NCBI RefSeq assembly: GCF_006715765.1
Contig: NZ_VFNV01000001.1
Coordinates: 2,108,001 to 2,172,000, forward strand
DNA: 64,000 nt
Source of the DNA: Rarobacter incanus
Lineage (GTDB): Bacteria; Actinomycetota; Actinomycetes; Actinomycetales; Cellulomonadaceae
Direction: 5' to 3'
Shown: positions 1 through 64,000 of the stretch, in pieces
How the letters are laid out: every line of letters begins with the position of its first letter
How positions within the stretch are numbered: position 1 is the first letter of the stretch
Notes under the pieces: generated by a model
Seen by the model: the letters and a program-made list of their open reading frames with translations, nothing else
The model's database searches: none
Told to the model about the DNA's origin: nothing
Position numbers and translations under genes: made by a program

Positions 1-2
1 GG

Positions 3-1715
3 GCCAGCGGGCCGCGCACCCGGAGGCGTCAATGCGCGCTATTCGCCGGGGCCGGCGCGTGCGGCGCACTGCTGATCGCGATCCCGATGGTCGCCGGGAT
101 GGGTTCGGTCACCGCGCCTTCCCAGCAGTGGGACGCGGTCTTTCATCTCAACGCGTTGGCGAGCATTTTCGACAGCGGCGACGCGTTCTCGCTGCGCGGC
201 ATGTGGCCCGACGGATCGACCTCCTATTATCCCGCGGTCTGGCATGCCGCTACGGCACTCACGGCGGACACCCTATCGCCCTGGCTGTTCACGGTCGGCC
301 GGACTGCGATCGCGTGGCCCCTGGTGGCGAACGCCGCGATCGTGGCAACCGCGACGCTGATCTGGCTGCCCGGCGTGTATGCGTTGACCCGCGTCGTCGC
401 GAAGAGCCACCGCATCGCCGCTCTAGCCACGGTGATCGCCCCGGCCTTCGCGGTATTTCCGACCTTTCAGCTTTCTGTGCTGGCGCAGTGGCCGGCGGGT
501 CTTTCGGTCGCCGTCGTGCCGGGGGTTTTGGCGCTTTCGGTGTTCGCGCTCGATCACGAACGAGGCCGCCCCCGCGTCGCCTCGCTGCTTGTCGCGGCGG
601 CGGGCGCGATTGGCGCGGGGATGCTACACGGTTCGGCCCTGGTGGCGATAGCGGTGATGGTGCTGCCGCTCGCTGTCTCGCGGCTCTGGCCGGCCTTCCG
701 CTCGGCGCTGCGCGCGCGGAGGGCGGCGACCGTTGCCGTGACCGCGGCGGCGGCGGCGGCCATCGCCGCCACCGTCTACGTGGCAGCAAGGATCCCAACG
801 ATCGCGATGCTGTTTAGTTACCAGCGCGAGCCGATCCGGTCCTACCCGCTATCGGTCCTGCACACCGTGTTCGATGTCGAGCTACTGAAGTTTCCCGGAA
901 ACCTGGCGATCACGGCGTTCGTGATCGTGGGCGCCGTTGCCGCCTGGCGGGCGGCGAGCCGGCGGTGGTTGGTGTGGACGACGATGCTGGTCATAGTGCT
1001 CACCGCCATTGCGGCGGGCCCCGACGGGCCCGTTCGGCAACTCACCGCGATCTGGTACCTTCAGCCCTCGCGCATCGAGGCGCTGTATCCGGCCTGCGCG
1101 GCCGTGCTCGCGGCCCTGGGCGTCGACGTTTTCGCGCGTGGAGTCGCCCGCCAGGTGGCGCTGCGCGCGAAGCCCGGCGGGCGTGCCCGCAACGGCTACC
1201 GCGTCGCGGCGGTGGGGGCGCTCGTTCTTGCCGTGGCCGTATCCGGGGGATACCAGTTCGCCGCGCGGGAGGATAGTTTTGCCCAGTCCTATGTTCCGGG
1301 CAAGATCCGGTGGGGCACGATTGCCAATCGGGACGCGTTGCAGGTCGCCAGCGGGGCGTGGCGGGTCGTTGACAAGGGCGCGCTGGTCATCGGCGATCCG
1401 TTTCAGGGCGCGGCCTACGTGTGGTCGCTCGGGGACCGCAATGTCGTGTACCCGACGCTGTCGACCGCCCGGATGGACGCCGATCAGCAATTCCTCGCCG
1501 CGAATTTCTCCCGGATAGGGAAGGACGAGCGGGTCTGCGCTGCCCTCGCGAGGGTGGGGGCTACATACCTCTTCTACACGCAGCCCTCCGCATTCGCAGG
1601 CGCGAAACCCACGCGCGGCTTCACCGGGTTTTCCGCGGTCGATCTCGCGAGCGGCTTTACCCCGGTGCTGGTCGCCGGCTCAGCTGGCCTGTACCGCATC
1701 ACCGCCTGCGACTAG
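3..1715 (+). CDS. DUF6541-like multi-pass membrane protein, 5' end missing
   Basis: The reading frame is already open at the left edge and has no stop before TAG at 1713-1715, so the true start lies outside the window; about 570 residues are visible. It has many hydrophobic segments. The early motif WDAVFHLNA followed by YYPAVWHA resembles actinobacterial DUF6541 membrane proteins, which look like polytopic glycosyltransferase-type proteins, but I assign the family by eye only. The last ~150 residues (IRWGTIANRDAL onwards) are hydrophilic and probably lie outside the membrane. ATG at 87 is inside the frame, and the upstream residues (ALLIAIP) read as a continuing membrane helix, so 87 is not a credible start. 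Function unknown; an envelope polysaccharide role is only a guess. Confidence 0.75.
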   Translation, partial: ASGPRTRRRQCALFAGAGACGALLIAIPMVAGMGSVTAPSQQWDAVFHLNALASIFDSGDAFSLRGMWPDGSTSYYPAVWHAATALTADTLSPWLFTVGRTAIAWPLVANAAIVATATLIWLPGVYALTRVVAKSHRIAALATVIAPAFAVFPTFQLSVLAQWPAGLSVAVVPGVLALSVFALDHERGRPRVASLLVAAAGAIGAGMLHGSALVAIAVMVLPLAVSRLWPAFRSALRARRAATVAVTAAAAAAIAATVYVAARIPTIAMLFSYQREPIRSYPLSVLHTVFDVELLKFPGNLAITAFVIVGAVAAWRAASRRWLVWTTMLVIVLTAIAAGPDGPVRQLTAIWYLQPSRIEALYPACAAVLAALGVDVFARGVARQVALRAKPGGRARNGYRVAAVGALVLAVAVSGGYQFAAREDSFAQSYVPGKIRWGTIANRDALQVASGAWRVVDKGALVIGDPFQGAAYVWSLGDRNVVYPTLSTARMDADQQFLAANFSRIGKDERVCAALARVGATYLFYTQPSAFAGAKPTRGFTGFSAVDLASGFTPVLVAGSAGLYRITACD

Positions 1716-1808
1716 CGTTCCCGCACCCGGCCCGCCAGGTGGCGGCGGTGCGCGCGGTGGGGGGCGGCCCGTAGGGATATCACCGCCTGCGGCAAGCCTC
1801 CGCGCGCC

Positions 1809-2600
1809 CTACGGGCGGCGGCTGGAACTCTGATCGAACCGCGGCAGCGACCACACGCGCGCGCCGCCCACGAGCGCCGCGGAATTGGGAACGATGACGA
1901 CGTCGTCTCCGAGGCGGTCCACGACGGTCGGCGTGATGCGCCGCGAGTTACCGCCGCCCACGTAGAGACGATCCCACAAGAAGACGGGGCGCAGGCCCTC
2001 AACCACGCGCAGCACGCGACGGGACCACAGCGCATCGCCGAGGCGACGCCGCTCGGGTTCGCCGATGTACTCGTCGTATGTGTTTTGGCGGGTAATTGGC
2101 GCATGAGATATCTCGAGATGCGGTGCCAGGCGTCCGCCGTGAAAGTGAGCAGAGCCGAGACCGGTCCCGAACGTGAGGACGAGTTCGAGGCCAACCTGTG
2201 CAATGACGCCAGCGCCATGGATTTCGGCATCGTTGAGCACTATCACGGGCTTGCTCAGCGAGGAGGAGAGAGCTGCGGCGAGATCGAATCCGGACCAGGC
2301 GTCCCGCAGCGCGGGTTCGACCTTGCTGCGCGGTCCCGAGCGCGTTATGTAGTGAGGGGTGTGGATCACCACGCCGTTGCGGATCATGCCCGGCATGCCC
2401 ACGCTCACCCGGTCCGCCGGCGCCAGCGAGCGTGCCAGGTCGCCGATGGTGTCTATGAGCAGCTGCGGCGGCAGCGGGTACGGTGTCGGAACCCGCACCG
2501 GTGCTCCGTGCGCGGTGCCCGCGCTGTCGAGCACGGCGGCCTTGATGCCACCGCCCCCGCAATCGACGGAAAGGGTGCGCTGCGACTCGCTCGAAACCAT
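1809..2600 (-). CDS. ROK-family sugar kinase, polyphosphate glucokinase-like
   Basis: A 263-residue protein with the ROK/PPGK layout. The N-terminal phosphate loop is SVDCGGGGIKAAVLD (PPGK proteins usually read DIGGSGIKGA), a sugar-site segment VGMPGMIRNGVV follows, then the catalytic Asp in VLNDAEIHGAG, the LTFGTGLGSA adenosine/phosphate loop, and a C-terminal YVGGGNSRR. Length matches polyphosphate glucokinases (250-270). It would phosphorylate glucose or a related sugar in the cytosol, with polyphosphate or ATP. The substrate cannot be told from sequence, and the Cys in the first loop is unusual. ATG 2600 is preceded by TAGCCT six bases upstream, which fits leaderless expression divergent from truA. 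Confidence 0.75.
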   Translation of the reverse strand: MVSSESQRTLSVDCGGGGIKAAVLDSAGTAHGAPVRVPTPYPLPPQLLIDTIGDLARSLAPADRVSVGMPGMIRNGVVIHTPHYITRSGPRSKVEPALRDAWSGFDLAAALSSSLSKPVIVLNDAEIHGAGVIAQVGLELVLTFGTGLGSAHFHGGRLAPHLEISHAPITRQNTYDEYIGEPERRRLGDALWSRRVLRVVEGLRPVFLWDRLYVGGGNSRRITPTVVDRLGDDVVIVPNSAALVGGARVWSLPRFDQSSSRRP

Positions 2601-2606
2601 ACGAGT

Positions 2607-2612
2607 AGGCTA
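2607..2612 (-). promoter_or_regulatory. -10 hexamer TAGCCT for the ROK kinase gene
   Basis: Read on the minus strand, TAGCCT ends six bases before the ATG at 2600. This spacing puts the transcription start at or next to the start codon, so the mRNA would be leaderless. No Shine-Dalgarno sequence is present. Confidence 0.55.
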
Positions 2613-2619
2613 CGCCGAC

Positions 2620-2625
2620 TAGGCT
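2620..2625 (+). promoter_or_regulatory. -10 hexamer TAGGCT for truA
   Basis: TAGGCT is followed by six bases (GTACCG) and then GTG 2632. There is no purine-rich ribosome site, so truA is probably leaderless. The element lies eight bases from the divergent TAGCCT, so the two promoters share a very small intergenic region. Confidence 0.55.
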
Positions 2626-2631
2626 GTACCG

Positions 2632-3516
2632 GTGGAAAACGGAACCGTGCGTATCAGATTGGATGTGGCCTACGACGGCACCAACTTTGCCGGATGGGCG
2701 CGTCAGCCGGGCCTGCGGACCGTGCAGGGCACGCTCGAGGAAGCGCTGGAGCGCATTGTCCGCCGGGTACCGCGTGGACTGCGCCCCCTGGGCGCCACGG
2801 TCGCGGGTCGCACCGATGCGGGTGTGCACGCCCGCGGGCAAGTGGTTCACGTGGATATCGACCGTGAAGCGTGGGAGCGGATGCCTGGGCGTGGGGATAG
2901 GCCGCCCCAGGTTGCGTTGGTGCACAGGCTGGGCGGGGTCTTGCCCCGGGACCTGGTGGTGCGCGACGCCGCGGTGGCGCCGGGGGGATTCGACGCGCGG
3001 TTTTCGGCTCTTTCTAGGACGTACAGGTACCGCATCGCGGATGATTATTATGGACGAGATCCGCTGCGCGCCGCATGGACGCTTTGGCACCGCACTCATC
3101 TCGATCAGCAAGCCATGGACGCCGCCGCACGGCAACTTATCGGTTTGCGTGACTTCGCGTCGTTTTGCCGCCCGCGCGAGGGCGCCACAACCATCCGCGA
3201 ACTGCAAGAATTCAGCTGGTCGCGGCCGACGTCGGGGCCCGATGCGGGCCTTGTCGTCGCGCAGATCACTTCCGATGCGTTCTGCCACAACATGGTGCGC
3301 GCGCTGGTGGGATCGTCCTTGCTGGTGGGCGAGGGACGGCGCCCGATCGAATGGCTGGCCGAGGTGGCTGCGGCGCGCGATAGGTCGCGCGCCGGTGCGG
3401 TTGTGGCTCCCATCGGCTTGACCTTGGAGGCGGTCGCCTACCCGAGCGATGGGGAGCTTGGAAAGCGCGCGCGTGCCGTGCGCGCCCGCCGCCTCGACGA
3501 GGAAGTTCTGGGCTGA
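2632..3516 (+). CDS. truA: tRNA pseudouridine(38-40) synthase TruA
   Basis: 294 residues. It isomerises U38-U40 in the anticodon arm of many tRNAs. The N-terminus DVAYDGTNFAGWARQPGLRT is typical of TruA, and the catalytic Asp lies in VAGRTDAGVHARGQVVH. The C-terminal half carries FCHNMVRALVGSSLLVGEG, the second conserved block. Length is normal for actinobacterial TruA. GTG 2632 is chosen because the conserved N-terminus begins just after it and a -10 hexamer sits six bases upstream. Its 3' end faces the DUF5709 gene with 16 bp between stops. Confidence 0.95.
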   Translation: MENGTVRIRLDVAYDGTNFAGWARQPGLRTVQGTLEEALERIVRRVPRGLRPLGATVAGRTDAGVHARGQVVHVDIDREAWERMPGRGDRPPQVALVHRLGGVLPRDLVVRDAAVAPGGFDARFSALSRTYRYRIADDYYGRDPLRAAWTLWHRTHLDQQAMDAAARQLIGLRDFASFCRPREGATTIRELQEFSWSRPTSGPDAGLVVAQITSDAFCHNMVRALVGSSLLVGEGRRPIEWLAEVAAARDRSRAGAVVAPIGLTLEAVAYPSDGELGKRARAVRARRLDEEVLG

Positions 3517-3532
3517 CGTAAGGCCGGCCAGG

Positions 3533-3892
3533 CTATTCGTCGATGACGTGCACGGCGGCCTCTTCGGCGCTTGCCGCGCCGCCGTCGCGCCCTTCGTCGA
3601 CTGCGAAGACGTCGTTGTCGCGGCCGCTGGCCGCAGCCGGATCGTCGACGAGTCGGCCGGTTCGCAAAGTGTCCGCGTCCTGGTCCTCATCCCAGACCTC
3701 CGGTTCCTCGGCGGCGAGTTCCCGGTCGATTGAAAGACCCTCCTCTTGCGCGGCCGCGGTCTCGGAATACAGGCCCGCGCGCGGGAAGTCGTTTGGCGAG
3801 TAGCCCTCGTCGAGCGGATCGCCCGCGCCGTTGTTGATCAGGGTGTCCTCGTTGGGGAGCTGGTCGCTGTCTACCTCGTTGAATTCGCTCAT
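3533..3892 (-). CDS. DUF5709 family acidic protein
   Basis: A 119-residue, strongly acidic soluble protein with no membrane segment or signal peptide. The N-terminal pattern DQLPNEDTLI followed by DPLDEGYSPNDFP is the hallmark of the actinobacterial DUF5709 family; the rest is a low-complexity Asp/Glu/Ala region with GRLVDDP near the middle. The function of the family is unknown to me. It is a single gene, convergent with truA and divergent from trhO. Confidence 0.8.
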   Translation of the reverse strand: MSEFNEVDSDQLPNEDTLINNGAGDPLDEGYSPNDFPRAGLYSETAAAQEEGLSIDRELAAEEPEVWDEDQDADTLRTGRLVDDPAAASGRDNDVFAVDEGRDGGAASAEEAAVHVIDE

Positions 3893-4003
3893 GCACCTAT
3901 GTTGGCACTAATCGTGCGAGCGTGCAGGCGGCGTCGGGCGGTGGCGGGCGCAATCGCCTTCCGCACCATCGCGGCGCCGTTTTTCCCGGGAGCGGGGGCC
4001 TCG

Positions 4004-4009
4004 TACTCT
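4004..4009 (+). promoter_or_regulatory. -10 hexamer TACTCT for trhO
   Basis: TACTCT precedes ATG 4017 by seven bases. ATG 4011 lies one base after the hexamer, too close to be downstream of the transcription start, so this element supports the second ATG. Confidence 0.5.
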
Positions 4010-4016
4010 TATGTGC

Positions 4017-4958
4017 ATGGCCACTAACAAAATCGTCTTGTTCTACGGTTTCACGCCCATTGCCGACACCTTCGCTGTCAAGCTGTGGCAGCGCGAGTTA
4101 GCGGCCAGATGGGACCTGCGCGGCCGCATCATCGTGGCGCCCAGCGGCATCAACGCAACCCTGGGCGGGACGGTGCAAGCACTGAAGCGATACGTCAAGG
4201 CGACGAAGGAATACCCCGGCCTGCAAGATATCGATGTCAAATGGTCCGCCGGTACGGGGGCGGAGTTCCCGCGGCTGAGCGTGAAAGTGCGCCCGGAGCT
4301 GGTTGCATTCGGGGCACCCGATGAGATTGAGGTGCAACCCGGCGGCGTCATCGGCGGGGGTCAGCACCTGGCGCCCGCGCAGGTGAACCAGTTGGTCAAG
4401 GAGCGCGGCGACGACGTTGTGTTCTTCGATGGCCGCAACGCGTTTGAGGCGCAAACGGGACGCTTTCGGGGCGCGGTGGTACCGGCGGTGGAGACCACGC
4501 ACGACTTCATCAAGGAGCTCGAATCGGGTAAGTACGACGACCTGAAGGACAAGGCGGTCATCACGTACTGCACGGGTGGGGTCCGCTGCGAAATCCTGTC
4601 CGTCCTGATGAAGAACCGCGGGTTCAACGAGGTCTACCAGATCGAGGGCGGCATTGTGCGCTACGGCGAACAATTCGGCTCGGGCGGCCTGTGGGATGGG
4701 ACGCTGTACGTTTTCGATGGGCGCGGGTCGGTCGCTTTCGGCGCCGATGCGCGGACATTGGGGCGGTGCACACTGTGTGGGGGAGCCACCGACCGCTACC
4801 TCAACTGCGCGGATGCCGCCTGCACGCATCAGCGACTGGCGTGCCGGGAGTGCGTGCCGGGGGCCGCCTTCGCGAACCGGTGCGCGCAGTGTGTGGAGGA
4901 ACGCGCCGAATGGTTGCCGCGTCACCTTGACCGCGCACCAAATCAACCTGTAGGGTAG
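4017..4958 (+). CDS. trhO: tRNA uridine(34) hydroxylase TrhO (rhodanese family, YceA-like)
   Basis: 313 residues. TrhO proteins hydroxylate U34 of tRNA at C5 using O2, a step towards 5-alkoxyuridine. The protein opens with [13 protein letters not shown], continues with an acylphosphatase-like N-terminal domain ([14 protein letters not shown]), then a rhodanese domain with the active-site loop YCTGGVRCE at about residues 186-194, and ends with a Cys-rich tail (CTLCGGA, CADAAC, CRECV, CAQC) that may bind zinc. The start at 4017 is preferred over 4011 because of the -10 spacing. The 3' end overlaps the putative rplM promoter. Confidence 0.9.
4927..4956 (+). promoter_or_regulatory. Promoter of the rplM-rpsI operon
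   Basis: TTGACC at 4927-4932 and TAGGGT at 4951-4956 are separated by 18 bases, close to a housekeeping-sigma consensus. The promoter lies inside the last codons of trhO and gives an untranslated leader of about 195 nt before rplM GTG 5158. No gene was found in that leader. Confidence 0.6.
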
Positions 4959-5157
4959 ATAGTCGTTGTGCTTGGCCTAGGTGTGCCCGGCGCCGTTCGG
5001 ACCCCACGCGCTCCCACTCGCGTGATGGACATCGGCGGACCGGATATCACTCGGCGCGGCGAAGCCGGTTGTCCGGAAATAGCCCAAGCACCGACCAGCC
5101 CCGCACCACCGCGATCGTGTGATGGTGCAGATTCGAACCGAAACGAAGGCTACGACC

Positions 5158-5601
5158 GTGCGTACGTACACTCCGAAGCCCGGTGACATCCAGCGTGACT
5201 GGTACGTCATCGACGCTACTGACGTCGTCCTGGGCCGTTTGGCGACCCAGATCGCGACACTGCTCCGTGGGAAGCACAAGCCCACCTTTGCTCCTCACGT
5301 TGACGGCGGCGATTTTGTCATCGTCATCAACGCTGACAAGGTGGCACTGACTGGCAACAAGCGCGAACAGAAGTTCGCGTACCGGCACTCCGGCTACCCG
5401 GGCGGTCTGCGCGCTGTAAAGTACGCCGACCTGCTCGACAAGTCGCCCGAAAAGGCGATCGAGAAGGCTGTGCGCGGCATGATTCCGAAGACCACGCTTG
5501 GGCGCCAGCAGCTCAGCAAGCTCAAGGTCTACGTCGGTGGCGAGCACCCGCACGCCGCTCAGCAACCCAAGCCCTTCGAAATCACGCAGGTCGCGCAGTA
5601 G
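5158..5601 (+). CDS. rplM: 50S ribosomal protein L13
   Basis: 147 residues of large-subunit protein L13, an early assembly protein that binds 23S rRNA. The protein begins [20 protein letters not shown] and contains [19 protein letters not shown], both signatures of L13. GTG 5158 is chosen over an upstream ATG at 5119 because GAAGG lies eight bases before it and homologues begin with RTYTPK. It is followed 56 bp later by rpsI, the universal pairing. Confidence 0.96.
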
Positions 5602-5657
5602 CGCTCCGGTGATTCACTTTCATCCGTAACTAAGACAAGGACGCGAGGACACCGACA

Positions 5658-6143
5658 GTGGCCGAGACCAACGTCGACAACGACACGCTGGAAGAGATTC
5701 CCAGCATCTACACGAGTGAGACCGAAGCCCCCAGCGGCCGCGGTCTGAGCGCGACCGCCCCGGGCCAGGCCCTGGGTCGCCGCAAGGAAGCAGTTGCGCG
5801 CGTGCGCCTGGTTCCCGGTACCGGCCAGTGGAAGATCAATGGCCGCACCCTTGAGGACTACTTCCCGAACAAGGTTCACCAGCAAATCGTTGAGTCGCCG
5901 CTCAAGACTGTGGATGTTGAGGGCCGCTTCGACGTCATCGCGCGCATCAACGGCGGCGGCATCTCCGGGCAGGCCGGCGCGCTGCGCCTGGGCATCGCCC
6001 GCGCCCTCAACGAGATTGACCGCGAACACAACCGCGCCGCCCTCAAGAAGGCGGGCTTCCTGACGCGCGACGACCGTGCGGTCGAGCGCAAGAAGGCCGG
6101 TTTGAAGAAGGCGCGCAAGGCGCCTCAGTACTCCAAGCGCTAA
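5658..6143 (+). CDS. rpsI: 30S ribosomal protein S9
   Basis: 161 residues. S9 contacts the P-site tRNA through its C-terminal tail, seen here as [12 protein letters not shown]. The core [19 protein letters not shown] and the [19 protein letters not shown] block are diagnostic. An N-terminal extension of about 37 acidic residues precedes the core, as is usual in actinobacteria. GTG start at 5658. The operon ends at a strong hairpin. Confidence 0.96.
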
Positions 6144-6180
6144 ACAGCGTTGCGTGGACCGGACGCGGTTCACCAGCAGG

Positions 6181-6216
6181 TCACCCCCGCACGGCCTTTG
6201 GGCAGTGCGGGGGTGA
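6181..6216 (+). terminator. Intrinsic terminator after rpsI
   Basis: A perfect 12-bp stem (TCACCCCCGCAC with GTGCGGGGGTGA) around a 12-nt loop, followed by TTTG. It lies 37 bp past the rpsI stop. The region from here to glmM (6217-6412) holds no gene I can support. Confidence 0.85.
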
Positions 6217-6412
6217 TTTGCGTTCGCGTCCATGTGCATGCCGCCAGCGCGGTGTTCGAGGGGATCGGCGTCCAGCTCTGCGTCCCGTGGGCCCGGTCCA
6301 GGGGCGTCAACTATGCTTGTGACCGATGGCGCTAGGCTGCGCCGGTCAAGCATCGTGTGCGGGCACCACCGCCAGATACTCACCGACTTCATATAAGGGG
6401 GCCACGCTCGCC

Positions 6413-7759
6413 ATGGCACGATTGTTCGGAACCGACGGCGTTCGCGGAGTTGCGAACAAGGATGTCACCGTAGAACTTGCGCTCGACCTGGCGGTTGCCG
6501 CGGCGCACGTTCTGGGGCAGGAGGGCCGTTTCAGCGGGCCACGGCCGCGGGCTGTTGTCGGACGGGATCCGCGCGCCTCCGGCGAGTTCTTGGGGGCGGC
6601 GGTGAGTGCGGGCCTGGCTAGCGCCGGCGTCGACGTGATCGATGTGGGTGTGGTTCCCACCCCGGCGGTTGCCTACTTGACCCGAACCATGGACGTCGAC
6701 TTGGGCGTCATGATCTCGGCTTCCCACAATCCGATGCAGGACAACGGCATCAAGTTCTTTGACCGCTCGGGCTACAAGCTGGAGGACGCGGTCGAAGACC
6801 GCATCGAGGCCCGTCTGCGTGAGCCGTGGGAGCGGCCAATTGGCGCCGCGGTCGGGAGGCTGTCGTACGACGGGCACGCGATCGATAGCTACCTGGATCA
6901 CCTCGTCGCCTCTGTTCCCCACCGGCTCGACGGCCTGCGCGTGGTCGTGGACGGAGCGAACGGATCCGCCTCAAAGCTGGGGCCGGAGGCGCTTCGCCGC
7001 GCGGGCGCAGAAGTCATCGAGATTGGGGCCAGCCCCGATGGCATCAACATCAACCATGGCTACGGCGCGACGGCGCCGCGGCGCATGGCCGCCGCAACCG
7101 TCGGCCACTGGGCGGACGCGGGCGTTTCTTTTGACGGGGACGCGGATCGCTGCATAGCTGCGGACAACGACGGCAACATCGTCGACGGCGACCAGATCAT
7201 GGGCACGCTCGCGATCGGGCTCAAGGAACGCGGATCGCTTAAGGGCGACACGTTGGTGGCCACCGTCATGTCCAACCTGGGCCTGACGCAGGCTATGTCG
7301 CAGGCAGGCATCGCGGTCGCCCGTACGGCGGTGGGCGACCGCTACGTGCTGGAAGAAATGCGCGCCCACGGTTACAACCTGGGCGGCGAGCAGTCGGGGC
7401 ACGTCGTCATGCTCGACCACGCCACGACCGGTGACGGGACCCTCACCGCCCTCCATCTGCTGAGCAGGGTCGCGCAGACCGGGCGCACACTGGCCGAATT
7501 GGCGTCCATGATCCCGCGCTTGCCGCAGGCCCTAATCAACGTGCGCGGCGTCGATAAGCAACGCGCACGCAGCGATGAGGCCCTGACGCAGGCGGTGGCA
7601 GCGGCGGAGCAGGAGTTGGCGGGTTCGGGCAGAGTGCTATTGCGGCCGTCAGGAACCGAAGCGCTGGTGCGCGTGATGGTGGAGGCGAGTACGCAAGAAC
7701 ACGCCGACGAGGTTGCCGAACGCCTTGCGGCAGTGGTTCGCGACCGACTGTCGCTATGA
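6413..7759 (+). CDS. glmM: Phosphoglucosamine mutase
   Basis: 448 residues. It converts glucosamine-6-phosphate to glucosamine-1-phosphate for UDP-GlcNAc synthesis. It starts [14 protein letters not shown]; the phosphoserine loop is [13 protein letters not shown], the metal loop is FDGDADRC, and the C-terminal phosphate site is [14 protein letters not shown], so all four active-site elements are intact. ATG 6413 is chosen because the conserved N-terminus begins there; an upstream in-frame start at 6326 would add a non-conserved leader. A purine-rich AAGGGGG lies 13 bases upstream. The stop overlaps the def start by four bases (ATGA). Confidence 0.96.
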
Positions 7760-8373
7760 AACCCAACGGTGCGGATCGCGGGTTGCGGGCAGCGGTGGAG
7801 GAACTGCTGCGACGCTACCCCAACGGCATATTCCCGATAGTGGGGGCCGGTGACCCCGTGCTGCGAAACCCCGTGCAGCCGTATGCCGGCCAGCTCGGCG
7901 ACCTGCTCGATGCCACGCTGGATGCTATGCGACGGACCATGCTCGACGCCCCCGGCGTTGGCCTGGCCGCCAATCAGATCGGGCTCCCACTCGCGCTGGC
8001 CGTGATGTGGGATCCCGGGACGGACACGAGCGATCCGCGCGAAAGATCGCCGTTCGCGTGCCGCGCGGTGATCAACCCCACCTACCAGGTGGTACCGAGC
8101 CCCGACACCGGGCTAGTTGAGTCACGAACCTTCTATGAAGGATGCCTATCGGTTCCCGGATACCAGGCCGAAGTGACGCGTCACCGTGCGGTTCGGTTCC
8201 GCGGGACGGACCAGGACGGCACCGAGTTCGACGAGGTGTTGGTCGGGTGGCCGGCTCGAATCGCACAGCACGAAACTGATCACCTCGCCGCAACCCTCTA
8301 CGTCGACAAGGCGGACCTGCGCACGTTGGCCACGAATCAGTGGCTGGCCGCTGCCCGCTCGCTGCCTTCCTAG
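7756..8373 (+). CDS. def: Peptide deformylase
   Basis: 205 residues. It removes the formyl group from nascent N-terminal methionine. All three family motifs are present: [10 protein letters not shown] (about residue 72), EGCLSVPGY (about 128) with the metal Cys, and [12 protein letters not shown] (about 172) with the two metal His and the catalytic Glu. Translationally coupled to glmM. Its TAG stop lies within a CTAG that also supplies the stop of the convergent coaA. Confidence 0.94.
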
Positions 8374-9323
8374 AGCTTTCGTAACCGAATCTGCTGCACC
8401 GCGTGCGACTCGCCCTTGGTCAGGACAAGCGTTGCCCGGCTCTTGGTGGGAGCGATGTTTTCTTGCAGGTTCGGCGCATTGATGCTGTCCCAGATCGCCA
8501 CGGCCTGGGCCACCGCCTCGTTGTCGCTGAGCCCCGCATACCGCTGGAAGTAGGAATCGGGGCGCGCGAATGCGGTGCTGCGCAGCGACAGGAATCTCTC
8601 GACGTACCAGCGCCGAATGTTCGCCTCATCGGCGTCGATGTAGATGCTGAAATCAAAAAAGTCCGATACCGCCAGCGACGATGGCAACGCCTGGTCCGTG
8701 CGCGCGGGCTGCAGGACGTTCAGTCCCTCCACGATGAGAACGTCGGGTCGCCTCACGAGGGTTTGTGCTCCGGGGACGATGTCGTAGGTGACGTGGCTGT
8801 AGACGGGCGCGGGCACGCTCTCGTCTCCGGACTTGACGCGCGCAAGGAAGTTGATGAGCGCTCGTCGGTCATATGATTCCGGGAATCCCTTGCGATCCAT
8901 GATCCCGCGCGCCTCTAACTCGCTATTCGGCAGCAAGAACCCGTCCGTCGTGATCAGATCGACTTTCGGGGTCTCCGGCCAGCGGGCCAGCATCTCGCGC
9001 AGAATCCGGGCGACCGTAGATTTTCCCACCGCGACCGAACCGGCGATGCCAATGACGAAGGGGGTTCCGTCCCACCGCTCGTGCAGAAACGTCGAAGACG
9101 CCTGATGCAGGGTCCCCGTCGCGCTGACGTACAGACTCAGCAGCCGCGAGAGCGGGCGATAGACGATGTCGACCTCATTCAGGTCGAGGGGGTCGCCGAG
9201 GCCACGCAGTCGTTCCACATCGGCGTCGGTGAGTGGCAGCGGCGTCGATTCCGACAACCGGCTCCACGAATCCCGGCCAAATTCGATGTAGGGGCCAGGC
9301 CCAGGCAGGTCGTCGCTGTCCAT
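8370..9323 (-). CDS. coaA: Type I pantothenate kinase
   Basis: 317 residues. It performs the first step of coenzyme A synthesis. Walker A is [17 protein letters not shown] (about residues 91-107), followed by [11 protein letters not shown] and KGFPESYD, and the pantothenate site region [12 protein letters not shown]. Length and order match CoaA (type I) rather than the type III CoaX family. ATG 9323 has TAGACT eight bases upstream. It is divergent from glmS with a 74-bp gap. Confidence 0.95.
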
Positions 9324-9331
9324 GGCGTACC

Positions 9332-9337
9332 AGTCTA
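9332..9337 (-). promoter_or_regulatory. -10 hexamer TAGACT for coaA
   Basis: On the minus strand TAGACT is followed by eight bases and ATG 9323. No Shine-Dalgarno sequence is visible, which suggests a leaderless or nearly leaderless mRNA. Confidence 0.5.
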
Positions 9338-9384
9338 GGCGACGAATCCGACCCCGGCGCCAGCCTACGCGGCGTGCAACTTGC

Positions 9385-9390
9385 TAGCCT
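9385..9390 (+). promoter_or_regulatory. -10 hexamer TAGCCT for glmS
   Basis: TAGCCT is followed by seven bases and ATG 9398. This would be the main promoter of the eight-gene glmS-tsaD run. Confidence 0.5.
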
Positions 9391-9397
9391 TAGGACC

Positions 9398-11263
9398 ATG
9401 TGTGGAATCGTTGGATATGCGGGGCCCGTGGCGGCTCCCTCGAATCGTCCGCTCGAGATCGCGATCGAGGGCCTGCGGCGGCTCGAATACAGGGGCTACG
9501 ACTCGGCGGGTGTTGCGGTCGTTGCGCCCGGGTTGCAGCAGGTCGAGGTGCGAAAGAAAGCGGGAAAGCTCGCCAACCTGGTCGCGCTGCTCAACGCCGA
9601 ACCCCTGCCGCCGGCCACGGCAGCCATCGGACACACCAGGTGGGCGACGCACGGCGGACCGACTGACGTCAACGCGCACCCGCACGTCGCCGATGACGGC
9701 AAGCTGGCGCTGATCCACAACGGCATCATCGAAAACTTCGCCGCGCTGCGCGACGACCTCAAGGCGGATGGATCGGTTTTCTATTCGCAGACCGACACGG
9801 AGGTTGCTGCCCACCTGCTGGCACGCGAATACCGCACCCACGGGGACCTGGCCGAGGCGATGCGCGCGACCGCCCGCCGGCTCGAGGGGACGTTCACGCT
9901 CCTTGCCGTGCACACCGACTCCCCCGGAACGGTGGTGGGCGCCCGCCACGATTCACCGCTAGTGGTCGGTTTGGGGGAGGGCGAGAACTTCCTCGGATCC
10001 GACGTTGCGGCATTTGTGTCCGCTACCAAGCAGGCGCTTGAACTCGGGCAGGATCAGGTGGTCACGATCACCGCCGATTCCGTCGCCATCACCGACTTCG
10101 CAGGCAACCCGGTCGAGGCCCAGCCCTACACCGTCGACTGGGATGCGTCGGCCGCGGAGAAGGGCGGTTTCCGCACCTTCATGGACAAGGAAATCAACGA
10201 TGAACCGCAGGCGGTGGCGGACACGCTGCTGGGGCGCACTAACACGGCGGGCAATCTCACCCTCGACGAGTTACGGATCGATGAGGCCCTGCTGCGCACC
10301 GTTGACAAGATCATCGTGATTGCGTGCGGCACTGCCGCCTACGCCGGACACGTTGCCAAGTATGCGATCGAACACTGGTGCCGGATCCCGGTCGAGGTCG
10401 AGTTGGCGCATGAATTCAGGTATCGCGACGCCGTGGTCTCGGAAAAGACCCTCGTCGTGGCGATCTCGCAGTCCGGCGAAACGATGGACACGCTCATGGC
10501 GGTGCGCCACGCGCGGGAGCAGGGCGCGAAGGTGTTGTCTATCGTCAACACGCACGGATCTACGATCCCGCGCGAATCGGATGCGGTGCTATACACGCAT
10601 GCGGGCCCGGAAATCGCCGTCGCCTCGACCAAGGCATTCCTGGCCCAGCTCACCGCGGCCTACCTGCTGGGCCTCTATTTGGCGCAGGTGCGTGGTACTA
10701 AGTTCCCCGACGAAATCGCGGGCGTCCTGGCGGACCTGAAAGCGATGCCGAATAAGATCCGCACCGTCATCGACGGCGGCGACCGAATCCGCATGATAGC
10801 GCGCTGGATGGATTCGCGTTCGGTGCTGTTCTTGGGCAGGCACGTCGGCTTCCCCGTCGCGATGGAGGGGGCGCTGAAGCTCAAGGAACTGGCGTATATC
10901 CACGCCGAGGGCTTCGCCGCGGGCGAACTGAAGCACGGGCCGATCGCGTTGATCGAACCGGGCATTCCGGTGTTCGTTATTGTGCCATCGCCGCGCGGGC
11001 GCGATTCGCTGCATTCCAAAGTGATATCCAACATTCAAGAAATCAGGGCGCGCGGGGCCCGCACCCTCGTTATCGCCGAGGAGGGCGACGACGCGGTGCT
11101 GCCGTACGCGGACGAGGTCTTTTGGGTGCCGCAGTCCCCGACACTCCTATCGCCGCTGGTCACGGTAGTGCCGCTGCAAATATTTGCGTGCGAGCTCGCC
11201 ACCGCGCGAGGCCTGGACGTCGACCAGCCGCGCAATCTGGCAAAGTCCGTGACGGTCGAATAG
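9398..11263 (+). CDS. glmS: Glutamine--fructose-6-phosphate aminotransferase (isomerizing)
   Basis: 621 residues. It makes glucosamine-6-phosphate from fructose-6-phosphate and glutamine, feeding GlmM. The N-terminal MCGIVGYAG places the nucleophilic Cys at position 2 after Met removal, which fixes the start at 9398. The amidotransferase domain (about 1-225) includes TRWATHGGPTDVNAHPH. Two SIS domains follow (CGTAAYAG, SQSGETMDT, STKAFLAQL, EGFAAGELKHGPIAL). The C-terminus NLAKSVTVE is the canonical tail. First gene of a tight operon. Confidence 0.97.
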   Translation: MCGIVGYAGPVAAPSNRPLEIAIEGLRRLEYRGYDSAGVAVVAPGLQQVEVRKKAGKLANLVALLNAEPLPPATAAIGHTRWATHGGPTDVNAHPHVADDGKLALIHNGIIENFAALRDDLKADGSVFYSQTDTEVAAHLLAREYRTHGDLAEAMRATARRLEGTFTLLAVHTDSPGTVVGARHDSPLVVGLGEGENFLGSDVAAFVSATKQALELGQDQVVTITADSVAITDFAGNPVEAQPYTVDWDASAAEKGGFRTFMDKEINDEPQAVADTLLGRTNTAGNLTLDELRIDEALLRTVDKIIVIACGTAAYAGHVAKYAIEHWCRIPVEVELAHEFRYRDAVVSEKTLVVAISQSGETMDTLMAVRHAREQGAKVLSIVNTHGSTIPRESDAVLYTHAGPEIAVASTKAFLAQLTAAYLLGLYLAQVRGTKFPDEIAGVLADLKAMPNKIRTVIDGGDRIRMIARWMDSRSVLFLGRHVGFPVAMEGALKLKELAYIHAEGFAAGELKHGPIALIEPGIPVFVIVPSPRGRDSLHSKVISNIQEIRARGARTLVIAEEGDDAVLPYADEVFWVPQSPTLLSPLVTVVPLQIFACELATARGLDVDQPRNLAKSVTVE

Positions 11264-11280
11264 GCGGGGTCACGAGGGGC

Positions 11281-11703
11281 ATGATCCGGGCAATTGGAAC
11301 CGATTTCGTGGCCCAGGAGCGCCTGCGGCGGGCTTTGGGACGAGTTCCGCGCCTGCGCGAGCGGTTGTTCACTGCGGCGGAGCGCGATTTGCCGTTGCCA
11401 AGCCTCGCGGCGCGATTCGCCGTGAAGGAGGCCGTCGCGAAGGCACTCGGGTCGCCGGGCGACCTCTCGTGGCAGGACGTGAGCACTGTGCGCGGAAGCG
11501 CGGGAGAACCCGTGGTGAAACTCGCGGGCGCCAGCGCCCGGCGGGCCGAGGCGTTGGGGATCGACACCTGGCACGTCTCGATCAGCCACGATGGCGGATT
11601 CGCGCTCGCTTTCGTGGTTGCGGAAGCGCGGACCTGCGGCGCAGGCCCGGCCGCCGACGCGGTGGCGGCGCCCACCCGCCGTGCCGAGGGGGCGCAGCGA
11701 TGA
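11281..11703 (+). CDS. acpS: Holo-[acyl-carrier-protein] synthase
   Basis: 140 residues. It transfers 4'-phosphopantetheine from CoA to apo-ACP. The N-terminus IRAIGTDFV corresponds to the magnesium-binding start of AcpS, the central motif ARFAVKEAVAKALG is the family signature, and WHVSISHDGGFALAFVVAE is the C-terminal strand. An extra Ala-rich tail of about 20 residues follows. GAGG lies four bases before ATG 11281. The 3' end overlaps the next gene as ATGA. Confidence 0.93.
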   Translation: MIRAIGTDFVAQERLRRALGRVPRLRERLFTAAERDLPLPSLAARFAVKEAVAKALGSPGDLSWQDVSTVRGSAGEPVVKLAGASARRAEALGIDTWHVSISHDGGFALAFVVAEARTCGAGPAADAVAAPTRRAEGAQR

Positions 11704-13382
11704 TCGAGGGGTTCAGCGCCGAAGACGTGCGCGCCGCCGAGGAGCCGCTGCTGGCCGCGGGAGTCCCGCTCATGGAACGCGCCGCTTTCGGATTGGCGAT
11801 GCGGGCGCTGGCCGCCTTGCGCGCGCGCGGCGGGGTCCGCGGGGCCCGGGTCGTCGTTCTGGCGGGCAGGGGAAACAATGGCGCGGATGCGATGCTTGCG
11901 GGCGCGCATCTGGCCGCGCGCGGCGCTGCCGTTTCGACAATCCTTGTGGCGGGATCCGGGGTCGATCACGCCGTGGCGCGCCTGCGATCCCAGGGAGGCC
12001 GCTTCCTTGCACTGCAGGACGCCGACGACCCGCGGGCAATCGAGATGTGTCGCACCGCGACCCTGGTGCTCGATGGGGTGCTGGGAACCGGATCCGCCGC
12101 GAACACGGGCGTGCGCGGCAACGCGCGCACGCTCATGGCGCAGGCGCGCGGCGCGATTGCGAGCGCAGGCGCTTTTGTGATCGCCGTCGATCAGCCCTCC
12201 GGGATCGACTCCACCACGGGCGCGGTCCCCGACCCGCAGGCCGTCCTTCCGGCTGACGAAACGGTCACCTTCGGCGCCGCGAAGGCTGGCTTGCTGTGCG
12301 AGCCCGCGGCCACCTATGCGGGCACCATCACCGTGATCGACATCGGCATGGGCGCGCAGCTGACCGCTACCGCGCCCGTCGTGCGCCGCTTGCAGGTGGC
12401 CGATGTGCGCGCGGAGCGCCTGCTACGAGCCCCGCGCGCGAGCGACCACAAGTACCTGCGCGGGGTCGTGGGGATCATTGCGGGGTCCGCCCACTATCCC
12501 GGTGCGGCCATCATGTCGTGCGCCGCGGCGCAGCACGCGGGAGTCGGCATGGTCCGCTACTTTGGGCCACGGGAGGCGGCCAGCCAGGTGATCGCCGCGA
12601 ACCCGCAGGTCGTCCACGCCGCGGGCAGGGTGCAGGCGTACGTGGCGGGCAGCGGCCTGCCCGCCGACCACGATTCGCAGGCCGGTGCTGACAGGGAACT
12701 TGCGGCGCAATATAGCGCGTCCGCCGCCGCGCTGGCGCTCGCCCTGGGCACTGCCTCACCGGTCGACCTGGCCAGGCTCGGCCTGGGCGAGGGCGCGGCA
12801 CCGGTGCCGATCGTGCTCGATGCGGGTGCGCTCACCGCACTGCCACGAAACCTGCCCGCCCACGTCGTCCTGACACCCCACGCGGGTGAGCTGGCTAGCC
12901 TCCTGAACCAGGCGGGCCACCCGGACGTCACCAGGGCAGGCATCGAGGGTGCGCCCCTGCGATTCGCCCGCATGGCGCACGGCATCTTCGGCGGGACCCT
13001 TTTACTGAAGGGATCAACGACGATTATCGCCGGGGCGGGCGGCGTATGGTCACAGAACGACGGAACCGCCTGGCTCGCGACGGCGGGAGCCGGCGATGCA
13101 CTGGCCGGAATAGTCGGTGCGGTTCTGGCGCAGAACTCGTCCCTCATCATGACGGGACGCCAGGACACCGGCAGGATCGTTGCGCTCGCGGCAATGATCC
13201 ACGGCATGTCCGCGCGGTTTGCGGCGGGCCTGCACCCGGTGGCTGACGGTCAAGGCGGTCGGATCGATCCCGACCCGAATCTGGGCAGACCAATAACCGT
13301 CCCCGGGCTCATCGAATGCATCCCGCGGGCCGTCGCGCAGCTGCTTTCCGCCTCCCCCGATAACGGTGGGACAATAGTGTAG
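11700..13382 (+). CDS. nnr: Bifunctional NAD(P)H-hydrate epimerase / ADP-dependent dehydratase
   Basis: 560 residues in two domains. It repairs hydrated NAD(P)H. The N-terminal YjeF epimerase domain (about 1-215) carries LAGRGNNGADAMLAGAHLA, where most homologues have GGDG in place of GADA, and DQPSGIDSTTG. The C-terminal ribokinase-like dehydratase (about 225-550) has VVLTPHAGEL and the catalytic loop TAGAGDALAGIVGA. Coupled to acpS by a four-base overlap and to alr by one base. A working dehydratase is likely; the altered glycine loop makes the epimerase half slightly less certain. Confidence 0.92.
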   Translation: MIEGFSAEDVRAAEEPLLAAGVPLMERAAFGLAMRALAALRARGGVRGARVVVLAGRGNNGADAMLAGAHLAARGAAVSTILVAGSGVDHAVARLRSQGGRFLALQDADDPRAIEMCRTATLVLDGVLGTGSAANTGVRGNARTLMAQARGAIASAGAFVIAVDQPSGIDSTTGAVPDPQAVLPADETVTFGAAKAGLLCEPAATYAGTITVIDIGMGAQLTATAPVVRRLQVADVRAERLLRAPRASDHKYLRGVVGIIAGSAHYPGAAIMSCAAAQHAGVGMVRYFGPREAASQVIAANPQVVHAAGRVQAYVAGSGLPADHDSQAGADRELAAQYSASAAALALALGTASPVDLARLGLGEGAAPVPIVLDAGALTALPRNLPAHVVLTPHAGELASLLNQAGHPDVTRAGIEGAPLRFARMAHGIFGGTLLLKGSTTIIAGAGGVWSQNDGTAWLATAGAGDALAGIVGAVLAQNSSLIMTGRQDTGRIVALAAMIHGMSARFAAGLHPVADGQGGRIDPDPNLGRPITVPGLIECIPRAVAQLLSASPDNGGTIV

Positions 13383-14590
13383 TGACTGATCACTATTACC
13401 CGGCCCGCGCCGTGGTCGATCTCGGAGCCATTCGCCACAACACGGAACTGCTTGCGCGGACCGCCGCGGGAAGCGCCGTCATGTCCGTGGTCAAGGCAGA
13501 CGCCTACGGGCATGGGCTTGTGCCGGTGGCCCGCGCCGCGCTCAGCGGGGGTGCGACGTGGCTTGGCGTCGCCCAGTCGAGCGAGGCGCTCGCCCTGCGC
13601 GCGGCGGGCATTGGCGCCCCGGTTCTGACCTGGCTTTACGGGCCCGATGCCCCGTTTGAAGAGCTTATTGCGTCAAACATTGACGTTTCGGTGGCGTCCT
13701 TGGACGCGTTGGCGCGCGTGCAGCGGGCTGCCCTGGGCCTGGGTCTCACCGCCCGAATCCACGTCAAGGTCGACACCGGGTTGGGGAGAAACGGAGTTAC
13801 CGCTGGTCAATGGGAGGATTTTGCGGAATCGCTGCAATACGCTTTGACGGTCGGCAGTATTGAGGTGGTCGGAATCTGGTCGCACCTGGCCTTCGGCGAT
13901 GAACCGGGCAACCCCTTCACGCAGGTCCAGATTGCGGCACTGAACCGGGCCTCGTCGGATCTTGAAGGCAGGGGTACGGGGCCCTTGCTGCGCCACATCG
14001 CCGCATCGGGCGCGACATTGCTGGAGCCCGCCGCCCGCCTGGACTTGGTGCGGCCCGGCATCGCAACCTATGGTCTCACGCCGTTTCCGCAGGTGGCCGA
14101 CAGTGAGAAGCTGGGATTGCGGCCCGCGATGCGGGTGGTGGCCGAATTAGCGACGGTGAAGCCGGTCGATGCGGGGCAGGGCGTTTCCTACGGGCATCAC
14201 TACGTCACGCAGGCGCCCACCGTCTTGGGCGTCGTGCCGCTGGGCTATGCCGATGGCGTCCCGCGCCACGTCTCTGGAAACCCCGATCATCCGGGCGCGC
14301 CGGTGCGGATTCTGGGGGCCGCCGCCCGCCCGGGTCGAATCGCGGGGAGGGTCTGCATGGACCAGGTCGTTGTCGATCTGGGGCCGGACGCGTCGGAGCG
14401 TGCGGGCGACAAGGTCGTGCTGTTCGGTGACCCGGCCATGGGCGAACCGACCGCACAGCATTGGGCGGATTGCGCGGGCACGATCAACTATGAGATAACC
14501 ACCCGCCTGGGGCCGCGCGTCCCGCGCCAGTACGTCGATAGTGCGCGCGCCGACGGCGACGTCGACCTCACGCAGACGGATTGGAGCTAA
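13382..14590 (+). CDS. alr: Alanine racemase
   Basis: 402 residues, PLP-dependent. It produces D-alanine for peptidoglycan. The PLP lysine is in VMSVVKADAYGHG (about residue 38), the opposing catalytic Tyr in GVSYGHHYV (about 264), and RVCMDQVVVDLG is conserved near the C-terminus. GTG 13382 overlaps the preceding TAG by one base. Confidence 0.96.
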   Translation: MTDHYYPARAVVDLGAIRHNTELLARTAAGSAVMSVVKADAYGHGLVPVARAALSGGATWLGVAQSSEALALRAAGIGAPVLTWLYGPDAPFEELIASNIDVSVASLDALARVQRAALGLGLTARIHVKVDTGLGRNGVTAGQWEDFAESLQYALTVGSIEVVGIWSHLAFGDEPGNPFTQVQIAALNRASSDLEGRGTGPLLRHIAASGATLLEPAARLDLVRPGIATYGLTPFPQVADSEKLGLRPAMRVVAELATVKPVDAGQGVSYGHHYVTQAPTVLGVVPLGYADGVPRHVSGNPDHPGAPVRILGAAARPGRIAGRVCMDQVVVDLGPDASERAGDKVVLFGDPAMGEPTAQHWADCAGTINYEITTRLGPRVPRQYVDSARADGDVDLTQTDWS

Positions 14591-14592
14591 CG

Positions 14593-15105
14593 GTGGCAGC
14601 CAAACTCCTCGATGGTTACAGCCAGGGGTTGCCAACGGCCGATGACATGCGCGATTTCGGTGCGCGTCTGGCCGCCCTGCTGCGCCCTGGCGACCTGGTC
14701 ATCCTGACCGGGCCCCTGGGAGCGGGGAAGACCACCCTGACCCAGGGCATCGGTACGGGCCTGGGAGTGCGCGGTCACATCGTGTCGCCCACGTTCACGA
14801 TCGCACGCGAATATCCAGGACCGGCGGGGGCGCCCGGGCTTGTGCACGTCGACGCCTACCGCCTGGGTTCGCTGGACGAACTGGATGCGCTGGACCTCGA
14901 CACCACACTGGACGAATCGGTCACTGTGGTTGAGTGGGGGGCGGGAGTCGCAGAAGTGCTGAGCGAGGACAGGCTCGAAGTCACGATCGATCGCCCACTC
15001 GGGGCGGGAACGGGCGGCGACGCCTTTGACCAGCCCAGCGAGCGGCGCGTGACACTGCGCGCGAGCGGGGCGCGCTGGGCATCGGCCGCGTGGCTCGAAC
15101 GGTAG
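14593..15105 (+). CDS. tsaE: tRNA threonylcarbamoyladenosine biosynthesis ATPase TsaE
   Basis: About 170 residues. TsaE is the ATPase partner of TsaB and TsaD in t6A37 formation. Walker A is LTGPLGAGKTTLTQGIG; IVSPTFTIAREY and HVDAYRLGSLDEL are family blocks, and VVEWGAG follows. GTG 14593 is preferred because GGAG sits six bases upstream; a TTG at 14581 in the same frame is the alternative. Lies three genes from tsaD with tsaB and rimI between, the standard arrangement. Confidence 0.94.
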   Translation: MAAKLLDGYSQGLPTADDMRDFGARLAALLRPGDLVILTGPLGAGKTTLTQGIGTGLGVRGHIVSPTFTIAREYPGPAGAPGLVHVDAYRLGSLDELDALDLDTTLDESVTVVEWGAGVAEVLSEDRLEVTIDRPLGAGTGGDAFDQPSERRVTLRASGARWASAAWLER

Positions 15106-15108
15106 GGT
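15103..15108 (+). promoter_or_regulatory. Possible internal -10 hexamer TAGGGT before tsaB
   Basis: TAGGGT overlaps the tsaE stop codon and is followed by seven bases and GTG 15116, the same spacing as the leaderless promoters elsewhere. It may be an internal promoter, or simply a purine-rich ribosome site. Confidence 0.35.
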
Positions 15109-15115
15109 GGTTTCC

Positions 15116-15829
15116 GTGGTGACATTGGCAATAGATACCTCGGCAGGCATCAGCGTTAGCGTCGTCGGGCCCGATGAGGTGGTGACAGAATCCAACCCTT
15201 CGAACCGGCAGCATGCCGAACTGTTGGCGCCCCTCATCGAGCGCGCACTGGGGCGCGCTGAGGTTCTTCCCAGTGACGTGACGCGAGTCGTTGTCGGTAC
15301 CGGCCCCGCGCCGTTCACGGGATTGCGGGCCGGGCTGGTCGCGGCCCGCACGTTCGCGTTTGCCCGCGGCATTCCCGTCTTCGGCGTGTGCTCGCTGGAC
15401 GCCGTGGCGTTGCGCGCGGCGCGTTCATTGGCGCTGCCCACCGGCACCAGGTTGCTGGTACTCGCCGATGCGCGGCGCAAGGAGGTCTATGGCCGCAGGT
15501 ACCTGGTTGAGTCGGTCGATGATGGAACCTTCGGCGCAATCGGTGTGGACGAGGCCCGCGTCCTCGCGCGGGACGGCTCTGCCTTTGTGGAGCGGCCATC
15601 CGCATTGACCGATGTGGACGCCACTGTCGTCGTGACTGCGGGCCCGTTGCCCGTACTGGGCGACGTGGTGCAGGTTGATGCCGACAACTGCACCCTGGAG
15701 GCGGGGTTGCTGGCGAGCATCGCGCGCGATGACCTGGCCGCGGGCGCCGAGTTGGCCTGCGATCCCCTCTACCTGCGTCGTCCGGATGCGCAGGTGCCGA
15801 CCCAGGCCAAGCGGTCGGCTGGCGCATGA
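15116..15829 (+). CDS. tsaB: tRNA threonylcarbamoyladenosine biosynthesis protein TsaB
   Basis: About 237 residues. It is the non-catalytic ASKHA-fold partner of TsaD. The N-terminus TLAIDTSAGISVSVV and the segment GPAPFTGLRAGLVAARTFAF are typical. Several GTG codons (15107, 15116, 15119) could start it; 15116 is chosen for its spacing from TAGGGT. The stop overlaps rimI as ATGA. Confidence 0.93.
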   Translation: MVTLAIDTSAGISVSVVGPDEVVTESNPSNRQHAELLAPLIERALGRAEVLPSDVTRVVVGTGPAPFTGLRAGLVAARTFAFARGIPVFGVCSLDAVALRAARSLALPTGTRLLVLADARRKEVYGRRYLVESVDDGTFGAIGVDEARVLARDGSAFVERPSALTDVDATVVVTAGPLPVLGDVVQVDADNCTLEAGLLASIARDDLAAGAELACDPLYLRRPDAQVPTQAKRSAGA

Positions 15830-16335
15830 GCGGCTCGGTTGAGACGTACCGCGTGCGCGCCATGCGGGCATCGGATCTGGACACGATCGTGCGTTTGGAA
15901 CAGGCCCTTTTTGGCAAGCAGGCGTGGTCGTACGCGATGCTCGCCGAAGAATTGGGCGGTCCCGGCAGGTGGTACATCGTTGTCACTCACCGCGATCTGA
16001 CCTCGATCGGACCGGATACGGTCATCGGTTACGCGGGCTTATGGTTCGACGGAGAAGTCACGCAAATCATGACTGTCGGCGTCGACGTCCGGCATCAGGG
16101 TAACGGCGCTGGATCAATCCTGATTGAGGCGCTCGTTTCCCGATCGGTCGCAATCGGCGCCGAGGCGGTGCTGCTCGAGGTCGCGGTGGGGAATGATCCG
16201 GCGCTGCGCCTGTACGGCAAGTACGGCTTTGAACAACTTGGAATTCGGAAGAGGTATTACCAGCCGGGCGACATCGACGCGGTCGTGATGAGGCTGGACC
16301 TAACCGATCGGTACGACAAAGGGCAGGATCTGTGA
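15826..16335 (+). CDS. rimI: Ribosomal protein S18-alanine N-acetyltransferase (GNAT)
   Basis: 169 residues with a GNAT fold. [18 protein letters not shown] is the acetyl-CoA pyrophosphate loop (Q-x-x-G-x-G/A form), and [20 protein letters not shown] is the conserved end. RimI acetylates the N-terminus of S18; the name rests on this motif pattern and on the constant position between tsaB and tsaD. Confidence 0.9.
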
Positions 16336-17375
16336 GCGAACCGTTAGTACTGGGCATCGAATCCTCGTGTGACGAGACGGGAGTCGCCTTGGTGCGGGGC
16401 AACGACCTGTTGGTCGATTCTGTGGCGAGTTCCGTTGAAGAGCATGCCCGTTTCGGCGGGATCATTCCCGAGATCGCTTCGCGGGCTCACCTGGAGGCGA
16501 TGGTCCCAACGCTATCGCGGGCGTTGCAAATAGCCGATGTCGATTTGGGTTCCATTGACGCGATTGCGGTCACGGCGGGACCGGGCCTGGTCGGTCCTTT
16601 GACCGTGGGTGTGTCGGCGGCGAAGGCGCTTGCGCTCGCGACCGGTAAACCGTTATACGGTGTCAATCACGTAATCGGGCACGCCGCCGTGGATCAACTG
16701 GTGCACGGAGAGTTTCCCGAAAGGTTCCTGGCCCTGGTTGTGTCCGGGGGACATTCGTCGATGCTCCTGGTCGACGATATCGCCACGGGTGTGCGGGAAT
16801 TGGGGTCGACGTTGGACGACGCTGCAGGCGAGGCGTTCGACAAGGTTGGGCGGTTACTCGGTCTGCCGTACCCCGGCGGGCCGCACATCGATCGCCTGGC
16901 CAGGGAGGGCGACCCAGCGGCGATCCGGTTCCCCCGTGGACTGACCTCGGCGAAAGATCAGGCGGCGCACGCTTACGATTTTTCTTTCTCGGGACTGAAA
17001 ACGGCGGTTGCCAGGTGGGTCGAAGCGCGGGAAGCCGTTGGTCAGGAGCTTCCGCTCGCCGACATTTCAGCATCTTTCGCGGCCGCTGTCGCCGATGTCT
17101 TGACGGCGAAGACAATCGCCGCCTGTGAACGTCACGGCCTGGACACGGTCGTCATCGGCGGGGGCTTCTCGGCCAATTCGCAACTTCGCGACATGGCGGC
17201 ACTGCGATGCGCGGAAGCGGGGATCACATTGCGAGTACCGCCCATTCGCTACTGCACCGATAACGGAGCGATGATCGCGGCGCTGGGGGCGTCGATGATT
17301 CGTGCCGGGGTCGCACCATCGCGCCTCGATTTCGGCGTTGACTCGTCCATGCCGCTCGAGGTCACCCACGTGTGA
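16332..17375 (+). CDS. tsaD: tRNA N6-adenosine threonylcarbamoyltransferase
   Basis: 347 residues. TsaD transfers threonylcarbamoyl to A37 of ANN-decoding tRNAs. The protein starts with [15 protein letters not shown]; the iron-binding His pair is in VNHVIGHAA, and [28 protein letters not shown] and [13 protein letters not shown] are all present. GTG 16332 overlaps the rimI stop. Last gene of the glmS operon, followed by a long inverted repeat. Confidence 0.97.
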
Positions 17376-17427
17376 TGCACGTTCCATGCTCGCCGATGGC
17401 GCGGGGTTGAACTAGTCCCAGCCGTAA

Positions 17428-17476
17428 CGACAATGGGTGTTTGCCCGGTGGTATACCGGACAAACACCCATTGTCG
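17428..17476. terminator. Bidirectional terminator between tsaD and the GH64 gene
   Basis: A 16-bp perfect outer stem (CGACAATGGGTGTTTG at 17428-17443 with CAAACACCCATTGTCG at 17461-17476) and an inner 5-bp CCGGT/ACCGG stem. It sits between two convergent genes and can fold in either transcript. No clear T tract on either side. Confidence 0.8.
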
Positions 17477-17495
17477 TGCGGGCTTCGTCAGTCGG

Positions 17496-19691
17496 TCACT
17501 TCTTCAAGGTGTACTTCTTGACCTTGGACGTGTTGCCGGCCTTGTCGTAGGCCTTGAAAGTGATCTTCTTGAGCTTCGCGGTGATCTTGATGCCGCTCGT
17601 TTTGTAGGTGCGCCACTTGCCCTTCCCGTTTGCCCGGTACTTGATGACCCGAACGCCGGATGTGCTGTCCTTCGCCTTGAGCTTGATGACCTTTTTCTTC
17701 TTGAGTGCCTTCAGCTTCTTCGGAGCCTTCGTGTCGACCTTCACCGTACCGCTGTCAACGGGTGAGGCCTTCGACCCAACGACGGTTCGCGCGTTGAGCT
17801 TCGTTTTACCTTCCGGAAGGCGAATGGCTTTGCCGTTGTAGGTCTTCCAACCTGAGTCGTTGAGGCTGACCTGAATCGTCGCTTTCGCGCCCTTCGGTGC
17901 GGTCCCCGAAATCGACGCGGTTGCGGCCGACCGAATCCAACCGCGCTTTCCGGTTCGCGTGTGCTTCACCTCGATGGTCGCGGACAACTGCGTGCCGATT
18001 GTGATAACGAAGGAATCGCCGGTGCCGCCGCCGGTGTTGTCGTTGCCGCCGGTGCCGCCGCCGGTGTTGTCGTTGCCGCCGGTGCCGCCGCCGGTGTTGT
18101 CGTTGCCGCCGGTGCCGCCGCCGGTGTTGTCGTTGCCGCCGCCGGTGTTGTCGTTGCCGCCGCCGGTGTTGTCGTTGCCGCCGGTGCCGCCGCCGGTGCC
18201 GCCGCCGGTGTTGTCGTTGCCGCCGGTGCCGCCGCCGGTGCCGCCGCCGGTGTTGTCGTTGCCGCCGCCGGTGTTGTCGTTGCCGCCGGTGTTGTCGTTG
18301 CCGCCGCCGGTGTTGTCGTTGCCGCCGGTGCCGCCGCCGGTGTTGTCGTTGCCGCCGCCGGTGTTGTCGTTGCCGCCGGTGCCGCCGCCGGTGTTGTCGT
18401 TGCCGCCGGTGCCGCCGCCATTCTCGCCATCATCCACCCCATGCTCGGTGGCAAGGGGGGTCGCGTCGCCGGCGAACGGGTCAAGTTGCAGGTACGCGCG
18501 CTGAGGGTTCGTGGTAGCTACCAAGGATTCTTGCTCGGACACATCGTCATACGCGAAGGCATACGCACGACCCGACACCATTTGGTCGTGCACAATCTTG
18601 ACGTAGTGGTTGGTCCAAGCCGAGTCGGTGAAGTAGGTGCTGGGCGAGGCCGGTTGAGTCGTCTGGGACATGATGTTCGAGCGGTTGAATGCCGCGCAGA
18701 CGGTGCGTGCGATCTCTCCTTGCACGCCGCCACCCGTCAAAGGACCGTCGCAACCAACGACGTTCGATGGTGACGGTTTGGCGATGGTGATGGTAGTGAG
18801 GCCCGTGTAGCCGCTCGGTGGTTGGAATACAAAAGTGTCTCCCTGGACCGTTCCGGTGTATGCGAACTTCGGGTCAATCGTTCGTGGCTTGACCGTTAAA
18901 GTCGTGGAACGATATTTGTCCCAGGTTGCATTGATGTAGTTCTGAAGAGAATTAGTGTCAAGAACTCCGTCGATGAGAGCATCCTTGGCGCTGAGAATAC
19001 GCAAGATGCCGCCGTTCCCGTCCTTCTTGACTGCGCCGCTCCAGCCTGTTTGGGCGGAGAGATAATCGGCGATGGCATAGATTCCAGAGTACTTCAGGCG
19101 CCCAATCGAGAATGAGCTTCCGTCGGCATTTTGAACACCCACCTGGACTGGCGGGCCCACAAAGTCCACCTGGCTTGAGTTGAGCCACAGCCCGGTGTTT
19201 CCATCGGGGTGCTGTGTGAGCGAGTATTCAGCTGATCCGTGCAATATTGACCTATTCGGGTCAGACGTATTGAAGATCGACGGATACGCGAAGTTGGAGA
19301 CGCCATTTCCATCGAGAACCTTGGAAAACTGTAGCTTTTGCCCGTATGAGTAGTAGATGCGACCGGAGGCAAGCACGGGGGTGGATACCGTAATCGTGTT
19401 GCCCGACGTCGGGCCCGCTATCGAAATATCCCCGACCGGTGTGGGGGTACCGGTTGCTCCTGACAGGGAGTGAAATGTCCCGTTTTGATCAAGCCATCCG
19501 ACTTGACCGGACGAGTTCGTGCCGAGGATGTAAATGTACACAGGATCGCTGCGTCCGGACTTGTTGCTGATCTCCAACGGTAGCGGCACCTTCGGCCCCG
19601 CATCGGCGACTGAGGCAGGTGCTACCGCAAGCGCGCCAACGCACACGAGCGCAAGTGTTCCGAGAGTCGCTAGGTAGCGCTTAAATCTCAC
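17496..19691 (-). CDS. Secreted GH64 beta-1,3-glucanase with Gly/Asn/Asp linker and basic tail
   Basis: 731 residues from GTG 19691, chosen because GAGGAG lies seven bases upstream and a signal peptide (RFKRYLATLGTLALVCVG to ASVADA) begins there. Residues ~35-415 match glycoside hydrolase family 64 (thaumatin-like fold): SGRSDPVYIYILGTNSSGQV, SGRIYYSYGQKLQF, LWLNSSQVDF, NHYVKIVHDQMVSGRAYAFA and YDDVSEQESLV. Such enzymes release laminaripentaose from beta-1,3-glucan. A repeated GGNDNT/GGGTGG linker (~425-555) leads to a Lys-rich tail (~560-731) with an Ig-like pattern ending KAYDKAGNTSKVKKYTL. Family call is by eye; catalytic residues were not mapped. Confidence 0.85.
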   Translation of the reverse strand: MRFKRYLATLGTLALVCVGALAVAPASVADAGPKVPLPLEISNKSGRSDPVYIYILGTNSSGQVGWLDQNGTFHSLSGATGTPTPVGDISIAGPTSGNTITVSTPVLASGRIYYSYGQKLQFSKVLDGNGVSNFAYPSIFNTSDPNRSILHGSAEYSLTQHPDGNTGLWLNSSQVDFVGPPVQVGVQNADGSSFSIGRLKYSGIYAIADYLSAQTGWSGAVKKDGNGGILRILSAKDALIDGVLDTNSLQNYINATWDKYRSTTLTVKPRTIDPKFAYTGTVQGDTFVFQPPSGYTGLTTITIAKPSPSNVVGCDGPLTGGGVQGEIARTVCAAFNRSNIMSQTTQPASPSTYFTDSAWTNHYVKIVHDQMVSGRAYAFAYDDVSEQESLVATTNPQRAYLQLDPFAGDATPLATEHGVDDGENGGGTGGNDNTGGGTGGNDNTGGGNDNTGGGTGGNDNTGGGNDNTGGNDNTGGGNDNTGGGTGGGTGGNDNTGGGTGGGTGGNDNTGGGNDNTGGGNDNTGGGTGGNDNTGGGTGGNDNTGGGTGGNDNTGGGTGDSFVITIGTQLSATIEVKHTRTGKRGWIRSAATASISGTAPKGAKATIQVSLNDSGWKTYNGKAIRLPEGKTKLNARTVVGSKASPVDSGTVKVDTKAPKKLKALKKKKVIKLKAKDSTSGVRVIKYRANGKGKWRTYKTSGIKITAKLKKITFKAYDKAGNTSKVKKYTLKK
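18019..18420 (-). repeat. Coding tandem repeat (GGNDNT / GGGTGG units)
   Basis: About 400 bp of 12-18 nt units built from CCGCCGGTGCCGCCG and GTGTTGTCGTTG on the plus strand, encoding the linker of the GH64 protein. Codon use is nearly identical between units, so the array is recent or kept homogeneous and should be prone to length change. It also creates long open frames on the other strand, which are artefacts. Confidence 0.9.
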
Positions 19692-19803
19692 AGTTCGTCT
19701 CCTCGTTGAGAACGTCCATTTCGGAGGCGGCCCCGGGTTCTGCATTGAAACCCGTCGACTCCGCCCTGTCCAGCGGTACCGAATCCGGCCATTCTCTGGA
19801 TTC

Positions 19804-19831
19804 TTGATACCAACTTCAGCCTATATGACAA
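19804..19831 (-). promoter_or_regulatory. Candidate promoter of the GH64 gene
   Basis: On the minus strand TTGTCA (19831-19826) and TATCAA (19809-19804) are 16 bases apart, giving a leader of about 105 nt to GTG 19691. The -35 overlaps TGACAACGTTGCC (19826-19838), which resembles an element before the upstream GH81 gene. The 230-bp gap holds no gene. Confidence 0.45.
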
Positions 19832-19880
19832 CGTTGCCTTCCGCGAGAGACCTATCGTCATTCCAGCACGCCTGCCTTCA

Positions 19881-19893
19881 AGCGTTGAACGCT
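19881..19893. promoter_or_regulatory. Inverted repeat AGCGTT-G-AACGCT
   Basis: A perfect 6-bp inverted repeat with one central base, about 50 bp upstream of the GH64 -35. The one-base gap is too short for an RNA hairpin loop, so a protein-binding site is more likely than a terminator. No direct evidence of function. Confidence 0.35.
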
Positions 19894-19921
19894 CGGGGTA
19901 CGAGGCAAACGGCGCGCCACG

Positions 19922-22900
19922 TCACATGACCTTGACGCTCGTTTTGGTGGCGGTCGCGGCACCTGTTCGCATCGCGTATCGGACCTTGACCACGCCGCGC
20001 CAGCGGTTCTTCGCCGCCTTCACCTTGACGGTGGCTTGCCAGCGCTTGCCGTACCGCTTCACCTTCGCTTTGCCGATTCGGTGCCCCTTGACGGTGAGCA
20101 CGACTGTGCCCCGCAGGTCGCGAACCGCCTTGGAGGTGACGCGCACCCGGATTTTCGCCGAGTGCCGCTTACGAATCGCTTTGCGCAACCGCTTCGATTT
20201 TCCGGCCTTGCCTTTGACGATTTTCACGGACGAGATCCGCGCGCGCTGTTTCACCGCCTTCCGTGACTTGGCTGTGGAGCTATCTCCAGCGCCTTTACCG
20301 CTTTCGTTAGCGGAGGTAGCGCCTCCGGAGCCTGCCTCGTTGCCGCCGCCGGTGTTTCCGCCGCTGGTGCTGCCGCCGGTCCCACTGCCGCCGGTGCCCC
20401 CGGTGTTTCCGCCGGTGCTGCCGGTGTTTCCGCCGGTCCCACTGCCGCCGCCGGTGCTTCCACCGGTGTCGCCGCCTCCACCTGTCCCGCTCCCACTGCC
20501 ATCTCCATCGCCTCCGGGCGTGGAGGGGGCGCGGCACTCGTCCCTAATAGACCCCACCGCAAGCCCCGTGCCACCGGCAGCGGACCCCAACCCCGCCGAC
20601 AACCCGCCTGCCGCCGCTCCAAAGACTCCGGTCCGCCCGGCTGCGACGACGACCGCAGTGCAATCAGAGAACGTCACGGTGATTTCCCGCGAGGACGTAT
20701 TCGATACGACGTAGGTCCGTGCATCATTCTTCGTGAACGCGGTCGCGAACGGATAGTTTGCGGTCACCGTCCGGTCAACAGTTCCGAGCCGGGTCAGGTT
20801 AGCGATCCAGTGATAGGTATGCGCGCGTGTAGATCCGGATTCGTTGGTGTACACGCTCCCGGTCGCTCCGTTGGAATACGCGCCAAGGGAGTCGAGTCTG
20901 CTGAGCGCGGTGGCGCCATCCGCCAGTGCGAGCGCCGAGAGGTGAATATCCGCCCATTCGTTCAGGTTTTCGCCGCTCAATCGCGGGGCCGCTTGGAGTG
21001 CCGCGTAATTGCGCGACACCGAGGACGTGGTGAGGTACAGGAACCCGCCCGTGACCGGCAGGGTGTTGATCCCGTATTTGTACGCGCGCTGGCCGTTGCC
21101 GAAGAACAGCCCGCCGGTGCCGCCGTTGGTCCACACAACCGGGACGATCTGGTCGTTGTAGCCCTTTGGTAGTGCGGTCCCCGAGTCGTTGAACCAGTAT
21201 TCGTTGATGGCGGCGGCCTGGGTTGTGTACATGTACACCCCGGCGTCACGGTAACTCTTGTTGCCGGTGACCTGTCCCCACATCATCATGCCGTAGGTGA
21301 AGTTCATCGCCTCCGATGACGACTCTTGGTTGTTGCCGGCGTCGTAGGCTCCCGGCCCGGCCGCGTAGTCGTGGCCCGCATACACGTCGAAGTAGCGCAG
21401 GTAGGGGAACATCGAGTCCGTGCGCGAGGGCGAATTGACGTCCCTGATCATCATCTCGACCATCTCGCCGTATTGCGAAACCCAGGTCGGGTCGAACCGC
21501 GCCAGGACGGCCGCCGCGACCACGTAGTAGCCATAGTGGAAGTGGTGGTCATTCAGCTCGGTGTCTGCATAAAAGTCCGTCGGGTAACCGATCAAGGACT
21601 TCCATTTATCGGTGTATCGCAGTACCTGGCTGTTCTTTCCCGGGGCCGCAGTAAACCAGTCCGTGAGTGTTTCGCGAATATCGGCAAGCGCCTTGTCGCG
21701 CACATCGGTGCGCCCCAGCTGGTCGGCAACCTCCACGATTCGCGCGGTACGCCCCAGGGCTTTGCCCACGCCATAGGTGGGAGTGTCGTTGTCCCGCAGC
21801 GCGTGCGCCAGGCTCGTTCCCGCCAGGTAGGAGTCAAGCTCGCTGTTCAACCGATTGCGTTCATTCGATCCGGCCACTGCGGTTGCAACCCCCGGAACCT
21901 CGGTGAGCACGCCGCTAAACGTGTCCCGGGTGGTGAAGCTGGTAATCCCGATGAGGGTTTTCATGGGTCCGCGCGGTGAGGAGTAGGTGGGGGCTTGGGA
22001 GATATTGAAGGACGAGTCCGCCGTCCCCGCGTACTTGCGCCACTGATGCGGAAGCAGCGCCATCACGGTTCCCGGAAGCGACCCGGTCGGCGCGTTCGCG
22101 ATCGGCTGCGCGGTCGCTGAGTACGTCGTTGTCACGGTGCCGAGCGAATCGTCGTAGGAGTAGTCGGCGCGGGTGTTCGTGACGGGGGAATACGCGTAGG
22201 GCTGATACTGCCGGGCGAGATTCCACGCGTCCTGCGCGGAGCCTGTCGATTCGATCGGCAGGGCTGCGACGGCGAAGTAGCCACCGGAGGTGGCGGTGAG
22301 GTTTTGCCATCCTCCCCAGTCGCCGAAGGTGCGTGTCCAGGTCGCGCCGGGGGGCGCGTATGCGGCGTAATAATAGCCATTGGGATTGGTATTTCCCGCG
22401 GTCGAGGTGCGGGCGAACACGACCAAGCTGGCCCCCGACGGGTCCGCGGTTGTGTTTCCGCCTGTGACGTAGGTCATCTCGCTTGACCACGTGTTTATGC
22501 GGAGTCGCGCATTGCCGCCAGAAGCCTGGTACCAGGACAGCGGCATGCCCTCGCCTATGGTTGCGTCGAGGGTTTTGCCGTTGGGGTCGCGCAGGCGCGT
22601 TGATACGGTCCAGTCGGACCAGTCAGTGACCGTGATAGCCGGGTTGTTAGTTGAGAAGGACGAGGCCGCAGTCATCCCTTCGACTTGCGCCACGACCATT
22701 CCCTTGGACATGTACTGGTGGAAGCTTTGGTCGTTGGCGCCTTTACCCGTCACGCTCGCAACGGTGGTTAGGGGGCTGTAGGCGATATGCACGCCGGGGA
22801 TGTCCGAGTCGCCGTCATACTGGCTCGATAGGTATCCGTCCTCGATTGAGTATTGGACCGGCAGGGCGCTAAGGGCGTGGTTTTGCGAGCACTTTTGGGT

Positions 22901-23182
22901 TCCGGAGGCATCCGAGAATTTGAACACCAGCGATGTCCACCAGTCGTTGGTCGGCACGGGCTTATTCGGGGCGTCGGTGGAAAGATACGCGCGCAGGTTG
23001 TCCTGGTTGCAGGCCGCGCCCGGCACCTGTCCGACATTCTCGGTGGTGTATGAGCCATTGCCCGCATTGACGATCCCGGCGCTTGCCGCGGGTGCTAACG
23101 ACAGTCCCGCCGTTGCGAGACAGGTTGCGGCCGCTGCGGCCATCGCAACAACGCGGGAAATGGTGCGTTTGGTGCCGTTCAC
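19922..23182 (-). CDS. Secreted GH81 endo-beta-1,3-glucanase (copy 1)
   Basis: 1086 residues. GTG 23182 follows GAAGGGA and opens a signal peptide ending near PAASAG. The catalytic region (~40-870) matches glycoside hydrolase family 81: NKPVPTNDWWTSLVFKF, NDHHFHYGYYV (~residue 543, region of the catalytic Asp), SMFPYLRYFDVYAGHDYA, NQESSSEAMNF (~617, region of the catalytic Glu) and MYTTQAAAINEYWF. A Gly/Ser/Thr linker and a Lys/Arg-rich tail (from ~975) with Ig-like patterning (RGTVVLTVKGHRIGKAKVKR) follow. It starts 28 bp after the stop of copy 2, so the pair is probably co-transcribed. Likely attacks fungal or algal beta-1,3-glucan outside the cell. Confidence 0.88.
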   Translation of the reverse strand: MNGTKRTISRVVAMAAAAATCLATAGLSLAPAASAGIVNAGNGSYTTENVGQVPGAACNQDNLRAYLSTDAPNKPVPTNDWWTSLVFKFSDASGTQKCSQNHALSALPVQYSIEDGYLSSQYDGDSDIPGVHIAYSPLTTVASVTGKGANDQSFHQYMSKGMVVAQVEGMTAASSFSTNNPAITVTDWSDWTVSTRLRDPNGKTLDATIGEGMPLSWYQASGGNARLRINTWSSEMTYVTGGNTTADPSGASLVVFARTSTAGNTNPNGYYYAAYAPPGATWTRTFGDWGGWQNLTATSGGYFAVAALPIESTGSAQDAWNLARQYQPYAYSPVTNTRADYSYDDSLGTVTTTYSATAQPIANAPTGSLPGTVMALLPHQWRKYAGTADSSFNISQAPTYSSPRGPMKTLIGITSFTTRDTFSGVLTEVPGVATAVAGSNERNRLNSELDSYLAGTSLAHALRDNDTPTYGVGKALGRTARIVEVADQLGRTDVRDKALADIRETLTDWFTAAPGKNSQVLRYTDKWKSLIGYPTDFYADTELNDHHFHYGYYVVAAAVLARFDPTWVSQYGEMVEMMIRDVNSPSRTDSMFPYLRYFDVYAGHDYAAGPGAYDAGNNQESSSEAMNFTYGMMMWGQVTGNKSYRDAGVYMYTTQAAAINEYWFNDSGTALPKGYNDQIVPVVWTNGGTGGLFFGNGQRAYKYGINTLPVTGGFLYLTTSSVSRNYAALQAAPRLSGENLNEWADIHLSALALADGATALSRLDSLGAYSNGATGSVYTNESGSTRAHTYHWIANLTRLGTVDRTVTANYPFATAFTKNDARTYVVSNTSSREITVTFSDCTAVVVAAGRTGVFGAAAGGLSAGLGSAAGGTGLAVGSIRDECRAPSTPGGDGDGSGSGTGGGGDTGGSTGGGSGTGGNTGSTGGNTGGTGGSGTGGSTSGGNTGGGNEAGSGGATSANESGKGAGDSSTAKSRKAVKQRARISSVKIVKGKAGKSKRLRKAIRKRHSAKIRVRVTSKAVRDLRGTVVLTVKGHRIGKAKVKRYGKRWQATVKVKAAKNRWRGVVKVRYAMRTGAATATKTSVKVM

Positions 23183-23210
23183 GTTTGTCCCTTCGTTGGT
23201 GTATTGGCAG

Positions 23211-26200
23211 CTACTTGGCTACGGCGCGTAGGCCGGTTGCCAAAGACGCAGGCGCATACGCTTTCGACCCGGCGAATCGTACGGTGATCTTGCCGCGGTA
23301 TTTGTTCTTTGCTTTCTTGATGGAAACCGTCGCGATCGCAACATTCTTGGATCGCTTCAGCTTCGCCTTACCGATGATCTTCTTGCCCACTTTGAGTTGG
23401 ATCTTGCCGGTGAGGGGAACGCCGCGCGTGCCCGCGAGCACGATCTTGATCCGGGCGGCCTTCTTCACGCGAATCGTTCTTTTCGATCGCTGACCCTTCA
23501 CGATCTTTGCCTTCTTGAGCCGCACGGATCTTGCCGTCTTGGTCGTCTTGACCTGCCCGGCCGGAACCTTGATCGTGATCGTTCCCTGGTCCGACCCCGG
23601 GTTCGTGGTTGTGCCGTCGCCGGGTGTGGTTGTGCCGCCGCCGGGTGTGGTTGTGCCGCCGCCGGTGTCTCCGGGATCCGTCGTGCCCCCGCCGGTGTCT
23701 CCGCCCGGGTCGGTGGGGTCGGTGGGGTCGGTGGGGTCGGTGGGGTCGGTGGGGTCGGTGGGGTCGGTGGGGTCGGTGGGGTCGGTGGGGTCGGTGGGGT
23801 CGGTGGGCGTGCCCGGGTCGGTGGGGTCGCTCGGATCGATGGGCGGCGCGGGGATCGAGATTCCCGCGCCGCCGGTTGCCGCGCCGGTGATCTTGGGAGC
23901 GGCGCCGGCCACCGACGTGGCCGACGTACCCGCGGGCGCTGTGACCGTCGCCACGACAGCGCCGGTCGAGACGTTCGTGAACGTCACCGTGATCGCCTGG
24001 CTGGAGGCGTTCGTGACCACGTAATTGTGGTTGCCGTTCTTCGTGAACGTGGCAGCGAGGGGATAGTTGGCGACGACGGAGGTATCGACCGCACCGAGCG
24101 CGTTCAGCCCCGCGATCCAGTTGAAACTGTGCGCGTGCGATCCGCCGGTGTCCTCGCCGAACGTGCCGTTGCCGTCCGCCGCCTTGAATTTCGACAGCGC
24201 ATCCGCGGGATCGGATAGGGCGCGGTAGGAATACATGATGTCGTGCCAGTATTTGGGGTTTGCCTGCTGGCCTTGATATTCGTTCCACGTGCGCGCCGCA
24301 ACCTGGCGGTTATAGCCCAAGTACAGGGAGCCGCCCGTGACGGGCAGCATGTTGATCCCGTAGAACGTTTCCGCGCCCTTATCTGGGAACCACAGCGAAT
24401 ACTGGGCCCCGGAAGACCACACCATCGACGCGTAGTTCTTGGAGTAGGTGCCGGGCGGGAAGTCCCCACCGGAATTGAACCAGTAGCGCGAAATAGCTGC
24501 GGCTTCCGTCGTATAGAGGTAGATGCCGGTATCGCGTATCGACTGCTTCCCGGTGACCTCGCCCCACAAAACCATGGCCTGCGCCAGATTCATGGCTTCG
24601 GCGCTCGATTCCTGGTTGACTCCCGTGGAGAACCCGCCATCGCCGGACGCCCAGGAATGCCCGGCGTAGATGTCGAACGTCCGCAGGTACGGGAACATCG
24701 AATCGTTCCTGTCGGAGGAAGCCACGTCGCGAATCAGCAGGTCCACCATCGCGCCGTACTGCTTTGCCCATGCGGGGTCGAAGCGCGCGAGCGTTGCTGC
24801 TGCCTCGATGAAATAGGCGTAGTGGAAGTGGTGGTCGTTCATCCGAGTCAGCGTCCCGTATTGATCCGTGCCTCCGGGGCCCGCCGGGTATGCCAGGAGC
24901 GTGCCGTACGCGCTTGAGTAGGCGAACACCTTGTCGCTGTCTGATCCGGAGGACGGCGTGAACCACTCGGTGAGCGTCGACTTGATTTTCGCCAGCGCCT
25001 TGGAGCGGGCCACGGTATCGCCAGCCTGGTCGGCAACCTCGGCAACGCGGGCGGCCCGCCCCAAGCCCTTGCCCGTCCAGTAAGAAGCATTGCCGTAGCG
25101 GTCCTCATTGGCGCCGGCATTGGTGGGATTGTCCTCCGTCATGTCGAGGTAGCGCATCAGCTGATCGTGGTCGGCGCCGCCGGGAAGCGTGGTGACGCCG
25201 GGCATCTCGGTCAGGACCCCGTAGAACGGTGTGCTTGTGGTGAAGCCTGTGCCGGTAAGTACCGTCATGGCGCCGCGCGCGGACGTGTACGTCTGCGGGT
25301 TCGAGCTGACCGTGCCGTCCGATCGGTATTGCTCCTGGTGGGGGTACAACGCCATGACGGTCGAATCGGTTGACCCGTTGCCCGCCTTGCGGCTAACCGT
25401 GACGCCATAATGGGCTTTCAGCGTCCCGGCAGCCTGGTCGTAGGTGTAGTCGACCCGGGTCCCGGTCACGGGGGAGTAGGCGTACTGCTTCCACCCGGTG
25501 GCGACTTGCGAGGCGGAGGCGCCATCGGGGACGATCGCGATCGCGTACCACCCCGATTCGGCGGCGAACACGTTCGACCCGGAGCCTTGCCAGGTGGAGC
25601 CGTAGGGCGCCCAGGCCACATAGGTGCGCCCGTTGACCGCAAGCGTCAGCGTGTCGGTCCCGGTGCCGGATGCCTGCGTAGAACCGGTGGTCTGTATCCG
25701 CGCCGCGCCGCCCACAGCCTGGAACCAGGCGATCGGCAGGCCGTGCCCGATGATCGACCTAATTTGCTGGCTGCCGCCGGTCAGGGAGGTCTGCACCGTC
25801 CAGTCGGTCCAGTCCTCGACCTGCAGGGTGGAGCCGTTGAATTCCTGGAACTTGTTGGAAGCGCTGCCGGCGACCCCCGCATAGAGATCGTGCCCGTCCC
25901 AGGCGGGACTCATGTACTGGTAACCCTGACCGGTGAAGTTGGTGAGGCCGCCAAAATTCACCGCGCTGCTCACCTTGTTGGTGTACGTCATGCCGAGCCC
26001 GCGGTTGTGCCAGCTGTAGGCCGCCGGCTGCGCATAGAGCGGCTGCCCCAGATCGCATCCGGTCCACGTGGCCTCCAAATGCCAATGCCGGAAGACCAGC
26101 GAGCTCCACCAGTCGTTCGTCGGCACGGGCTTGTTCGCTGCTGACGACGCGATCAGGGCGGGCTGCGAGGACCCGTTGGACCCGTTGCGCTGGTACGCCT

Positions 26201-26438
26201 GCTTTGGCGCGGATGTGCAGTACTCGCTCAGCTCGCCCGGCTCGGCGCCGACCTTACCGTTGACGTAGGCCCCCTGCCCCTGCGCGTCGGGTTTTACGAC
26301 GCTCGCGGCGCTCGCGGCGCTCGCGGCGGGCGCAGCGGCGACTAATGCCCCGACCACAAGGGCGGCGGCGGCGATGGCGGCGCTCGTCCTTGATCCCCAG
26401 CTTGCAAAGTGTCCGGATTGTCCTGGCGATGGGTGCAC
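23211..26438 (-). CDS. Secreted GH81 endo-beta-1,3-glucanase (copy 2)
   Basis: About 1075 residues; a paralogue of its downstream neighbour with NKPVPTNDWWSSLVFRHW, MNDHHFHYAYFIEAA, SMFPYLRTFDIYAGHSWA and VNQESSAEAMNL. The linker is a run of PTD triplets followed by Gly/Thr repeats, then a Lys-rich tail with KIQLKVGKKIIGKAKLKR. The start is uncertain: GTG 26510 gives the longest frame but lies inside a terminator hairpin, so GTG 26438, just before the secretion signal (AAIAAAALVVGALVAAAP), is preferred, although its ribosome site is weak. First gene of the glucanase transcription unit. Confidence 0.86.
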   Translation of the reverse strand: MHPSPGQSGHFASWGSRTSAAIAAAALVVGALVAAAPAASAASAASVVKPDAQGQGAYVNGKVGAEPGELSEYCTSAPKQAYQRNGSNGSSQPALIASSAANKPVPTNDWWSSLVFRHWHLEATWTGCDLGQPLYAQPAAYSWHNRGLGMTYTNKVSSAVNFGGLTNFTGQGYQYMSPAWDGHDLYAGVAGSASNKFQEFNGSTLQVEDWTDWTVQTSLTGGSQQIRSIIGHGLPIAWFQAVGGAARIQTTGSTQASGTGTDTLTLAVNGRTYVAWAPYGSTWQGSGSNVFAAESGWYAIAIVPDGASASQVATGWKQYAYSPVTGTRVDYTYDQAAGTLKAHYGVTVSRKAGNGSTDSTVMALYPHQEQYRSDGTVSSNPQTYTSARGAMTVLTGTGFTTSTPFYGVLTEMPGVTTLPGGADHDQLMRYLDMTEDNPTNAGANEDRYGNASYWTGKGLGRAARVAEVADQAGDTVARSKALAKIKSTLTEWFTPSSGSDSDKVFAYSSAYGTLLAYPAGPGGTDQYGTLTRMNDHHFHYAYFIEAAATLARFDPAWAKQYGAMVDLLIRDVASSDRNDSMFPYLRTFDIYAGHSWASGDGGFSTGVNQESSAEAMNLAQAMVLWGEVTGKQSIRDTGIYLYTTEAAAISRYWFNSGGDFPPGTYSKNYASMVWSSGAQYSLWFPDKGAETFYGINMLPVTGGSLYLGYNRQVAARTWNEYQGQQANPKYWHDIMYSYRALSDPADALSKFKAADGNGTFGEDTGGSHAHSFNWIAGLNALGAVDTSVVANYPLAATFTKNGNHNYVVTNASSQAITVTFTNVSTGAVVATVTAPAGTSATSVAGAAPKITGAATGGAGISIPAPPIDPSDPTDPGTPTDPTDPTDPTDPTDPTDPTDPTDPTDPTDPTDPGGDTGGGTTDPGDTGGGTTTPGGGTTTPGDGTTTNPGSDQGTITIKVPAGQVKTTKTARSVRLKKAKIVKGQRSKRTIRVKKAARIKIVLAGTRGVPLTGKIQLKVGKKIIGKAKLKRSKNVAIATVSIKKAKNKYRGKITVRFAGSKAYAPASLATGLRAVAK
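23708..23828 (-). repeat. Coding 9-nt tandem repeat (Pro-Thr-Asp linker)
   Basis: About a dozen copies of GGTCGGTGG on the plus strand, encoding the PTD run that links the GH81 domain of copy 2 to its tail. The codons are nearly identical. It is a protein linker, not a CRISPR or an origin. Confidence 0.9.
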
Positions 26439-26467
26439 GGGTGACCAGCTTTCGGGCTCGCACTGCG

Positions 26468-26483
26468 TTGACAGCGTTGTCAA
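26468..26483. promoter_or_regulatory. Inverted repeat TTGACA-GCGT-TGTCAA upstream of the GH81 pair
   Basis: A perfect 6-bp inverted repeat with a four-base spacer, about 30-45 bases before the preferred GTG 26438. The core TGACAGCGTTGTC matches TGACAACGTTGCC at 19826-19838 before the GH64 gene at 11 of 13 positions. A regulator site is the simplest reading, but a -10 is not evident. Confidence 0.45.
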
Positions 26484-26499
26484 TGAATGTGCGCGCACA

Positions 26500-26539
26500 A
26501 ATGCCCGCACCCGTTAACACTACGACGGATGCGGGCATT
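26500..26539 (-). terminator. Intrinsic terminator after the PAS-domain gene
   Basis: On the minus strand AATGCCCGCA pairs with TGCGGGCATT, and an inner CCGT/ACGG extends the stem around a 10-nt loop. It lies about 30 bp past the PAS gene stop (26569) and before the GH81 gene, and would separate the two transcripts. The tail is only TTGTG, so efficiency is uncertain. Confidence 0.6.
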
Positions 26540-26568
26540 ATGCCCAGAGTCCCGAACCGGAACGGCAA

Positions 26569-27582
26569 TTAGCCCGCGACGTGGGTCAATTCGCCAACCA
26601 GCGCGCCAACGCTCGCGCGGAGTGTGGTTGTGTCGATCGGCTCGGCGAGCGCGCTCGCCAGTTCGCCCAGCGCATTGAGGCTATTCATACGAGTCCGCCC
26701 CTCGTTGAGCTGCGCGTCGATCGGCGGCAGCATGTCGCGCAGCTCGCCGGACAACTGGAAGCGGACGACCAGCTGCCGCCAGGTCATGAGCATCCGGTGA
26801 AACTCAGTAAACGATTCGTCGAGAGTCGCGATGTCCTCACGGATGCCGATCAGACCCGAATTTGTTGCGCTCAGCGTGGCATCGACCGATTCGACCGCGC
26901 GGCGCAGCTCCGATGTGAGCATTTCTATCTGCTGGTCGGTGTGGACGGAAGAGCCTCCCGTCGCGGATTCGACGATAAAGGACGAGATCATGTCGATCTG
27001 CAGCGCGGCGATCGTGATCTGCATGCGCAGATCCATGGTCAGCTCGCGCGCGATTTCGAGCGAGAGCGTCAGGCGCTGCATGGCGTCAACCATGTCTCGA
27101 GAAAGCGCGACCGCCGCCTTGCCTGCCTTGCCCAGCACCGGGGAGGCCTGGGATACGACTGCGGATGCGTTTGCGGCCTGCGTGATTGCGCCATTGAGGA
27201 CGTCGGAGGTCTGCTGCGCCTGGGCGAACTCATCGGTGAGGCGGGAGTAGTCGTCCAGGCGGCCGATGAGGATGCCCAGGTCGGCTTTGACCTGCCGGTT
27301 GCGGGCGATCAAGCGTGCGGGAGCCTCGGGCAGGGCGGTTATGGTCGCAAGCGTCCAGTAAAAGTAGCCGTCCTTGGCAAGGTTCTTGACGTAGGCGACC
27401 ATCGGCTGCTCTGCCTTCAGGCGCTGCCACATGAGGTAGAACAGGCCCGCCGGCATGTCCGGGTTTCGCAGGATGTTGTGAGCGTGTCCGACTAGTTCGG
27501 CTTCGGGATACGCGGACAAGCGAACAAACATGGAATTGACCGTTTCGATAATTCCCTTTTTGTCCGTCGTGGAGAAAAACAT
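26569..27582 (-). CDS. PAS-domain protein, possibly with a disrupted 5' end
   Basis: 337 residues from ATG 27582. The first ~100 are a PAS domain of the Aer-like type (FFSTTDKKGIIETVNSMFV, HNILRNPDMPAGLFYLMW, YVKNLAKDGYFYW), which senses redox or small ligands. The rest is long alpha-helix (many Ala/Leu/Glu) without a recognisable methyl-accepting, kinase or GGDEF domain. No membrane segment. The conserved-looking sequence continues upstream in frame (RRLQPRD) to a TGA with no start codon between, while an ATG at 27626 with GAGG before it is in another frame. So the start may be wrong or there may be a one-base frameshift. Cytosolic signalling protein; partner unknown. Confidence 0.75.
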   Translation of the reverse strand: MFFSTTDKKGIIETVNSMFVRLSAYPEAELVGHAHNILRNPDMPAGLFYLMWQRLKAEQPMVAYVKNLAKDGYFYWTLATITALPEAPARLIARNRQVKADLGILIGRLDDYSRLTDEFAQAQQTSDVLNGAITQAANASAVVSQASPVLGKAGKAAVALSRDMVDAMQRLTLSLEIARELTMDLRMQITIAALQIDMISSFIVESATGGSSVHTDQQIEMLTSELRRAVESVDATLSATNSGLIGIREDIATLDESFTEFHRMLMTWRQLVVRFQLSGELRDMLPPIDAQLNEGRTRMNSLNALGELASALAEPIDTTTLRASVGALVGELTHVAG

Positions 27583-27862
27583 GTCGCGCGGCTGTAGGCG
27601 GCGTTCGGGTGCGGGTTTGTGTCCATTTGCTGCGCCTCAGGGTCCTTATTGGCGTGAATGACGAAGTATTTACGCATCGAACCGTAGTAGCGAAGTTCGT
27701 GAATGGCGCTCCGAAAGCCGCCAATTTAATGCACGTCACAGTGCAGATGTGTCGGCGGGTGGTGCCAAATGCGTTGGAATCATCGGGCGAATAGGCTCCG
27801 AATCCGGACGTGAATCACCCGCCCGTCACCCGGTTGACGTTTTTGCGAAAAACTAGGCAAAT

Positions 27863-27882
27863 ACGGCCGGAATTGTGGCCGT
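27863..27882 (-). terminator. Possible terminator after the YbdK-like gene
   Basis: ACGGCC and GGCCGT form a 6-bp stem with an 8-nt loop right at the stop codon, followed on the minus strand by a TAGTTTTT tract about 12 bases later. The rest of the 27583-27881 interval holds only the 5' region of the PAS gene; I see no other gene in it. Confidence 0.45.
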
Positions 27883-29018
27883 CACCCGAAGGTCTGGGCG
27901 CGAAACTCGCGAACCAGCGACAGAACCACCGCATCGAGCCTGCCCTCGCTCTCGCGCGCAACGACGCGCTGGCGCTGGTAGCTGGCACCCGCCTCGATGA
28001 TGCGATGCACGCCAGCCAACTCGGCGGCGCAACCCAGCCGGTCGGCCACGGGCTCCAAATCGCGCAGAAGGGAGCGTAGCGAATCCGTGATTAGTTCTTC
28101 GTCGCCCGCCCGATTTGTGATGATGATGGCATCCATTCCGTACCGCGCCGAGCGCCACTTGTTCTCCTGAGCAAACCACGGTGGAAGCGTCGGCAAATCG
28201 CGGCCCCGGTCTAACTGTTCGGAAAGGTATTCGACCAAGCAGTGTGTGAGCGCGGCCACCGCAAGGAGCTCGCCGAGGTTGGATATGCCATCGCAAATGC
28301 GCATTTCCAGGGTCCCGAAGCGGGGCGAGGGGCGAATGTCCCAACGGATTTCATCAAAGTGATCGATGACGCCGGTGTGGAGCATGTCTGCGACGTAGTT
28401 TTCCAAATCGGACCAGGTTTCGAGCTGATACCCAAGGCCCGCGGTCGGCAGCTGCTGGAACAGCAAGGCGCGATTCGACGCGTAACCGGTGTCCTGCCCG
28501 CCCCAAAATGGCGACGACGCGGCAAGAGATTGCAGGTGCGCGAAGTAGGGCAGCATGCCGCGCGCAATCGGCATAACCTTGTCACGATCCTCGATTCCCA
28601 CATGGACATGAACCCCGTAGATCAACATCTGCCGGCCCCACCACTGCGTGCGGTCGATCAGCGTGGCGTAACGATCCTTGTCGGACACCTTTTGCTGATC
28701 CCACCGGGCAAAGGGGTGCGTGCCGGCGGACATGAATTCCACCCGCATCGGGTCGAGTATTTCTTGGACCAGTTCGGCGTTGCGCCGCAAATCCTCCCCG
28801 GCCTGCCCGACTGTTTGGCGCGCGTTGGAAACGATTTCGATCGTGTTGAGCAAAAGCTCCTGGCGGACATTGGGATGTTGGGAGCCGTCGGGGCTAATGC
28901 GGTCGAGCACGATCGGCGCGACCTGCCGCAAGTCGCCGGAATCCTGGTCCACCAGCGCCAATTCCCATTCGACCCCGACGGAAGATCGCGGCGATGAAGC
29001 AAAGGGTATGGCGCTCAC
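27882..29018 (-). CDS. YbdK-type carboxylate-amine ligase (glutamate-cysteine ligase family 2)
   Basis: 378 residues. The GCS2/YbdK fold is shown by SSVGVEWELALVD at the N-terminus, QELLLNTIEIVSNAR, MSAGTHPFARWD, YGVHVHVGIED, and RPSPRFGTLEMRICDG. Proteins of this family ligate an amine to a gamma-carboxylate; some have weak glutamate-cysteine ligase activity, but the true substrate in most is unknown. GTG 29018 overlaps the methyltransferase stop (GTGA), so the two are translationally coupled. Confidence 0.88.
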   Translation of the reverse strand: MSAIPFASSPRSSVGVEWELALVDQDSGDLRQVAPIVLDRISPDGSQHPNVRQELLLNTIEIVSNARQTVGQAGEDLRRNAELVQEILDPMRVEFMSAGTHPFARWDQQKVSDKDRYATLIDRTQWWGRQMLIYGVHVHVGIEDRDKVMPIARGMLPYFAHLQSLAASSPFWGGQDTGYASNRALLFQQLPTAGLGYQLETWSDLENYVADMLHTGVIDHFDEIRWDIRPSPRFGTLEMRICDGISNLGELLAVAALTHCLVEYLSEQLDRGRDLPTLPPWFAQENKWRSARYGMDAIIITNRAGDEELITDSLRSLLRDLEPVADRLGCAAELAGVHRIIEAGASYQRQRVVARESEGRLDAVVLSLVREFRAQTFG

Positions 29019-30283
29019 GGGTGGTTCCCTTCGACAGGCTCGACAACCAATGCGCGATGGTGCCCGGCGACGCGAGTGACGATGAGTGTCGCGTGATCGT
29101 CTCCGCGCAGTCGTAATTGTTTGCGCACAAGCTCCGGCGTCACCTCGACGCCGCGTTTCTTAATTGTCACCGAACCTACGCCGCGCGCGCGCAGATATCC
29201 ACCGAGTTTCTTGATGTGAAACGGTAGCGTTTCGAGGATCCGGTAGTTCTTGGCCAAGGGCAATGGGGCGACGCTTGCCACATAGGCGATCCCGGGTGCC
29301 ACCAGGGCGGGTCGGGGAATTTCCGACGAGGCCGCCGCCTGCGCGAGCCACGTCCCCACCAGATGGGAACGAATTATCGCCGCATCGGGCTCGGCGATGT
29401 ACGCCCCGGGGGCGTCGGGGTCGGTGGCCAGGCCCACCGTGGGGGCGCCGTAGCTGCCATCGGGGATCCCGGCGATGTGCACGGCCGCGGCAGTGCCGTT
29501 CGCATCGCCGCGCGGGGACGTGGCGGCGATGGTTGCGGTGTGGCGCGGCACGGAGTCGTGATGGGATGCGCCAGCGGCTTCCCACCACAGGCACGTTTCG
29601 ACCAGGTCGCCGTCGAGCGAGGTCCACTGGGGTCTGGCGTCGGCGGGTATGGACGAGTGCCTGATCGCTGGGGCGACCTTGACGGCCATGATTTGCACCT
29701 GGCGGCGCAGGGCCCACACTGCATCCAAGGATGGCGAGTATTCGCGCGGATCGTGGATGCGGTTGCCGCCCGACGTGCGGCGCGCCGGGTCGGCAAAGAT
29801 GGCGTCCGCCCCCGCTAGGTCGGCGCGCAACCCGTCACCGGTGATCACCGTCGCGCCGGTTCGCCGAAGGTTGTGGCTGGCCAGGTGGGCGGTGGCCTCG
29901 TCCAATTCATAAGCGGTAACGCGCATTCCGGTGCCTGCAAGCGCGAGCGCGTCAACCCCCAGCCCGCAACAAAGATCGGCGACGCTGTGCGCCCCCATTG
30001 CCCGCATCTGCTGGGCTCGCAACTGCGCGATTGGCCACCGGGTGGCCTGCTCCGCGCCCGCGGTCGTGCCGAGGAAGTCGGAGGCAAGGTCCCCGATCTT
30101 GGGGCGCAGGCTCGCGCGCAAGGAGCGCTGGGTCTGGAGAGCGGCAACCAGGTCCGGCGCTAGGCCGAGCTTGCCCAGGCGGTCCGCGATCCGCAGTGGG
30201 TCCGTGGTCGGCCAGGATTGCATGTCTTCAACGATCTGCAAGGTGGCCGGCCGAGTGAGCGCAGTTGCTGTCTCAAGCTCCAT
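29015..30283 (-). CDS. Class I SAM methyltransferase with THUMP-like C-terminal domain
   Basis: 422 residues. The SAM-binding loop is VADLCCGLGVDALALAG (about residue 105), followed by TAYELDEATAHLASHNLRR and IFADPARRTSGGNRI, a variant of the nucleic-acid methyltransferase NPPY-type motif IV. The C-terminal ~80 residues (LGGYLRARGVGSVTIKKRG) match the THUMP-like extension found with this group in actinobacteria. RNA is the likely substrate, by inference. ATG 30283 follows GAGGGAG; an upstream in-frame start at 30403 would run into the HAD gene. It overlaps the HAD gene by 11 bp. Confidence 0.83.
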   Translation of the reverse strand: MELETATALTRPATLQIVEDMQSWPTTDPLRIADRLGKLGLAPDLVAALQTQRSLRASLRPKIGDLASDFLGTTAGAEQATRWPIAQLRAQQMRAMGAHSVADLCCGLGVDALALAGTGMRVTAYELDEATAHLASHNLRRTGATVITGDGLRADLAGADAIFADPARRTSGGNRIHDPREYSPSLDAVWALRRQVQIMAVKVAPAIRHSSIPADARPQWTSLDGDLVETCLWWEAAGASHHDSVPRHTATIAATSPRGDANGTAAAVHIAGIPDGSYGAPTVGLATDPDAPGAYIAEPDAAIIRSHLVGTWLAQAAASSEIPRPALVAPGIAYVASVAPLPLAKNYRILETLPFHIKKLGGYLRARGVGSVTIKKRGVEVTPELVRKQLRLRGDDHATLIVTRVAGHHRALVVEPVEGNHP

Positions 30284-31034
30284 TAGCAGACTCCCTCGCT
30301 TCGCGCGCCGCGGTACCCGCGCCCGACTGCCCGATCCGGTGGTCCAGGGCGCGCCCAACCGCGTCCGGAAGCTCGGCCGGGGCGTTAGCCAGCGCGCAGG
30401 CACCCGCTGCCCGTAGTTCGTCGGCGCTGCCGTAGCCCCACAGGACCCCGACGGTTTCGATGCCGTGTGCCCGTGCCCCCGTCACGTCGTGTTCGCGGTC
30501 GCCGACCATGATCGTTCGGACCGCTCGGGGTTCATGATCGAGCGCCCGGGCGATCACATCCGCCTTCGTGATGCGAGTCCCGTCGAGTGAGGCGCCATAG
30601 ATGGCGTCCAATAGGGGTTCGAGGCCCACGGCCGCCGCGATCCGCTGGGCGTACCATTCCGGCTTCGATGTCGCCACGGCCAGGCGGCTGCCCGGTGAGC
30701 CCGTCGCCAGTGTGCGCAACGCGTCGGGGATCCCAGGGAATACCGTCGTATCGGCCATGCCGACGTCGCGGTAGTGCTCGCGGTACGCCGCGATGATTGC
30801 TTGTGCGGTGCCGCCGTGCAAGCCGATTCGGGCGAGCGAATGCGCTATCGGTGGCCCTAGAAAGGTCGCGAGGGTGGCCTCGTCAGGTTCATCAACGTGT
30901 GCAACTGCGAATGCGGCGCGCAAGCTGGAAAGGATCCCCGGGGCCGAATCCGCAAGCGTGCCATCGAAGTCGAGAAGTATCAGGTCGCCGGGGGCGCTGC
31001 GAGCGGGCCGTGGGTCGCGCAGGGGAGGGGTCAT
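30273..31034 (-). CDS. HAD-superfamily phosphatase, phosphoglycolate-phosphatase-like
   Basis: 253 residues, HAD subfamily IA. Motif I is LLDFDGTLADSAPG, motif II is VATSKPEWYA, motif III uses the Lys in RITKADVI, and motif IV is MVGDREHDVTGARAHG. The cap domain is alpha-helical as in Gph/PpaX. The substrate is unknown: phosphoglycolate, pyrophosphate and sugar phosphates are all possible. First gene of a three-gene minus-strand unit with the methyltransferase and YbdK-like ligase. Confidence 0.85.
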   Translation of the reverse strand: MTPPLRDPRPARSAPGDLILLDFDGTLADSAPGILSSLRAAFAVAHVDEPDEATLATFLGPPIAHSLARIGLHGGTAQAIIAAYREHYRDVGMADTTVFPGIPDALRTLATGSPGSRLAVATSKPEWYAQRIAAAVGLEPLLDAIYGASLDGTRITKADVIARALDHEPRAVRTIMVGDREHDVTGARAHGIETVGVLWGYGSADELRAAGACALANAPAELPDAVGRALDHRIGQSGAGTAAREARESANGA

Positions 31035-31202
31035 CGGTGAAGTCTTTCACGCTGGGCCCGAGTGGCGCATCCCGGGTTGCCGCAGGGCGCCGAGCGCGGT
31101 CAATGATTGGGCGCGGGGAGCACTGGCGGCCGGTTCAACCCTGACCGGCAAGCGGGAAGGGGGCGGCAGGGCCGCGCTGCGCGTTCGCCCACAGTGAGAT
31201 GT

Positions 31203-31229
31203 TTAGCACTCGCCTTGACCGAGTGCTAA
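31203..31229. promoter_or_regulatory. CIRCE operator (HrcA binding site)
   Basis: TTAGCACTC, nine bases, GAGTGCTAA: a perfect match to the CIRCE inverted repeat. HrcA represses heat-shock genes through it. The 165 bp between here and the HAD gene start hold nothing I can identify. Confidence 0.96.
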
Positions 31230-31243
31230 CCGCGCTCTAACCT
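31215..31243 (+). promoter_or_regulatory. groES promoter overlapping CIRCE
   Basis: TTGACC (31215-31220) and TAACCT (31238-31243) are 17 bases apart. The -35 lies in the CIRCE spacer and the spacer region covers its right arm, so HrcA binding would block RNA polymerase. The transcript has a leader of about 135 nt. Confidence 0.75.
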
Positions 31244-31385
31244 AAGAGGTAGGTCATCGAGGCGCGCTTGCGCACCGCGATGACGGGGACCACAGCGAGC
31301 TGCACGGCACCGCGACGACGTGAAGCTAGCGGAATGTGGTCCTGCATGGTCAGTGAATTCCAACTCACGAAAGGGGAGGTCCGCA

Positions 31386-31679
31386 GTGTCGGTCTCCATC
31401 AAGCCTCTCGAGGACCGCATCCTCGTCAAGACCCTCGAGGCAGAGGTCACCACGCCGTCCGGCCTGGTTCTGCCGGACACCGCCAAGGAAAAGCCGCAGG
31501 AAGGCGAAGTCCTGGCAGTCGGCCCCGGTCGTGTTGACGACAAGGGTAACCGGGTCCCGGTCGATGTTGCCGTTGGCGACAAGGTCATCTACTCCAAGTA
31601 CGGCGGCACCGAGGTCAAGTACGCCGGCGAGGAATACCTCATTCTCTCGGCTCGCGACGTGCTCGCGGTCATTGGCTAA
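31386..31679 (+). CDS. groES: Co-chaperonin GroES
   Basis: 97 residues, the standard length. It caps the GroEL barrel. [37 protein letters not shown] (mobile loop) and [16 protein letters not shown] are diagnostic. GTG 31386 is chosen for the AGGGGAGG ribosome site six bases upstream; earlier in-frame starts add non-homologous sequence. No groEL follows: a strong terminator and then whiB on the other strand come next, so groES is monocistronic here. Confidence 0.97.
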
Positions 31680-31692
31680 TTCTTAGCTGAAG

Positions 31693-31736
31693 AAGCGGCG
31701 GGGGTGCACACCATGTGGTGTGCACCCCCGCCGCTT
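31693..31736 (+). terminator. Strong intrinsic terminator after groES
   Basis: A 20-bp perfect stem (AAGCGGCGGGGGTGCACACC with its complement) around an ATGT loop, followed by TTTGCG, 13 bp after the groES stop. It can also serve the convergent whiB transcript. Confidence 0.9.
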
Positions 31737-31772
31737 TTGCGTTCGCTGCCAGTTTGCAAGGCCCAGGGGTGG

Positions 31773-32081
31773 TTAGACCGCCCGCACGGACCGGCGTCCC
31801 TTGCGGTCTTGTTCGGCAAGGATGGCGGAGCGCTCGTCCTCGCTTAATCCTCCCCACACGCCGTAGGGCTCGCGCACCCGCAACGAGTGGTCGCGGCACT
31901 GCTGGAGCACGGGGCACTGCGCGCAAATCGCTTTGGCTGCTTCCGCACGGCGGCGCCGCGCCGCGCCCCGTTCGCCTTCGGGGTGGAAGAAAACGGTGTC
32001 GTCGATGTCACGGCATGAACCCTTGTACTGCCATTCCCACAGGTCCAGCACGGGGCCGGGTAGGCGTGAAACTTCGGTCAT
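31773..32081 (-). CDS. whiB2: WhiB-family iron-sulfur regulator, WhiB2/WhmD-like
   Basis: 102 residues. The four cluster-binding Cys are in KGSCRD, ICAQCPVLQQC; the turn YGVWGGLSEDER and a basic C-terminal tail (DRKGRRSVRAV) follow. WEWQYKGSC and HPEGERGAARRRR most resemble the WhiB2 group linked to septation and cell division in mycobacteria and streptomycetes. ATG 32081 is preceded by GGAGGGA. The 294-bp divergent region to the MerR gene (32082-32375) contains no gene I can support. The subgroup call is by eye. Confidence 0.88.
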   Translation of the reverse strand: MTEVSRLPGPVLDLWEWQYKGSCRDIDDTVFFHPEGERGAARRRRAEAAKAICAQCPVLQQCRDHSLRVREPYGVWGGLSEDERSAILAEQDRKGRRSVRAV

Positions 32082-32375
32082 GGTCGTTCCCTCCGTTGCG
32101 GTTACATTTCCGGATGCACTTCGTTGAGCAACCTGTGAACAACTTACCAACCGGTTCGGCAGGCATTCAAGCCCGGTGTCTCAAATTGACCCATCGGCGT
32201 TGAAATTGCAATGGAAAATGCGCCCGCGAAGCGTTGTCGTTCGGGAGGTGGCGAACACTAAGGGCGCAAAACCTGCCTCGGATTGCGGCCGCGGGTAGCC
32301 GTCGCGAACCGATCGTGAAACGATTCACCCGCTCGCGCGTTGGCGGTGCGACGCGGTCGCGGGCAAAATTGGTCT

Positions 32376-33461
32376 ATGCCCAAAATTCCGCAGCCGTCGC
32401 TTGGTGATTCCCCGGCGCAGGGGGGAACTCCCGCGCCGCCGGGCTGGACGGTCGCCGCGGTCGCGAAAAAGCTCGGCGTCGCGCCGGGCACGCTGCGGAC
32501 CTGGGACAGGCGCTACGGCCTTGGCCCGTCGACTCACGCCGCGGGGTCGCATCGCCGCTACAACGTGGATGACTTTGCTCGGCTCGTGATCATGCGCAAG
32601 CTGGCCCTCGAAGGCGTGGCTCCGCAAGACGCGGCACGGGCCGCGCTCGCCGCGCAAGTCGACGGTTCCAGCGTCAAGGACCTGGAAGAGGAACTGAAGT
32701 CACTGTCGACGTCCGCTCCGGTCGGGATGGCCCCCGGCGCGGACCCCGCGCGCAGCGCGCACGAATCGCCGGGTGCCTCAATCTTTCACCTACCCACAGC
32801 ACCCAACCGCGGATTGGTGACCGCGCAGTCCGTCATCGAGGCTGTGCTGGCGGGCAAGCAGCAACACACCGCCGACTTATTGACCATCCAATCCTCCGCG
32901 GATCCCCTTGATTGGTGGCTCGATATTGTGCAACCCGCCGTCACGCAGCTATCGGAACGCACGGTACTTGCGCGTCCGGGCGAGGCGCCGGAACTACTGC
33001 TGTTGAGCGAGTCCATGGCGGCCCTGGGGCGCTTTGTGGAGGCACTGGACGCCGAAGCGTCGCGCCGGGGTGTTGCTGCGGGGCACCCCAGTCGCAATAG
33101 GAACCTGGTGTTGGTTTTCGTCGCTCCTAGCTGCGTGGTGTCGCTCGCTGCCCACGTGTTCGCGGCCACGCTCCTGGCGCGCGGGGTGACTGCGAGGGTC
33201 GTGACGGGGCCCGCATCGGCGCATCGCGCCGCCGAAATCGTGGCAATGGTGCGGCCGCGTAGCGCCGTCGTGCTGACGGAATCGGACCAACCCGACGCCG
33301 GCTTGGTGCGGGCACTCAACGAGGGCAATCCGGAACTGCCGATATTCGTGGGCGTCAAGGGTGCCGGGGTCCCCGCAGACATGCCGCTTGCCCCAACGAT
33401 CCAACGTATCCGGTCGTTCACCGGCATGGTCCACGAGGTGCTTGCCGTCACATCCCAGTAG
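32376..33461 (+). CDS. MerR-type regulator with degenerate B12-binding-like domain
   Basis: 361 residues. A MerR helix-turn-helix (about 25-95; GWTVAAVAKKLGVAPGTLRT, WDRRYGLGPSTHAAGSHRRY) is followed by a helical middle part and a Rossmann-like C-terminal region (about 230-355; NLVLVFVAPSCVVSLAAHVF). The layout resembles B12-dependent MerR regulators of the CarH/LitR type, but the D-x-H-x-x-G cobalamin motif is not seen, so the ligand, if any, is unclear. ATG 32376 is the best start although no ribosome site is clear. Divergent from whiB and 53 bp before guaB. Confidence 0.8.
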   Translation: MPKIPQPSLGDSPAQGGTPAPPGWTVAAVAKKLGVAPGTLRTWDRRYGLGPSTHAAGSHRRYNVDDFARLVIMRKLALEGVAPQDAARAALAAQVDGSSVKDLEEELKSLSTSAPVGMAPGADPARSAHESPGASIFHLPTAPNRGLVTAQSVIEAVLAGKQQHTADLLTIQSSADPLDWWLDIVQPAVTQLSERTVLARPGEAPELLLLSESMAALGRFVEALDAEASRRGVAAGHPSRNRNLVLVFVAPSCVVSLAAHVFAATLLARGVTARVVTGPASAHRAAEIVAMVRPRSAVVLTESDQPDAGLVRALNEGNPELPIFVGVKGAGVPADMPLAPTIQRIRSFTGMVHEVLAVTSQ

Positions 33462-33502
33462 TGGCACCGCAGGTGGGTGCCCTTATGGGTGCGGGAACAT
33501 CG

Positions 33503-35979
<2,477 letters not shown>

Positions 35980-36218
35980 TGACGCGGACGTGCCAGGTCA
36001 TGATGAGCGCGTTTATGGTCACAATCGCGGCGAAGATCGCTATCGCGCCGGTTCCCGTGACGATCTTGAGAACGAACACGACTAGCACCGCCGCCACCAG
36101 CATGGCCGCCTCGCCTGCCAGGATGATCTTGAGGCGGCGGGAGTCCGCGGCGGCGTAGTCGGTCCGCTCCGTCGGCGCCAGTGGTGCGGCCGCGCCTACC
36201 TGCTGGTCGTCCATCAAT

Positions 36219-37769
36219 TCAGTCCCTAAACGTTTCGATGCGGGCACCAAGCTCTTCCAGGCGTTGGGCGAGCTGTTCGTAGCCGCGGGCAATGATGTCC
36301 ACGTTCCGCAACACCGATTCGCCGCGCGCGGCCAGCATCGCTAGCAGGATGACGACGGCGGGGCGCAGCGCCGGGGGGCACACTACCTCGGAACCGACCC
36401 AGTGGGTGGGGCCGGTGACATCGAGCCGGTGAGCGTCCAGCAGCCGCACATCGGCACCGAGTCGGGTCAGATCGGTGAGGTGGATGGCGCGGTTCTCGTA
36501 TACCCAGTCGTGGATGAGAGTGTTGCCGGTCGCGCATGCCGCGATCACGACGAAGAATGGCAGGTTGTCGATGTTCAGCCCTGGGAAGGGCATGGGGTGG
36601 ATCTTGTCGTGCGGGGCAACCAATTCGCTGGGGTAGACGGTGACGTCGACCAGCCGCGTTCGCCCGTTGTGCGACAGGTATTCCGGGGTCAGGGTGTACT
36701 TCAGGTGCATTTCGGCGAGCGTCGCGAGTTCGATTTCCATGAACTCGATCGGCACGCGCGTCACCGTGATCTCGGAGTTTGTGACTATTCCTGCCGTGAG
36801 TAGGCTCATCGCCTCCACGGGGTCTTCCGAAACCACGTACTCAACATCCTCGTTGAATGACGGCTTTCCAGTGATCCGCAGCGTCGTGGTGCCTATGCCT
36901 TCGATGCCAACACCCAAGAGCTCGAGGTAGAAGCACAGGTCCTGGACCATGTAGTTCGGGCTGGCGTTGCGAATGACCGTGACCCCATCATGGCGGGCGG
37001 CGGCCATGATCGCGTTTTCGGTGACCGTGTCACCGCGTTCGGTCAAGATGATCTGCAGATCGCGTTGAGTGACGGGATGCGCGACGGCGTGGTAGCTCCC
37101 GGACGTGGCCGTCACCTCGAGTCCGAACGGTCGCAACGCGATGAGGTGCGGTTCGATTGTGCGGGTCCCCAGGTCGCAGCCGCCGGCGTAGGGGAGTTCA
37201 AACTCGTCCAAACGGGCAAGGAGCGGTCCAAAGAACATGATGACTGACCGGGTCCGCCGGGCCGCATCTGCGTCGATTGTGGACATGTCGAGGTCGTCGG
37301 GGACCTTGATGGTCACGTCGCGTTCGTCTTCTGACCACTCGACGCTGGCGCCGATCGATCGCAGAACCGCGATGATTCGCTCGACCTCAACGATGCGCGC
37401 GACGTTGCGTAGCGTCGTCGTGCCGCGGTTGAGCAGCGACGCGCACAGCAGCGCGACCGCGGCATTCTTGGACGAGTTCACCGATATCGTGCCGCTGAGT
37501 TGCTCCCCTCCGAAAACTCGCAGATGCTGATGCTTGGACGGCCCGAAGCTGATCAGTTCCGAGTCGAGGGCGCTGGAGATCCGCGACAGCATTTCAAGGG
37601 TGACGTTCTGCGAGCCCTGCTCGATGCGTGCGACCGCGCTTTGACTGGTCCCGAGCTTGTCGGCGAGTTGAGATTGCGTCAGGCCACGATGTTGGCGCGC
37701 GGCGCGCACCAGGGAACCGACTTGGACGAGGTCGTTCGCAGTGGTTTCAACAGCAGTCATAGCAACCAC
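36219..37769 (-). CDS. murA: HTH-fused UDP-N-acetylglucosamine 1-carboxyvinyltransferase (MurA-like)
   Basis: 516 residues. Residues ~1-76 are an XRE helix-turn-helix (LVRAARQHRGLTQSQLADKL, GTSQSAVARIEQGSQ); ~80-510 are the EPSP-synthase fold of MurA, which adds enolpyruvate to UDP-GlcNAc. SSKNAAVALLCASLL keeps the Lys-Asn pair and YAGGCDLGTRTIEPH keeps the loop Cys, so catalysis looks possible. GTG 37769 has GAGGGG six bases upstream; ATG 37760 is the alternative. The fusion occurs in other actinobacteria as I recall; whether the HTH binds DNA is not known to me. Two palindromes lie in the upstream region. Confidence 0.85.
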   Translation of the reverse strand: MVAMTAVETTANDLVQVGSLVRAARQHRGLTQSQLADKLGTSQSAVARIEQGSQNVTLEMLSRISSALDSELISFGPSKHQHLRVFGGEQLSGTISVNSSKNAAVALLCASLLNRGTTTLRNVARIVEVERIIAVLRSIGASVEWSEDERDVTIKVPDDLDMSTIDADAARRTRSVIMFFGPLLARLDEFELPYAGGCDLGTRTIEPHLIALRPFGLEVTATSGSYHAVAHPVTQRDLQIILTERGDTVTENAIMAAARHDGVTVIRNASPNYMVQDLCFYLELLGVGIEGIGTTTLRITGKPSFNEDVEYVVSEDPVEAMSLLTAGIVTNSEITVTRVPIEFMEIELATLAEMHLKYTLTPEYLSHNGRTRLVDVTVYPSELVAPHDKIHPMPFPGLNIDNLPFFVVIAACATGNTLIHDWVYENRAIHLTDLTRLGADVRLLDAHRLDVTGPTHWVGSEVVCPPALRPAVVILLAMLAARGESVLRNVDIIARGYEQLAQRLEELGARIETFRD

Positions 37770-37779
37770 GATATACCCC

Positions 37780-37789
37780 TCATGAGGTA
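37780..37789. promoter_or_regulatory. Palindrome CCTCATGAGG over the murA ribosome site
   Basis: A perfect 10-bp palindrome that includes part of the purine-rich ribosome site before GTG 37769. It could be a repressor site for the HTH domain of the protein, by inference. Confidence 0.35.
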
Positions 37790-37834
37790 AATGCGGGCGA
37801 TGCGGCGGCGCTGTGCGCCAACTCACCAAACATT

Positions 37835-37853
37835 CACGATGTGGAACATCATG
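37835..37853. promoter_or_regulatory. Operator-like inverted repeat upstream of HTH-MurA
   Basis: CACGATGT-GGA-ACATCATG: arms match at 7 of 8 positions, with a perfect GATGT/ACATC core, about 65 bp before the start codon. Size and symmetry fit a site for an XRE dimer. The rest of 37770-38050 shows no gene I trust. Confidence 0.45.
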
Positions 37854-38050
37854 TGTGAGATATGGGGAGGTGCTTCGCGTGGCTAGAACGCCCCGGACAA
37901 AACGCCAAACGCGTAAACCCGCGGCAAACCACGCGGCGCGGCAGTGCAAGCGCCGCAGCGACCGCCGCGACTTCGGAAAGCCTCCGCATGGCAGGTCGCG
38001 CAGATGCGTCGCCGATGGAGATCCTTGCGGGGCCCTGCGGCCTTGGCGCC

Positions 38051-38767
38051 CTAGGGCAGCCACTCCTCGCTTGGTCCCTGGCCGGAGTACCCCTGGCGCT
38101 CGCGCCACTGGTTGAAGTTCTTAGCCCAGGCCGCGTGCGCGGTGCGTTGGAAGTCTTGAAGCTGCTGTAGCGGCATGTCTAGCGCCGCCCTATGCCGTTT
38201 GAACATTGCCGCCAGCACCAAGAGGGTCATCGCGGAATCAGTGGTGGAGTTGTGCAAGGCATCGGGCACATCGACGTCGTAGACCTCGCAGAGCGTTTCG
38301 AGGGTGCGCTTGCCCCGGCGGTATCGATCGACGGCGCGGTCAAGCACCAGTGGATCAATGACTAGCGGGGAAATCCCGCCAGTGCGTTCTTGGATTGAGG
38401 GGAGGTTGTATCGATCGATCTCGGCGGCGAGCAACGGCAGGTCGTACGCCGCATTGAATACGACGATCGGCACGCCGGCCGCAATCCCGCCGGCCAGCGT
38501 CCCCGCCACCGCATCGATTCCCTGGGCCGCGTCCATCCCATTGGCCTGGGCGTATTCCGTTGTCACGCCGTGAATCGCGGCGGCACCGGCGGGAATGGGG
38601 ACGCCCGGGTCGATCAGCCACTCCTGCGTGGATATGGGAACGGTGCCCGGCACGGCCGTCACGATCGATGCGGTCACGATTCGATCAGCCACAACATCGA
38701 CGCCCGTGGTTTCGGTGTCAAAGGCCGCCACCGGGGCCTCAATCCATGCGTTCACTGTTCGCCTCAT
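38051..38767 (-). CDS. DEDD-family 3'-5' exonuclease (DNA polymerase III epsilon-like)
   Basis: 238 residues. Exo I is VAAFDTETTGVDV (about residue 14-26), Exo II is VVFNAAYDLPLLAAE, and Exo III is HNSTTDSAMT, so the four acidic residues and the His of the DEDDh class are present. Probably trims DNA 3' ends or proofreads; not linked to a polymerase gene here. ATG 38767 is chosen because the protein homology starts there; the ribosome site is weak. Divergent from guaB3. Confidence 0.88.
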   Translation of the reverse strand: MRRTVNAWIEAPVAAFDTETTGVDVVADRIVTASIVTAVPGTVPISTQEWLIDPGVPIPAGAAAIHGVTTEYAQANGMDAAQGIDAVAGTLAGGIAAGVPIVVFNAAYDLPLLAAEIDRYNLPSIQERTGGISPLVIDPLVLDRAVDRYRRGKRTLETLCEVYDVDVPDALHNSTTDSAMTLLVLAAMFKRHRAALDMPLQQLQDFQRTAHAAWAKNFNQWRERQGYSGQGPSEEWLP

Positions 38768-38857
38768 TACTGGTTGGTTCCGACTCGCTTTGATGGAGTT
38801 AAGGGTGCCACGCCCCACTGACACGCATCGCAATCGCACCAATGCGAGCGTAGCGGG

Positions 38858-38863
38858 TAGGCT
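38858..38863 (+). promoter_or_regulatory. -10 hexamer TAGGCT for guaB3
   Basis: TAGGCT, six bases, GTG 38870. Same leaderless spacing as truA and guaB. Confidence 0.5.
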
Positions 38864-38869
38864 GAACCA

Positions 38870-39994
38870 GTGAGCAATGAAGTTGAGATTGGACGCGGCA
38901 AGCGCGGTCGGCGCGCATATTCCTTCGATGATGTGGCGGTGGTGCCATCGCGGCGCACACGTGACCCGCGGGACGTGTCCACCGGTTGGCAGATAGACGC
39001 GTACCACTTCGATACCCCAATTATTGCGGCACCGATGGATTCGGTGATGTCACCGGCCACCGCGGTCCAATTTGGCCGGCTCGGCGGCCTGGGAGTGCTG
39101 GATCTTGAGGGCCTGTGGACACGCTACGAAGATCCCACGGATCAACTCGCCGAAATCGCACAACTGCCTGCAACCGCCGCTACCGCGCGGATGCAGGAAC
39201 TATACGAGGCGCCCATCGACGCCGACCTCATAACTCAGCGGTTGCATGAAATCCGTGAGGCGGGCGTGACGGTGGCGGGCGCACTGACCCCCGCCAGGAC
39301 GCAGCAGTTCTACAAGACCGTTGTGGATGCCGGCGTCGATCTCTTCGTCATTCGCGGTACCACGGTCTCGGCGGAACACGTATCGGGCAACGCGGAACCA
39401 CTGAACCTCAAGCGCTTCATTTATGAGCTCGATGTGCCCGTCATTGTTGGGGGCGCCGCAACCTACACCGCGGCCCTGCACCTCATGCGCACCGGCGCCG
39501 CGGGTGTTCTGGTTGGATTTGGCGGGGGAGCGGCGCACACCACGCGCGTATCGCTCGGCATCCACGCCCCCATGGCATCGGCAGTGGCGGATGTTGCCGC
39601 GGCTCGGCGCGATTATTTGGACGAGTCCGGCGGGCGGTATGTCCATGTCATCGCCGACGGCGCGGTTTCCCGTTCGGGGGACATGGTCAAGGCCATTGCT
39701 TGCGGCGCGGACGCAGTCATGATCGGGGCGGGGCTCGCCCGCGCCACCGAGGCCCCGGGCGCCGGCTGGCACTGGGGGCCAGAGGCGCACCACGGCCAGC
39801 TGCCGCGCGGCGAGCGAGTGCACGTCGGAACGGTCGGGTCGCTGGAAGAAATACTCTTCGGTCCGTCCTCGCGTGCCGACGGAACGATGAATATCGTCGG
39901 CGCCTTGCGCAGGGCAATGGCGACGACGGGTTACTCCGACGTCAAGGAATTCCAGCGCGTGGAAGTCGTTGTCTCGCCGTATCTGCCGGCGTAG
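38870..39994 (+). CDS. guaB3: GuaB3 family IMP dehydrogenase-related protein
   Basis: 374 residues. An IMPDH/GMP-reductase barrel (IIAAPMDSVMSPATAVQFGR, VIVGGAATYTAALHLMRTG, YVHVIADGAVSRSGDMVKAI) without CBS domains. The loop that holds the catalytic Cys in IMPDH (GPGSICTTR in the neighbouring GuaB) reads GFGGGAAHTTR here, so the Cys is absent, as I recall for other actinobacterial GuaB3 proteins. A classical IMPDH reaction is therefore unlikely; a reductase or regulatory role is possible. ptsI follows 13 bp later. Confidence 0.88.
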   Translation: MSNEVEIGRGKRGRRAYSFDDVAVVPSRRTRDPRDVSTGWQIDAYHFDTPIIAAPMDSVMSPATAVQFGRLGGLGVLDLEGLWTRYEDPTDQLAEIAQLPATAATARMQELYEAPIDADLITQRLHEIREAGVTVAGALTPARTQQFYKTVVDAGVDLFVIRGTTVSAEHVSGNAEPLNLKRFIYELDVPVIVGGAATYTAALHLMRTGAAGVLVGFGGGAAHTTRVSLGIHAPMASAVADVAAARRDYLDESGGRYVHVIADGAVSRSGDMVKAIACGADAVMIGAGLARATEAPGAGWHWGPEAHHGQLPRGERVHVGTVGSLEEILFGPSSRADGTMNIVGALRRAMATTGYSDVKEFQRVEVVVSPYLPA

Positions 39995-40006
39995 CCAACG
40001 GTCACG

Positions 40007-41734
40007 ATGAGGGATTCAACGGATTTGGGGCCCCGCATCTGGCGCGGTGTGGGAGTTGGCCGCGCGGGCGCGGTCGGTCCTGTCGTGCAGGTGCGCGGGG
40101 TTCCGCGGGTCGCCCCGGACACGCCCGTGCTCGTCGAGGGCATTCCCGCTGGGAAGTGGGCGCTACGCAACCTGGTGTCCGACGCATTCGCCGTCGTCAC
40201 CAGGCGGCTGCACGAGCGGGCGGGGCGCGCCACCGAAAACGCGAGATTGGCCTTCGAATCCGCCGCGGTGCTGGCCGAGGATCGGGCCCTGCAAGCAGAA
40301 GTTCTGGCCCGCATCGCGGACGGCGATCCCGCGGTCGCCGCCATCGATACCGTCATCGCCGGATTCGCCAGCTACCTTGCGGCGTCCGGCGAGCCCACGG
40401 CGGTGCACGATGTCGAACTGCGAAAAGTGCGCGACTGCGTGGTCGCAGAAATACTCGGTCTGCCGCAACCGGGCGTGCCCGAATTGGTGGAACCTACCGT
40501 GCTGGTTGCCAGGGAGCTATCGACCACGGATATCTCGTCCTTGAATAAGGACCTTGTGCTCGCCATCGTCACCGAATTGGGAGGCCCAACCAGCCATGCC
40601 GCGATCCTCGCGGGCCAAATTGATGTGCCGTGCATTGTGCAGGCGACTGGCGTAACAGAGCTGGCTGATGGGGTCGTCGTCGCGGTGGACACTGCGACGG
40701 GGACGGTGACTCTTGACCCAACCGACACCGACCGCGACCGTCTCGAACGCCGCCGATCCTCGATACGGGCGCTCGATAATGAGCGCGGTCCCGGCGTCAC
40801 GCGCGACGGCGTGGCGGTCGCGTTGGAAGCGAATATCGCCTCGATGGCCGACGCCGCGCGGCTCGCGGATTCCTCGGTGCAGGGCGTCGGGTTGTACCGC
40901 ACTGAGGCAGTTTTCTTGGAGCGCGCCACACCGCCCGGTGTCGACGAGCAGCGGGTGATATACGAACGCGTGCTGCGTTCGCTGGGCGGGCGCCCGGTGA
41001 CGATTCGCACCGTCGATGGCGGGGCGGATCGCCCCCTGGAATTCCTGCTCGGGCAGGGGATGGATCCCGCCACCGCGTTCGAGGCGTTGGGGCTGCGTGG
41101 GTTCAGGCTGGACGTGAGGTACCCGCAGATACTCGATTCGCAGTTGCGCGCGATCGCGGCCGCGCAGGACAACACGGGCGTGGCCGTGCGCGTGATGGCG
41201 CCCATGATTTCGACACCACGCGAGGCGGCTGAATTCGCCAAGAGGGCGCGCGAGTTCGGAATTGCGCAGGTGGGCGCGATGGTGGAGATTCCGTCCGCCG
41301 CGCTGCGCGCGAGCAAGATCCTGGAGCACGTCGACTTCATTTCGGTTGGAACCAACGACCTGGCGCAGTACACGATGGCGGCGGACCGGACGCTCGGCGA
41401 GCTGAGCCGGTTGCTCGACCCCTGGCAGCCGGCCGTCCTGGACCTGGTGTCGATGGCGGCGCGCGCCGGTAAAGAACACTCCAAGCCCGTTGCCGTGTGC
41501 GGTGAGGCGGCAGCGGATCCGGCGCTCGCCCTCGTGCTGGTTGGGTTGGGGGTTACCTCGCTGTCGATGGCCCCCGGGGCCGTCAGCGCGGTTCGGCACG
41601 CGATCCGGCACCATTCAGCGAAGGAAACACGCGCCATCGCGCGCGCGGCGTTGGCCGAATCGAGCCCGTCGAGCGCGAAACGTGCCGCGTTGGAACTGGT
41701 CGATCCGCAGGTGCGGGCCGACCTGGAGCTGTAG
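40007..41734 (+). CDS. ptsI: Phosphoenolpyruvate--protein phosphotransferase (PTS enzyme I)
   Basis: 575 residues. Enzyme I takes phosphate from PEP and passes it to HPr. The N-terminal domain leads to the active His in TELGGPTSHAAILAG (about residue 197); the C-terminal PEP domain has GVGLYRTEAVFLER, GLRGFRLDVRYPQIL, QVGAMVEIPSAAL, SVGTNDLAQYTMAADR and VAVCGEAAADP with the catalytic Cys. No HPr or enzyme II gene is next to it. ATG 40007 has no good ribosome site. The gene ends at a strong terminator. Confidence 0.94.
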   Translation: MRDSTDLGPRIWRGVGVGRAGAVGPVVQVRGVPRVAPDTPVLVEGIPAGKWALRNLVSDAFAVVTRRLHERAGRATENARLAFESAAVLAEDRALQAEVLARIADGDPAVAAIDTVIAGFASYLAASGEPTAVHDVELRKVRDCVVAEILGLPQPGVPELVEPTVLVARELSTTDISSLNKDLVLAIVTELGGPTSHAAILAGQIDVPCIVQATGVTELADGVVVAVDTATGTVTLDPTDTDRDRLERRRSSIRALDNERGPGVTRDGVAVALEANIASMADAARLADSSVQGVGLYRTEAVFLERATPPGVDEQRVIYERVLRSLGGRPVTIRTVDGGADRPLEFLLGQGMDPATAFEALGLRGFRLDVRYPQILDSQLRAIAAAQDNTGVAVRVMAPMISTPREAAEFAKRAREFGIAQVGAMVEIPSAALRASKILEHVDFISVGTNDLAQYTMAADRTLGELSRLLDPWQPAVLDLVSMAARAGKEHSKPVAVCGEAAADPALALVLVGLGVTSLSMAPGAVSAVRHAIRHHSAKETRAIARAALAESSPSSAKRAALELVDPQVRADLEL

Positions 41735-41750
41735 GCACTGCCCAACGAAC

Positions 41751-41791
41751 GCGTGTGGCGGGTTCCCTAATTCGGGGAACCCGCCACACGC
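41751..41791. terminator. Bidirectional terminator between ptsI and ackA
   Basis: A 17-bp perfect stem (GCGTGTGGCGGGTTCCC with its complement) and a 7-nt loop between two convergent genes. Confidence 0.88.
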
Positions 41792-41824
41792 GAGGGGGAT
41801 GCGGTGATTATTGCCGCTACGGCG

Positions 41825-43066
41825 TCACTTGTCCGCGATGAGCGCGACTACCTGGCGCGCGATGGCAAGCTCCTCGTTGGTGGGGACGACCATGACGTGG
41901 GTTGACGTCCAGTCGCGCGAGATGATCCGCGGCTCCTTCGACCGTTCCAGGTTCCGCTCGGGGTCGATCGCAACGCCCATGGGCTCCAAGTCGGCGATCA
42001 CGCGAGCGCGCACAATGTCATCGTTTTCGCCGACTCCGGCCGTGAAGACGATGACGTCCACGCGGCCCAAGATGGCGTGGTAGGCGCCGATGTACTTGCG
42101 CAGGCGGTGGATGTAGACGTCCAGGGCCAGCTTCGCGTCCTCGTTGCCCTCTTCAATCAGGCGGTGCAGTTCGCGGAAGTCGTTTTCCCCGCTCAGGCCC
42201 TTGATGCCCGACTCTTTGTTGAACAGGTGGTCAATCTCATCGATCGACATGCCTGCGTTGCGCGCCAGGTGGAATACCACCGCCGGGTCAATATCACCGG
42301 TGCGGGTACCCATGACCAGGCCCTCGAGCGGCGTCAGACCCATCGAGGTCTCCACCGCAACACCGCCCTTGACCGCGGTGATCGAGGCGCCGTTTCCGAG
42401 GTGCAACACGATCTGGTTCAGCTGGCTCAGATCGCGCCCCAGGACCCGGGCCACCTTCCCGGAGACATACTGGTGGCTGGTGCCGTGCGCGCCGTAGCGC
42501 CGGATCGCATACTTCTTGGCGACGTCCTTCTTGAGCGCGTACGTGTACGCCGCCTCGGGCAGCGTCGCGAAGAACGCGGAGTCGAAAACGGCCACGTGGG
42601 GGACGCCCGGAAGCAGGCGGCGGGCGACCTCCATGCCCTGCACGTGCGCGGGGTTGTGCAGCGGCGCAAGGGGGGCTAGCTCCAGGATCTTTGCCTGCAC
42701 CTCGTCGTCGATGAGCGTCGGCTTCGAAAAGACGTCGGCCCCCTGGACGACGCGGTGTCCCACCCCCACGACGTGGGCGCGGTCCAGATCCGGGCCCACC
42801 TCGGCGAACAGCGCCAGGACGATCTCCAGTGCCTCCGTGTGGTCCTTGACGGGCTGGCGCCGCTTGGTGGTGATCCCGGCGAATTTGTGGGTGATGACGC
42901 CCTCTTCTTCGCCGATGCGCTCGACGTTACCGACGGCAACGGGCTCACCGCCAGCCGGGTTGACCAGCTGGTACTTGACCGACGACGAACCGGAGTTGAG
43001 CACCAGGACAGTGTCGGATGCACCGTAGGCGCTCAGGCCCTCGTTGGCTGGGTTGGGGACGTTCAC
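41825..43066 (-). CDS. ackA: Acetate kinase
   Basis: 413 residues. It converts acetyl phosphate and ADP to acetate and ATP. VLVLNSGSSSVKYQL, VGHRVVQGAD, RRYGAHGTSHQYVS, IVLHLGNGASITAVKGG, and VFTAGVGENDDIVR cover the ASKHA fold and active site. The usual FDTAFHQTMP reads FDSAFFATLP here, keeping the Asp but replacing the following His. Last gene of xfp-pta-ackA, coupled by a four-base GTGA overlap. Confidence 0.95.
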   Translation of the reverse strand: MNVPNPANEGLSAYGASDTVLVLNSGSSSVKYQLVNPAGGEPVAVGNVERIGEEEGVITHKFAGITTKRRQPVKDHTEALEIVLALFAEVGPDLDRAHVVGVGHRVVQGADVFSKPTLIDDEVQAKILELAPLAPLHNPAHVQGMEVARRLLPGVPHVAVFDSAFFATLPEAAYTYALKKDVAKKYAIRRYGAHGTSHQYVSGKVARVLGRDLSQLNQIVLHLGNGASITAVKGGVAVETSMGLTPLEGLVMGTRTGDIDPAVVFHLARNAGMSIDEIDHLFNKESGIKGLSGENDFRELHRLIEEGNEDAKLALDVYIHRLRKYIGAYHAILGRVDVIVFTAGVGENDDIVRARVIADLEPMGVAIDPERNLERSKEPRIISRDWTSTHVMVVPTNEELAIARQVVALIADK

Positions 43067-45165
43067 GATTGGTTACTCCTGGAGGATTGCGCCTGAATGG
43101 CGGTGATGGCGACGGTGTTGACGATGTCCTGGACCAGCGCGCCTCGCGACAGGTCATTGACGGGTTTGCGCAGGCCCTGCAGGACCGGGCCGATGGCGAT
43201 CGCGCCCGATGACCGCTGCACGGCCTTGTACGTGTTGTTTCCGGTGTTGAGGTCGGGGAAGACGAATACGGTCGCGCGCCCGGCCACGTCGGACCCTGGC
43301 ATCTTCGATGCTGCGACCGACGCGTCGACGGCGGCATCGTACTGAATCGGGCCCTCCACGGACAGATCCGGGCGCCGCTCCTTGACCAGCTCGGTGGCCG
43401 CACGCACTTTGTCGACGTCCGCCCCGTGCCCGGACTCGCCGGTCGAGTACGAGAGCATCGCGATACGCGGTTCGATCCCGAACTGCTTTGCGGTGGCCGC
43501 CGACGAAATTGCGATGTCCGCGAGCTGCTCGGCAGTGGGGTCGGGGTTGACTGCACAGTCGCCGTAGGCCAAAACGCGATCCGCCAGGCACATGAGAAAT
43601 ACGGACGAGACCACCGACGTTCCGGGGACGGTCTTGATTATTTCGAAGCTCGGCTTGATGGTGTGCGCGGTGGTGTGTGCGGCGCCCGAGACCATACCGT
43701 CGGCGTATCCCAAATGCACCATGAGCGTCCCGAAGTAGGACACATCCGGAACAATCTCGCGTGCACGATCGACAGTCATGCCCTTGTGCTTGCGCAACTC
43801 GGTGTAAACGCTGGCGAATTCCTCGAGCAGCGGCGAGGTGGTGGGATCGATAAACGTCGCCGCCGAGAGGTCCAGCCCCAGGTCCGCGGCGCGTCCCCGA
43901 ATCTGCGTCTCGTTGCCCAAGATGATCAGGTCCGCCACCTGGCGCTGCAACAGCGTGGAGGCAGCCCGCAGAATGCGGTCGTCGCCGCCCTCGGGCAGCA
44001 CGATCCGCTTGCGCTCCGCGCGGGCCTTGCTCAGTAGGTCGTATTCGAACATCAGCGGTGTGACTACCGGCGGGCGTTCGACGGCCAACGAGTCGAGAAG
44101 CGCGCGCCCGTCAACGAATTGTTCGAAGAGGTTGAGCGCCAGATCCTTCTTGCGCTGGGAGTCGTTTGAGACGCGTCCGCGCACGGCGGCGGTCAGGTTC
44201 GCCGACTTGAAGGTCCCATACGACGTCTTGATGATCGGGATGTTCAAGTTCAGGTCGCGCACCAGGCGTTCGATCAGGGCGGGCGGTTCGAATCCGCCGT
44301 TGAGGATGATCCCGGCAAGCGATGGGAAGTTTGCGGCCGAGTGCGCAACCAGCAGGCCCAACAGAATGTCGGAGCGGTCCCCGGGGGTGATAACGACACC
44401 ACCGTCCGTGAGGCGGCCGATCAGGTGGTCGATGTTCATGGCGCCGATGATGACGTCGAGGGCCTCGCGGTTGAGCAGTTCCTTATCGCCAGAAACCAGC
44501 TCGCCCTTGACGGCATCGACCAGTTGCTGGACCGTGGGCGCGGACAGCAGCGAGTTGTCCGGCAGCACCCACACGGGGCTGTTCCCCGCGTGCAAGGTGG
44601 TGCGCAGCGAGGCGGCCTCGTCGGGCAATGCCTTGTTCACGACGGCGCCCACCAACGACGCGTGATGGGTCGAAAGCACGCCGGCCGATACGTCAATGAG
44701 CTGCTGGATCTCGTCGTTGCTGCGGCCCTGTCCCGAAACCACCAAAAGCACGGGCGCGCTGAGGTTCGTGGCGATCTGGGCGTTGAAGGAGAGCTCGGTT
44801 GGACCCGCCACGTCGGTGTAGTCGGAGCCGACAATGACAACGACGTCGCACTGGCTCTCGATCTCGTGGTACTTGGTGACTATCTGCGACAGCGCCATTT
44901 CTGGGTCGGCGTGGACGTCTTCGTAGTTGACGCCGGTCGCCTGTTCGGCGGTCAGATTGACGCCGTCGTGGGCCAAAAGCAGGTCCAGAACGTAGTCGCG
45001 GTCCTGGGGCGCGCCGGGTGTCGCATGCTTGGTGCGAGCTACGGGGCGGAACACGCCCACGCGTTCCACCTCGCGGGCGAGTAGGTCGACGACACCATAG
45101 GCCAGGGCGCCCTTGCCGGTGTCACCCTCGGGTGATGTGATGTAAATGCTGCGAGTGGTGCTCAC
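43063..45165 (-). CDS. pta: Phosphate acetyltransferase (long form)
   Basis: 700 residues. It interconverts acetyl phosphate and acetyl-CoA. N-terminal P-loop-like domain ([18 protein letters not shown]), central DRTGG domain (~200-330), and C-terminal catalytic domain (~370-695) with [37 protein letters not shown] and [17 protein letters not shown] 45165 follows AGGAGG nine bases upstream and overlaps the xfp stop (GTGA). Confidence 0.95.
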
Positions 45166-47603
45166 TCGTTGTCGCCTCCTGTAGCGGATGTGGCGGAAAT
45201 ACCGCGGAGATCGTCCCCGGCCCGGGCGCCTCTTGCGTCCGGCCACACCCAATCCCGAACCTCGGGTATGTCTTCCCCGTGAGCACGCGTGTACTCCCGG
45301 GCTGTGACGCGGGCATCGAGCATCTGCTGGCGCAGGCCGGCGTAGCGCGATGTCAGTTGCGGCACGCGGTCGATGACATCGATCACGAGCCTGTACCGGT
45401 CCAGGTCATTGAGCATGACCATGTCGAACGGTGTTGTTGTCGTTCCTTCCTCCTTGTAGCCACGCACGTGGATGTTGTCGTGGCCGCTACGGCGGTAGGT
45501 TAGACGGTGGATCAACCACGGGTACCCGTGGTACGCGAATATCACGGGACGATTAGCCGTGAAGATGGTATCGAAGTCGCTGTCGGGTAGTCCATGCGGG
45601 TGTTCTTGCGGGTCCTGCAGCCGCATCAGATCAACGACGTTCACCACGCGCACGCGCAGGTCAGGAACGTGGGTGCGCAGCAAATCGGCCGCCGCCAGCA
45701 CTTCGAGGGTCGGGACGTCGCCCGCGGCCGCCAAAACGACATCGGGATCGTGACCCGGCACCTCGGTTCCCGCCCATTCCCAGATGCCCAGACCGCGGGT
45801 GCAATGCGCCACGGCCTGCTCCATCGTGAGCCAGTTCGGCGCGGGTTGCTTGCCGGCGACCACGACGTTGACGTACTGGCGGGATCGCAGGCAGTGGTCG
45901 TACGTGCTCAGCAGCGTGTTCGCATCGGGGGGTAGGTAGACGCGGACCACTTCGGCCTTCTTGTTGACGACGTGGTCGATGAAACCGGGGTCCTGGTGGC
46001 TGAAGCCATTGTGGTCCTGGCGCCACACGTGACTCGATAGCAGGTAGTTGAGGCTGGCGATGGGGCGGCGCCACGGAATGTGGTTGGTAACCTTCAGCCA
46101 CTTGGCGTGCTGATTGAACATCGCGTCGATGATGTGGATGAAGGCTTCGTAGCAGTTAAACATGCCGTGGCGCCCGGTGAGAAGGTACCCCTCCAGCCAT
46201 CCTTGGCACTGGTGCTCGGATAGCATCTCGACCACTCGCCCCGCGCGCGCCAGATGCTCATCGACCTGCGGGGAGACGAATTGCGCCTCCCATACCTTGT
46301 CGGTGACGCGGTAGACGTCCTGCAGCCGATTCGAGGCGGTTTCATCGGGTCCGAAGATGCGGAAATTGTCGGGGTTGAGCTCGATGACGGCGGCCAGCCA
46401 CCGACCCAATACCTTGGTCGCTTCGCGCACGGTCGCCCCGGGGGCGGGCACTTCGACGGCGAAATCACGAAAATCGGGCAGGCGCAAATCTTTGAGGACG
46501 AGGCCGCCGTTCGCGTGCGGGTTCGCGCTCATACGCAGATTGCCCGCGGGAGCCAACGCGGAGATGTCAGCGGATATGCGGCCGTTGCGGTCGAATAGCT
46601 CTTCGGCGTGGTAGGAACGTAGCCATTCGTCCAAGATCGCCAGGTGTTCCGCGGTGTCGCGCGCGCTTGGCAGGGGGACTTGGTGCGCGCGCCAGGAACC
46701 TTCCGTGACCTTGCCGTCGATGACCTTCGGGCACGTCCAACCCTTGGGCGTCTTGAAGACGATCATCGGCCAGCGCGGTCGGGTCTTGTCGCCGTGCTGG
46801 GCCGCGTGCTTGATCGCGGCGATTTTGTCGAGCACGTCATCTAGCAGCGCCGCGAAACGGCGGTGGATGGAGAGGCGGTCCTCGTCATCGAATCCCGCCA
46901 CAAAAAGGTGCGGCTCATGCCCGTAGCCGACCATGAGCGCGGCCAATTCCTCATCCGGGATGCGCGCCAGCACGGTCGGGTTCGCGATCTTGTAGCCGTT
47001 GAGGTGCAGGATCGGCAAGACCACCCCGTCGTGGACGGGATTGAGGAACTTATTCGAGTGCCAGCTCGTGGCCAGCGGCCCCGTTTCGGCCTCGCCGTCG
47101 CCCACGACCGCGGCTACGAGCAGGTCGGGGTTGTCGAATGCTGCGCCGTAGGCGTGGGCGAGCGAGTATCCGAGTTCACCGCCCTCGTGGATCGAACCGG
47201 GGGTTTCGGGAGCGACGTGGCTGGGAATGCCGCCCGGGAACGAAAACTGGCGCATGAGTCGGCGCAGGCCCTCGGCGTCGTTCGTGATGTCGGGGTAGGT
47301 CTGGGTGTAGGTGCCGTCGAGATAGGAGCTGGCGACCAGGCCGGGACCGCCGTGCCCGGGGCCGGTGATGAAAATCGTTTCTTGCCGCCGTTCGGCGATC
47401 ACCCTGTTCAGGTGCGCGTACAGGAAGTTCAACCCCGGGGTGGTTCCCCAGTGGCCGAGCAGGCGCGGTTTTACGTCATCCCTGGTCAACGGCCGTTCCA
47501 GGAGCGGGTTATCGAGCAGGTAAATCTGTCCGACCGACAGGTAGTTTGCGGCGCGCCACCAGCGGTCAATCTGGCGCAGAGTGTCGTCGGTGACCTGAGC
47601 CAT
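45162..47603 (-). CDS. xfp: Xylulose-5-phosphate/fructose-6-phosphate phosphoketolase
   Basis: 813 residues. A thiamine-diphosphate enzyme that splits xylulose-5-P or fructose-6-P into acetyl phosphate plus a triose or tetrose phosphate. [64 protein letters not shown], and NGYKIANPT cover the ThDP and substrate sites; the C-terminal third is the XFP_C domain. AGGAG lies four bases before ATG 47603. First of the operon with pta and ackA, which together convert acetyl phosphate to ATP or acetyl-CoA. Whether it accepts both sugars is not visible. Confidence 0.95.
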
Positions 47604-47795
47604 GATTCTCCTAGTGGTTCAATTCGCTACGTCCCGGGGTACCCCTCAATACAATCGTATGCGGCGCGGAAACGCATTAGGACTTACGGGCAGTTTGGCG
47701 CAAATTGCGAGTGTTGTGCGTCACGTTTCGCGCGCCGCAGTCCGCAAGAACGGGCGCCGCGCGCGGGGCGCGGTGGATCCCGCAAATTCAGGCGC

Positions 47796-47801
47796 TACGG
47801 T
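47796..47801 (+). promoter_or_regulatory. -10 hexamer TACGGT for the SURF1 gene
   Basis: TACGGT, seven bases, GTG 47809. The spacer (AGGTGGC) could also act as a ribosome site, so leaderless expression is less certain here. Confidence 0.4.
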
Positions 47802-47808
47802 AGGTGGC

Positions 47809-48666
47809 GTGATCGAATCCCGCACCGCAGCGCAGCCGCCGGACCGACTCCGCTTTGTGCGCACGGCGGGGCAGCCTCGTCTCCTTGCGTTACTGCTTGT
47901 CGTGGTGCTGATTGCGGCCGCCTGCTTCGCTCTGGGGCGCTGGCAGTTTCATCGCGCCTTCGAACGCTCGCAGCTGGCCCAGCACCTCGCGGATACCGGC
48001 GGCGACGTGGCAGGCGCCAGGGCGATCGGCGACACCTTGGCACCGCAGCAGAAGTTCCCGGGAGACTTGGTCGGGACCACGGTGACGGCGACCGGGACCT
48101 TTGAACCACGGCGCTTCTACGTCGAGGGCCGGGCGGTTGGTGGCAAGGTCGGCTACGTGGTGATGGCGGGCCTGCGCATCAGCGACGATGGGGTCGGTGG
48201 TGCGTCCTGGGCGGGCTTGAGCGGCCAACCGGTGCTTCCCGTCGCGTTGGGGTGGGCCGCGACGCTCGCCGAGGCCACGGCGGCCCAGCCGCCCACCGGA
48301 CCTGTCAGCGTGGTCGCGTACCTGCAGGGCGGGGAGCAGGCGGGGCAGGCTCCGAACGCGGACGGCGTCATCGATTCGATCAGCTCGACCTTGCTCCTGG
48401 GGCAGTGGGGCGGGCCGATCTACTCGGCCTACGGCGTGCTGCTCGATTCGACCCCCGCCGCGGCGGTGGGGCTGACACCCCTGCCGCGCCCGCAACTCGA
48501 CGGCGGCGAGGACCAGGCCAACATGAGGAACCTGTTCTACGCGATCGAGTGGTGGGTCTTTGGCGGGTTCGCCGTTGCGCTGTGGATCCGGGTGGTGCGC
48601 GACGAATCGCGTGCGGGATCGGCGGCGCCGACCCTCGACGACGTGATTGCGCGCGGCGCGGCCTAG
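47809..48666 (+). CDS. SURF1 family protein
   Basis: 285 residues with two membrane helices, one near the N-terminus (LLALLLVVVLIAAACFALG) and one near the C-terminus (LFYAIEWWVFGGFAVALWIR), and an external loop between. FALGRWQFHRAFERSQL and VTATGTFEPRRFYVEGRAV are SURF1 blocks, and the second helix with its YAIEWW is characteristic. SURF1 helps insert haem into cytochrome c oxidase, which implies aerobic respiration. Stands alone after xfp, in divergent orientation. Confidence 0.88.
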   Translation: MIESRTAAQPPDRLRFVRTAGQPRLLALLLVVVLIAAACFALGRWQFHRAFERSQLAQHLADTGGDVAGARAIGDTLAPQQKFPGDLVGTTVTATGTFEPRRFYVEGRAVGGKVGYVVMAGLRISDDGVGGASWAGLSGQPVLPVALGWAATLAEATAAQPPTGPVSVVAYLQGGEQAGQAPNADGVIDSISSTLLLGQWGGPIYSAYGVLLDSTPAAAVGLTPLPRPQLDGGEDQANMRNLFYAIEWWVFGGFAVALWIRVVRDESRAGSAAPTLDDVIARGAA

Positions 48667-48774
48667 CCGCCCGGTGCCGGTGCCTGAATTGTGAGAGGGT
48701 ATCGACTCTGCGCGGCAGATTTGTGATACTGGTCACGGGTGATTTGTGCGGTTTGTGGCGGACGGGAGCAGCAA

Positions 48775-49536
48775 ATGGGCATCGCATCGCGTCCTGGCGG
48801 CGTCGCACGGGCGCGCCTCGTTTCTTTGCTTTGTGCCGTGGCGCTTGGGTTGGCTTGCATAGTTCCGACGAGCGCCGCCGCCGCCGTTTCGGCCGATTCC
48901 GGGCGCGCCGCTTTGGTGAAGAAGCTGAACTCCCTGCGGGAGTCGCGGGGGATCAAGAAGCTGCGAAGCAACTCGAAACTCGACCAGGTCGCCCAGCGGT
49001 GGGCCCAGAAGATGTCGGCGAAGGACAAGCTGGAACACAACCCGTCCTTGCGAACCCAGATCCCTGCGGGATGGCGATCATTCGGCGAGAACGTCGGCTG
49101 GGCCATCGGATTCAAGTCCAATCCGGCGCAGATTCACCGTGGGTGGGTCCAATCGCCGCCGCACTACCAGAACATGGTCAACGCCAGCTTCACCGACGTC
49201 GGAATCGGCTACTACGAGGTCGACGGAATCGGCGCCTACGCCGTGCAGGTGTTCGGGACGTACCCGACAAGGACCGCCGCTGTTCCCAGCCTGAAAAAAA
49301 TATCGCGCAAGACCGCCAGGGCCAGGATCAAGGTCAAGATCAGAATCACGGGCAAGAATCTCACCAAGGTCACACGGGTCACGGTCGGCAAGAAGCGCGC
49401 CAGGATCGTCAAGCGGAAAGGGACGCTGCTGGTCGTGACGGTCACGGTTGCGAAACCAACGAAGGCGTATGTGCGCTTGCACTGGTCCGGGGGCGCGACC
49501 CCGAAGTCCGCGCGCAGCGCTATCAGGTTCCGATAG
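48775..49536 (+). CDS. Secreted CAP (SCP/PR1-like) domain protein with basic tail
   Basis: 253 residues. ATG 48775 follows GGGAG and opens a signal peptide (VSLLCAVALGLACIVPTSA). The CAP domain (~45-165) shows LNSLRESRGIKKLRSN, SFGENVGWAIG, HRGWVQSPPHYQNMVN and IGYYEVDGIGAYAVQVF, with the GEN and SPPH motifs intact. The last ~80 residues are rich in Lys and Arg with alternating beta-strand patterning (RIKVKIRITGKNLTKVTRVT). Function of bacterial CAP proteins is largely unknown. The tail recalls those of the three glucanases. Confidence 0.88.
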   Translation: MGIASRPGGVARARLVSLLCAVALGLACIVPTSAAAAVSADSGRAALVKKLNSLRESRGIKKLRSNSKLDQVAQRWAQKMSAKDKLEHNPSLRTQIPAGWRSFGENVGWAIGFKSNPAQIHRGWVQSPPHYQNMVNASFTDVGIGYYEVDGIGAYAVQVFGTYPTRTAAVPSLKKISRKTARARIKVKIRITGKNLTKVTRVTVGKKRARIVKRKGTLLVVTVTVAKPTKAYVRLHWSGGATPKSARSAIRFR

Positions 49537-49546
49537 CGCGGGGCGC

Positions 49547-49552
49547 TACGCT
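49547..49552 (+). promoter_or_regulatory. -10 hexamer TACGCT for the DUF3817 gene
   Basis: TACGCT, eight bases, ATG 49561, 11 bp after the CAP gene stop. Confidence 0.45.
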
Positions 49553-49560
49553 TGGGTGCC

Positions 49561-49980
49561 ATGACCGAACCCAGTGACACTTCAGCCACCGGAACACCGA
49601 CCAGCGATCCCGCGGACCTGGCCAAGGCGCAGGCCGTGATCGCGGCGGCGCGCGGGGCCACGACGCGTTATCGCGTCATGGCGTGGATCACCGGCGTCAT
49701 GCTGCTGGCATTGTGCGTCGAGATGATCCTCAAGTACCTGATGCACGCGGACGTTTCCGCGATCGCGTGGATCCCGTACGCCCACGGTTGGATCTTCGTT
49801 GTGTATCTGGTAACCGTATTCGACCTGTGGACAAAAATGAGGTGGTCGCTGGGGCGCCTCGCGACCATGGTTTTTTCCGGGGTGGTCCCGGTCATGAGCT
49901 TCGTGGTCGAAGCGCGAGTGCACCGCGACGCGGCCGCGAAAGCGGATGCCGCGCAACGCGTGATAGCGGGCCGGTCGTAA
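49561..49980 (+). CDS. DUF3817 membrane protein
   Basis: 139 residues. Three hydrophobic helices with [49 protein letters not shown] and [20 protein letters not shown], the order seen in DUF3817. In other actinobacteria this family is often next to guaA or guaB, as here. Function unknown. ATG 49561 is preferred on -10 spacing. Confidence 0.85.
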
Positions 49981-49998
49981 CCTTTGCGCTTTGCCCAC

Positions 49999-50004
49999 TA
50001 TCCT
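49999..50004 (+). promoter_or_regulatory. -10 hexamer TATCCT for guaA
   Basis: TATCCT, seven bases, GTG 50012. This is the closest match to TATAAT in the set and supports GTG 50012 over an upstream in-frame start at 49991. Confidence 0.55.
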
Positions 50005-50011
50005 TGTGCCT

Positions 50012-51589
50012 GTGACTCAAACAGCACCTTCCCAGCCGCGACCGGTCCTGGTCATCGACTTCGGAGCGCAATACGCGCAGTTGATAGCCCGCAGGGTCCG
50101 TGAGGCCAACGTCTACTCCGAAATCGTGCCGCACACGGCGAGCGTTGCGGACATTATGGCGAAGAACCCGGCGGCGATCATTCTTTCCGGCGGGCCGTCC
50201 TCCGTGTATGCGGACGGTGCCCCGACCGTCGATCCGGCGCTCTTCGAGCAGGGCGTGCCGGTGCTCGGCATCTGCTACGGGTTCCAGGCGATGGCCGCGG
50301 CGCTCGGCGGCACGGTGGCGCAGACCGGACTGCGCGAATACGGGCGCACCCCGGTGGGTGTGTGCGAGGCCGGCGTCCTGCTGGCGGGAAGCCCCGCGCA
50401 GCAGCCGACCTGGATGAGCCACGGCGACGCCGTGCACGCGGCGCCTGCGGGATTCACCGTGCTTGCGTCTTCGCAGGGTGCGCCGGTTGCCGCGTTCGAG
50501 GACGACACCCGGCGGCTCTACGGCGTGCAGTGGCACCCCGAGGTGAAGCACTCCCCGTTCGGGCAGGACACTCTCACCAATTTCCTTTACAAGGGTGCGG
50601 GGTTGAGCCCTGACTGGACCCCCGGGAACGTCATCGCCGATCAGGTCGCCGCGATCAGGGCCCAGGTGGGCTCGTCCCGCGTCATTTGCGGGCTGTCTGG
50701 CGGCGTAGATTCCTCCGTCGCGGCGGCGCTGGTGCAGCGCGCGGTCGGCGACCAGCTGACGTGCGTGTTTGTCGATCACGGGTTATTGCGCCAGGGCGAG
50801 GCCGAGCAGGTGGAAAAGGACTTCGTCGCAGCCATCGGCGTGAAACTGGTCGTTGTCGACGCCAAGCAGAGATTCTTGGATGTGCTCGCGGGGGTTACCG
50901 AACCCGAGACCAAGCGCAAGATCATTGGCCGCGAATTCATTCGCGTATTCGAGGACGCAGCGCGCGATATCGTGGCCGATGCAGGCCAGGGCGGCGACGT
51001 GAAGTTCCTGGTGCAGGGGACGCTGTACCCCGACGTCGTGGAATCCGGCGGCGGTGAGGGAGCGGCAAACATCAAGAGCCACCACAACGTGGGCGGCCTG
51101 CCCGATGACTTGCAGTTCGAGCTGGTCGAACCGCTGCGCACCCTGTTCAAGGATGAGGTTCGTGCGGTGGGCATCGAATTGGGTGTGCCCGAGGACATCG
51201 TTTGGCGCCAGCCCTTCCCGGGGCCCGGATTGGGAATCCGGATCATCGGCGAGGTCACGGCCGACCGGCTCGACATCTTGCGTGCTGCCGATGCCATTGC
51301 CCGCGAGGAATTGACGAAGGCGGGCCTGGACCGCGACATTTGGCAGTGCCCGGTGGTTCTGCTGGCCGATGTGCGCAGCGTCGGCGTGCAGGGCGACGGG
51401 CGCACCTACGGGCATCCGATCGTGCTGCGGCCCGTGTCCAGCGAGGACGCGATGACCGCGGACTGGTCCCGGCTCCCTTACGACTTGCTTGCAGAAATCT
51501 CGAACAGGATCACTAACGAGGTGAGCGACGTCAACCGCGTCGTACTGGATGTCACCAGCAAGCCGCCGGGCACGATCGAGTGGGAATAG
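50012..51589 (+). CDS. guaA: GMP synthase (glutamine-hydrolysing)
   Basis: 525 residues. It aminates XMP to GMP. The class I amidotransferase domain (~1-195) has [20 protein letters not shown], the nucleophile in [10 protein letters not shown], and [11 protein letters not shown]. The ATP-pyrophosphatase domain has [19 protein letters not shown], and the dimerisation domain ends with the canonical KPPGTIEWE. Intact and full length. Confidence 0.97.
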
Positions 51590-51620
51590 CAACCAACGCA
51601 TCACTAACAAAGGAGTTCGC

Positions 51621-51905
51621 ATGACGCAGGGGCCCAACTATTACGACCCGAAGGAACTGTTCGGCCAGGACTACGACGGTAGCGACGAGGAACTGGAAGA
51701 GGACGGCGAAATCGAGATCGTTCCCTCCGAGGATGGGGATGGATTCGAAATTAACGGCCCAGTCCCGGCCATCTTGGACCTCTTCACCTCCGGGATCCTT
51801 GACATCGTCGAGCAGGCCGCCGACGACGGAGATTTCGATCCCGACACGGTTGCCACGGTCATCAAGGCAGTGGCGCAAATCCGCGAGGCAGTGGATCTGG
51901 ACTAA
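51621..51905 (+). CDS. Small acidic protein, unknown function
   Basis: 94 residues starting at ATG 51621 behind an excellent AAGGAG ribosome site. Residues ~1-45 are low-complexity acidic (GSDEELEEDGEIEIVPSED); the second half (PVPAILDLFTSGILDIVEQA) looks like an amphipathic helical pair. No membrane segment or signal. I do not recognise a family. It follows guaA by 31 bp and is closed by a hairpin, so it may be co-transcribed with guaA. Confidence 0.75.
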   Translation: MTQGPNYYDPKELFGQDYDGSDEELEEDGEIEIVPSEDGDGFEINGPVPAILDLFTSGILDIVEQAADDGDFDPDTVATVIKAVAQIREAVDLD

Positions 51906-51921
51906 ACGGATACATTGAACA

Positions 51922-51960
51922 CCTTGGCCCCCGGCGCGGCACACGCCCCGGGGGCCAAGG
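51922..51960 (+). terminator. Hairpin after the acidic-protein gene
   Basis: A 13-bp perfect stem (CCTTGGCCCCCGG with its complement) and a 13-nt loop, 16 bp past the stop. No T tract follows. Confidence 0.65.
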
Positions 51961-52022
51961 TATGCCTACGGTGGTTTAGTACATGTTCACCTGCAGGGGA
52001 CGCTGTCACCCGAGGAGCCACA

Positions 52023-53150
52023 ATGTCGAGTAAAGTCACCATCAACCACACAAAGGGAGTCAAGGTCGTTGGCCTGCTCATCATCATCATCGGTGCGGTG
52101 ATGATGGTCGCCGGCGTGGGGACCTACTGGCAGGTTTCCGCGCAGTTGCGTGCGGAAAAGATCACGGTCTCCGACGACGCGGACTTCTTGGCCGGATACC
52201 AGGTTGCTGGTCCCCTCACGGCCTACGCGCAGGCGGAAGTCATCAATAAGCACGCTCTTGCGGAATCCGACAACAAGACTTACGCGGAACTTGACCGCGA
52301 CGATCCGACGCGCGCGACCGTGATGAACGCATCCTTCCTGCGCGCGTCGCTGTTCACCTCGGTAGTCGCGTTTGGCGTTGCCGTTCTGGTGGCCGCGCTG
52401 GGCCTGATCTTCGTCTTCCTCGGGTGGACCCTGCGGCGCCTTGCGGGTGGGCCCGCGGTGGTAATCGAAACCTTTGACACCGCCTCCCCGGCTGGGCCCG
52501 TGCCCGTTGCCGATGCGACGCCGGTGTCGGCGGAGCCGGAGGCGGCTGAGGACCCGCTACCCACCCGCGCCTCGCGCAAATCGGTGCCCGCCGAACCGGC
52601 CCCGATCGACGCCGACGGCGCGCGCAGCGGCGCGACGGTAGCCGAGGCGCTGAGCCGTCACGCGCGTGGGCCCGCCACGACGCCGACCCCGGCCGTTGCC
52701 GGTACGGGTGCAGCCGTGCTTTCTGAAACCAGCCTTGGCGGGGCGGCCAATGGTGCAGCCGCGGATGCGCCTGCACCCGTCGCTCCGCAGGCACCCGTCG
52801 CTCCGCAGGCACCCGTCGCTCCGCAGGCACCCGTCGCTCCGCAGGCACCCGTCGCTTCGGAGGCACCGGCCGGGATCGTCCCCGCGCCCACCCCGGCGCC
52901 GGCCGAGGCCGCGGCGGCCCCCCGCATCCCGGTGGACCGGCCTGCCGATATCCAGGATTCGGCCCTGCTCGATCAGCAAGCCGCCGCGGCGGCGGTTGAA
53001 TCGGGTCCAACGGTTGTTTCACCCAAGATCCCGTCGTTCGACGAGGCAATTGCGGAGCAGTCGGAATCCCAGATTCCGGTGCCGCCGCGCGTCAGTTGGC
53101 AGTCGCCGGCCCAGCGAACAAGTGAGACTCCCGCAGCGGAGCAGGACTAG
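52023..53150 (+). CDS. Two-helix membrane protein with Ala/Pro-rich cytoplasmic tail
   Basis: 375 residues. ATG 52023 follows GAGGAG. Helix 1 is at ~14-38 (VVGLLIIIIGAVMMVAGVG), an outer loop of ~75 residues (WQVSAQLRAEKITVSDDADF), helix 2 at ~115-140 (VVAFGVAVLVAALGLIFVFL), then a ~230-residue disordered tail rich in Ala, Pro and Val with VAPQAP repeats. No enzymatic motif. Reminiscent of actinobacterial membrane proteins often misnamed LigA-like; I assign no function. Confidence 0.75.
   Translation: MSSKVTINHTKGVKVVGLLIIIIGAVMMVAGVGTYWQVSAQLRAEKITVSDDADFLAGYQVAGPLTAYAQAEVINKHALAESDNKTYAELDRDDPTRATVMNASFLRASLFTSVVAFGVAVLVAALGLIFVFLGWTLRRLAGGPAVVIETFDTASPAGPVPVADATPVSAEPEAAEDPLPTRASRKSVPAEPAPIDADGARSGATVAEALSRHARGPATTPTPAVAGTGAAVLSETSLGGAANGAAADAPAPVAPQAPVAPQAPVAPQAPVAPQAPVASEAPAGIVPAPTPAPAEAAAAPRIPVDRPADIQDSALLDQQAAAAAVESGPTVVSPKIPSFDEAIAEQSESQIPVPPRVSWQSPAQRTSETPAAEQD
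52773..52862 (+). repeat. Coding 18-nt tandem repeat (VAPQAP)
   Basis: Four near-identical copies of CACCCGTCGCTCCGCAGG and a diverged fifth, encoding VAPQAP in the tail of the membrane protein. Confidence 0.9.
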
Positions 53151-53265
53151 GCCGGGCTACCGCGCCTCGGTGATCCTCGGGTGAGGTGTCCGGAGACCGC
53201 CTACCCGCCGGTGGCCGATTCCGGTGTTGCTACGAGCGACTGTGCTGCTGCTCGGTCAGCGGTTT

Positions 53266-53286
53266 GACGAGGGGGTTGGTCTCGTC
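53266..53286 (+). terminator. Possible terminator with T-rich tail
   Basis: GACGAG and CTCGTC form a 6-bp stem with a 9-nt loop followed by CTTTCTTGCTT, between the two convergent membrane-protein genes. Confidence 0.5.
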
Positions 53287-53296
53287 CTTTCTTGCT

Positions 53297-53704
53297 TCAG
53301 GATGTGTGCCTGAGGGCGGGCGCAATCGCGGCCACGACCAGCGCTATGCCGGCTCCCGCCAGTGCGATGGCAAGCGCCGTTGTGCCGTTGAAATGTGCCC
53401 CCGCCCCCCACGCGATGGTCGCCACGCCGAGGCAAAGAATGAGGGCACCCCACACCACTGAGGTGACCCGCGGGCCCCTCTTGTACGGCTCGGTGCGGGG
53501 CGCAGCGGGAACGCCCAGGCCGGAAGGGAAGTGTGCCTCGCCGGCGGCGTGCGGCTCGGCAGGTGCGGCGGATTGGCCGGGCTCGTGCGTGACGGTGGGT
53601 TCGCCGGGCTCGTTCGCGACGGTAGGTTCGCCGGGCTCGTGCTGCCTTGCCGGATCGCTGACGTCGCTGTGCTGGGTGGGCCCGTTGGGCTGGTCCTGAG
53701 TCAT
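53297..53704 (-). CDS. Small membrane protein with EPGEPTV repeats
   Basis: 135 residues. The first ~75 are hydrophilic with repeated EPGEPTV units; the last ~60 hold two helices (SVVWGALILCLGVATIAWGA and ALAIALAGAGIALVVAAIAP). ATG 53704 overlaps the PspC gene stop (ATGA), so it is translationally coupled to it and probably part of the envelope-stress unit. No family recognised. Confidence 0.72.
   Translation of the reverse strand: MTQDQPNGPTQHSDVSDPARQHEPGEPTVANEPGEPTVTHEPGQSAAPAEPHAAGEAHFPSGLGVPAAPRTEPYKRGPRVTSVVWGALILCLGVATIAWGAGAHFNGTTALAIALAGAGIALVVAAIAPALRHTS
53579..53643 (-). repeat. Coding 27-nt repeat (HEPGEPTVA units)
   Basis: Two full and one partial copy of a 27-nt unit around CGGGCTCGT...GACGGTGGGTTCGC, encoding the Glu/Pro repeats of the small membrane protein. 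Confidence 0.8.
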
Positions 53705-55125
53705 TTCTTTTCCTTGATCGTAATGTTGCTCATCGTTGACGAGATATCGATGCGCAGGCGCACGGGGCTTCCTGCCTGCGCGGTCGGGGTGGTCACCGTG
53801 CCTCCGTGCGAAAGGTCGGCGTCAAGGAAATCGTCTTCGCCTGCGGCGGATTCCCACACGACGTCGCTCATGGTCGTTTTGCCGGCAAGTGATGCAGCGA
53901 TCCCTGGTGGGACAAGGATCGTGACGTTGGACATGACCACCCGCACGGGCACGGTTGTCGCGGTCTCGGTGCCGAAATCGACGTCCCGCAGATCTACGGT
54001 GCCCTCGCTGGCGACGAACACAAATCCGCCCGCCACATCGCCGGTGTGTGCCGGCGAGTACGAACTGGATGCGAAGGTCGTCACCCGCGCTTGTTCCATG
54101 CCCGCGCGCACCTGACCCCAACCCGATAGCGGCCCGGCAACAATGAGAACGAGCACAATCACCCACCCCAAACCGCTGGTCTTGCGGCCGGTCAATCCGG
54201 CGATCAACATCGTCAGTCCGGCGATGACAAGCACGGTCCCGGCGGCGATCGCTACGATGTCACCGGAAATGACTCCCTGCTGGTGCGCTCCGATCACGGC
54301 GGCCACGGCGATCAACATCACACCGATGACGCCTGCGACTACCGCGCCCGGTACCCGCCGCCACCGCGGCTTGGGTGCCTTCACCGTCGCCGGGGGGACG
54401 GGTGCGGCCGGGGGCGCGGGTGGGCCGTATTGCGGACCGTCGGGCGCGGCCGGGGGCGCAGCAGGAGTGCGGCCGGTGGCGGCCCGCGCGGTGGGGTCGG
54501 CGCTTGCGGGGGGCTGCTGCTGCGGCGGCGGGGCACTCGTCGCGAATGTCGGGGCGGTTGCGGTTGGATATGCGCCCGCCGCGGTGGGCGCGGCGGATGG
54601 CCATCGCGTTCCCGGGCCGGGTCCTTGCGCATGGGGCGAGCTGGCGTAGCCCTGGCGCGCCGCGCGGGCACGCTGGACGCTGTTGACGATGAACACGGCG
54701 GTTCCCGCGACGATCGCGACGGACAGCACCGTGCTCGCGAACCCGAAGGGCCAGGCCCAGGGCTGCCCCGGCAGCCCCGTCACGGCCCATCCGCCGCCCC
54801 ACAAAAGACCCACCGCGGGTACCGCAAGGACGCCGATGTAGGCGTTGTCCCATTTCCCGGCCAGCAGTTCTTCGGCCAAGATCCGGCCGCTGCGGGCATC
54901 GGGCAGCAGGGCCCACGCCACCGCGTATGCCAGGGGGCCTATACCGGTAAAGATCACCACGACGAGCGCGATGGCGCGCGCCAGCGCCGGGTCAAGGTTC
55001 CAGCGGGCGCCGATGCCCGATGCGACCCCGGCGATCCAGCGATCGTCGGACCTTTCGATTTTCATGTCGCGTATGGCCGCGAAGAAGCCGCCGGTCGAAC
55101 CGGGGCCTGTCTGGTTCGTGTTCAT
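53701..55125 (-). CDS. PspC domain membrane protein with LiaF/DUF4097-like C-terminus
   Basis: 474 residues. An N-terminal PspC domain (~20-80; ERSDDRWIAGVASGIGARWN, GIGPLAYAVAWALLPD), further membrane helices, a Pro/Ala-rich stretch (~155-255), then two to three helices, and a C-terminal beta-rich region (~375-474) with VDLRDVDFGTETATTVPVRV and VVMSNVTILVPPGIA, the ladder typical of LiaF/DUF4097 sensors. Likely an envelope-stress sensor. Divergent from the PspC histidine kinase. Confidence 0.85.
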   Translation of the reverse strand: MNTNQTGPGSTGGFFAAIRDMKIERSDDRWIAGVASGIGARWNLDPALARAIALVVVIFTGIGPLAYAVAWALLPDARSGRILAEELLAGKWDNAYIGVLAVPAVGLLWGGGWAVTGLPGQPWAWPFGFASTVLSVAIVAGTAVFIVNSVQRARAARQGYASSPHAQGPGPGTRWPSAAPTAAGAYPTATAPTFATSAPPPQQQPPASADPTARAATGRTPAAPPAAPDGPQYGPPAPPAAPVPPATVKAPKPRWRRVPGAVVAGVIGVMLIAVAAVIGAHQQGVISGDIVAIAAGTVLVIAGLTMLIAGLTGRKTSGLGWVIVLVLIVAGPLSGWGQVRAGMEQARVTTFASSSYSPAHTGDVAGGFVFVASEGTVDLRDVDFGTETATTVPVRVVMSNVTILVPPGIAASLAGKTTMSDVVWESAAGEDDFLDADLSHGGTVTTPTAQAGSPVRLRIDISSTMSNITIKEKK

Positions 55126-55281
55126 GGTTTCATCCTGCGGCCCGCAACGGCCTTGCGGTATCGGGAACTACCCTGAATTGTCCCTGAACGGGTGCGCCCG
55201 CACCTGGGGTGGAACCCGGAATTACTCACCGGGGCCCGGTATTTGCTCGCCCGCGTCCAGGGTTCGTGGAACGATGGTGGC

Positions 55282-56559
55282 GTGCCCGTTCAATCCTCCC
55301 CAAAGGCGCCTACGACCAGGCTGCCGCTGCGCCGCATCGAGCGCGGCCGCATTGCGGCGGGCGTGTGCCGGGGGCTGGCGGCGCACCTGGATCAACCCGT
55401 CCAACGCATTCGGTTGGCGATGATCGGCCTTGCGGTCTTCGGCGGCGTCGGCGTGGTCCTGTACCTGTTCTTGTGGTTGACGGTGCCGGTCGGGGACCCC
55501 GCACTGGACGCGCGGCAGGGCGCCGATCTTCAGCGCGCCCGCGGCGCACGCGAACTCGTTGAGCGAGTCGCCGCGAGCCGGTGGCAGGGAGTGTCTGTCG
55601 CGAATGCTGCCGTCGGGGTGCTGCTGGTCGTTATCGCGGTCATGCTCATCGGGCGCCCCGTTCCCGAACGCTTGGCGCAGTGGCTGCTGCCCGTCTTCAT
55701 CGTCGCCGCGGGGGCATTGCTGACATGGTCACAGCTTGACCAGAGCCAGCGTCAGCGATTCTTGGGGAATACGGATGCGGCAACCGGCAGGTGGGGCGCG
55801 GTCAGGTTCGTCGCGGGGATTGCCCTAGTCATCGCCGGGGTGCTTGCCTTCGTTGGGCGGGGATCTAGCCCCGCCGTCGCCCTCGGCGGCGCGGTGGCGG
55901 CGATCGCGGTGTTGGCGGGCGTGGCCTTGGTGCTTGCGCCCTGGTGGCTGCGCCTGCTCAGGGATCTGGCCCAGGAGCGCGCCGCCCGCGAACGCGCCGA
56001 CGAGAGGGCGGACATCGCGGCCCACCTGCATGATTCGGTACTACAGACCCTTGCACTGATACAGCGGAATGCGGGGGACGGGGTGCTCGTCGGTAAACTA
56101 GCGCGGACCCAGGAACGCGAACTGCGCGGCTGGCTTTACCGCGATGAGGCCCCGAGCGGCACGTCGGTGGCCGCAGAAATCCGCGGCGTATGTGAGGAAA
56201 TCGAGGACGAGTTCGCCGTCGCCGTTGACCTGGTCACCGTGGGGGACACGGCTCCGGACGCACGCAGCGGCGCCCTGCTGCAGGCGACCGGGGAGGCGCT
56301 GAAGAACGCCGTGCGGCACGGCAAACCCCCGGTCACCGTGTATTTTGAGGCCGCCCCCACCCACCTCGAGGTGTCGGTGCAAGATCGCGGTGAGGGATTC
56401 GACGTGGATGCCATTGCGCAGGACCGCTTTGGCGTGCGGCAATCGATCGTGGGGCGCATTGAGCGGCGCGGTGGCAACGTTCTCATAAGACAACGCGGGG
56501 ATGGGGGAACTGAGGTGCGGATGAGTATTCCGCGGGGCGAGGAGGCCGAAGGTGAGTGA
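55282..56559 (+). CDS. PspC-fused sensor histidine kinase
   Basis: 425 residues from GTG 55282. PspC domain at ~10-75 (RIERGRIAAGVCRGLAAHLD, LYLFLWLTVPVGDP), four or more membrane helices, then a NarL-type kinase core: phospho-acceptor His in IAAHLHDSVLQTLALIQR (~residue 250), N-box ATGEALKNAVRHGKPP, and QDRGEGFDVDAI as the ATP-binding G box. The order is that of actinobacterial PspC kinases. Its stop overlaps the regulator gene by 8 bp, so they form a two-component pair. Confidence 0.9.
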   Translation: MPVQSSPKAPTTRLPLRRIERGRIAAGVCRGLAAHLDQPVQRIRLAMIGLAVFGGVGVVLYLFLWLTVPVGDPALDARQGADLQRARGARELVERVAASRWQGVSVANAAVGVLLVVIAVMLIGRPVPERLAQWLLPVFIVAAGALLTWSQLDQSQRQRFLGNTDAATGRWGAVRFVAGIALVIAGVLAFVGRGSSPAVALGGAVAAIAVLAGVALVLAPWWLRLLRDLAQERAARERADERADIAAHLHDSVLQTLALIQRNAGDGVLVGKLARTQERELRGWLYRDEAPSGTSVAAEIRGVCEEIEDEFAVAVDLVTVGDTAPDARSGALLQATGEALKNAVRHGKPPVTVYFEAAPTHLEVSVQDRGEGFDVDAIAQDRFGVRQSIVGRIERRGGNVLIRQRGDGGTEVRMSIPRGEEAEGE

Positions 56560-57217
56560 GTCGTTGCGTCTGGTGGTGGTGGATGACCACGCCATGTTCC
56601 GGGCGGGGGTCGTGTCGTTGCTGCCCGATGATTTCGAGGTGGTGGGTCAGGCCGCCGACGTCGAAAGCGCGATCGCGATCATCGGTGAGACCGCCCCGGA
56701 CGTCGTGCTGCTCGACGTGCATCTGCCCGGTGGGGCCGGCGGTGGGGGAGCGGAGGTCGCCGCAGCGGTTGCCGCGACGCGATCCCCCGGCGGTGCTGAC
56801 GTCCGGATGCTCGCCCTGTCGGTTTCGGATGCCGCGCAGGACGTCGTGTCGGTGATCAGGGCGGGGGCGCGCGGGTACGTGACTAAATCGATCGAACCCG
56901 TCGCACTGGCCGACGCTATCCGGCGGGTAGCCGCCGGTGACGCAGTGTTCTCCCCGATGCTCGCGGGGTTTGTCCTGGATTCCTTCGGTTCGCAGCCGGT
57001 TGTGCCCGAGAGGGACGCGGAACTAGATCGGCTCAGCGCCCGCGAGCAGGAGGTCATGCGCCTGATCGCCCGCGGATATTCCTACCGCGAGGTTGCTGGC
57101 GACCTGTTCATCTCCGTCAAGACGGTGGAAACGCATGTATCGGCCGTGCTGCGCAAGCTGCAACTGTCGTCCCGCCACGAAATCACCAGGTGGGCCGCCG
57201 CACGGCGGCTGTTGTAG
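56552..57217 (+). CDS. NarL/FixJ-family response regulator
   Basis: 221 residues. Receiver domain with LVVVDDHAMFRAGVVSLL, the phospho-Asp in VVLLDVHLPGG (about residue 54), and Lys in GYVTKSIEP. LuxR-type helix-turn-helix at the C-terminus (LSAREQEVMRLIARGYSYRE, SVKTVETHVSAVLRKL). Receives phosphate from the overlapping PspC kinase. Probable targets include the divergent PspC gene, by inference. Confidence 0.93.
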   Translation: MSESLRLVVVDDHAMFRAGVVSLLPDDFEVVGQAADVESAIAIIGETAPDVVLLDVHLPGGAGGGGAEVAAAVAATRSPGGADVRMLALSVSDAAQDVVSVIRAGARGYVTKSIEPVALADAIRRVAAGDAVFSPMLAGFVLDSFGSQPVVPERDAELDRLSAREQEVMRLIARGYSYREVAGDLFISVKTVETHVSAVLRKLQLSSRHEITRWAAARRLL

Positions 57218-57279
57218 CGCGGTTTGCTGACTGAATCGGTCGGTGCGTTGAATACTTCGACATCGCGGCCAGCGGTTCG

Positions 57280-57285
57280 TAGGAT
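57280..57285 (+). promoter_or_regulatory. -10 hexamer TAGGAT before the small membrane protein
   Basis: TAGGAT, six bases, ATG 57292; no ribosome site. Confidence 0.5.
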
Positions 57286-57291
57286 CAAGAC

Positions 57292-57639
57292 ATGAGCTTT
57301 CTTTACGGGGTGTTCCTGTTCCTGCACATGGTCGGATGGGCGATCGTCTTCGGCGGTTACCTGGCCACCATGAAGCAGCCGGGTGTCTACAAGGGCACGT
57401 TGCACGGCGCGCTGACGGCACTAGTTTCGGGCATTGCGATGGTGGGAATCCGCGAAATGGATGACTCCATGAACGACCCGAACATGGTGAAGATCGCGCT
57501 GAAGCTGGGCATCGCCCTGGTTGTCGTCCTACTGGCGTTCGTTGCGAACGCGAAGAAGGAAGATGCACCTGTGGGGCTCAAGCACGCCATCGGCGGGCTG
57601 ACGCTGGTCAACATCGCCATCGCTGTGTTTGTGCACTGA
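57292..57639 (+). CDS. Four-helix membrane protein, unknown function
   Basis: 115 residues. Four predicted helices (FLYGVFLFLHMVGWAIVFGG, GALTALVSGIAMVGI, IALKLGIALVVVLLAFVANA, IGGLTLVNIAIAVFV) with short polar loops. The His in LHMVG and in the KHAIGG end recur in small actinobacterial membrane proteins, but I cannot name the family. Convergent with cysH, 13 bp between stops. Confidence 0.75.
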   Translation: MSFLYGVFLFLHMVGWAIVFGGYLATMKQPGVYKGTLHGALTALVSGIAMVGIREMDDSMNDPNMVKIALKLGIALVVVLLAFVANAKKEDAPVGLKHAIGGLTLVNIAIAVFVH

Positions 57640-57652
57640 TACAGCTTCGACG

Positions 57653-58510
57653 CTAGATGACGTGCAACCCGCACTCGGTCTTTGTCTGTCCCGCCCACCT
57701 GCCCGAGCGTGGGTCCGCGCCGGGCTCCACCATCGACGTGCACGGGGCGCAGCCGATCGACGGGTAGCCCTGTGACAGCAGCGGGTTGACGATGACTGCG
57801 TTTTCCGCGATGTAGCGTTCCGTCTGTTCGTCGCTCCACGCGGCGATCGGGTTGACCTTCACCAGCTTATTCGCCTGATCCCACACGACAATCGGCGCCT
57901 GGGCGCGCGACGGGGCGTCGGCGCGTCGCACCCCGGTGAGCCACACCTCGTAGTCGGCCAGTTGGTCGCGCATCGGCACCACCTTGCGCAGGTGGCAGCA
58001 CTTGGTGGGATCGCTAGCGAACAGATCCTTGCCGTGCGCCAGGTCCTGCTCGGCGACGCTGGCGCGCGGCCGTACCGACACGACGTTGACGCGCATGTCG
58101 GCGGCCACCCGATCGCGCGTCGCCAAGGTCGTTTCGAAGTGGTACCCGGTGTCGCCGAACAGGACATCGACCCACGGTTTGTATGACGAAACCAGGTGCA
58201 CCAGGACGGTATCGGCCATGGAACTGGCCACGGCGATGCGGTCACCAAACGTATCGATCACCCACGCAAGGACGCGGGCGGCATCTGCCTCGTCCTGAGC
58301 GCCGATCTGCGAACCGTGCAGTAGGTCGCGCCCCTGTGCGGCTATCCGTTGCAGTTCCGCCTCGGTGCGCCGGGGTGTGCGCTCGCGTTCCCTCCGCTCC
58401 GCTTCCCGCCGCCATTCGGCCTGCCGCGCCAAACGCTGTTGGGCGACGAGCGCCCCGCCCCCAGCAGCAAACACCCCCGTGAAGGCATTAGCTTCGCCTA
58501 GGGTGCTCAA
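57653..58510 (-). CDS. cysH: Adenylyl-sulfate reductase (CysH type with 4Fe-4S motifs)
   Basis: 285 residues. It reduces activated sulfate to sulfite. IAVASSMADTVLVHLVSS is the nucleotide loop, then LFGDTGYHFETTLATRD; the Cys pairs KCCHLRKV and GCAPCTS are the cluster ligands found in APS-specific enzymes, and the C-terminal TECGLHV holds the catalytic Cys. The start is not settled: TTG 58510 overlaps the sulfite reductase stop (TTGA) and has GAGGAA ten bases upstream; GTG 58474 is possible. Coupled to the sulfite reductase gene. Confidence 0.9.
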   Translation of the reverse strand: MSTLGEANAFTGVFAAGGGALVAQQRLARQAEWRREAERRERERTPRRTEAELQRIAAQGRDLLHGSQIGAQDEADAARVLAWVIDTFGDRIAVASSMADTVLVHLVSSYKPWVDVLFGDTGYHFETTLATRDRVAADMRVNVVSVRPRASVAEQDLAHGKDLFASDPTKCCHLRKVVPMRDQLADYEVWLTGVRRADAPSRAQAPIVVWDQANKLVKVNPIAAWSDEQTERYIAENAVIVNPLLSQGYPSIGCAPCTSMVEPGADPRSGRWAGQTKTECGLHVI

Positions 58511-60318
58511 CGCAGCAGTTCCTCGTCGGCGCGCAGCGCCCACTGCGCGAACGGTTCGTTCCCGTCGCGGTTTTCGACGTAGGAGCGCGTGAGCTTTTCC
58601 ACGTATTCGCCGACGCCGTCCGCGGGGACCTTGAGGCCGCGCACGGTGCGACCGAAACCGGCCTCGGCCCGCTGCTCCGAAATGAGCCCGCCGCCAAGGT
58701 GAACCTGATAGCCGGGAACCTGCTCGCCCTCGTCGTTCATGATGAGCTGCCCCTTGAGCCCGATGTCCGCGGTCTGGATCCGGGCGCACGAATTCGGGCA
58801 CCCGTTGACGTTCAAAGTCAGCGGCAACAGCTTGTGTTCCTGCGTGACGTCGGCCAGGGCCTGGTCAAGGTGCTGGATGGCGCGCGTCGCGTTCGCCTTG
58901 GTTTCCACGATCGCCAGCTTGCAATACTCGATGCCCGTGCACGCCATCGTCGAACGGCGGAAATTGCCCGGTTCGGCCTCGAATCCTAACTCGCGCAGGG
59001 TACCCACGGCCCGGTCAACGTCACCGGGCGGCACGTCCAGGAGAAGGAGCTTCTGATACGGCGTGAGGCGAATGCGGTCGGAACCAACCGACTCGGCCAG
59101 GTCCGCGACCCCGGCCAACGCGGTGCCACTGGTGCGCCCCACGTAGGGAGCCGCGCCTATATAGAATTTTCCGTCCTTTTGTTCGTGCACCCCGACGTGG
59201 TCCGCGGAGCGGGTCGGCTGGGCCGGTGCTGGCCCATCGGGAAGTTCGTAGCCCAAGTATTCGTCCTGCAGAATCTGCCGGAATTTCTGCGGGCCCCAGT
59301 CGGCCATGAGGTACTTGAGCCGGGCTCGATTGCGCAGGCGCCGGTAACCGTAGTCGCGAAAGATCGACGTGATGGCGACCCACACCTCGGGGACCAGGCG
59401 CGGCTCAAGGAAGGTGCCGAGGCGCTGCGCCAGGTGCGCGCTGGTCGACAGGCCGCCCCCGACCCAAAGATCGAATCCGACACCGAGCTCGGGATGCACG
59501 ACCGGCACCAGCGAAAAGTCGTTGATTTCCGGAACGACGTCGAAGCTGGGGTGCCCGGTGATCGCGGTCTTATACTTGCGCGGAAGGTTGGAAAAGGAAG
59601 GGTCCCCGATGTAGCGCCGCACGATTTCGGCGATGATGTCGGTCGGGTCGATGATCTCGTCCTTGGCAATGCCAGCGACGGGAGAACCCAGGATCACGCG
59701 CGGGACGTCGCCGCACGCCTCCGTGGTTTGTAGTCCAACGGCTGCCAGCCGCTCCCAGATCTGGGGCATCGATTCGACCTCGACCCAGTGGAATTGGATG
59801 TTGTGGCGGTCGGTGATGTCCGCGGTATTGCGGCAAAAGTCCTGCGAGATTTGCGCGAGAGTGCGCAGTTGCGCGACGTTGAGTGCACCGCCGTCGGAGC
59901 GCACCCGAAGCATGAAATAGGAGTCCTCGATTTCCTCGGTTTCGAGTTGCGCGGTGCGCCCGCCGTCGATTCCCGGCTTGCGCTGCGTGTAAAGGCCCCA
60001 CCAGCGAAAGCGACCGTGCAGGTCATCCTTCGGGATCGAATCGAATCCCTCCTTGGCGTAGATCCGTTCGATGCGCTCGCGGACGTTGAGGGGGTCGTCG
60101 ATCTGCTTGAGTTCCTCGTTTGCGTTCAGGGGCGTTTTCCCGTCCACTTTCCACTGCCCGTTGGGGCGTGCGGCCCGGGCCGGGCGCCCCGGGCGCTTCG
60201 CGGCGGCGGCCGAGGCAGGGGGCTGCGTGGCTGCTTGCGAGGCAGTCGGGCTAGAGCTTGTCGGTTCAGAGCCTTTCGGGTCAGAGCCGCTCGGCGCCGG
60301 AGTTTGGGGAGCAGTCAT
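58507..60318 (-). CDS. sir: Ferredoxin-dependent sulfite reductase (nitrite/sulfite reductase family)
   Basis: 603 residues. It reduces sulfite to sulfide with sirohaem and a 4Fe-4S cluster. The cluster ligands are in MACTGIEYCKLA (C-x5-C) and NVNGCPNSCAR (C-x3-C). Repeated ferredoxin-like halves are visible (DITDRHNIQFHWVEVES, RIRLTPYQKLLLLDVP). The first ~50 residues are a Ser/Pro/Ala-rich leader. ATG 60318 follows AAGGAT. Sulfite rather than nitrite is favoured because cysH follows. Confidence 0.92.
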   Translation of the reverse strand: MTAPQTPAPSGSDPKGSEPTSSSPTASQAATQPPASAAAAKRPGRPARAARPNGQWKVDGKTPLNANEELKQIDDPLNVRERIERIYAKEGFDSIPKDDLHGRFRWWGLYTQRKPGIDGGRTAQLETEEIEDSYFMLRVRSDGGALNVAQLRTLAQISQDFCRNTADITDRHNIQFHWVEVESMPQIWERLAAVGLQTTEACGDVPRVILGSPVAGIAKDEIIDPTDIIAEIVRRYIGDPSFSNLPRKYKTAITGHPSFDVVPEINDFSLVPVVHPELGVGFDLWVGGGLSTSAHLAQRLGTFLEPRLVPEVWVAITSIFRDYGYRRLRNRARLKYLMADWGPQKFRQILQDEYLGYELPDGPAPAQPTRSADHVGVHEQKDGKFYIGAAPYVGRTSGTALAGVADLAESVGSDRIRLTPYQKLLLLDVPPGDVDRAVGTLRELGFEAEPGNFRRSTMACTGIEYCKLAIVETKANATRAIQHLDQALADVTQEHKLLPLTLNVNGCPNSCARIQTADIGLKGQLIMNDEGEQVPGYQVHLGGGLISEQRAEAGFGRTVRGLKVPADGVGEYVEKLTRSYVENRDGNEPFAQWALRADEELLR

Positions 60319-60524
60319 GGGGATCCTTCGGATGTGCAGGGGGGCGTATGACCGGGGGATTTTGTCTGAAAGACGTTACGTTGGCCGGTATTGCCGTGAC
60401 CACAGGGGTTCACATGATGGACAGCGCGGCACTGTCGGGTGTCCGAAACTGGGACCGCGGCTTGGTGGCGGGCTCAGCAGAACTAGGGAGGGGGCTACTC
60501 GACCGGTGGAGGTAGCCATTCTTG

Positions 60525-60536
60525 GTCGGCGCCGAC
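60525..60536. repeat. 12-bp palindrome GTCGGCGCCGAC
   Basis: A perfect palindrome at the left edge of the 93-bp repeats. GGTCGGCGC recurs inside both repeat copies. Confidence 0.6.
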
Positions 60537-60738
60537 TGAAAGGTGCGCGGTCGGCGCGCGCGAGGGTGCGCGGGGGCGTCGAGTGCGGGGTTTTGGTTCG
60601 AGTGCGGTGGTTTGAGCAGGGGTCTTTACTGAAAGGGGCGCGGTCGGCGCGTGCGGGGGTGCGCGGGAACGTCGAGTGCGGGGTTTTGGTTCGAGTGCGG
60701 TGGTTTGCGCAGGGGGCGCGTGACCGAAAGCTGCGCGG
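60535..60738. repeat. 93-bp tandem repeat between sir and pcrA
   Basis: Copy 1 is 60535-60627, copy 2 is 60628-60720, and a short third copy starts near 60721. A 38-nt block (60577-60614 and 60670-60707) is identical, and most of the remainder agrees. The unit is 31 codons long. It lies within the 459-bp gap 60319-60777, which also holds the sir upstream region and the pcrA promoter; no gene in that gap is convincing. Confidence 0.85.
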
Positions 60739-60762
60739 ACTACTCGATCGACGGGGTGCCAC

Positions 60763-60768
60763 TAGGCT
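60763..60768 (+). promoter_or_regulatory. -10 hexamer TAGGCT for pcrA
   Basis: TAGGCT, nine bases, ATG 60778. No Shine-Dalgarno sequence. Confidence 0.45.
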
Positions 60769-60777
60769 TAGACCATC

Positions 60778-63306
60778 ATGGCTTCATTGTTCGACTCACT
60801 CACTTCCAAGCTTGCGCGTTCGCGCGCCGAATCGGCGGGCACCTCCGTGCTGCCGTCGTTGGCGATGCCCGTAGATCAGCAAGAACCGGCGCCAGAATAC
60901 GACGAAGGACCTGCCCACGACTACGACGCTTTGGGCGATCCCTACGCCGCGCAGGATGCCCAGTGGGAAGCGCAGCGGGCACGCGAGGCAGAGCAAAGGG
61001 CGGCCGGCCTTCTGCGCGGGCTCAATCCGCAGCAACGCGAGGCCGTCGAATACGCAGGACCGGCACTTCTGATTATCGCGGGTGCGGGTTCCGGTAAAAC
61101 TAGGGTCCTCACTCACCGGATCGCCTACCTGCTCGCCACCGGCAGAGCGCGGCCCGGGCAGATCCTCGCCATCACCTTCACGAACAAGGCCGCCGCAGAA
61201 ATGCGTGAACGCGTTGCCGACTTGGTCGGGCCCGAGGCCCGGCGCATGTGGGTTGCCACGTTTCACTCCGCGTGCGTACGCATCCTGCGCGCCGAACACG
61301 ATCACGTCGGGCTGAAATCGACGTTCTCGATCTACGATTCCGCCGACTCGCAGCGGCTCCTGACGCTCATCGCGCGCGATCTGGATCTGGACGTCAAGAA
61401 GTTCCCCGCCAAGGTCCTGGCGCGCAAAATATCGGACCTGAAGAACGATCTGGTGCCGCCGAAGCAGTTCACGGAGGCTGCGGGCGGGGCGGGTACGGCG
61501 GACTTCGACCGCACGCTAGCGCAGGTTTACGAGCGGTACCAGGCTCGCCTGCGGGGAGCCAACGCCGTCGACTTCGATGACATCATCGGCCTCACCGTTC
61601 AGCTGCTGCAACGCAACCCCATCGTTGCCGAGCACTACAGGCGCAGGTTTAGGCACATTCTCGTCGACGAATATCAGGACACCAACCACGCCCAGTACGT
61701 CCTGATTCGCGAGCTAGTGGGCACGGGCGACAACCCGGACGTCCCGCCCGGGGAACTGACGGTCGTCGGGGACTCGGACCAGTCGATCTATGCATTCCGC
61801 GGCGCCACTATTCGCAACATTGAGGAATTCGAGCAGGATTATCCGGCCGCGCACACCATCTTGTTGGAGCAAAACTACCGTTCCACGCAGACGATTCTGT
61901 CGGCAGCCAACGCGGTGATCGCCCGCAATAGCGCCCGGCGGCCAAAGAAACTGTGGACCGATTCCGGCCAGGGCGACAAGATCATTGCGGACGTGGCGGA
62001 GGACGAATACGGGGAGGCGCGATTCGTCGCGGATGAGATAGACGAGCTCGCCGACAGCGGGACATTCCGCTATTCCGACATCGCAGTGTTTTACCGTGCC
62101 AACGCGCAGTCGCGGGCCCTTGAAGACCAGTTCATCAAGGTCGGACTGCCGTACCGAGTCGTTGGCGGAACCCGCTTCTACGACCGCAAGGAAATAAAAG
62201 ACGTAGTCGCTTACCTGCGGGTCATCGCAAACCCAGACGACGACATCTCGTTGCGCCGGATATTGAATGTTCCCAAGCGGGGGATCGGCGACCGGTCCGA
62301 GGCCGTCATCGCGCAGTTCGCCGCCCGCGAGTCCATTAGCTTCGGCACCGCACTGCGGCGCGTCGGCGAAATTCCCGGAATGACCTCCCGGACAATCAAG
62401 CCCGCAGGTGCCTTTGTCGAGTTCCTAGATGACGCCGCCGCGTTCGGGGCCGGGCACGGAGTAGACGAGCTTGTCGAGAGGATCCTCGATAAGTCTGGGT
62501 ACCTGGCGGAACTGCGCGCCAGCGACAACCCGCAGGACTACACGCGGGTCGAAAACCTGGCCGAATTCCACTCGGTTGCAGTCGAATTCGTCACCGACTA
62601 CCCAGACGCGGACCTGGTCGACTTCCTGGAGAGGATATCGCTGGTCGCCGACGCCGATCAGATCCCGGGCGATCAGGGCATGGTCACGCTCATGACTTTG
62701 CATACCGCGAAGGGGCTGGAATTCCCGGTCGTATTCCTGACCGGCATGGAGGATGGCACGTTCCCACACTCTCGATCCATGGGTGACGACACCGAGCTTG
62801 CGGAGGAACGTCGCCTCGCCTACGTCGGCATCACGCGCGCGCGCCGGCGGCTCTACCTCACGCGCGCCGGCATGCGCTCCGCGTGGGGGCAACCCTCCGA
62901 GTTTCCCGCCAGCCGGTTCTTCGATGAGATACCAACCGACCTCATAGAGTGGCGCCGGCGCGAATCTCCCACCATGTCGATACGGCAGACCGGGTGGGGC
63001 TCTTACGGGTCCCGAAGGACCCAGAGCGACGATGATTTTGCCCCAGCCATTGGTTCCGGCAACGCCAAGAGCACCTTTGCGCGCAGCGGGGAGGCGGAAG
63101 GGCGGGCCTCGTCGATGAGCGTGGATCGCATCGAAACGCCCTCAATATCCCTGCGGGTCGGCGACAAAATCACCCACGACAAGTTTGGCCTGGGAACCGT
63201 CGTGGGGCTGGAAGGCAGCGGCCGCAACGCCGTCGCGCGCGTGGATTTCGGGACGGGCGACCCCAAACGCCTGTTGCTTCGGATGGCGCCGATTACCAAG
63301 CTGTAG
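60778..63306 (+). CDS. pcrA: ATP-dependent DNA helicase PcrA (UvrD/PcrA family)
   Basis: 842 residues, superfamily 1A helicase acting in repair and replication. A ~80-residue extension precedes GLNPQQREAVEYAGPALLII; Walker A is GAGSGKTRVLTHRIAYLL, motif II DEYQDTNHAQ, motif III VGDSDQSIYAFRGA, motif IV LEQNYRST, motif V TLHTAKGLEFPVVFLTG and motif VI YVGITRARRRLYL. The C-terminal Tudor-like domain that contacts RNA polymerase is present (VGDKITHDKFGLGTVVGLEG). Complete. Confidence 0.95.
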   Translation: MASLFDSLTSKLARSRAESAGTSVLPSLAMPVDQQEPAPEYDEGPAHDYDALGDPYAAQDAQWEAQRAREAEQRAAGLLRGLNPQQREAVEYAGPALLIIAGAGSGKTRVLTHRIAYLLATGRARPGQILAITFTNKAAAEMRERVADLVGPEARRMWVATFHSACVRILRAEHDHVGLKSTFSIYDSADSQRLLTLIARDLDLDVKKFPAKVLARKISDLKNDLVPPKQFTEAAGGAGTADFDRTLAQVYERYQARLRGANAVDFDDIIGLTVQLLQRNPIVAEHYRRRFRHILVDEYQDTNHAQYVLIRELVGTGDNPDVPPGELTVVGDSDQSIYAFRGATIRNIEEFEQDYPAAHTILLEQNYRSTQTILSAANAVIARNSARRPKKLWTDSGQGDKIIADVAEDEYGEARFVADEIDELADSGTFRYSDIAVFYRANAQSRALEDQFIKVGLPYRVVGGTRFYDRKEIKDVVAYLRVIANPDDDISLRRILNVPKRGIGDRSEAVIAQFAARESISFGTALRRVGEIPGMTSRTIKPAGAFVEFLDDAAAFGAGHGVDELVERILDKSGYLAELRASDNPQDYTRVENLAEFHSVAVEFVTDYPDADLVDFLERISLVADADQIPGDQGMVTLMTLHTAKGLEFPVVFLTGMEDGTFPHSRSMGDDTELAEERRLAYVGITRARRRLYLTRAGMRSAWGQPSEFPASRFFDEIPTDLIEWRRRESPTMSIRQTGWGSYGSRRTQSDDDFAPAIGSGNAKSTFARSGEAEGRASSMSVDRIETPSISLRVGDKITHDKFGLGTVVGLEGSGRNAVARVDFGTGDPKRLLLRMAPITKL

Positions 63307-63556
63307 GCAACCTGTCCTGCCCCCGGTCAGTGAACCAACGCGGGCGTGCACGCATGCGCGGGACTCACCGATACGGGCGCGGTTTGTGTCGCGGGTTTCG
63401 ATGCCGGCGGCTACAGAGAAAGCCGACGCGCCTGCGGGACGCCCGCAAGGGGCGCCGCTCCCGGCACTCACGCAAGCGACGGCACGCACGCGGGTGATCC
63501 CGAGTCCGTTGTGATGGTCACGCAGACGGCAAAAACGGACTACATTGGGACCAATG

Positions 63557-63570
63557 TCTTGATGTCGAGA
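63557..63570. promoter_or_regulatory. Imperfect palindrome TCTTGATGTCGAGA upstream of sucC
   Basis: A 14-bp near-palindrome, 29 bp before sucC GTG 63600, with TACATT (63541-63546) as a possible -10 just upstream. It would sit near the transcription start, where a repressor could act. The rest of 63307-63556 shows nothing I can identify. Confidence 0.35.
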
Positions 63571-63599
63571 CACTTTCTTCGAGGGAAGGACCAGCGAGG

Positions 63600-64000
63600 G
63601 TGGACCTATTCGAGTATCAGGCCCGCGATGTCTTCGAAAAGCACGGCGTCCCCGTGCTGGACGGGATCGTGGCAACAACGCCTGCCGAGGCGCGCGCGGC
63701 GGCCGAAAAGCTGCTAGCGGATGGATCATCCGTTGTCGTGGTCAAGGCGCAAGTCAAGACCGGGGGCCGCGGTAAGGCCGGCGGGGTGAAGCTGGCACGC
63801 AGCGGCGCCGAGGCCGAAGAGAAGGCCGGCGAAATCCTGGGGATGGACATCAAGGGGCACACCGTGCACCGCGTCATGATCGCGGCCGGCGCCGATATCG
63901 ACCAGGAGTTTTACTTCTCGGTGCTGCTCGACAGGGCCAACCGCTCCTACCTGGCCATGGCCAGCGTCGAGGGCGGCATGGAAATTGAGCAGCTCGCCGT
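63600..64000 (+). CDS. sucC: Succinate--CoA ligase beta subunit, 3' end outside window
   Basis: 133 residues visible. It starts at GTG 63600 with GGAAGGA ten bases upstream and runs off the right edge. [39 protein letters not shown] (ATP-grasp loop), [16 protein letters not shown], and [20 protein letters not shown] are diagnostic of SucC. It forms succinyl-CoA synthetase with SucD, normally the next gene. Confidence 0.95.

Follow-up and report, generated by a model that had tools for sequence, protein, structure and literature searches.

Within the window, the 64,000-nucleotide stretch of the Rarobacter incanus genome that was analysed here, the minus strand carries a gene in which an XRE-type helix-turn-helix (HTH) DNA-binding domain is fused to a MurA-type enolpyruvyl transferase. 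The genome is one closed contig of 2.49 Mb (99.98% complete), and its closest named relative is Rarobacter faecitabidus, with 90% protein identity. The features of the locus are listed below.

36219-37760, minus strand: coding sequence of the HTH-MurA fusion, 513 amino acids, stop codon at 36219-36221, the sole MurA of the genome
37554-37721, minus strand: XRE/HTH_3 DNA-binding domain, residues 14-69, with the recognition helix region T38-N52 (TSQSAVARIEQGSQN)
36228-37523, minus strand: MurA (enolpyruvyl transferase) domain, residues 80-511, with K98, N99, R171, C195, R200, D313, D398, R424, R466 and R492
37768-37773, minus strand: predicted -10 box TATCGT, 7 nt before the ATG, the geometry seen in 138 of 147 relatives
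37772-37789, minus strand: degenerate promoter-proximal operator (putative), TACCTCATGAGGGGTATA, 8 of 12 core bases
37845-37862, minus strand: distal operator (putative) at -102, TATCTCACACATGATGTT, 10 of 12 core bases, 3 mismatches of 14

The fusion gene and its neighbourhood

The initial annotation had seen an XRE HTH in front of a MurA domain that keeps the Lys-Asn pair and the loop cysteine, and the profile searches agreed with it. In Pfam, HTH_3 matched residues 18-68 (E = 4e-15; 55.9 bits against a gathering cut-off of 23), followed by EPSP_synthase at residues 84-501 (E = 1.5e-45), and K98-N99 and C195 aligned to K22-N23 and C115 of E. coli MurA. In NCBIfam, the protein passed the PRK09369 MurA subfamily model NF006873 (318 bits, cut-off 297) and scored 309 bits with the murA equivalog TIGR01072, under its cut-off of 392.7; the aroA model gave only 81 bits, which places the fusion nearer to MurA than to AroA. 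Identity to MurA was about 30-35%. The AlphaFold2 model (mean pLDDT 88) had an HTH bundle with helices at residues 8-24, 29-36, 40-47 and 55-65, a low-confidence joint at residues 71-74 and a MurA fold, and the top Foldseek matches were all MurA structures. The same two-domain protein was found across Actinomycetia with 62-90% identity, which means that the two domains are not joined by accident.

The start codon had been placed at GTG 37769, but this codon overlaps the predicted -10 box, so ATG 37760 is most likely the start. The fusion gene of R. faecitabidus begins with the identical ATGACTGCT.

No neighbouring gene or operon was conserved beside the fusion gene beyond close relatives. A small ORF with two hydrophobic stretches (window 35930-36214, minus strand) begins 4 nt past the fusion stop codon, and a converging pseudouridine-synthase-like gene (35026-35979, plus strand) has its end inside this ORF; no clear match to the ORF was found beside the fusion gene in relatives. 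IMP-dehydrogenase-family genes lie on both sides of the locus (33515-35029 and 38870-39994, both plus strand); R. faecitabidus has the same layout, as do about eight further loci near Cellulomonas.

A tree built from MurA domains put all fusions together, with 100/100 support for the group and a very long stem, although its joining point was unsure. Members of this group lacking the HTH were not found, and the fusion was absent from about 180 genomes of the other classes of the phylum. Judged from these comparisons, the fusion arose once, in the class Actinomycetia only.

The operator and the recognition helix

A palindrome, TATCTCA-N4-TGAGATA, was found just upstream of the fusion gene throughout the class. 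Its core, ATCTCA-N4-TGAGAT, was matched at 10 or more of 12 bases in 73 of 81 upstream regions (50 of them perfect) and with a spacing of 4 only, and no match of this quality occurred in 81 dinucleotide-shuffled control regions. In two cases both half-sites had changed symmetrically (TATCGCA..TGCGATA in locus L039 and TAACTCA..TGAGTTA in genome G062), as expected for the site of a dimer. In 138 of 147 relatives the 18-bp palindrome ends in the first two bases of a TANNNT -10 box, and in 134 of the 147 a start codon comes 6-8 nt past this box, so the fusion gene apparently has a promoter of leaderless geometry with a putative operator overlapping its -10 box. Because of this position, we propose repression and not activation. 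Several lineages had two operators, 63-64 or 73-74 bp apart (64 bp in Cellulomonas; 63 bp in Mycetocola, Curtobacterium and Schumannella; 74 bp in Cellulosimicrobium), and this spacing by whole helical turns suggests that binding is cooperative, with both sites on the same face of the DNA.

The HTH domain was as well conserved as the enzyme domain (mean conservation 0.82 for the HTH, 0.83 for the MurA domain and 0.72 for the linker). Loss of its DNA-contact residues on alignment had been named as an observation that would speak against DNA binding, and the alignment gave the opposite picture, with Q29, Q40, S41, R45, E47, G49, Q51 and N52 invariant in 114/114 fusions. All 146 proteins with an intact recognition helix had a site of at least 9/12 upstream. 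In genomes G076 and G032, which belong to one genus and are both fusion-only, the helix was rewritten (MTGTDIEQIEAGEHD and MTEQDIEQIESGQHD replace TSQSAVARIEQGSQN) and the operator was gone (6-7/12, chance level), with the catalytic residues retained. The association of intact helix and operator had a Fisher p of 0.0003, a value that overstates it since the co-loss in these two genomes is a single evolutionary event.

We also scanned whole genomes for further sites. Exact sites numbered 24 at fusion promoters and 3 elsewhere in 44 fusion-positive genomes, and 4 in 16 fusion-negative genomes; the reversed-pattern control gave 0. When up to 2 mismatches of 14 were allowed, each of 11/11 Nocardioidaceae genomes and R. 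faecitabidus had exactly one site, and it was upstream of the fusion gene. A wider regulon was considered and rejected, as scans of 60 and 15 genomes gave no recurrent second site. Control of canonical murA by the same operator was likewise rejected, because none of 40 canonical murA upstream regions reached 9 matches. The suggestion that the protein regulates envelope genes was therefore not upheld, the operator being essentially confined to the promoter of the fusion gene itself. Taken together, the single operator per genome and the co-loss of helix and operator point to single-target autorepression.

In Rarobacter itself the sites are weaker. The upstream palindrome CCTCATGAGG (37778-37787) is perfect in itself but was absent upstream of all 80 relatives, so it was rejected as the operator in that form; the sequence can be reread as part of a degenerate, promoter-proximal version of the family operator. 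The distal operator lies 73 bp (6.95 helical turns) from the proximal one, and R. faecitabidus has an 11/12 distal operator at the same place. A scan of the Rarobacter genome allowing 3 mismatches gave no more matches than the control. With a proximal operator of 8/12, a distal one with 3 of 14 mismatches and a scan at control level, autoregulation may be weaker in Rarobacter than in its relatives.

It is also conceivable, if improbable in our judgement, that the protein is an active MurA whose HTH serves nucleoid tethering, protein contact or folding and that the palindrome is bound by another regulator. XRE domains can mediate protein contacts too, and binding of the palindrome by the fusion's own HTH is deduced from sequence. 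However, conservation of the HTH equals that of the MurA domain, with no variation at its contact residues, the operator accompanied the intact helix in 146/146 cases and was missing from the two genomes in which the helix is wholly degenerate, and one site per genome argues against tethering of the nucleoid.

Catalytic residues and the standing of the fusion as sole MurA

Residues of the enzyme domain were compared in E. coli MurA numbering, with a reference sequence of 419 aa. K22, N23, R91, C115, R120, D231, D305, R331 and R371 were invariant in 114/114 fusions and R397 was kept in 113/114, with one gap. All catalytic and PEP residues tested in the window protein (K22, N23, R91, C115, R120, D305, R331, R371 and R397) were present, and this set was invariant even in fusions that have a second MurA in the genome. 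Position 115 was Asp in 21 and Cys in 19 of 40 canonical actinobacterial MurA sequences (L086-L095 and L136-L165) and always Cys in the fusion; that is, HTH-MurA always retains the cysteine targeted by fosfomycin, and about half of the sampled canonical enzymes carry Asp.

The uridine loop was different. Its canonical residues P161, S162, V163, G164, E188 and E190 are not kept in the fusion, which has R242, G243, D244, T245, N269 and M271 instead, all invariant among fusions. The remodelled loop comprises residues 241-245 and 269-271 (window 36948-37040). Since these residues differ from canonical MurA, the substrate affinity could differ, and the remodelling could tune affinity or serve sensing.

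The genome of Rarobacter has two EPSP-family genes, AroA (C1:971183-972397) and the fusion, and a search with the murA model to E = 10 gave no further MurA in this closed genome. In a census of 296 genomes of the class, the matches had a bimodal spread, with E of 1e-145 or better for fusions and of 1e-54 or weaker for the rest. We then ran the murA model on 78 genomes, 75 fusion-positive ones and three canonical-only controls, and by the TIGR01072 cut-off canonical MurA was present in 31/75 and absent in 44/75 of the fusion-positive genomes. The 44 fusion-only genomes span 7 families and include closed genomes. Ten named genomes, which partly overlap these 44, were fusion-only too: R. faecitabidus, Serinibacter arcticus, a Pseudoclavibacter, four Aeromicrobium, Mumia quercus and two Nocardioides. 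A MurB match was found in 25/25 fusion-only genomes tested, 23 of them above its cut-off. Since MurB is kept and no other MurA candidate is present in fusion-only genomes, the fusion must supply the MurB substrate there, a conclusion reached by elimination with no alternative seen; enolpyruvyl transfer to UDP-GlcNAc is thereby implied, and as the only MurA in the Rarobacter genome the enzyme must be active.

The fusion was present in every Streptomyces genome tested, and Streptomyces and some other genomes have canonical MurA alongside it. In Paraoerskovia sediminicola (L013; G399:C1:2515043-2516346), the canonical murA is spread over two overlapping frames next to an intact fusion, and it is possibly in the process of loss. 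The fusion gene itself was split in two genomes, L202 (G358:C1:2095000-2096800) and L224 (G032:C1:1261200-1263500), by single-base frameshifts near residues 380-395. Programmed frameshifting was rejected, as the frameshifts are at different places and sequencing errors or mutations are likelier; for G032 a sequencing error is likely because the fusion is the only MurA there.

An enolpyruvyl transferase of another pathway, using an acceptor other than UDP-GlcNAc, would account for residues that are fixed in canonical MurA and fixed differently here (P161 to R, S162 to G, E188 to N, E190 to M, T304 to I and D369 to P) and for the changes at V163 and G164, and NikO (PDB 4fqd) is a MurA relative with a changed substrate. 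We hold this to be very improbable, since fusion-only genomes keep MurB and have no other MurA candidate and since the fold and the catalytic set agree with MurA. The earlier idea of a paralogue turned regulator, that is, a MurA without catalysis that now senses metabolites for envelope genes, could draw on the canonical MurA of Streptomyces and some other genomes, the score under the equivalog cut-off and the very long branch, but it is scarcely credible when a second, HTH-free murA is absent from this genome and 43 more genomes are fusion-only, closed ones included, when ten catalytic and PEP-site residues are invariant also beside a second MurA, and when no regulon was found past the fusion's own promoter.

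Proposed autorepression and its relation to known systems

Our preferred reading, to which we give a probability of roughly 0.8, is that the fusion is a working sole MurA whose XRE domain binds the palindrome at its own promoter and represses its own transcription; very probably, an essential enzyme here switches off its own gene. In the proposed mechanism, the fusion would act as a UDP-GlcNAc enolpyruvyl transferase, the sole MurA in Rarobacter, and the XRE domain at its N-terminus would bind TATCTCA-N4-TGAGATA, probably as a dimer, over the -10 box of its leaderless promoter. The bound protein would block RNA polymerase, so that peptidoglycan synthesis would have a first committed enzyme that limits its own transcription, and two operators 6 or 7 helical turns apart, as in several lineages including Rarobacter, would allow cooperative binding. 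If DNA binding were coupled to the ligand state (e.g. the Cys-PEP/UDP-MurNAc bound form), repression would track precursor supply, and the fusion may sense UDP-GlcNAc or PEP. We infer DNA binding, repression as the sign of regulation, dimerisation and ligand coupling from sequence comparison. The proposal of a trigger enzyme was strengthened in that the sole MurA must be active and a cognate operator of the HTH is conserved, and it was not supported in the part that concerned envelope genes; for both halves of the definition, an active enzyme and control of transcription, the backing is comparative throughout.

With MurA the fusion has in common the fold, the PEP and catalytic residues, the loop cysteine and, by elimination, the place in the peptidoglycan pathway, and it differs by the extra N-terminal XRE domain, the remodelled uridine loop and the conserved operator at its own promoter. 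The orthologue in S. coelicolor is probably SCO5998, because of its name MurA2 and because every Streptomyces genome tested has the fusion. In excerpts of PMC12161575, MurA2 is one of two MurAs and a predicted DmdR1 site lies near SCO5998, and an excerpt of PMC8346170 describes the gene as monocistronic with a SigB-dependent promoter; the excerpts of both papers list it as MurA or a putative transferase and mention neither an HTH nor an operator. These further inputs beside the gene in S. coelicolor are a point against the preferred reading. Unlike Rarobacter, its host also retains canonical MurA.

Enzymes with a fused DNA-binding domain are known as trigger enzymes, such as PutA, BirA and NadR (PMC8249747). 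PutA, like the fusion as proposed here, is a single-target regulator at its own promoter region (PMC8249747). These enzymes belong to proline, biotin and NAD metabolism, whereas the fusion, with its XRE domain and apparently leaderless promoter, acts where cell-wall synthesis takes its first committed step. Flux through MurA is also controlled by CwlM, which activates MurA in mycobacteria (PMC4946905), and by PrkA/ReoM in Listeria (PMC8959180, PMC7286690), but that control is post-translational and needs a partner, whereas the fusion would exert its control on transcription, through a domain of the enzyme itself. In the open-licence PMC literature we found no published description of the HTH of this MurA or of its operator. 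The principle of a fused enzyme-regulator is thus known, and we found no description of MurA as one of them, nor of whole families that have the fusion as their sole MurA.

We consider it about an even bet that the whole class carries a self-repressing MurA with a single genomic site and precursor sensing via the active site, and that several families including Nocardioidaceae rely on the fusion as their only MurA, with built-in feedback, undescribed before, setting precursor synthesis. The known controls of MurA are proteolytic or partner-dependent. Here the essential enzyme itself carries the DNA-binding domain and each genome has one operator, so that removing a single domain or a single site would put the feedback loop to the test. 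HTH-MurA is the sole MurA and not a spare copy in Nocardioidaceae, Rarobacter and others, which corrects an easy assumption.
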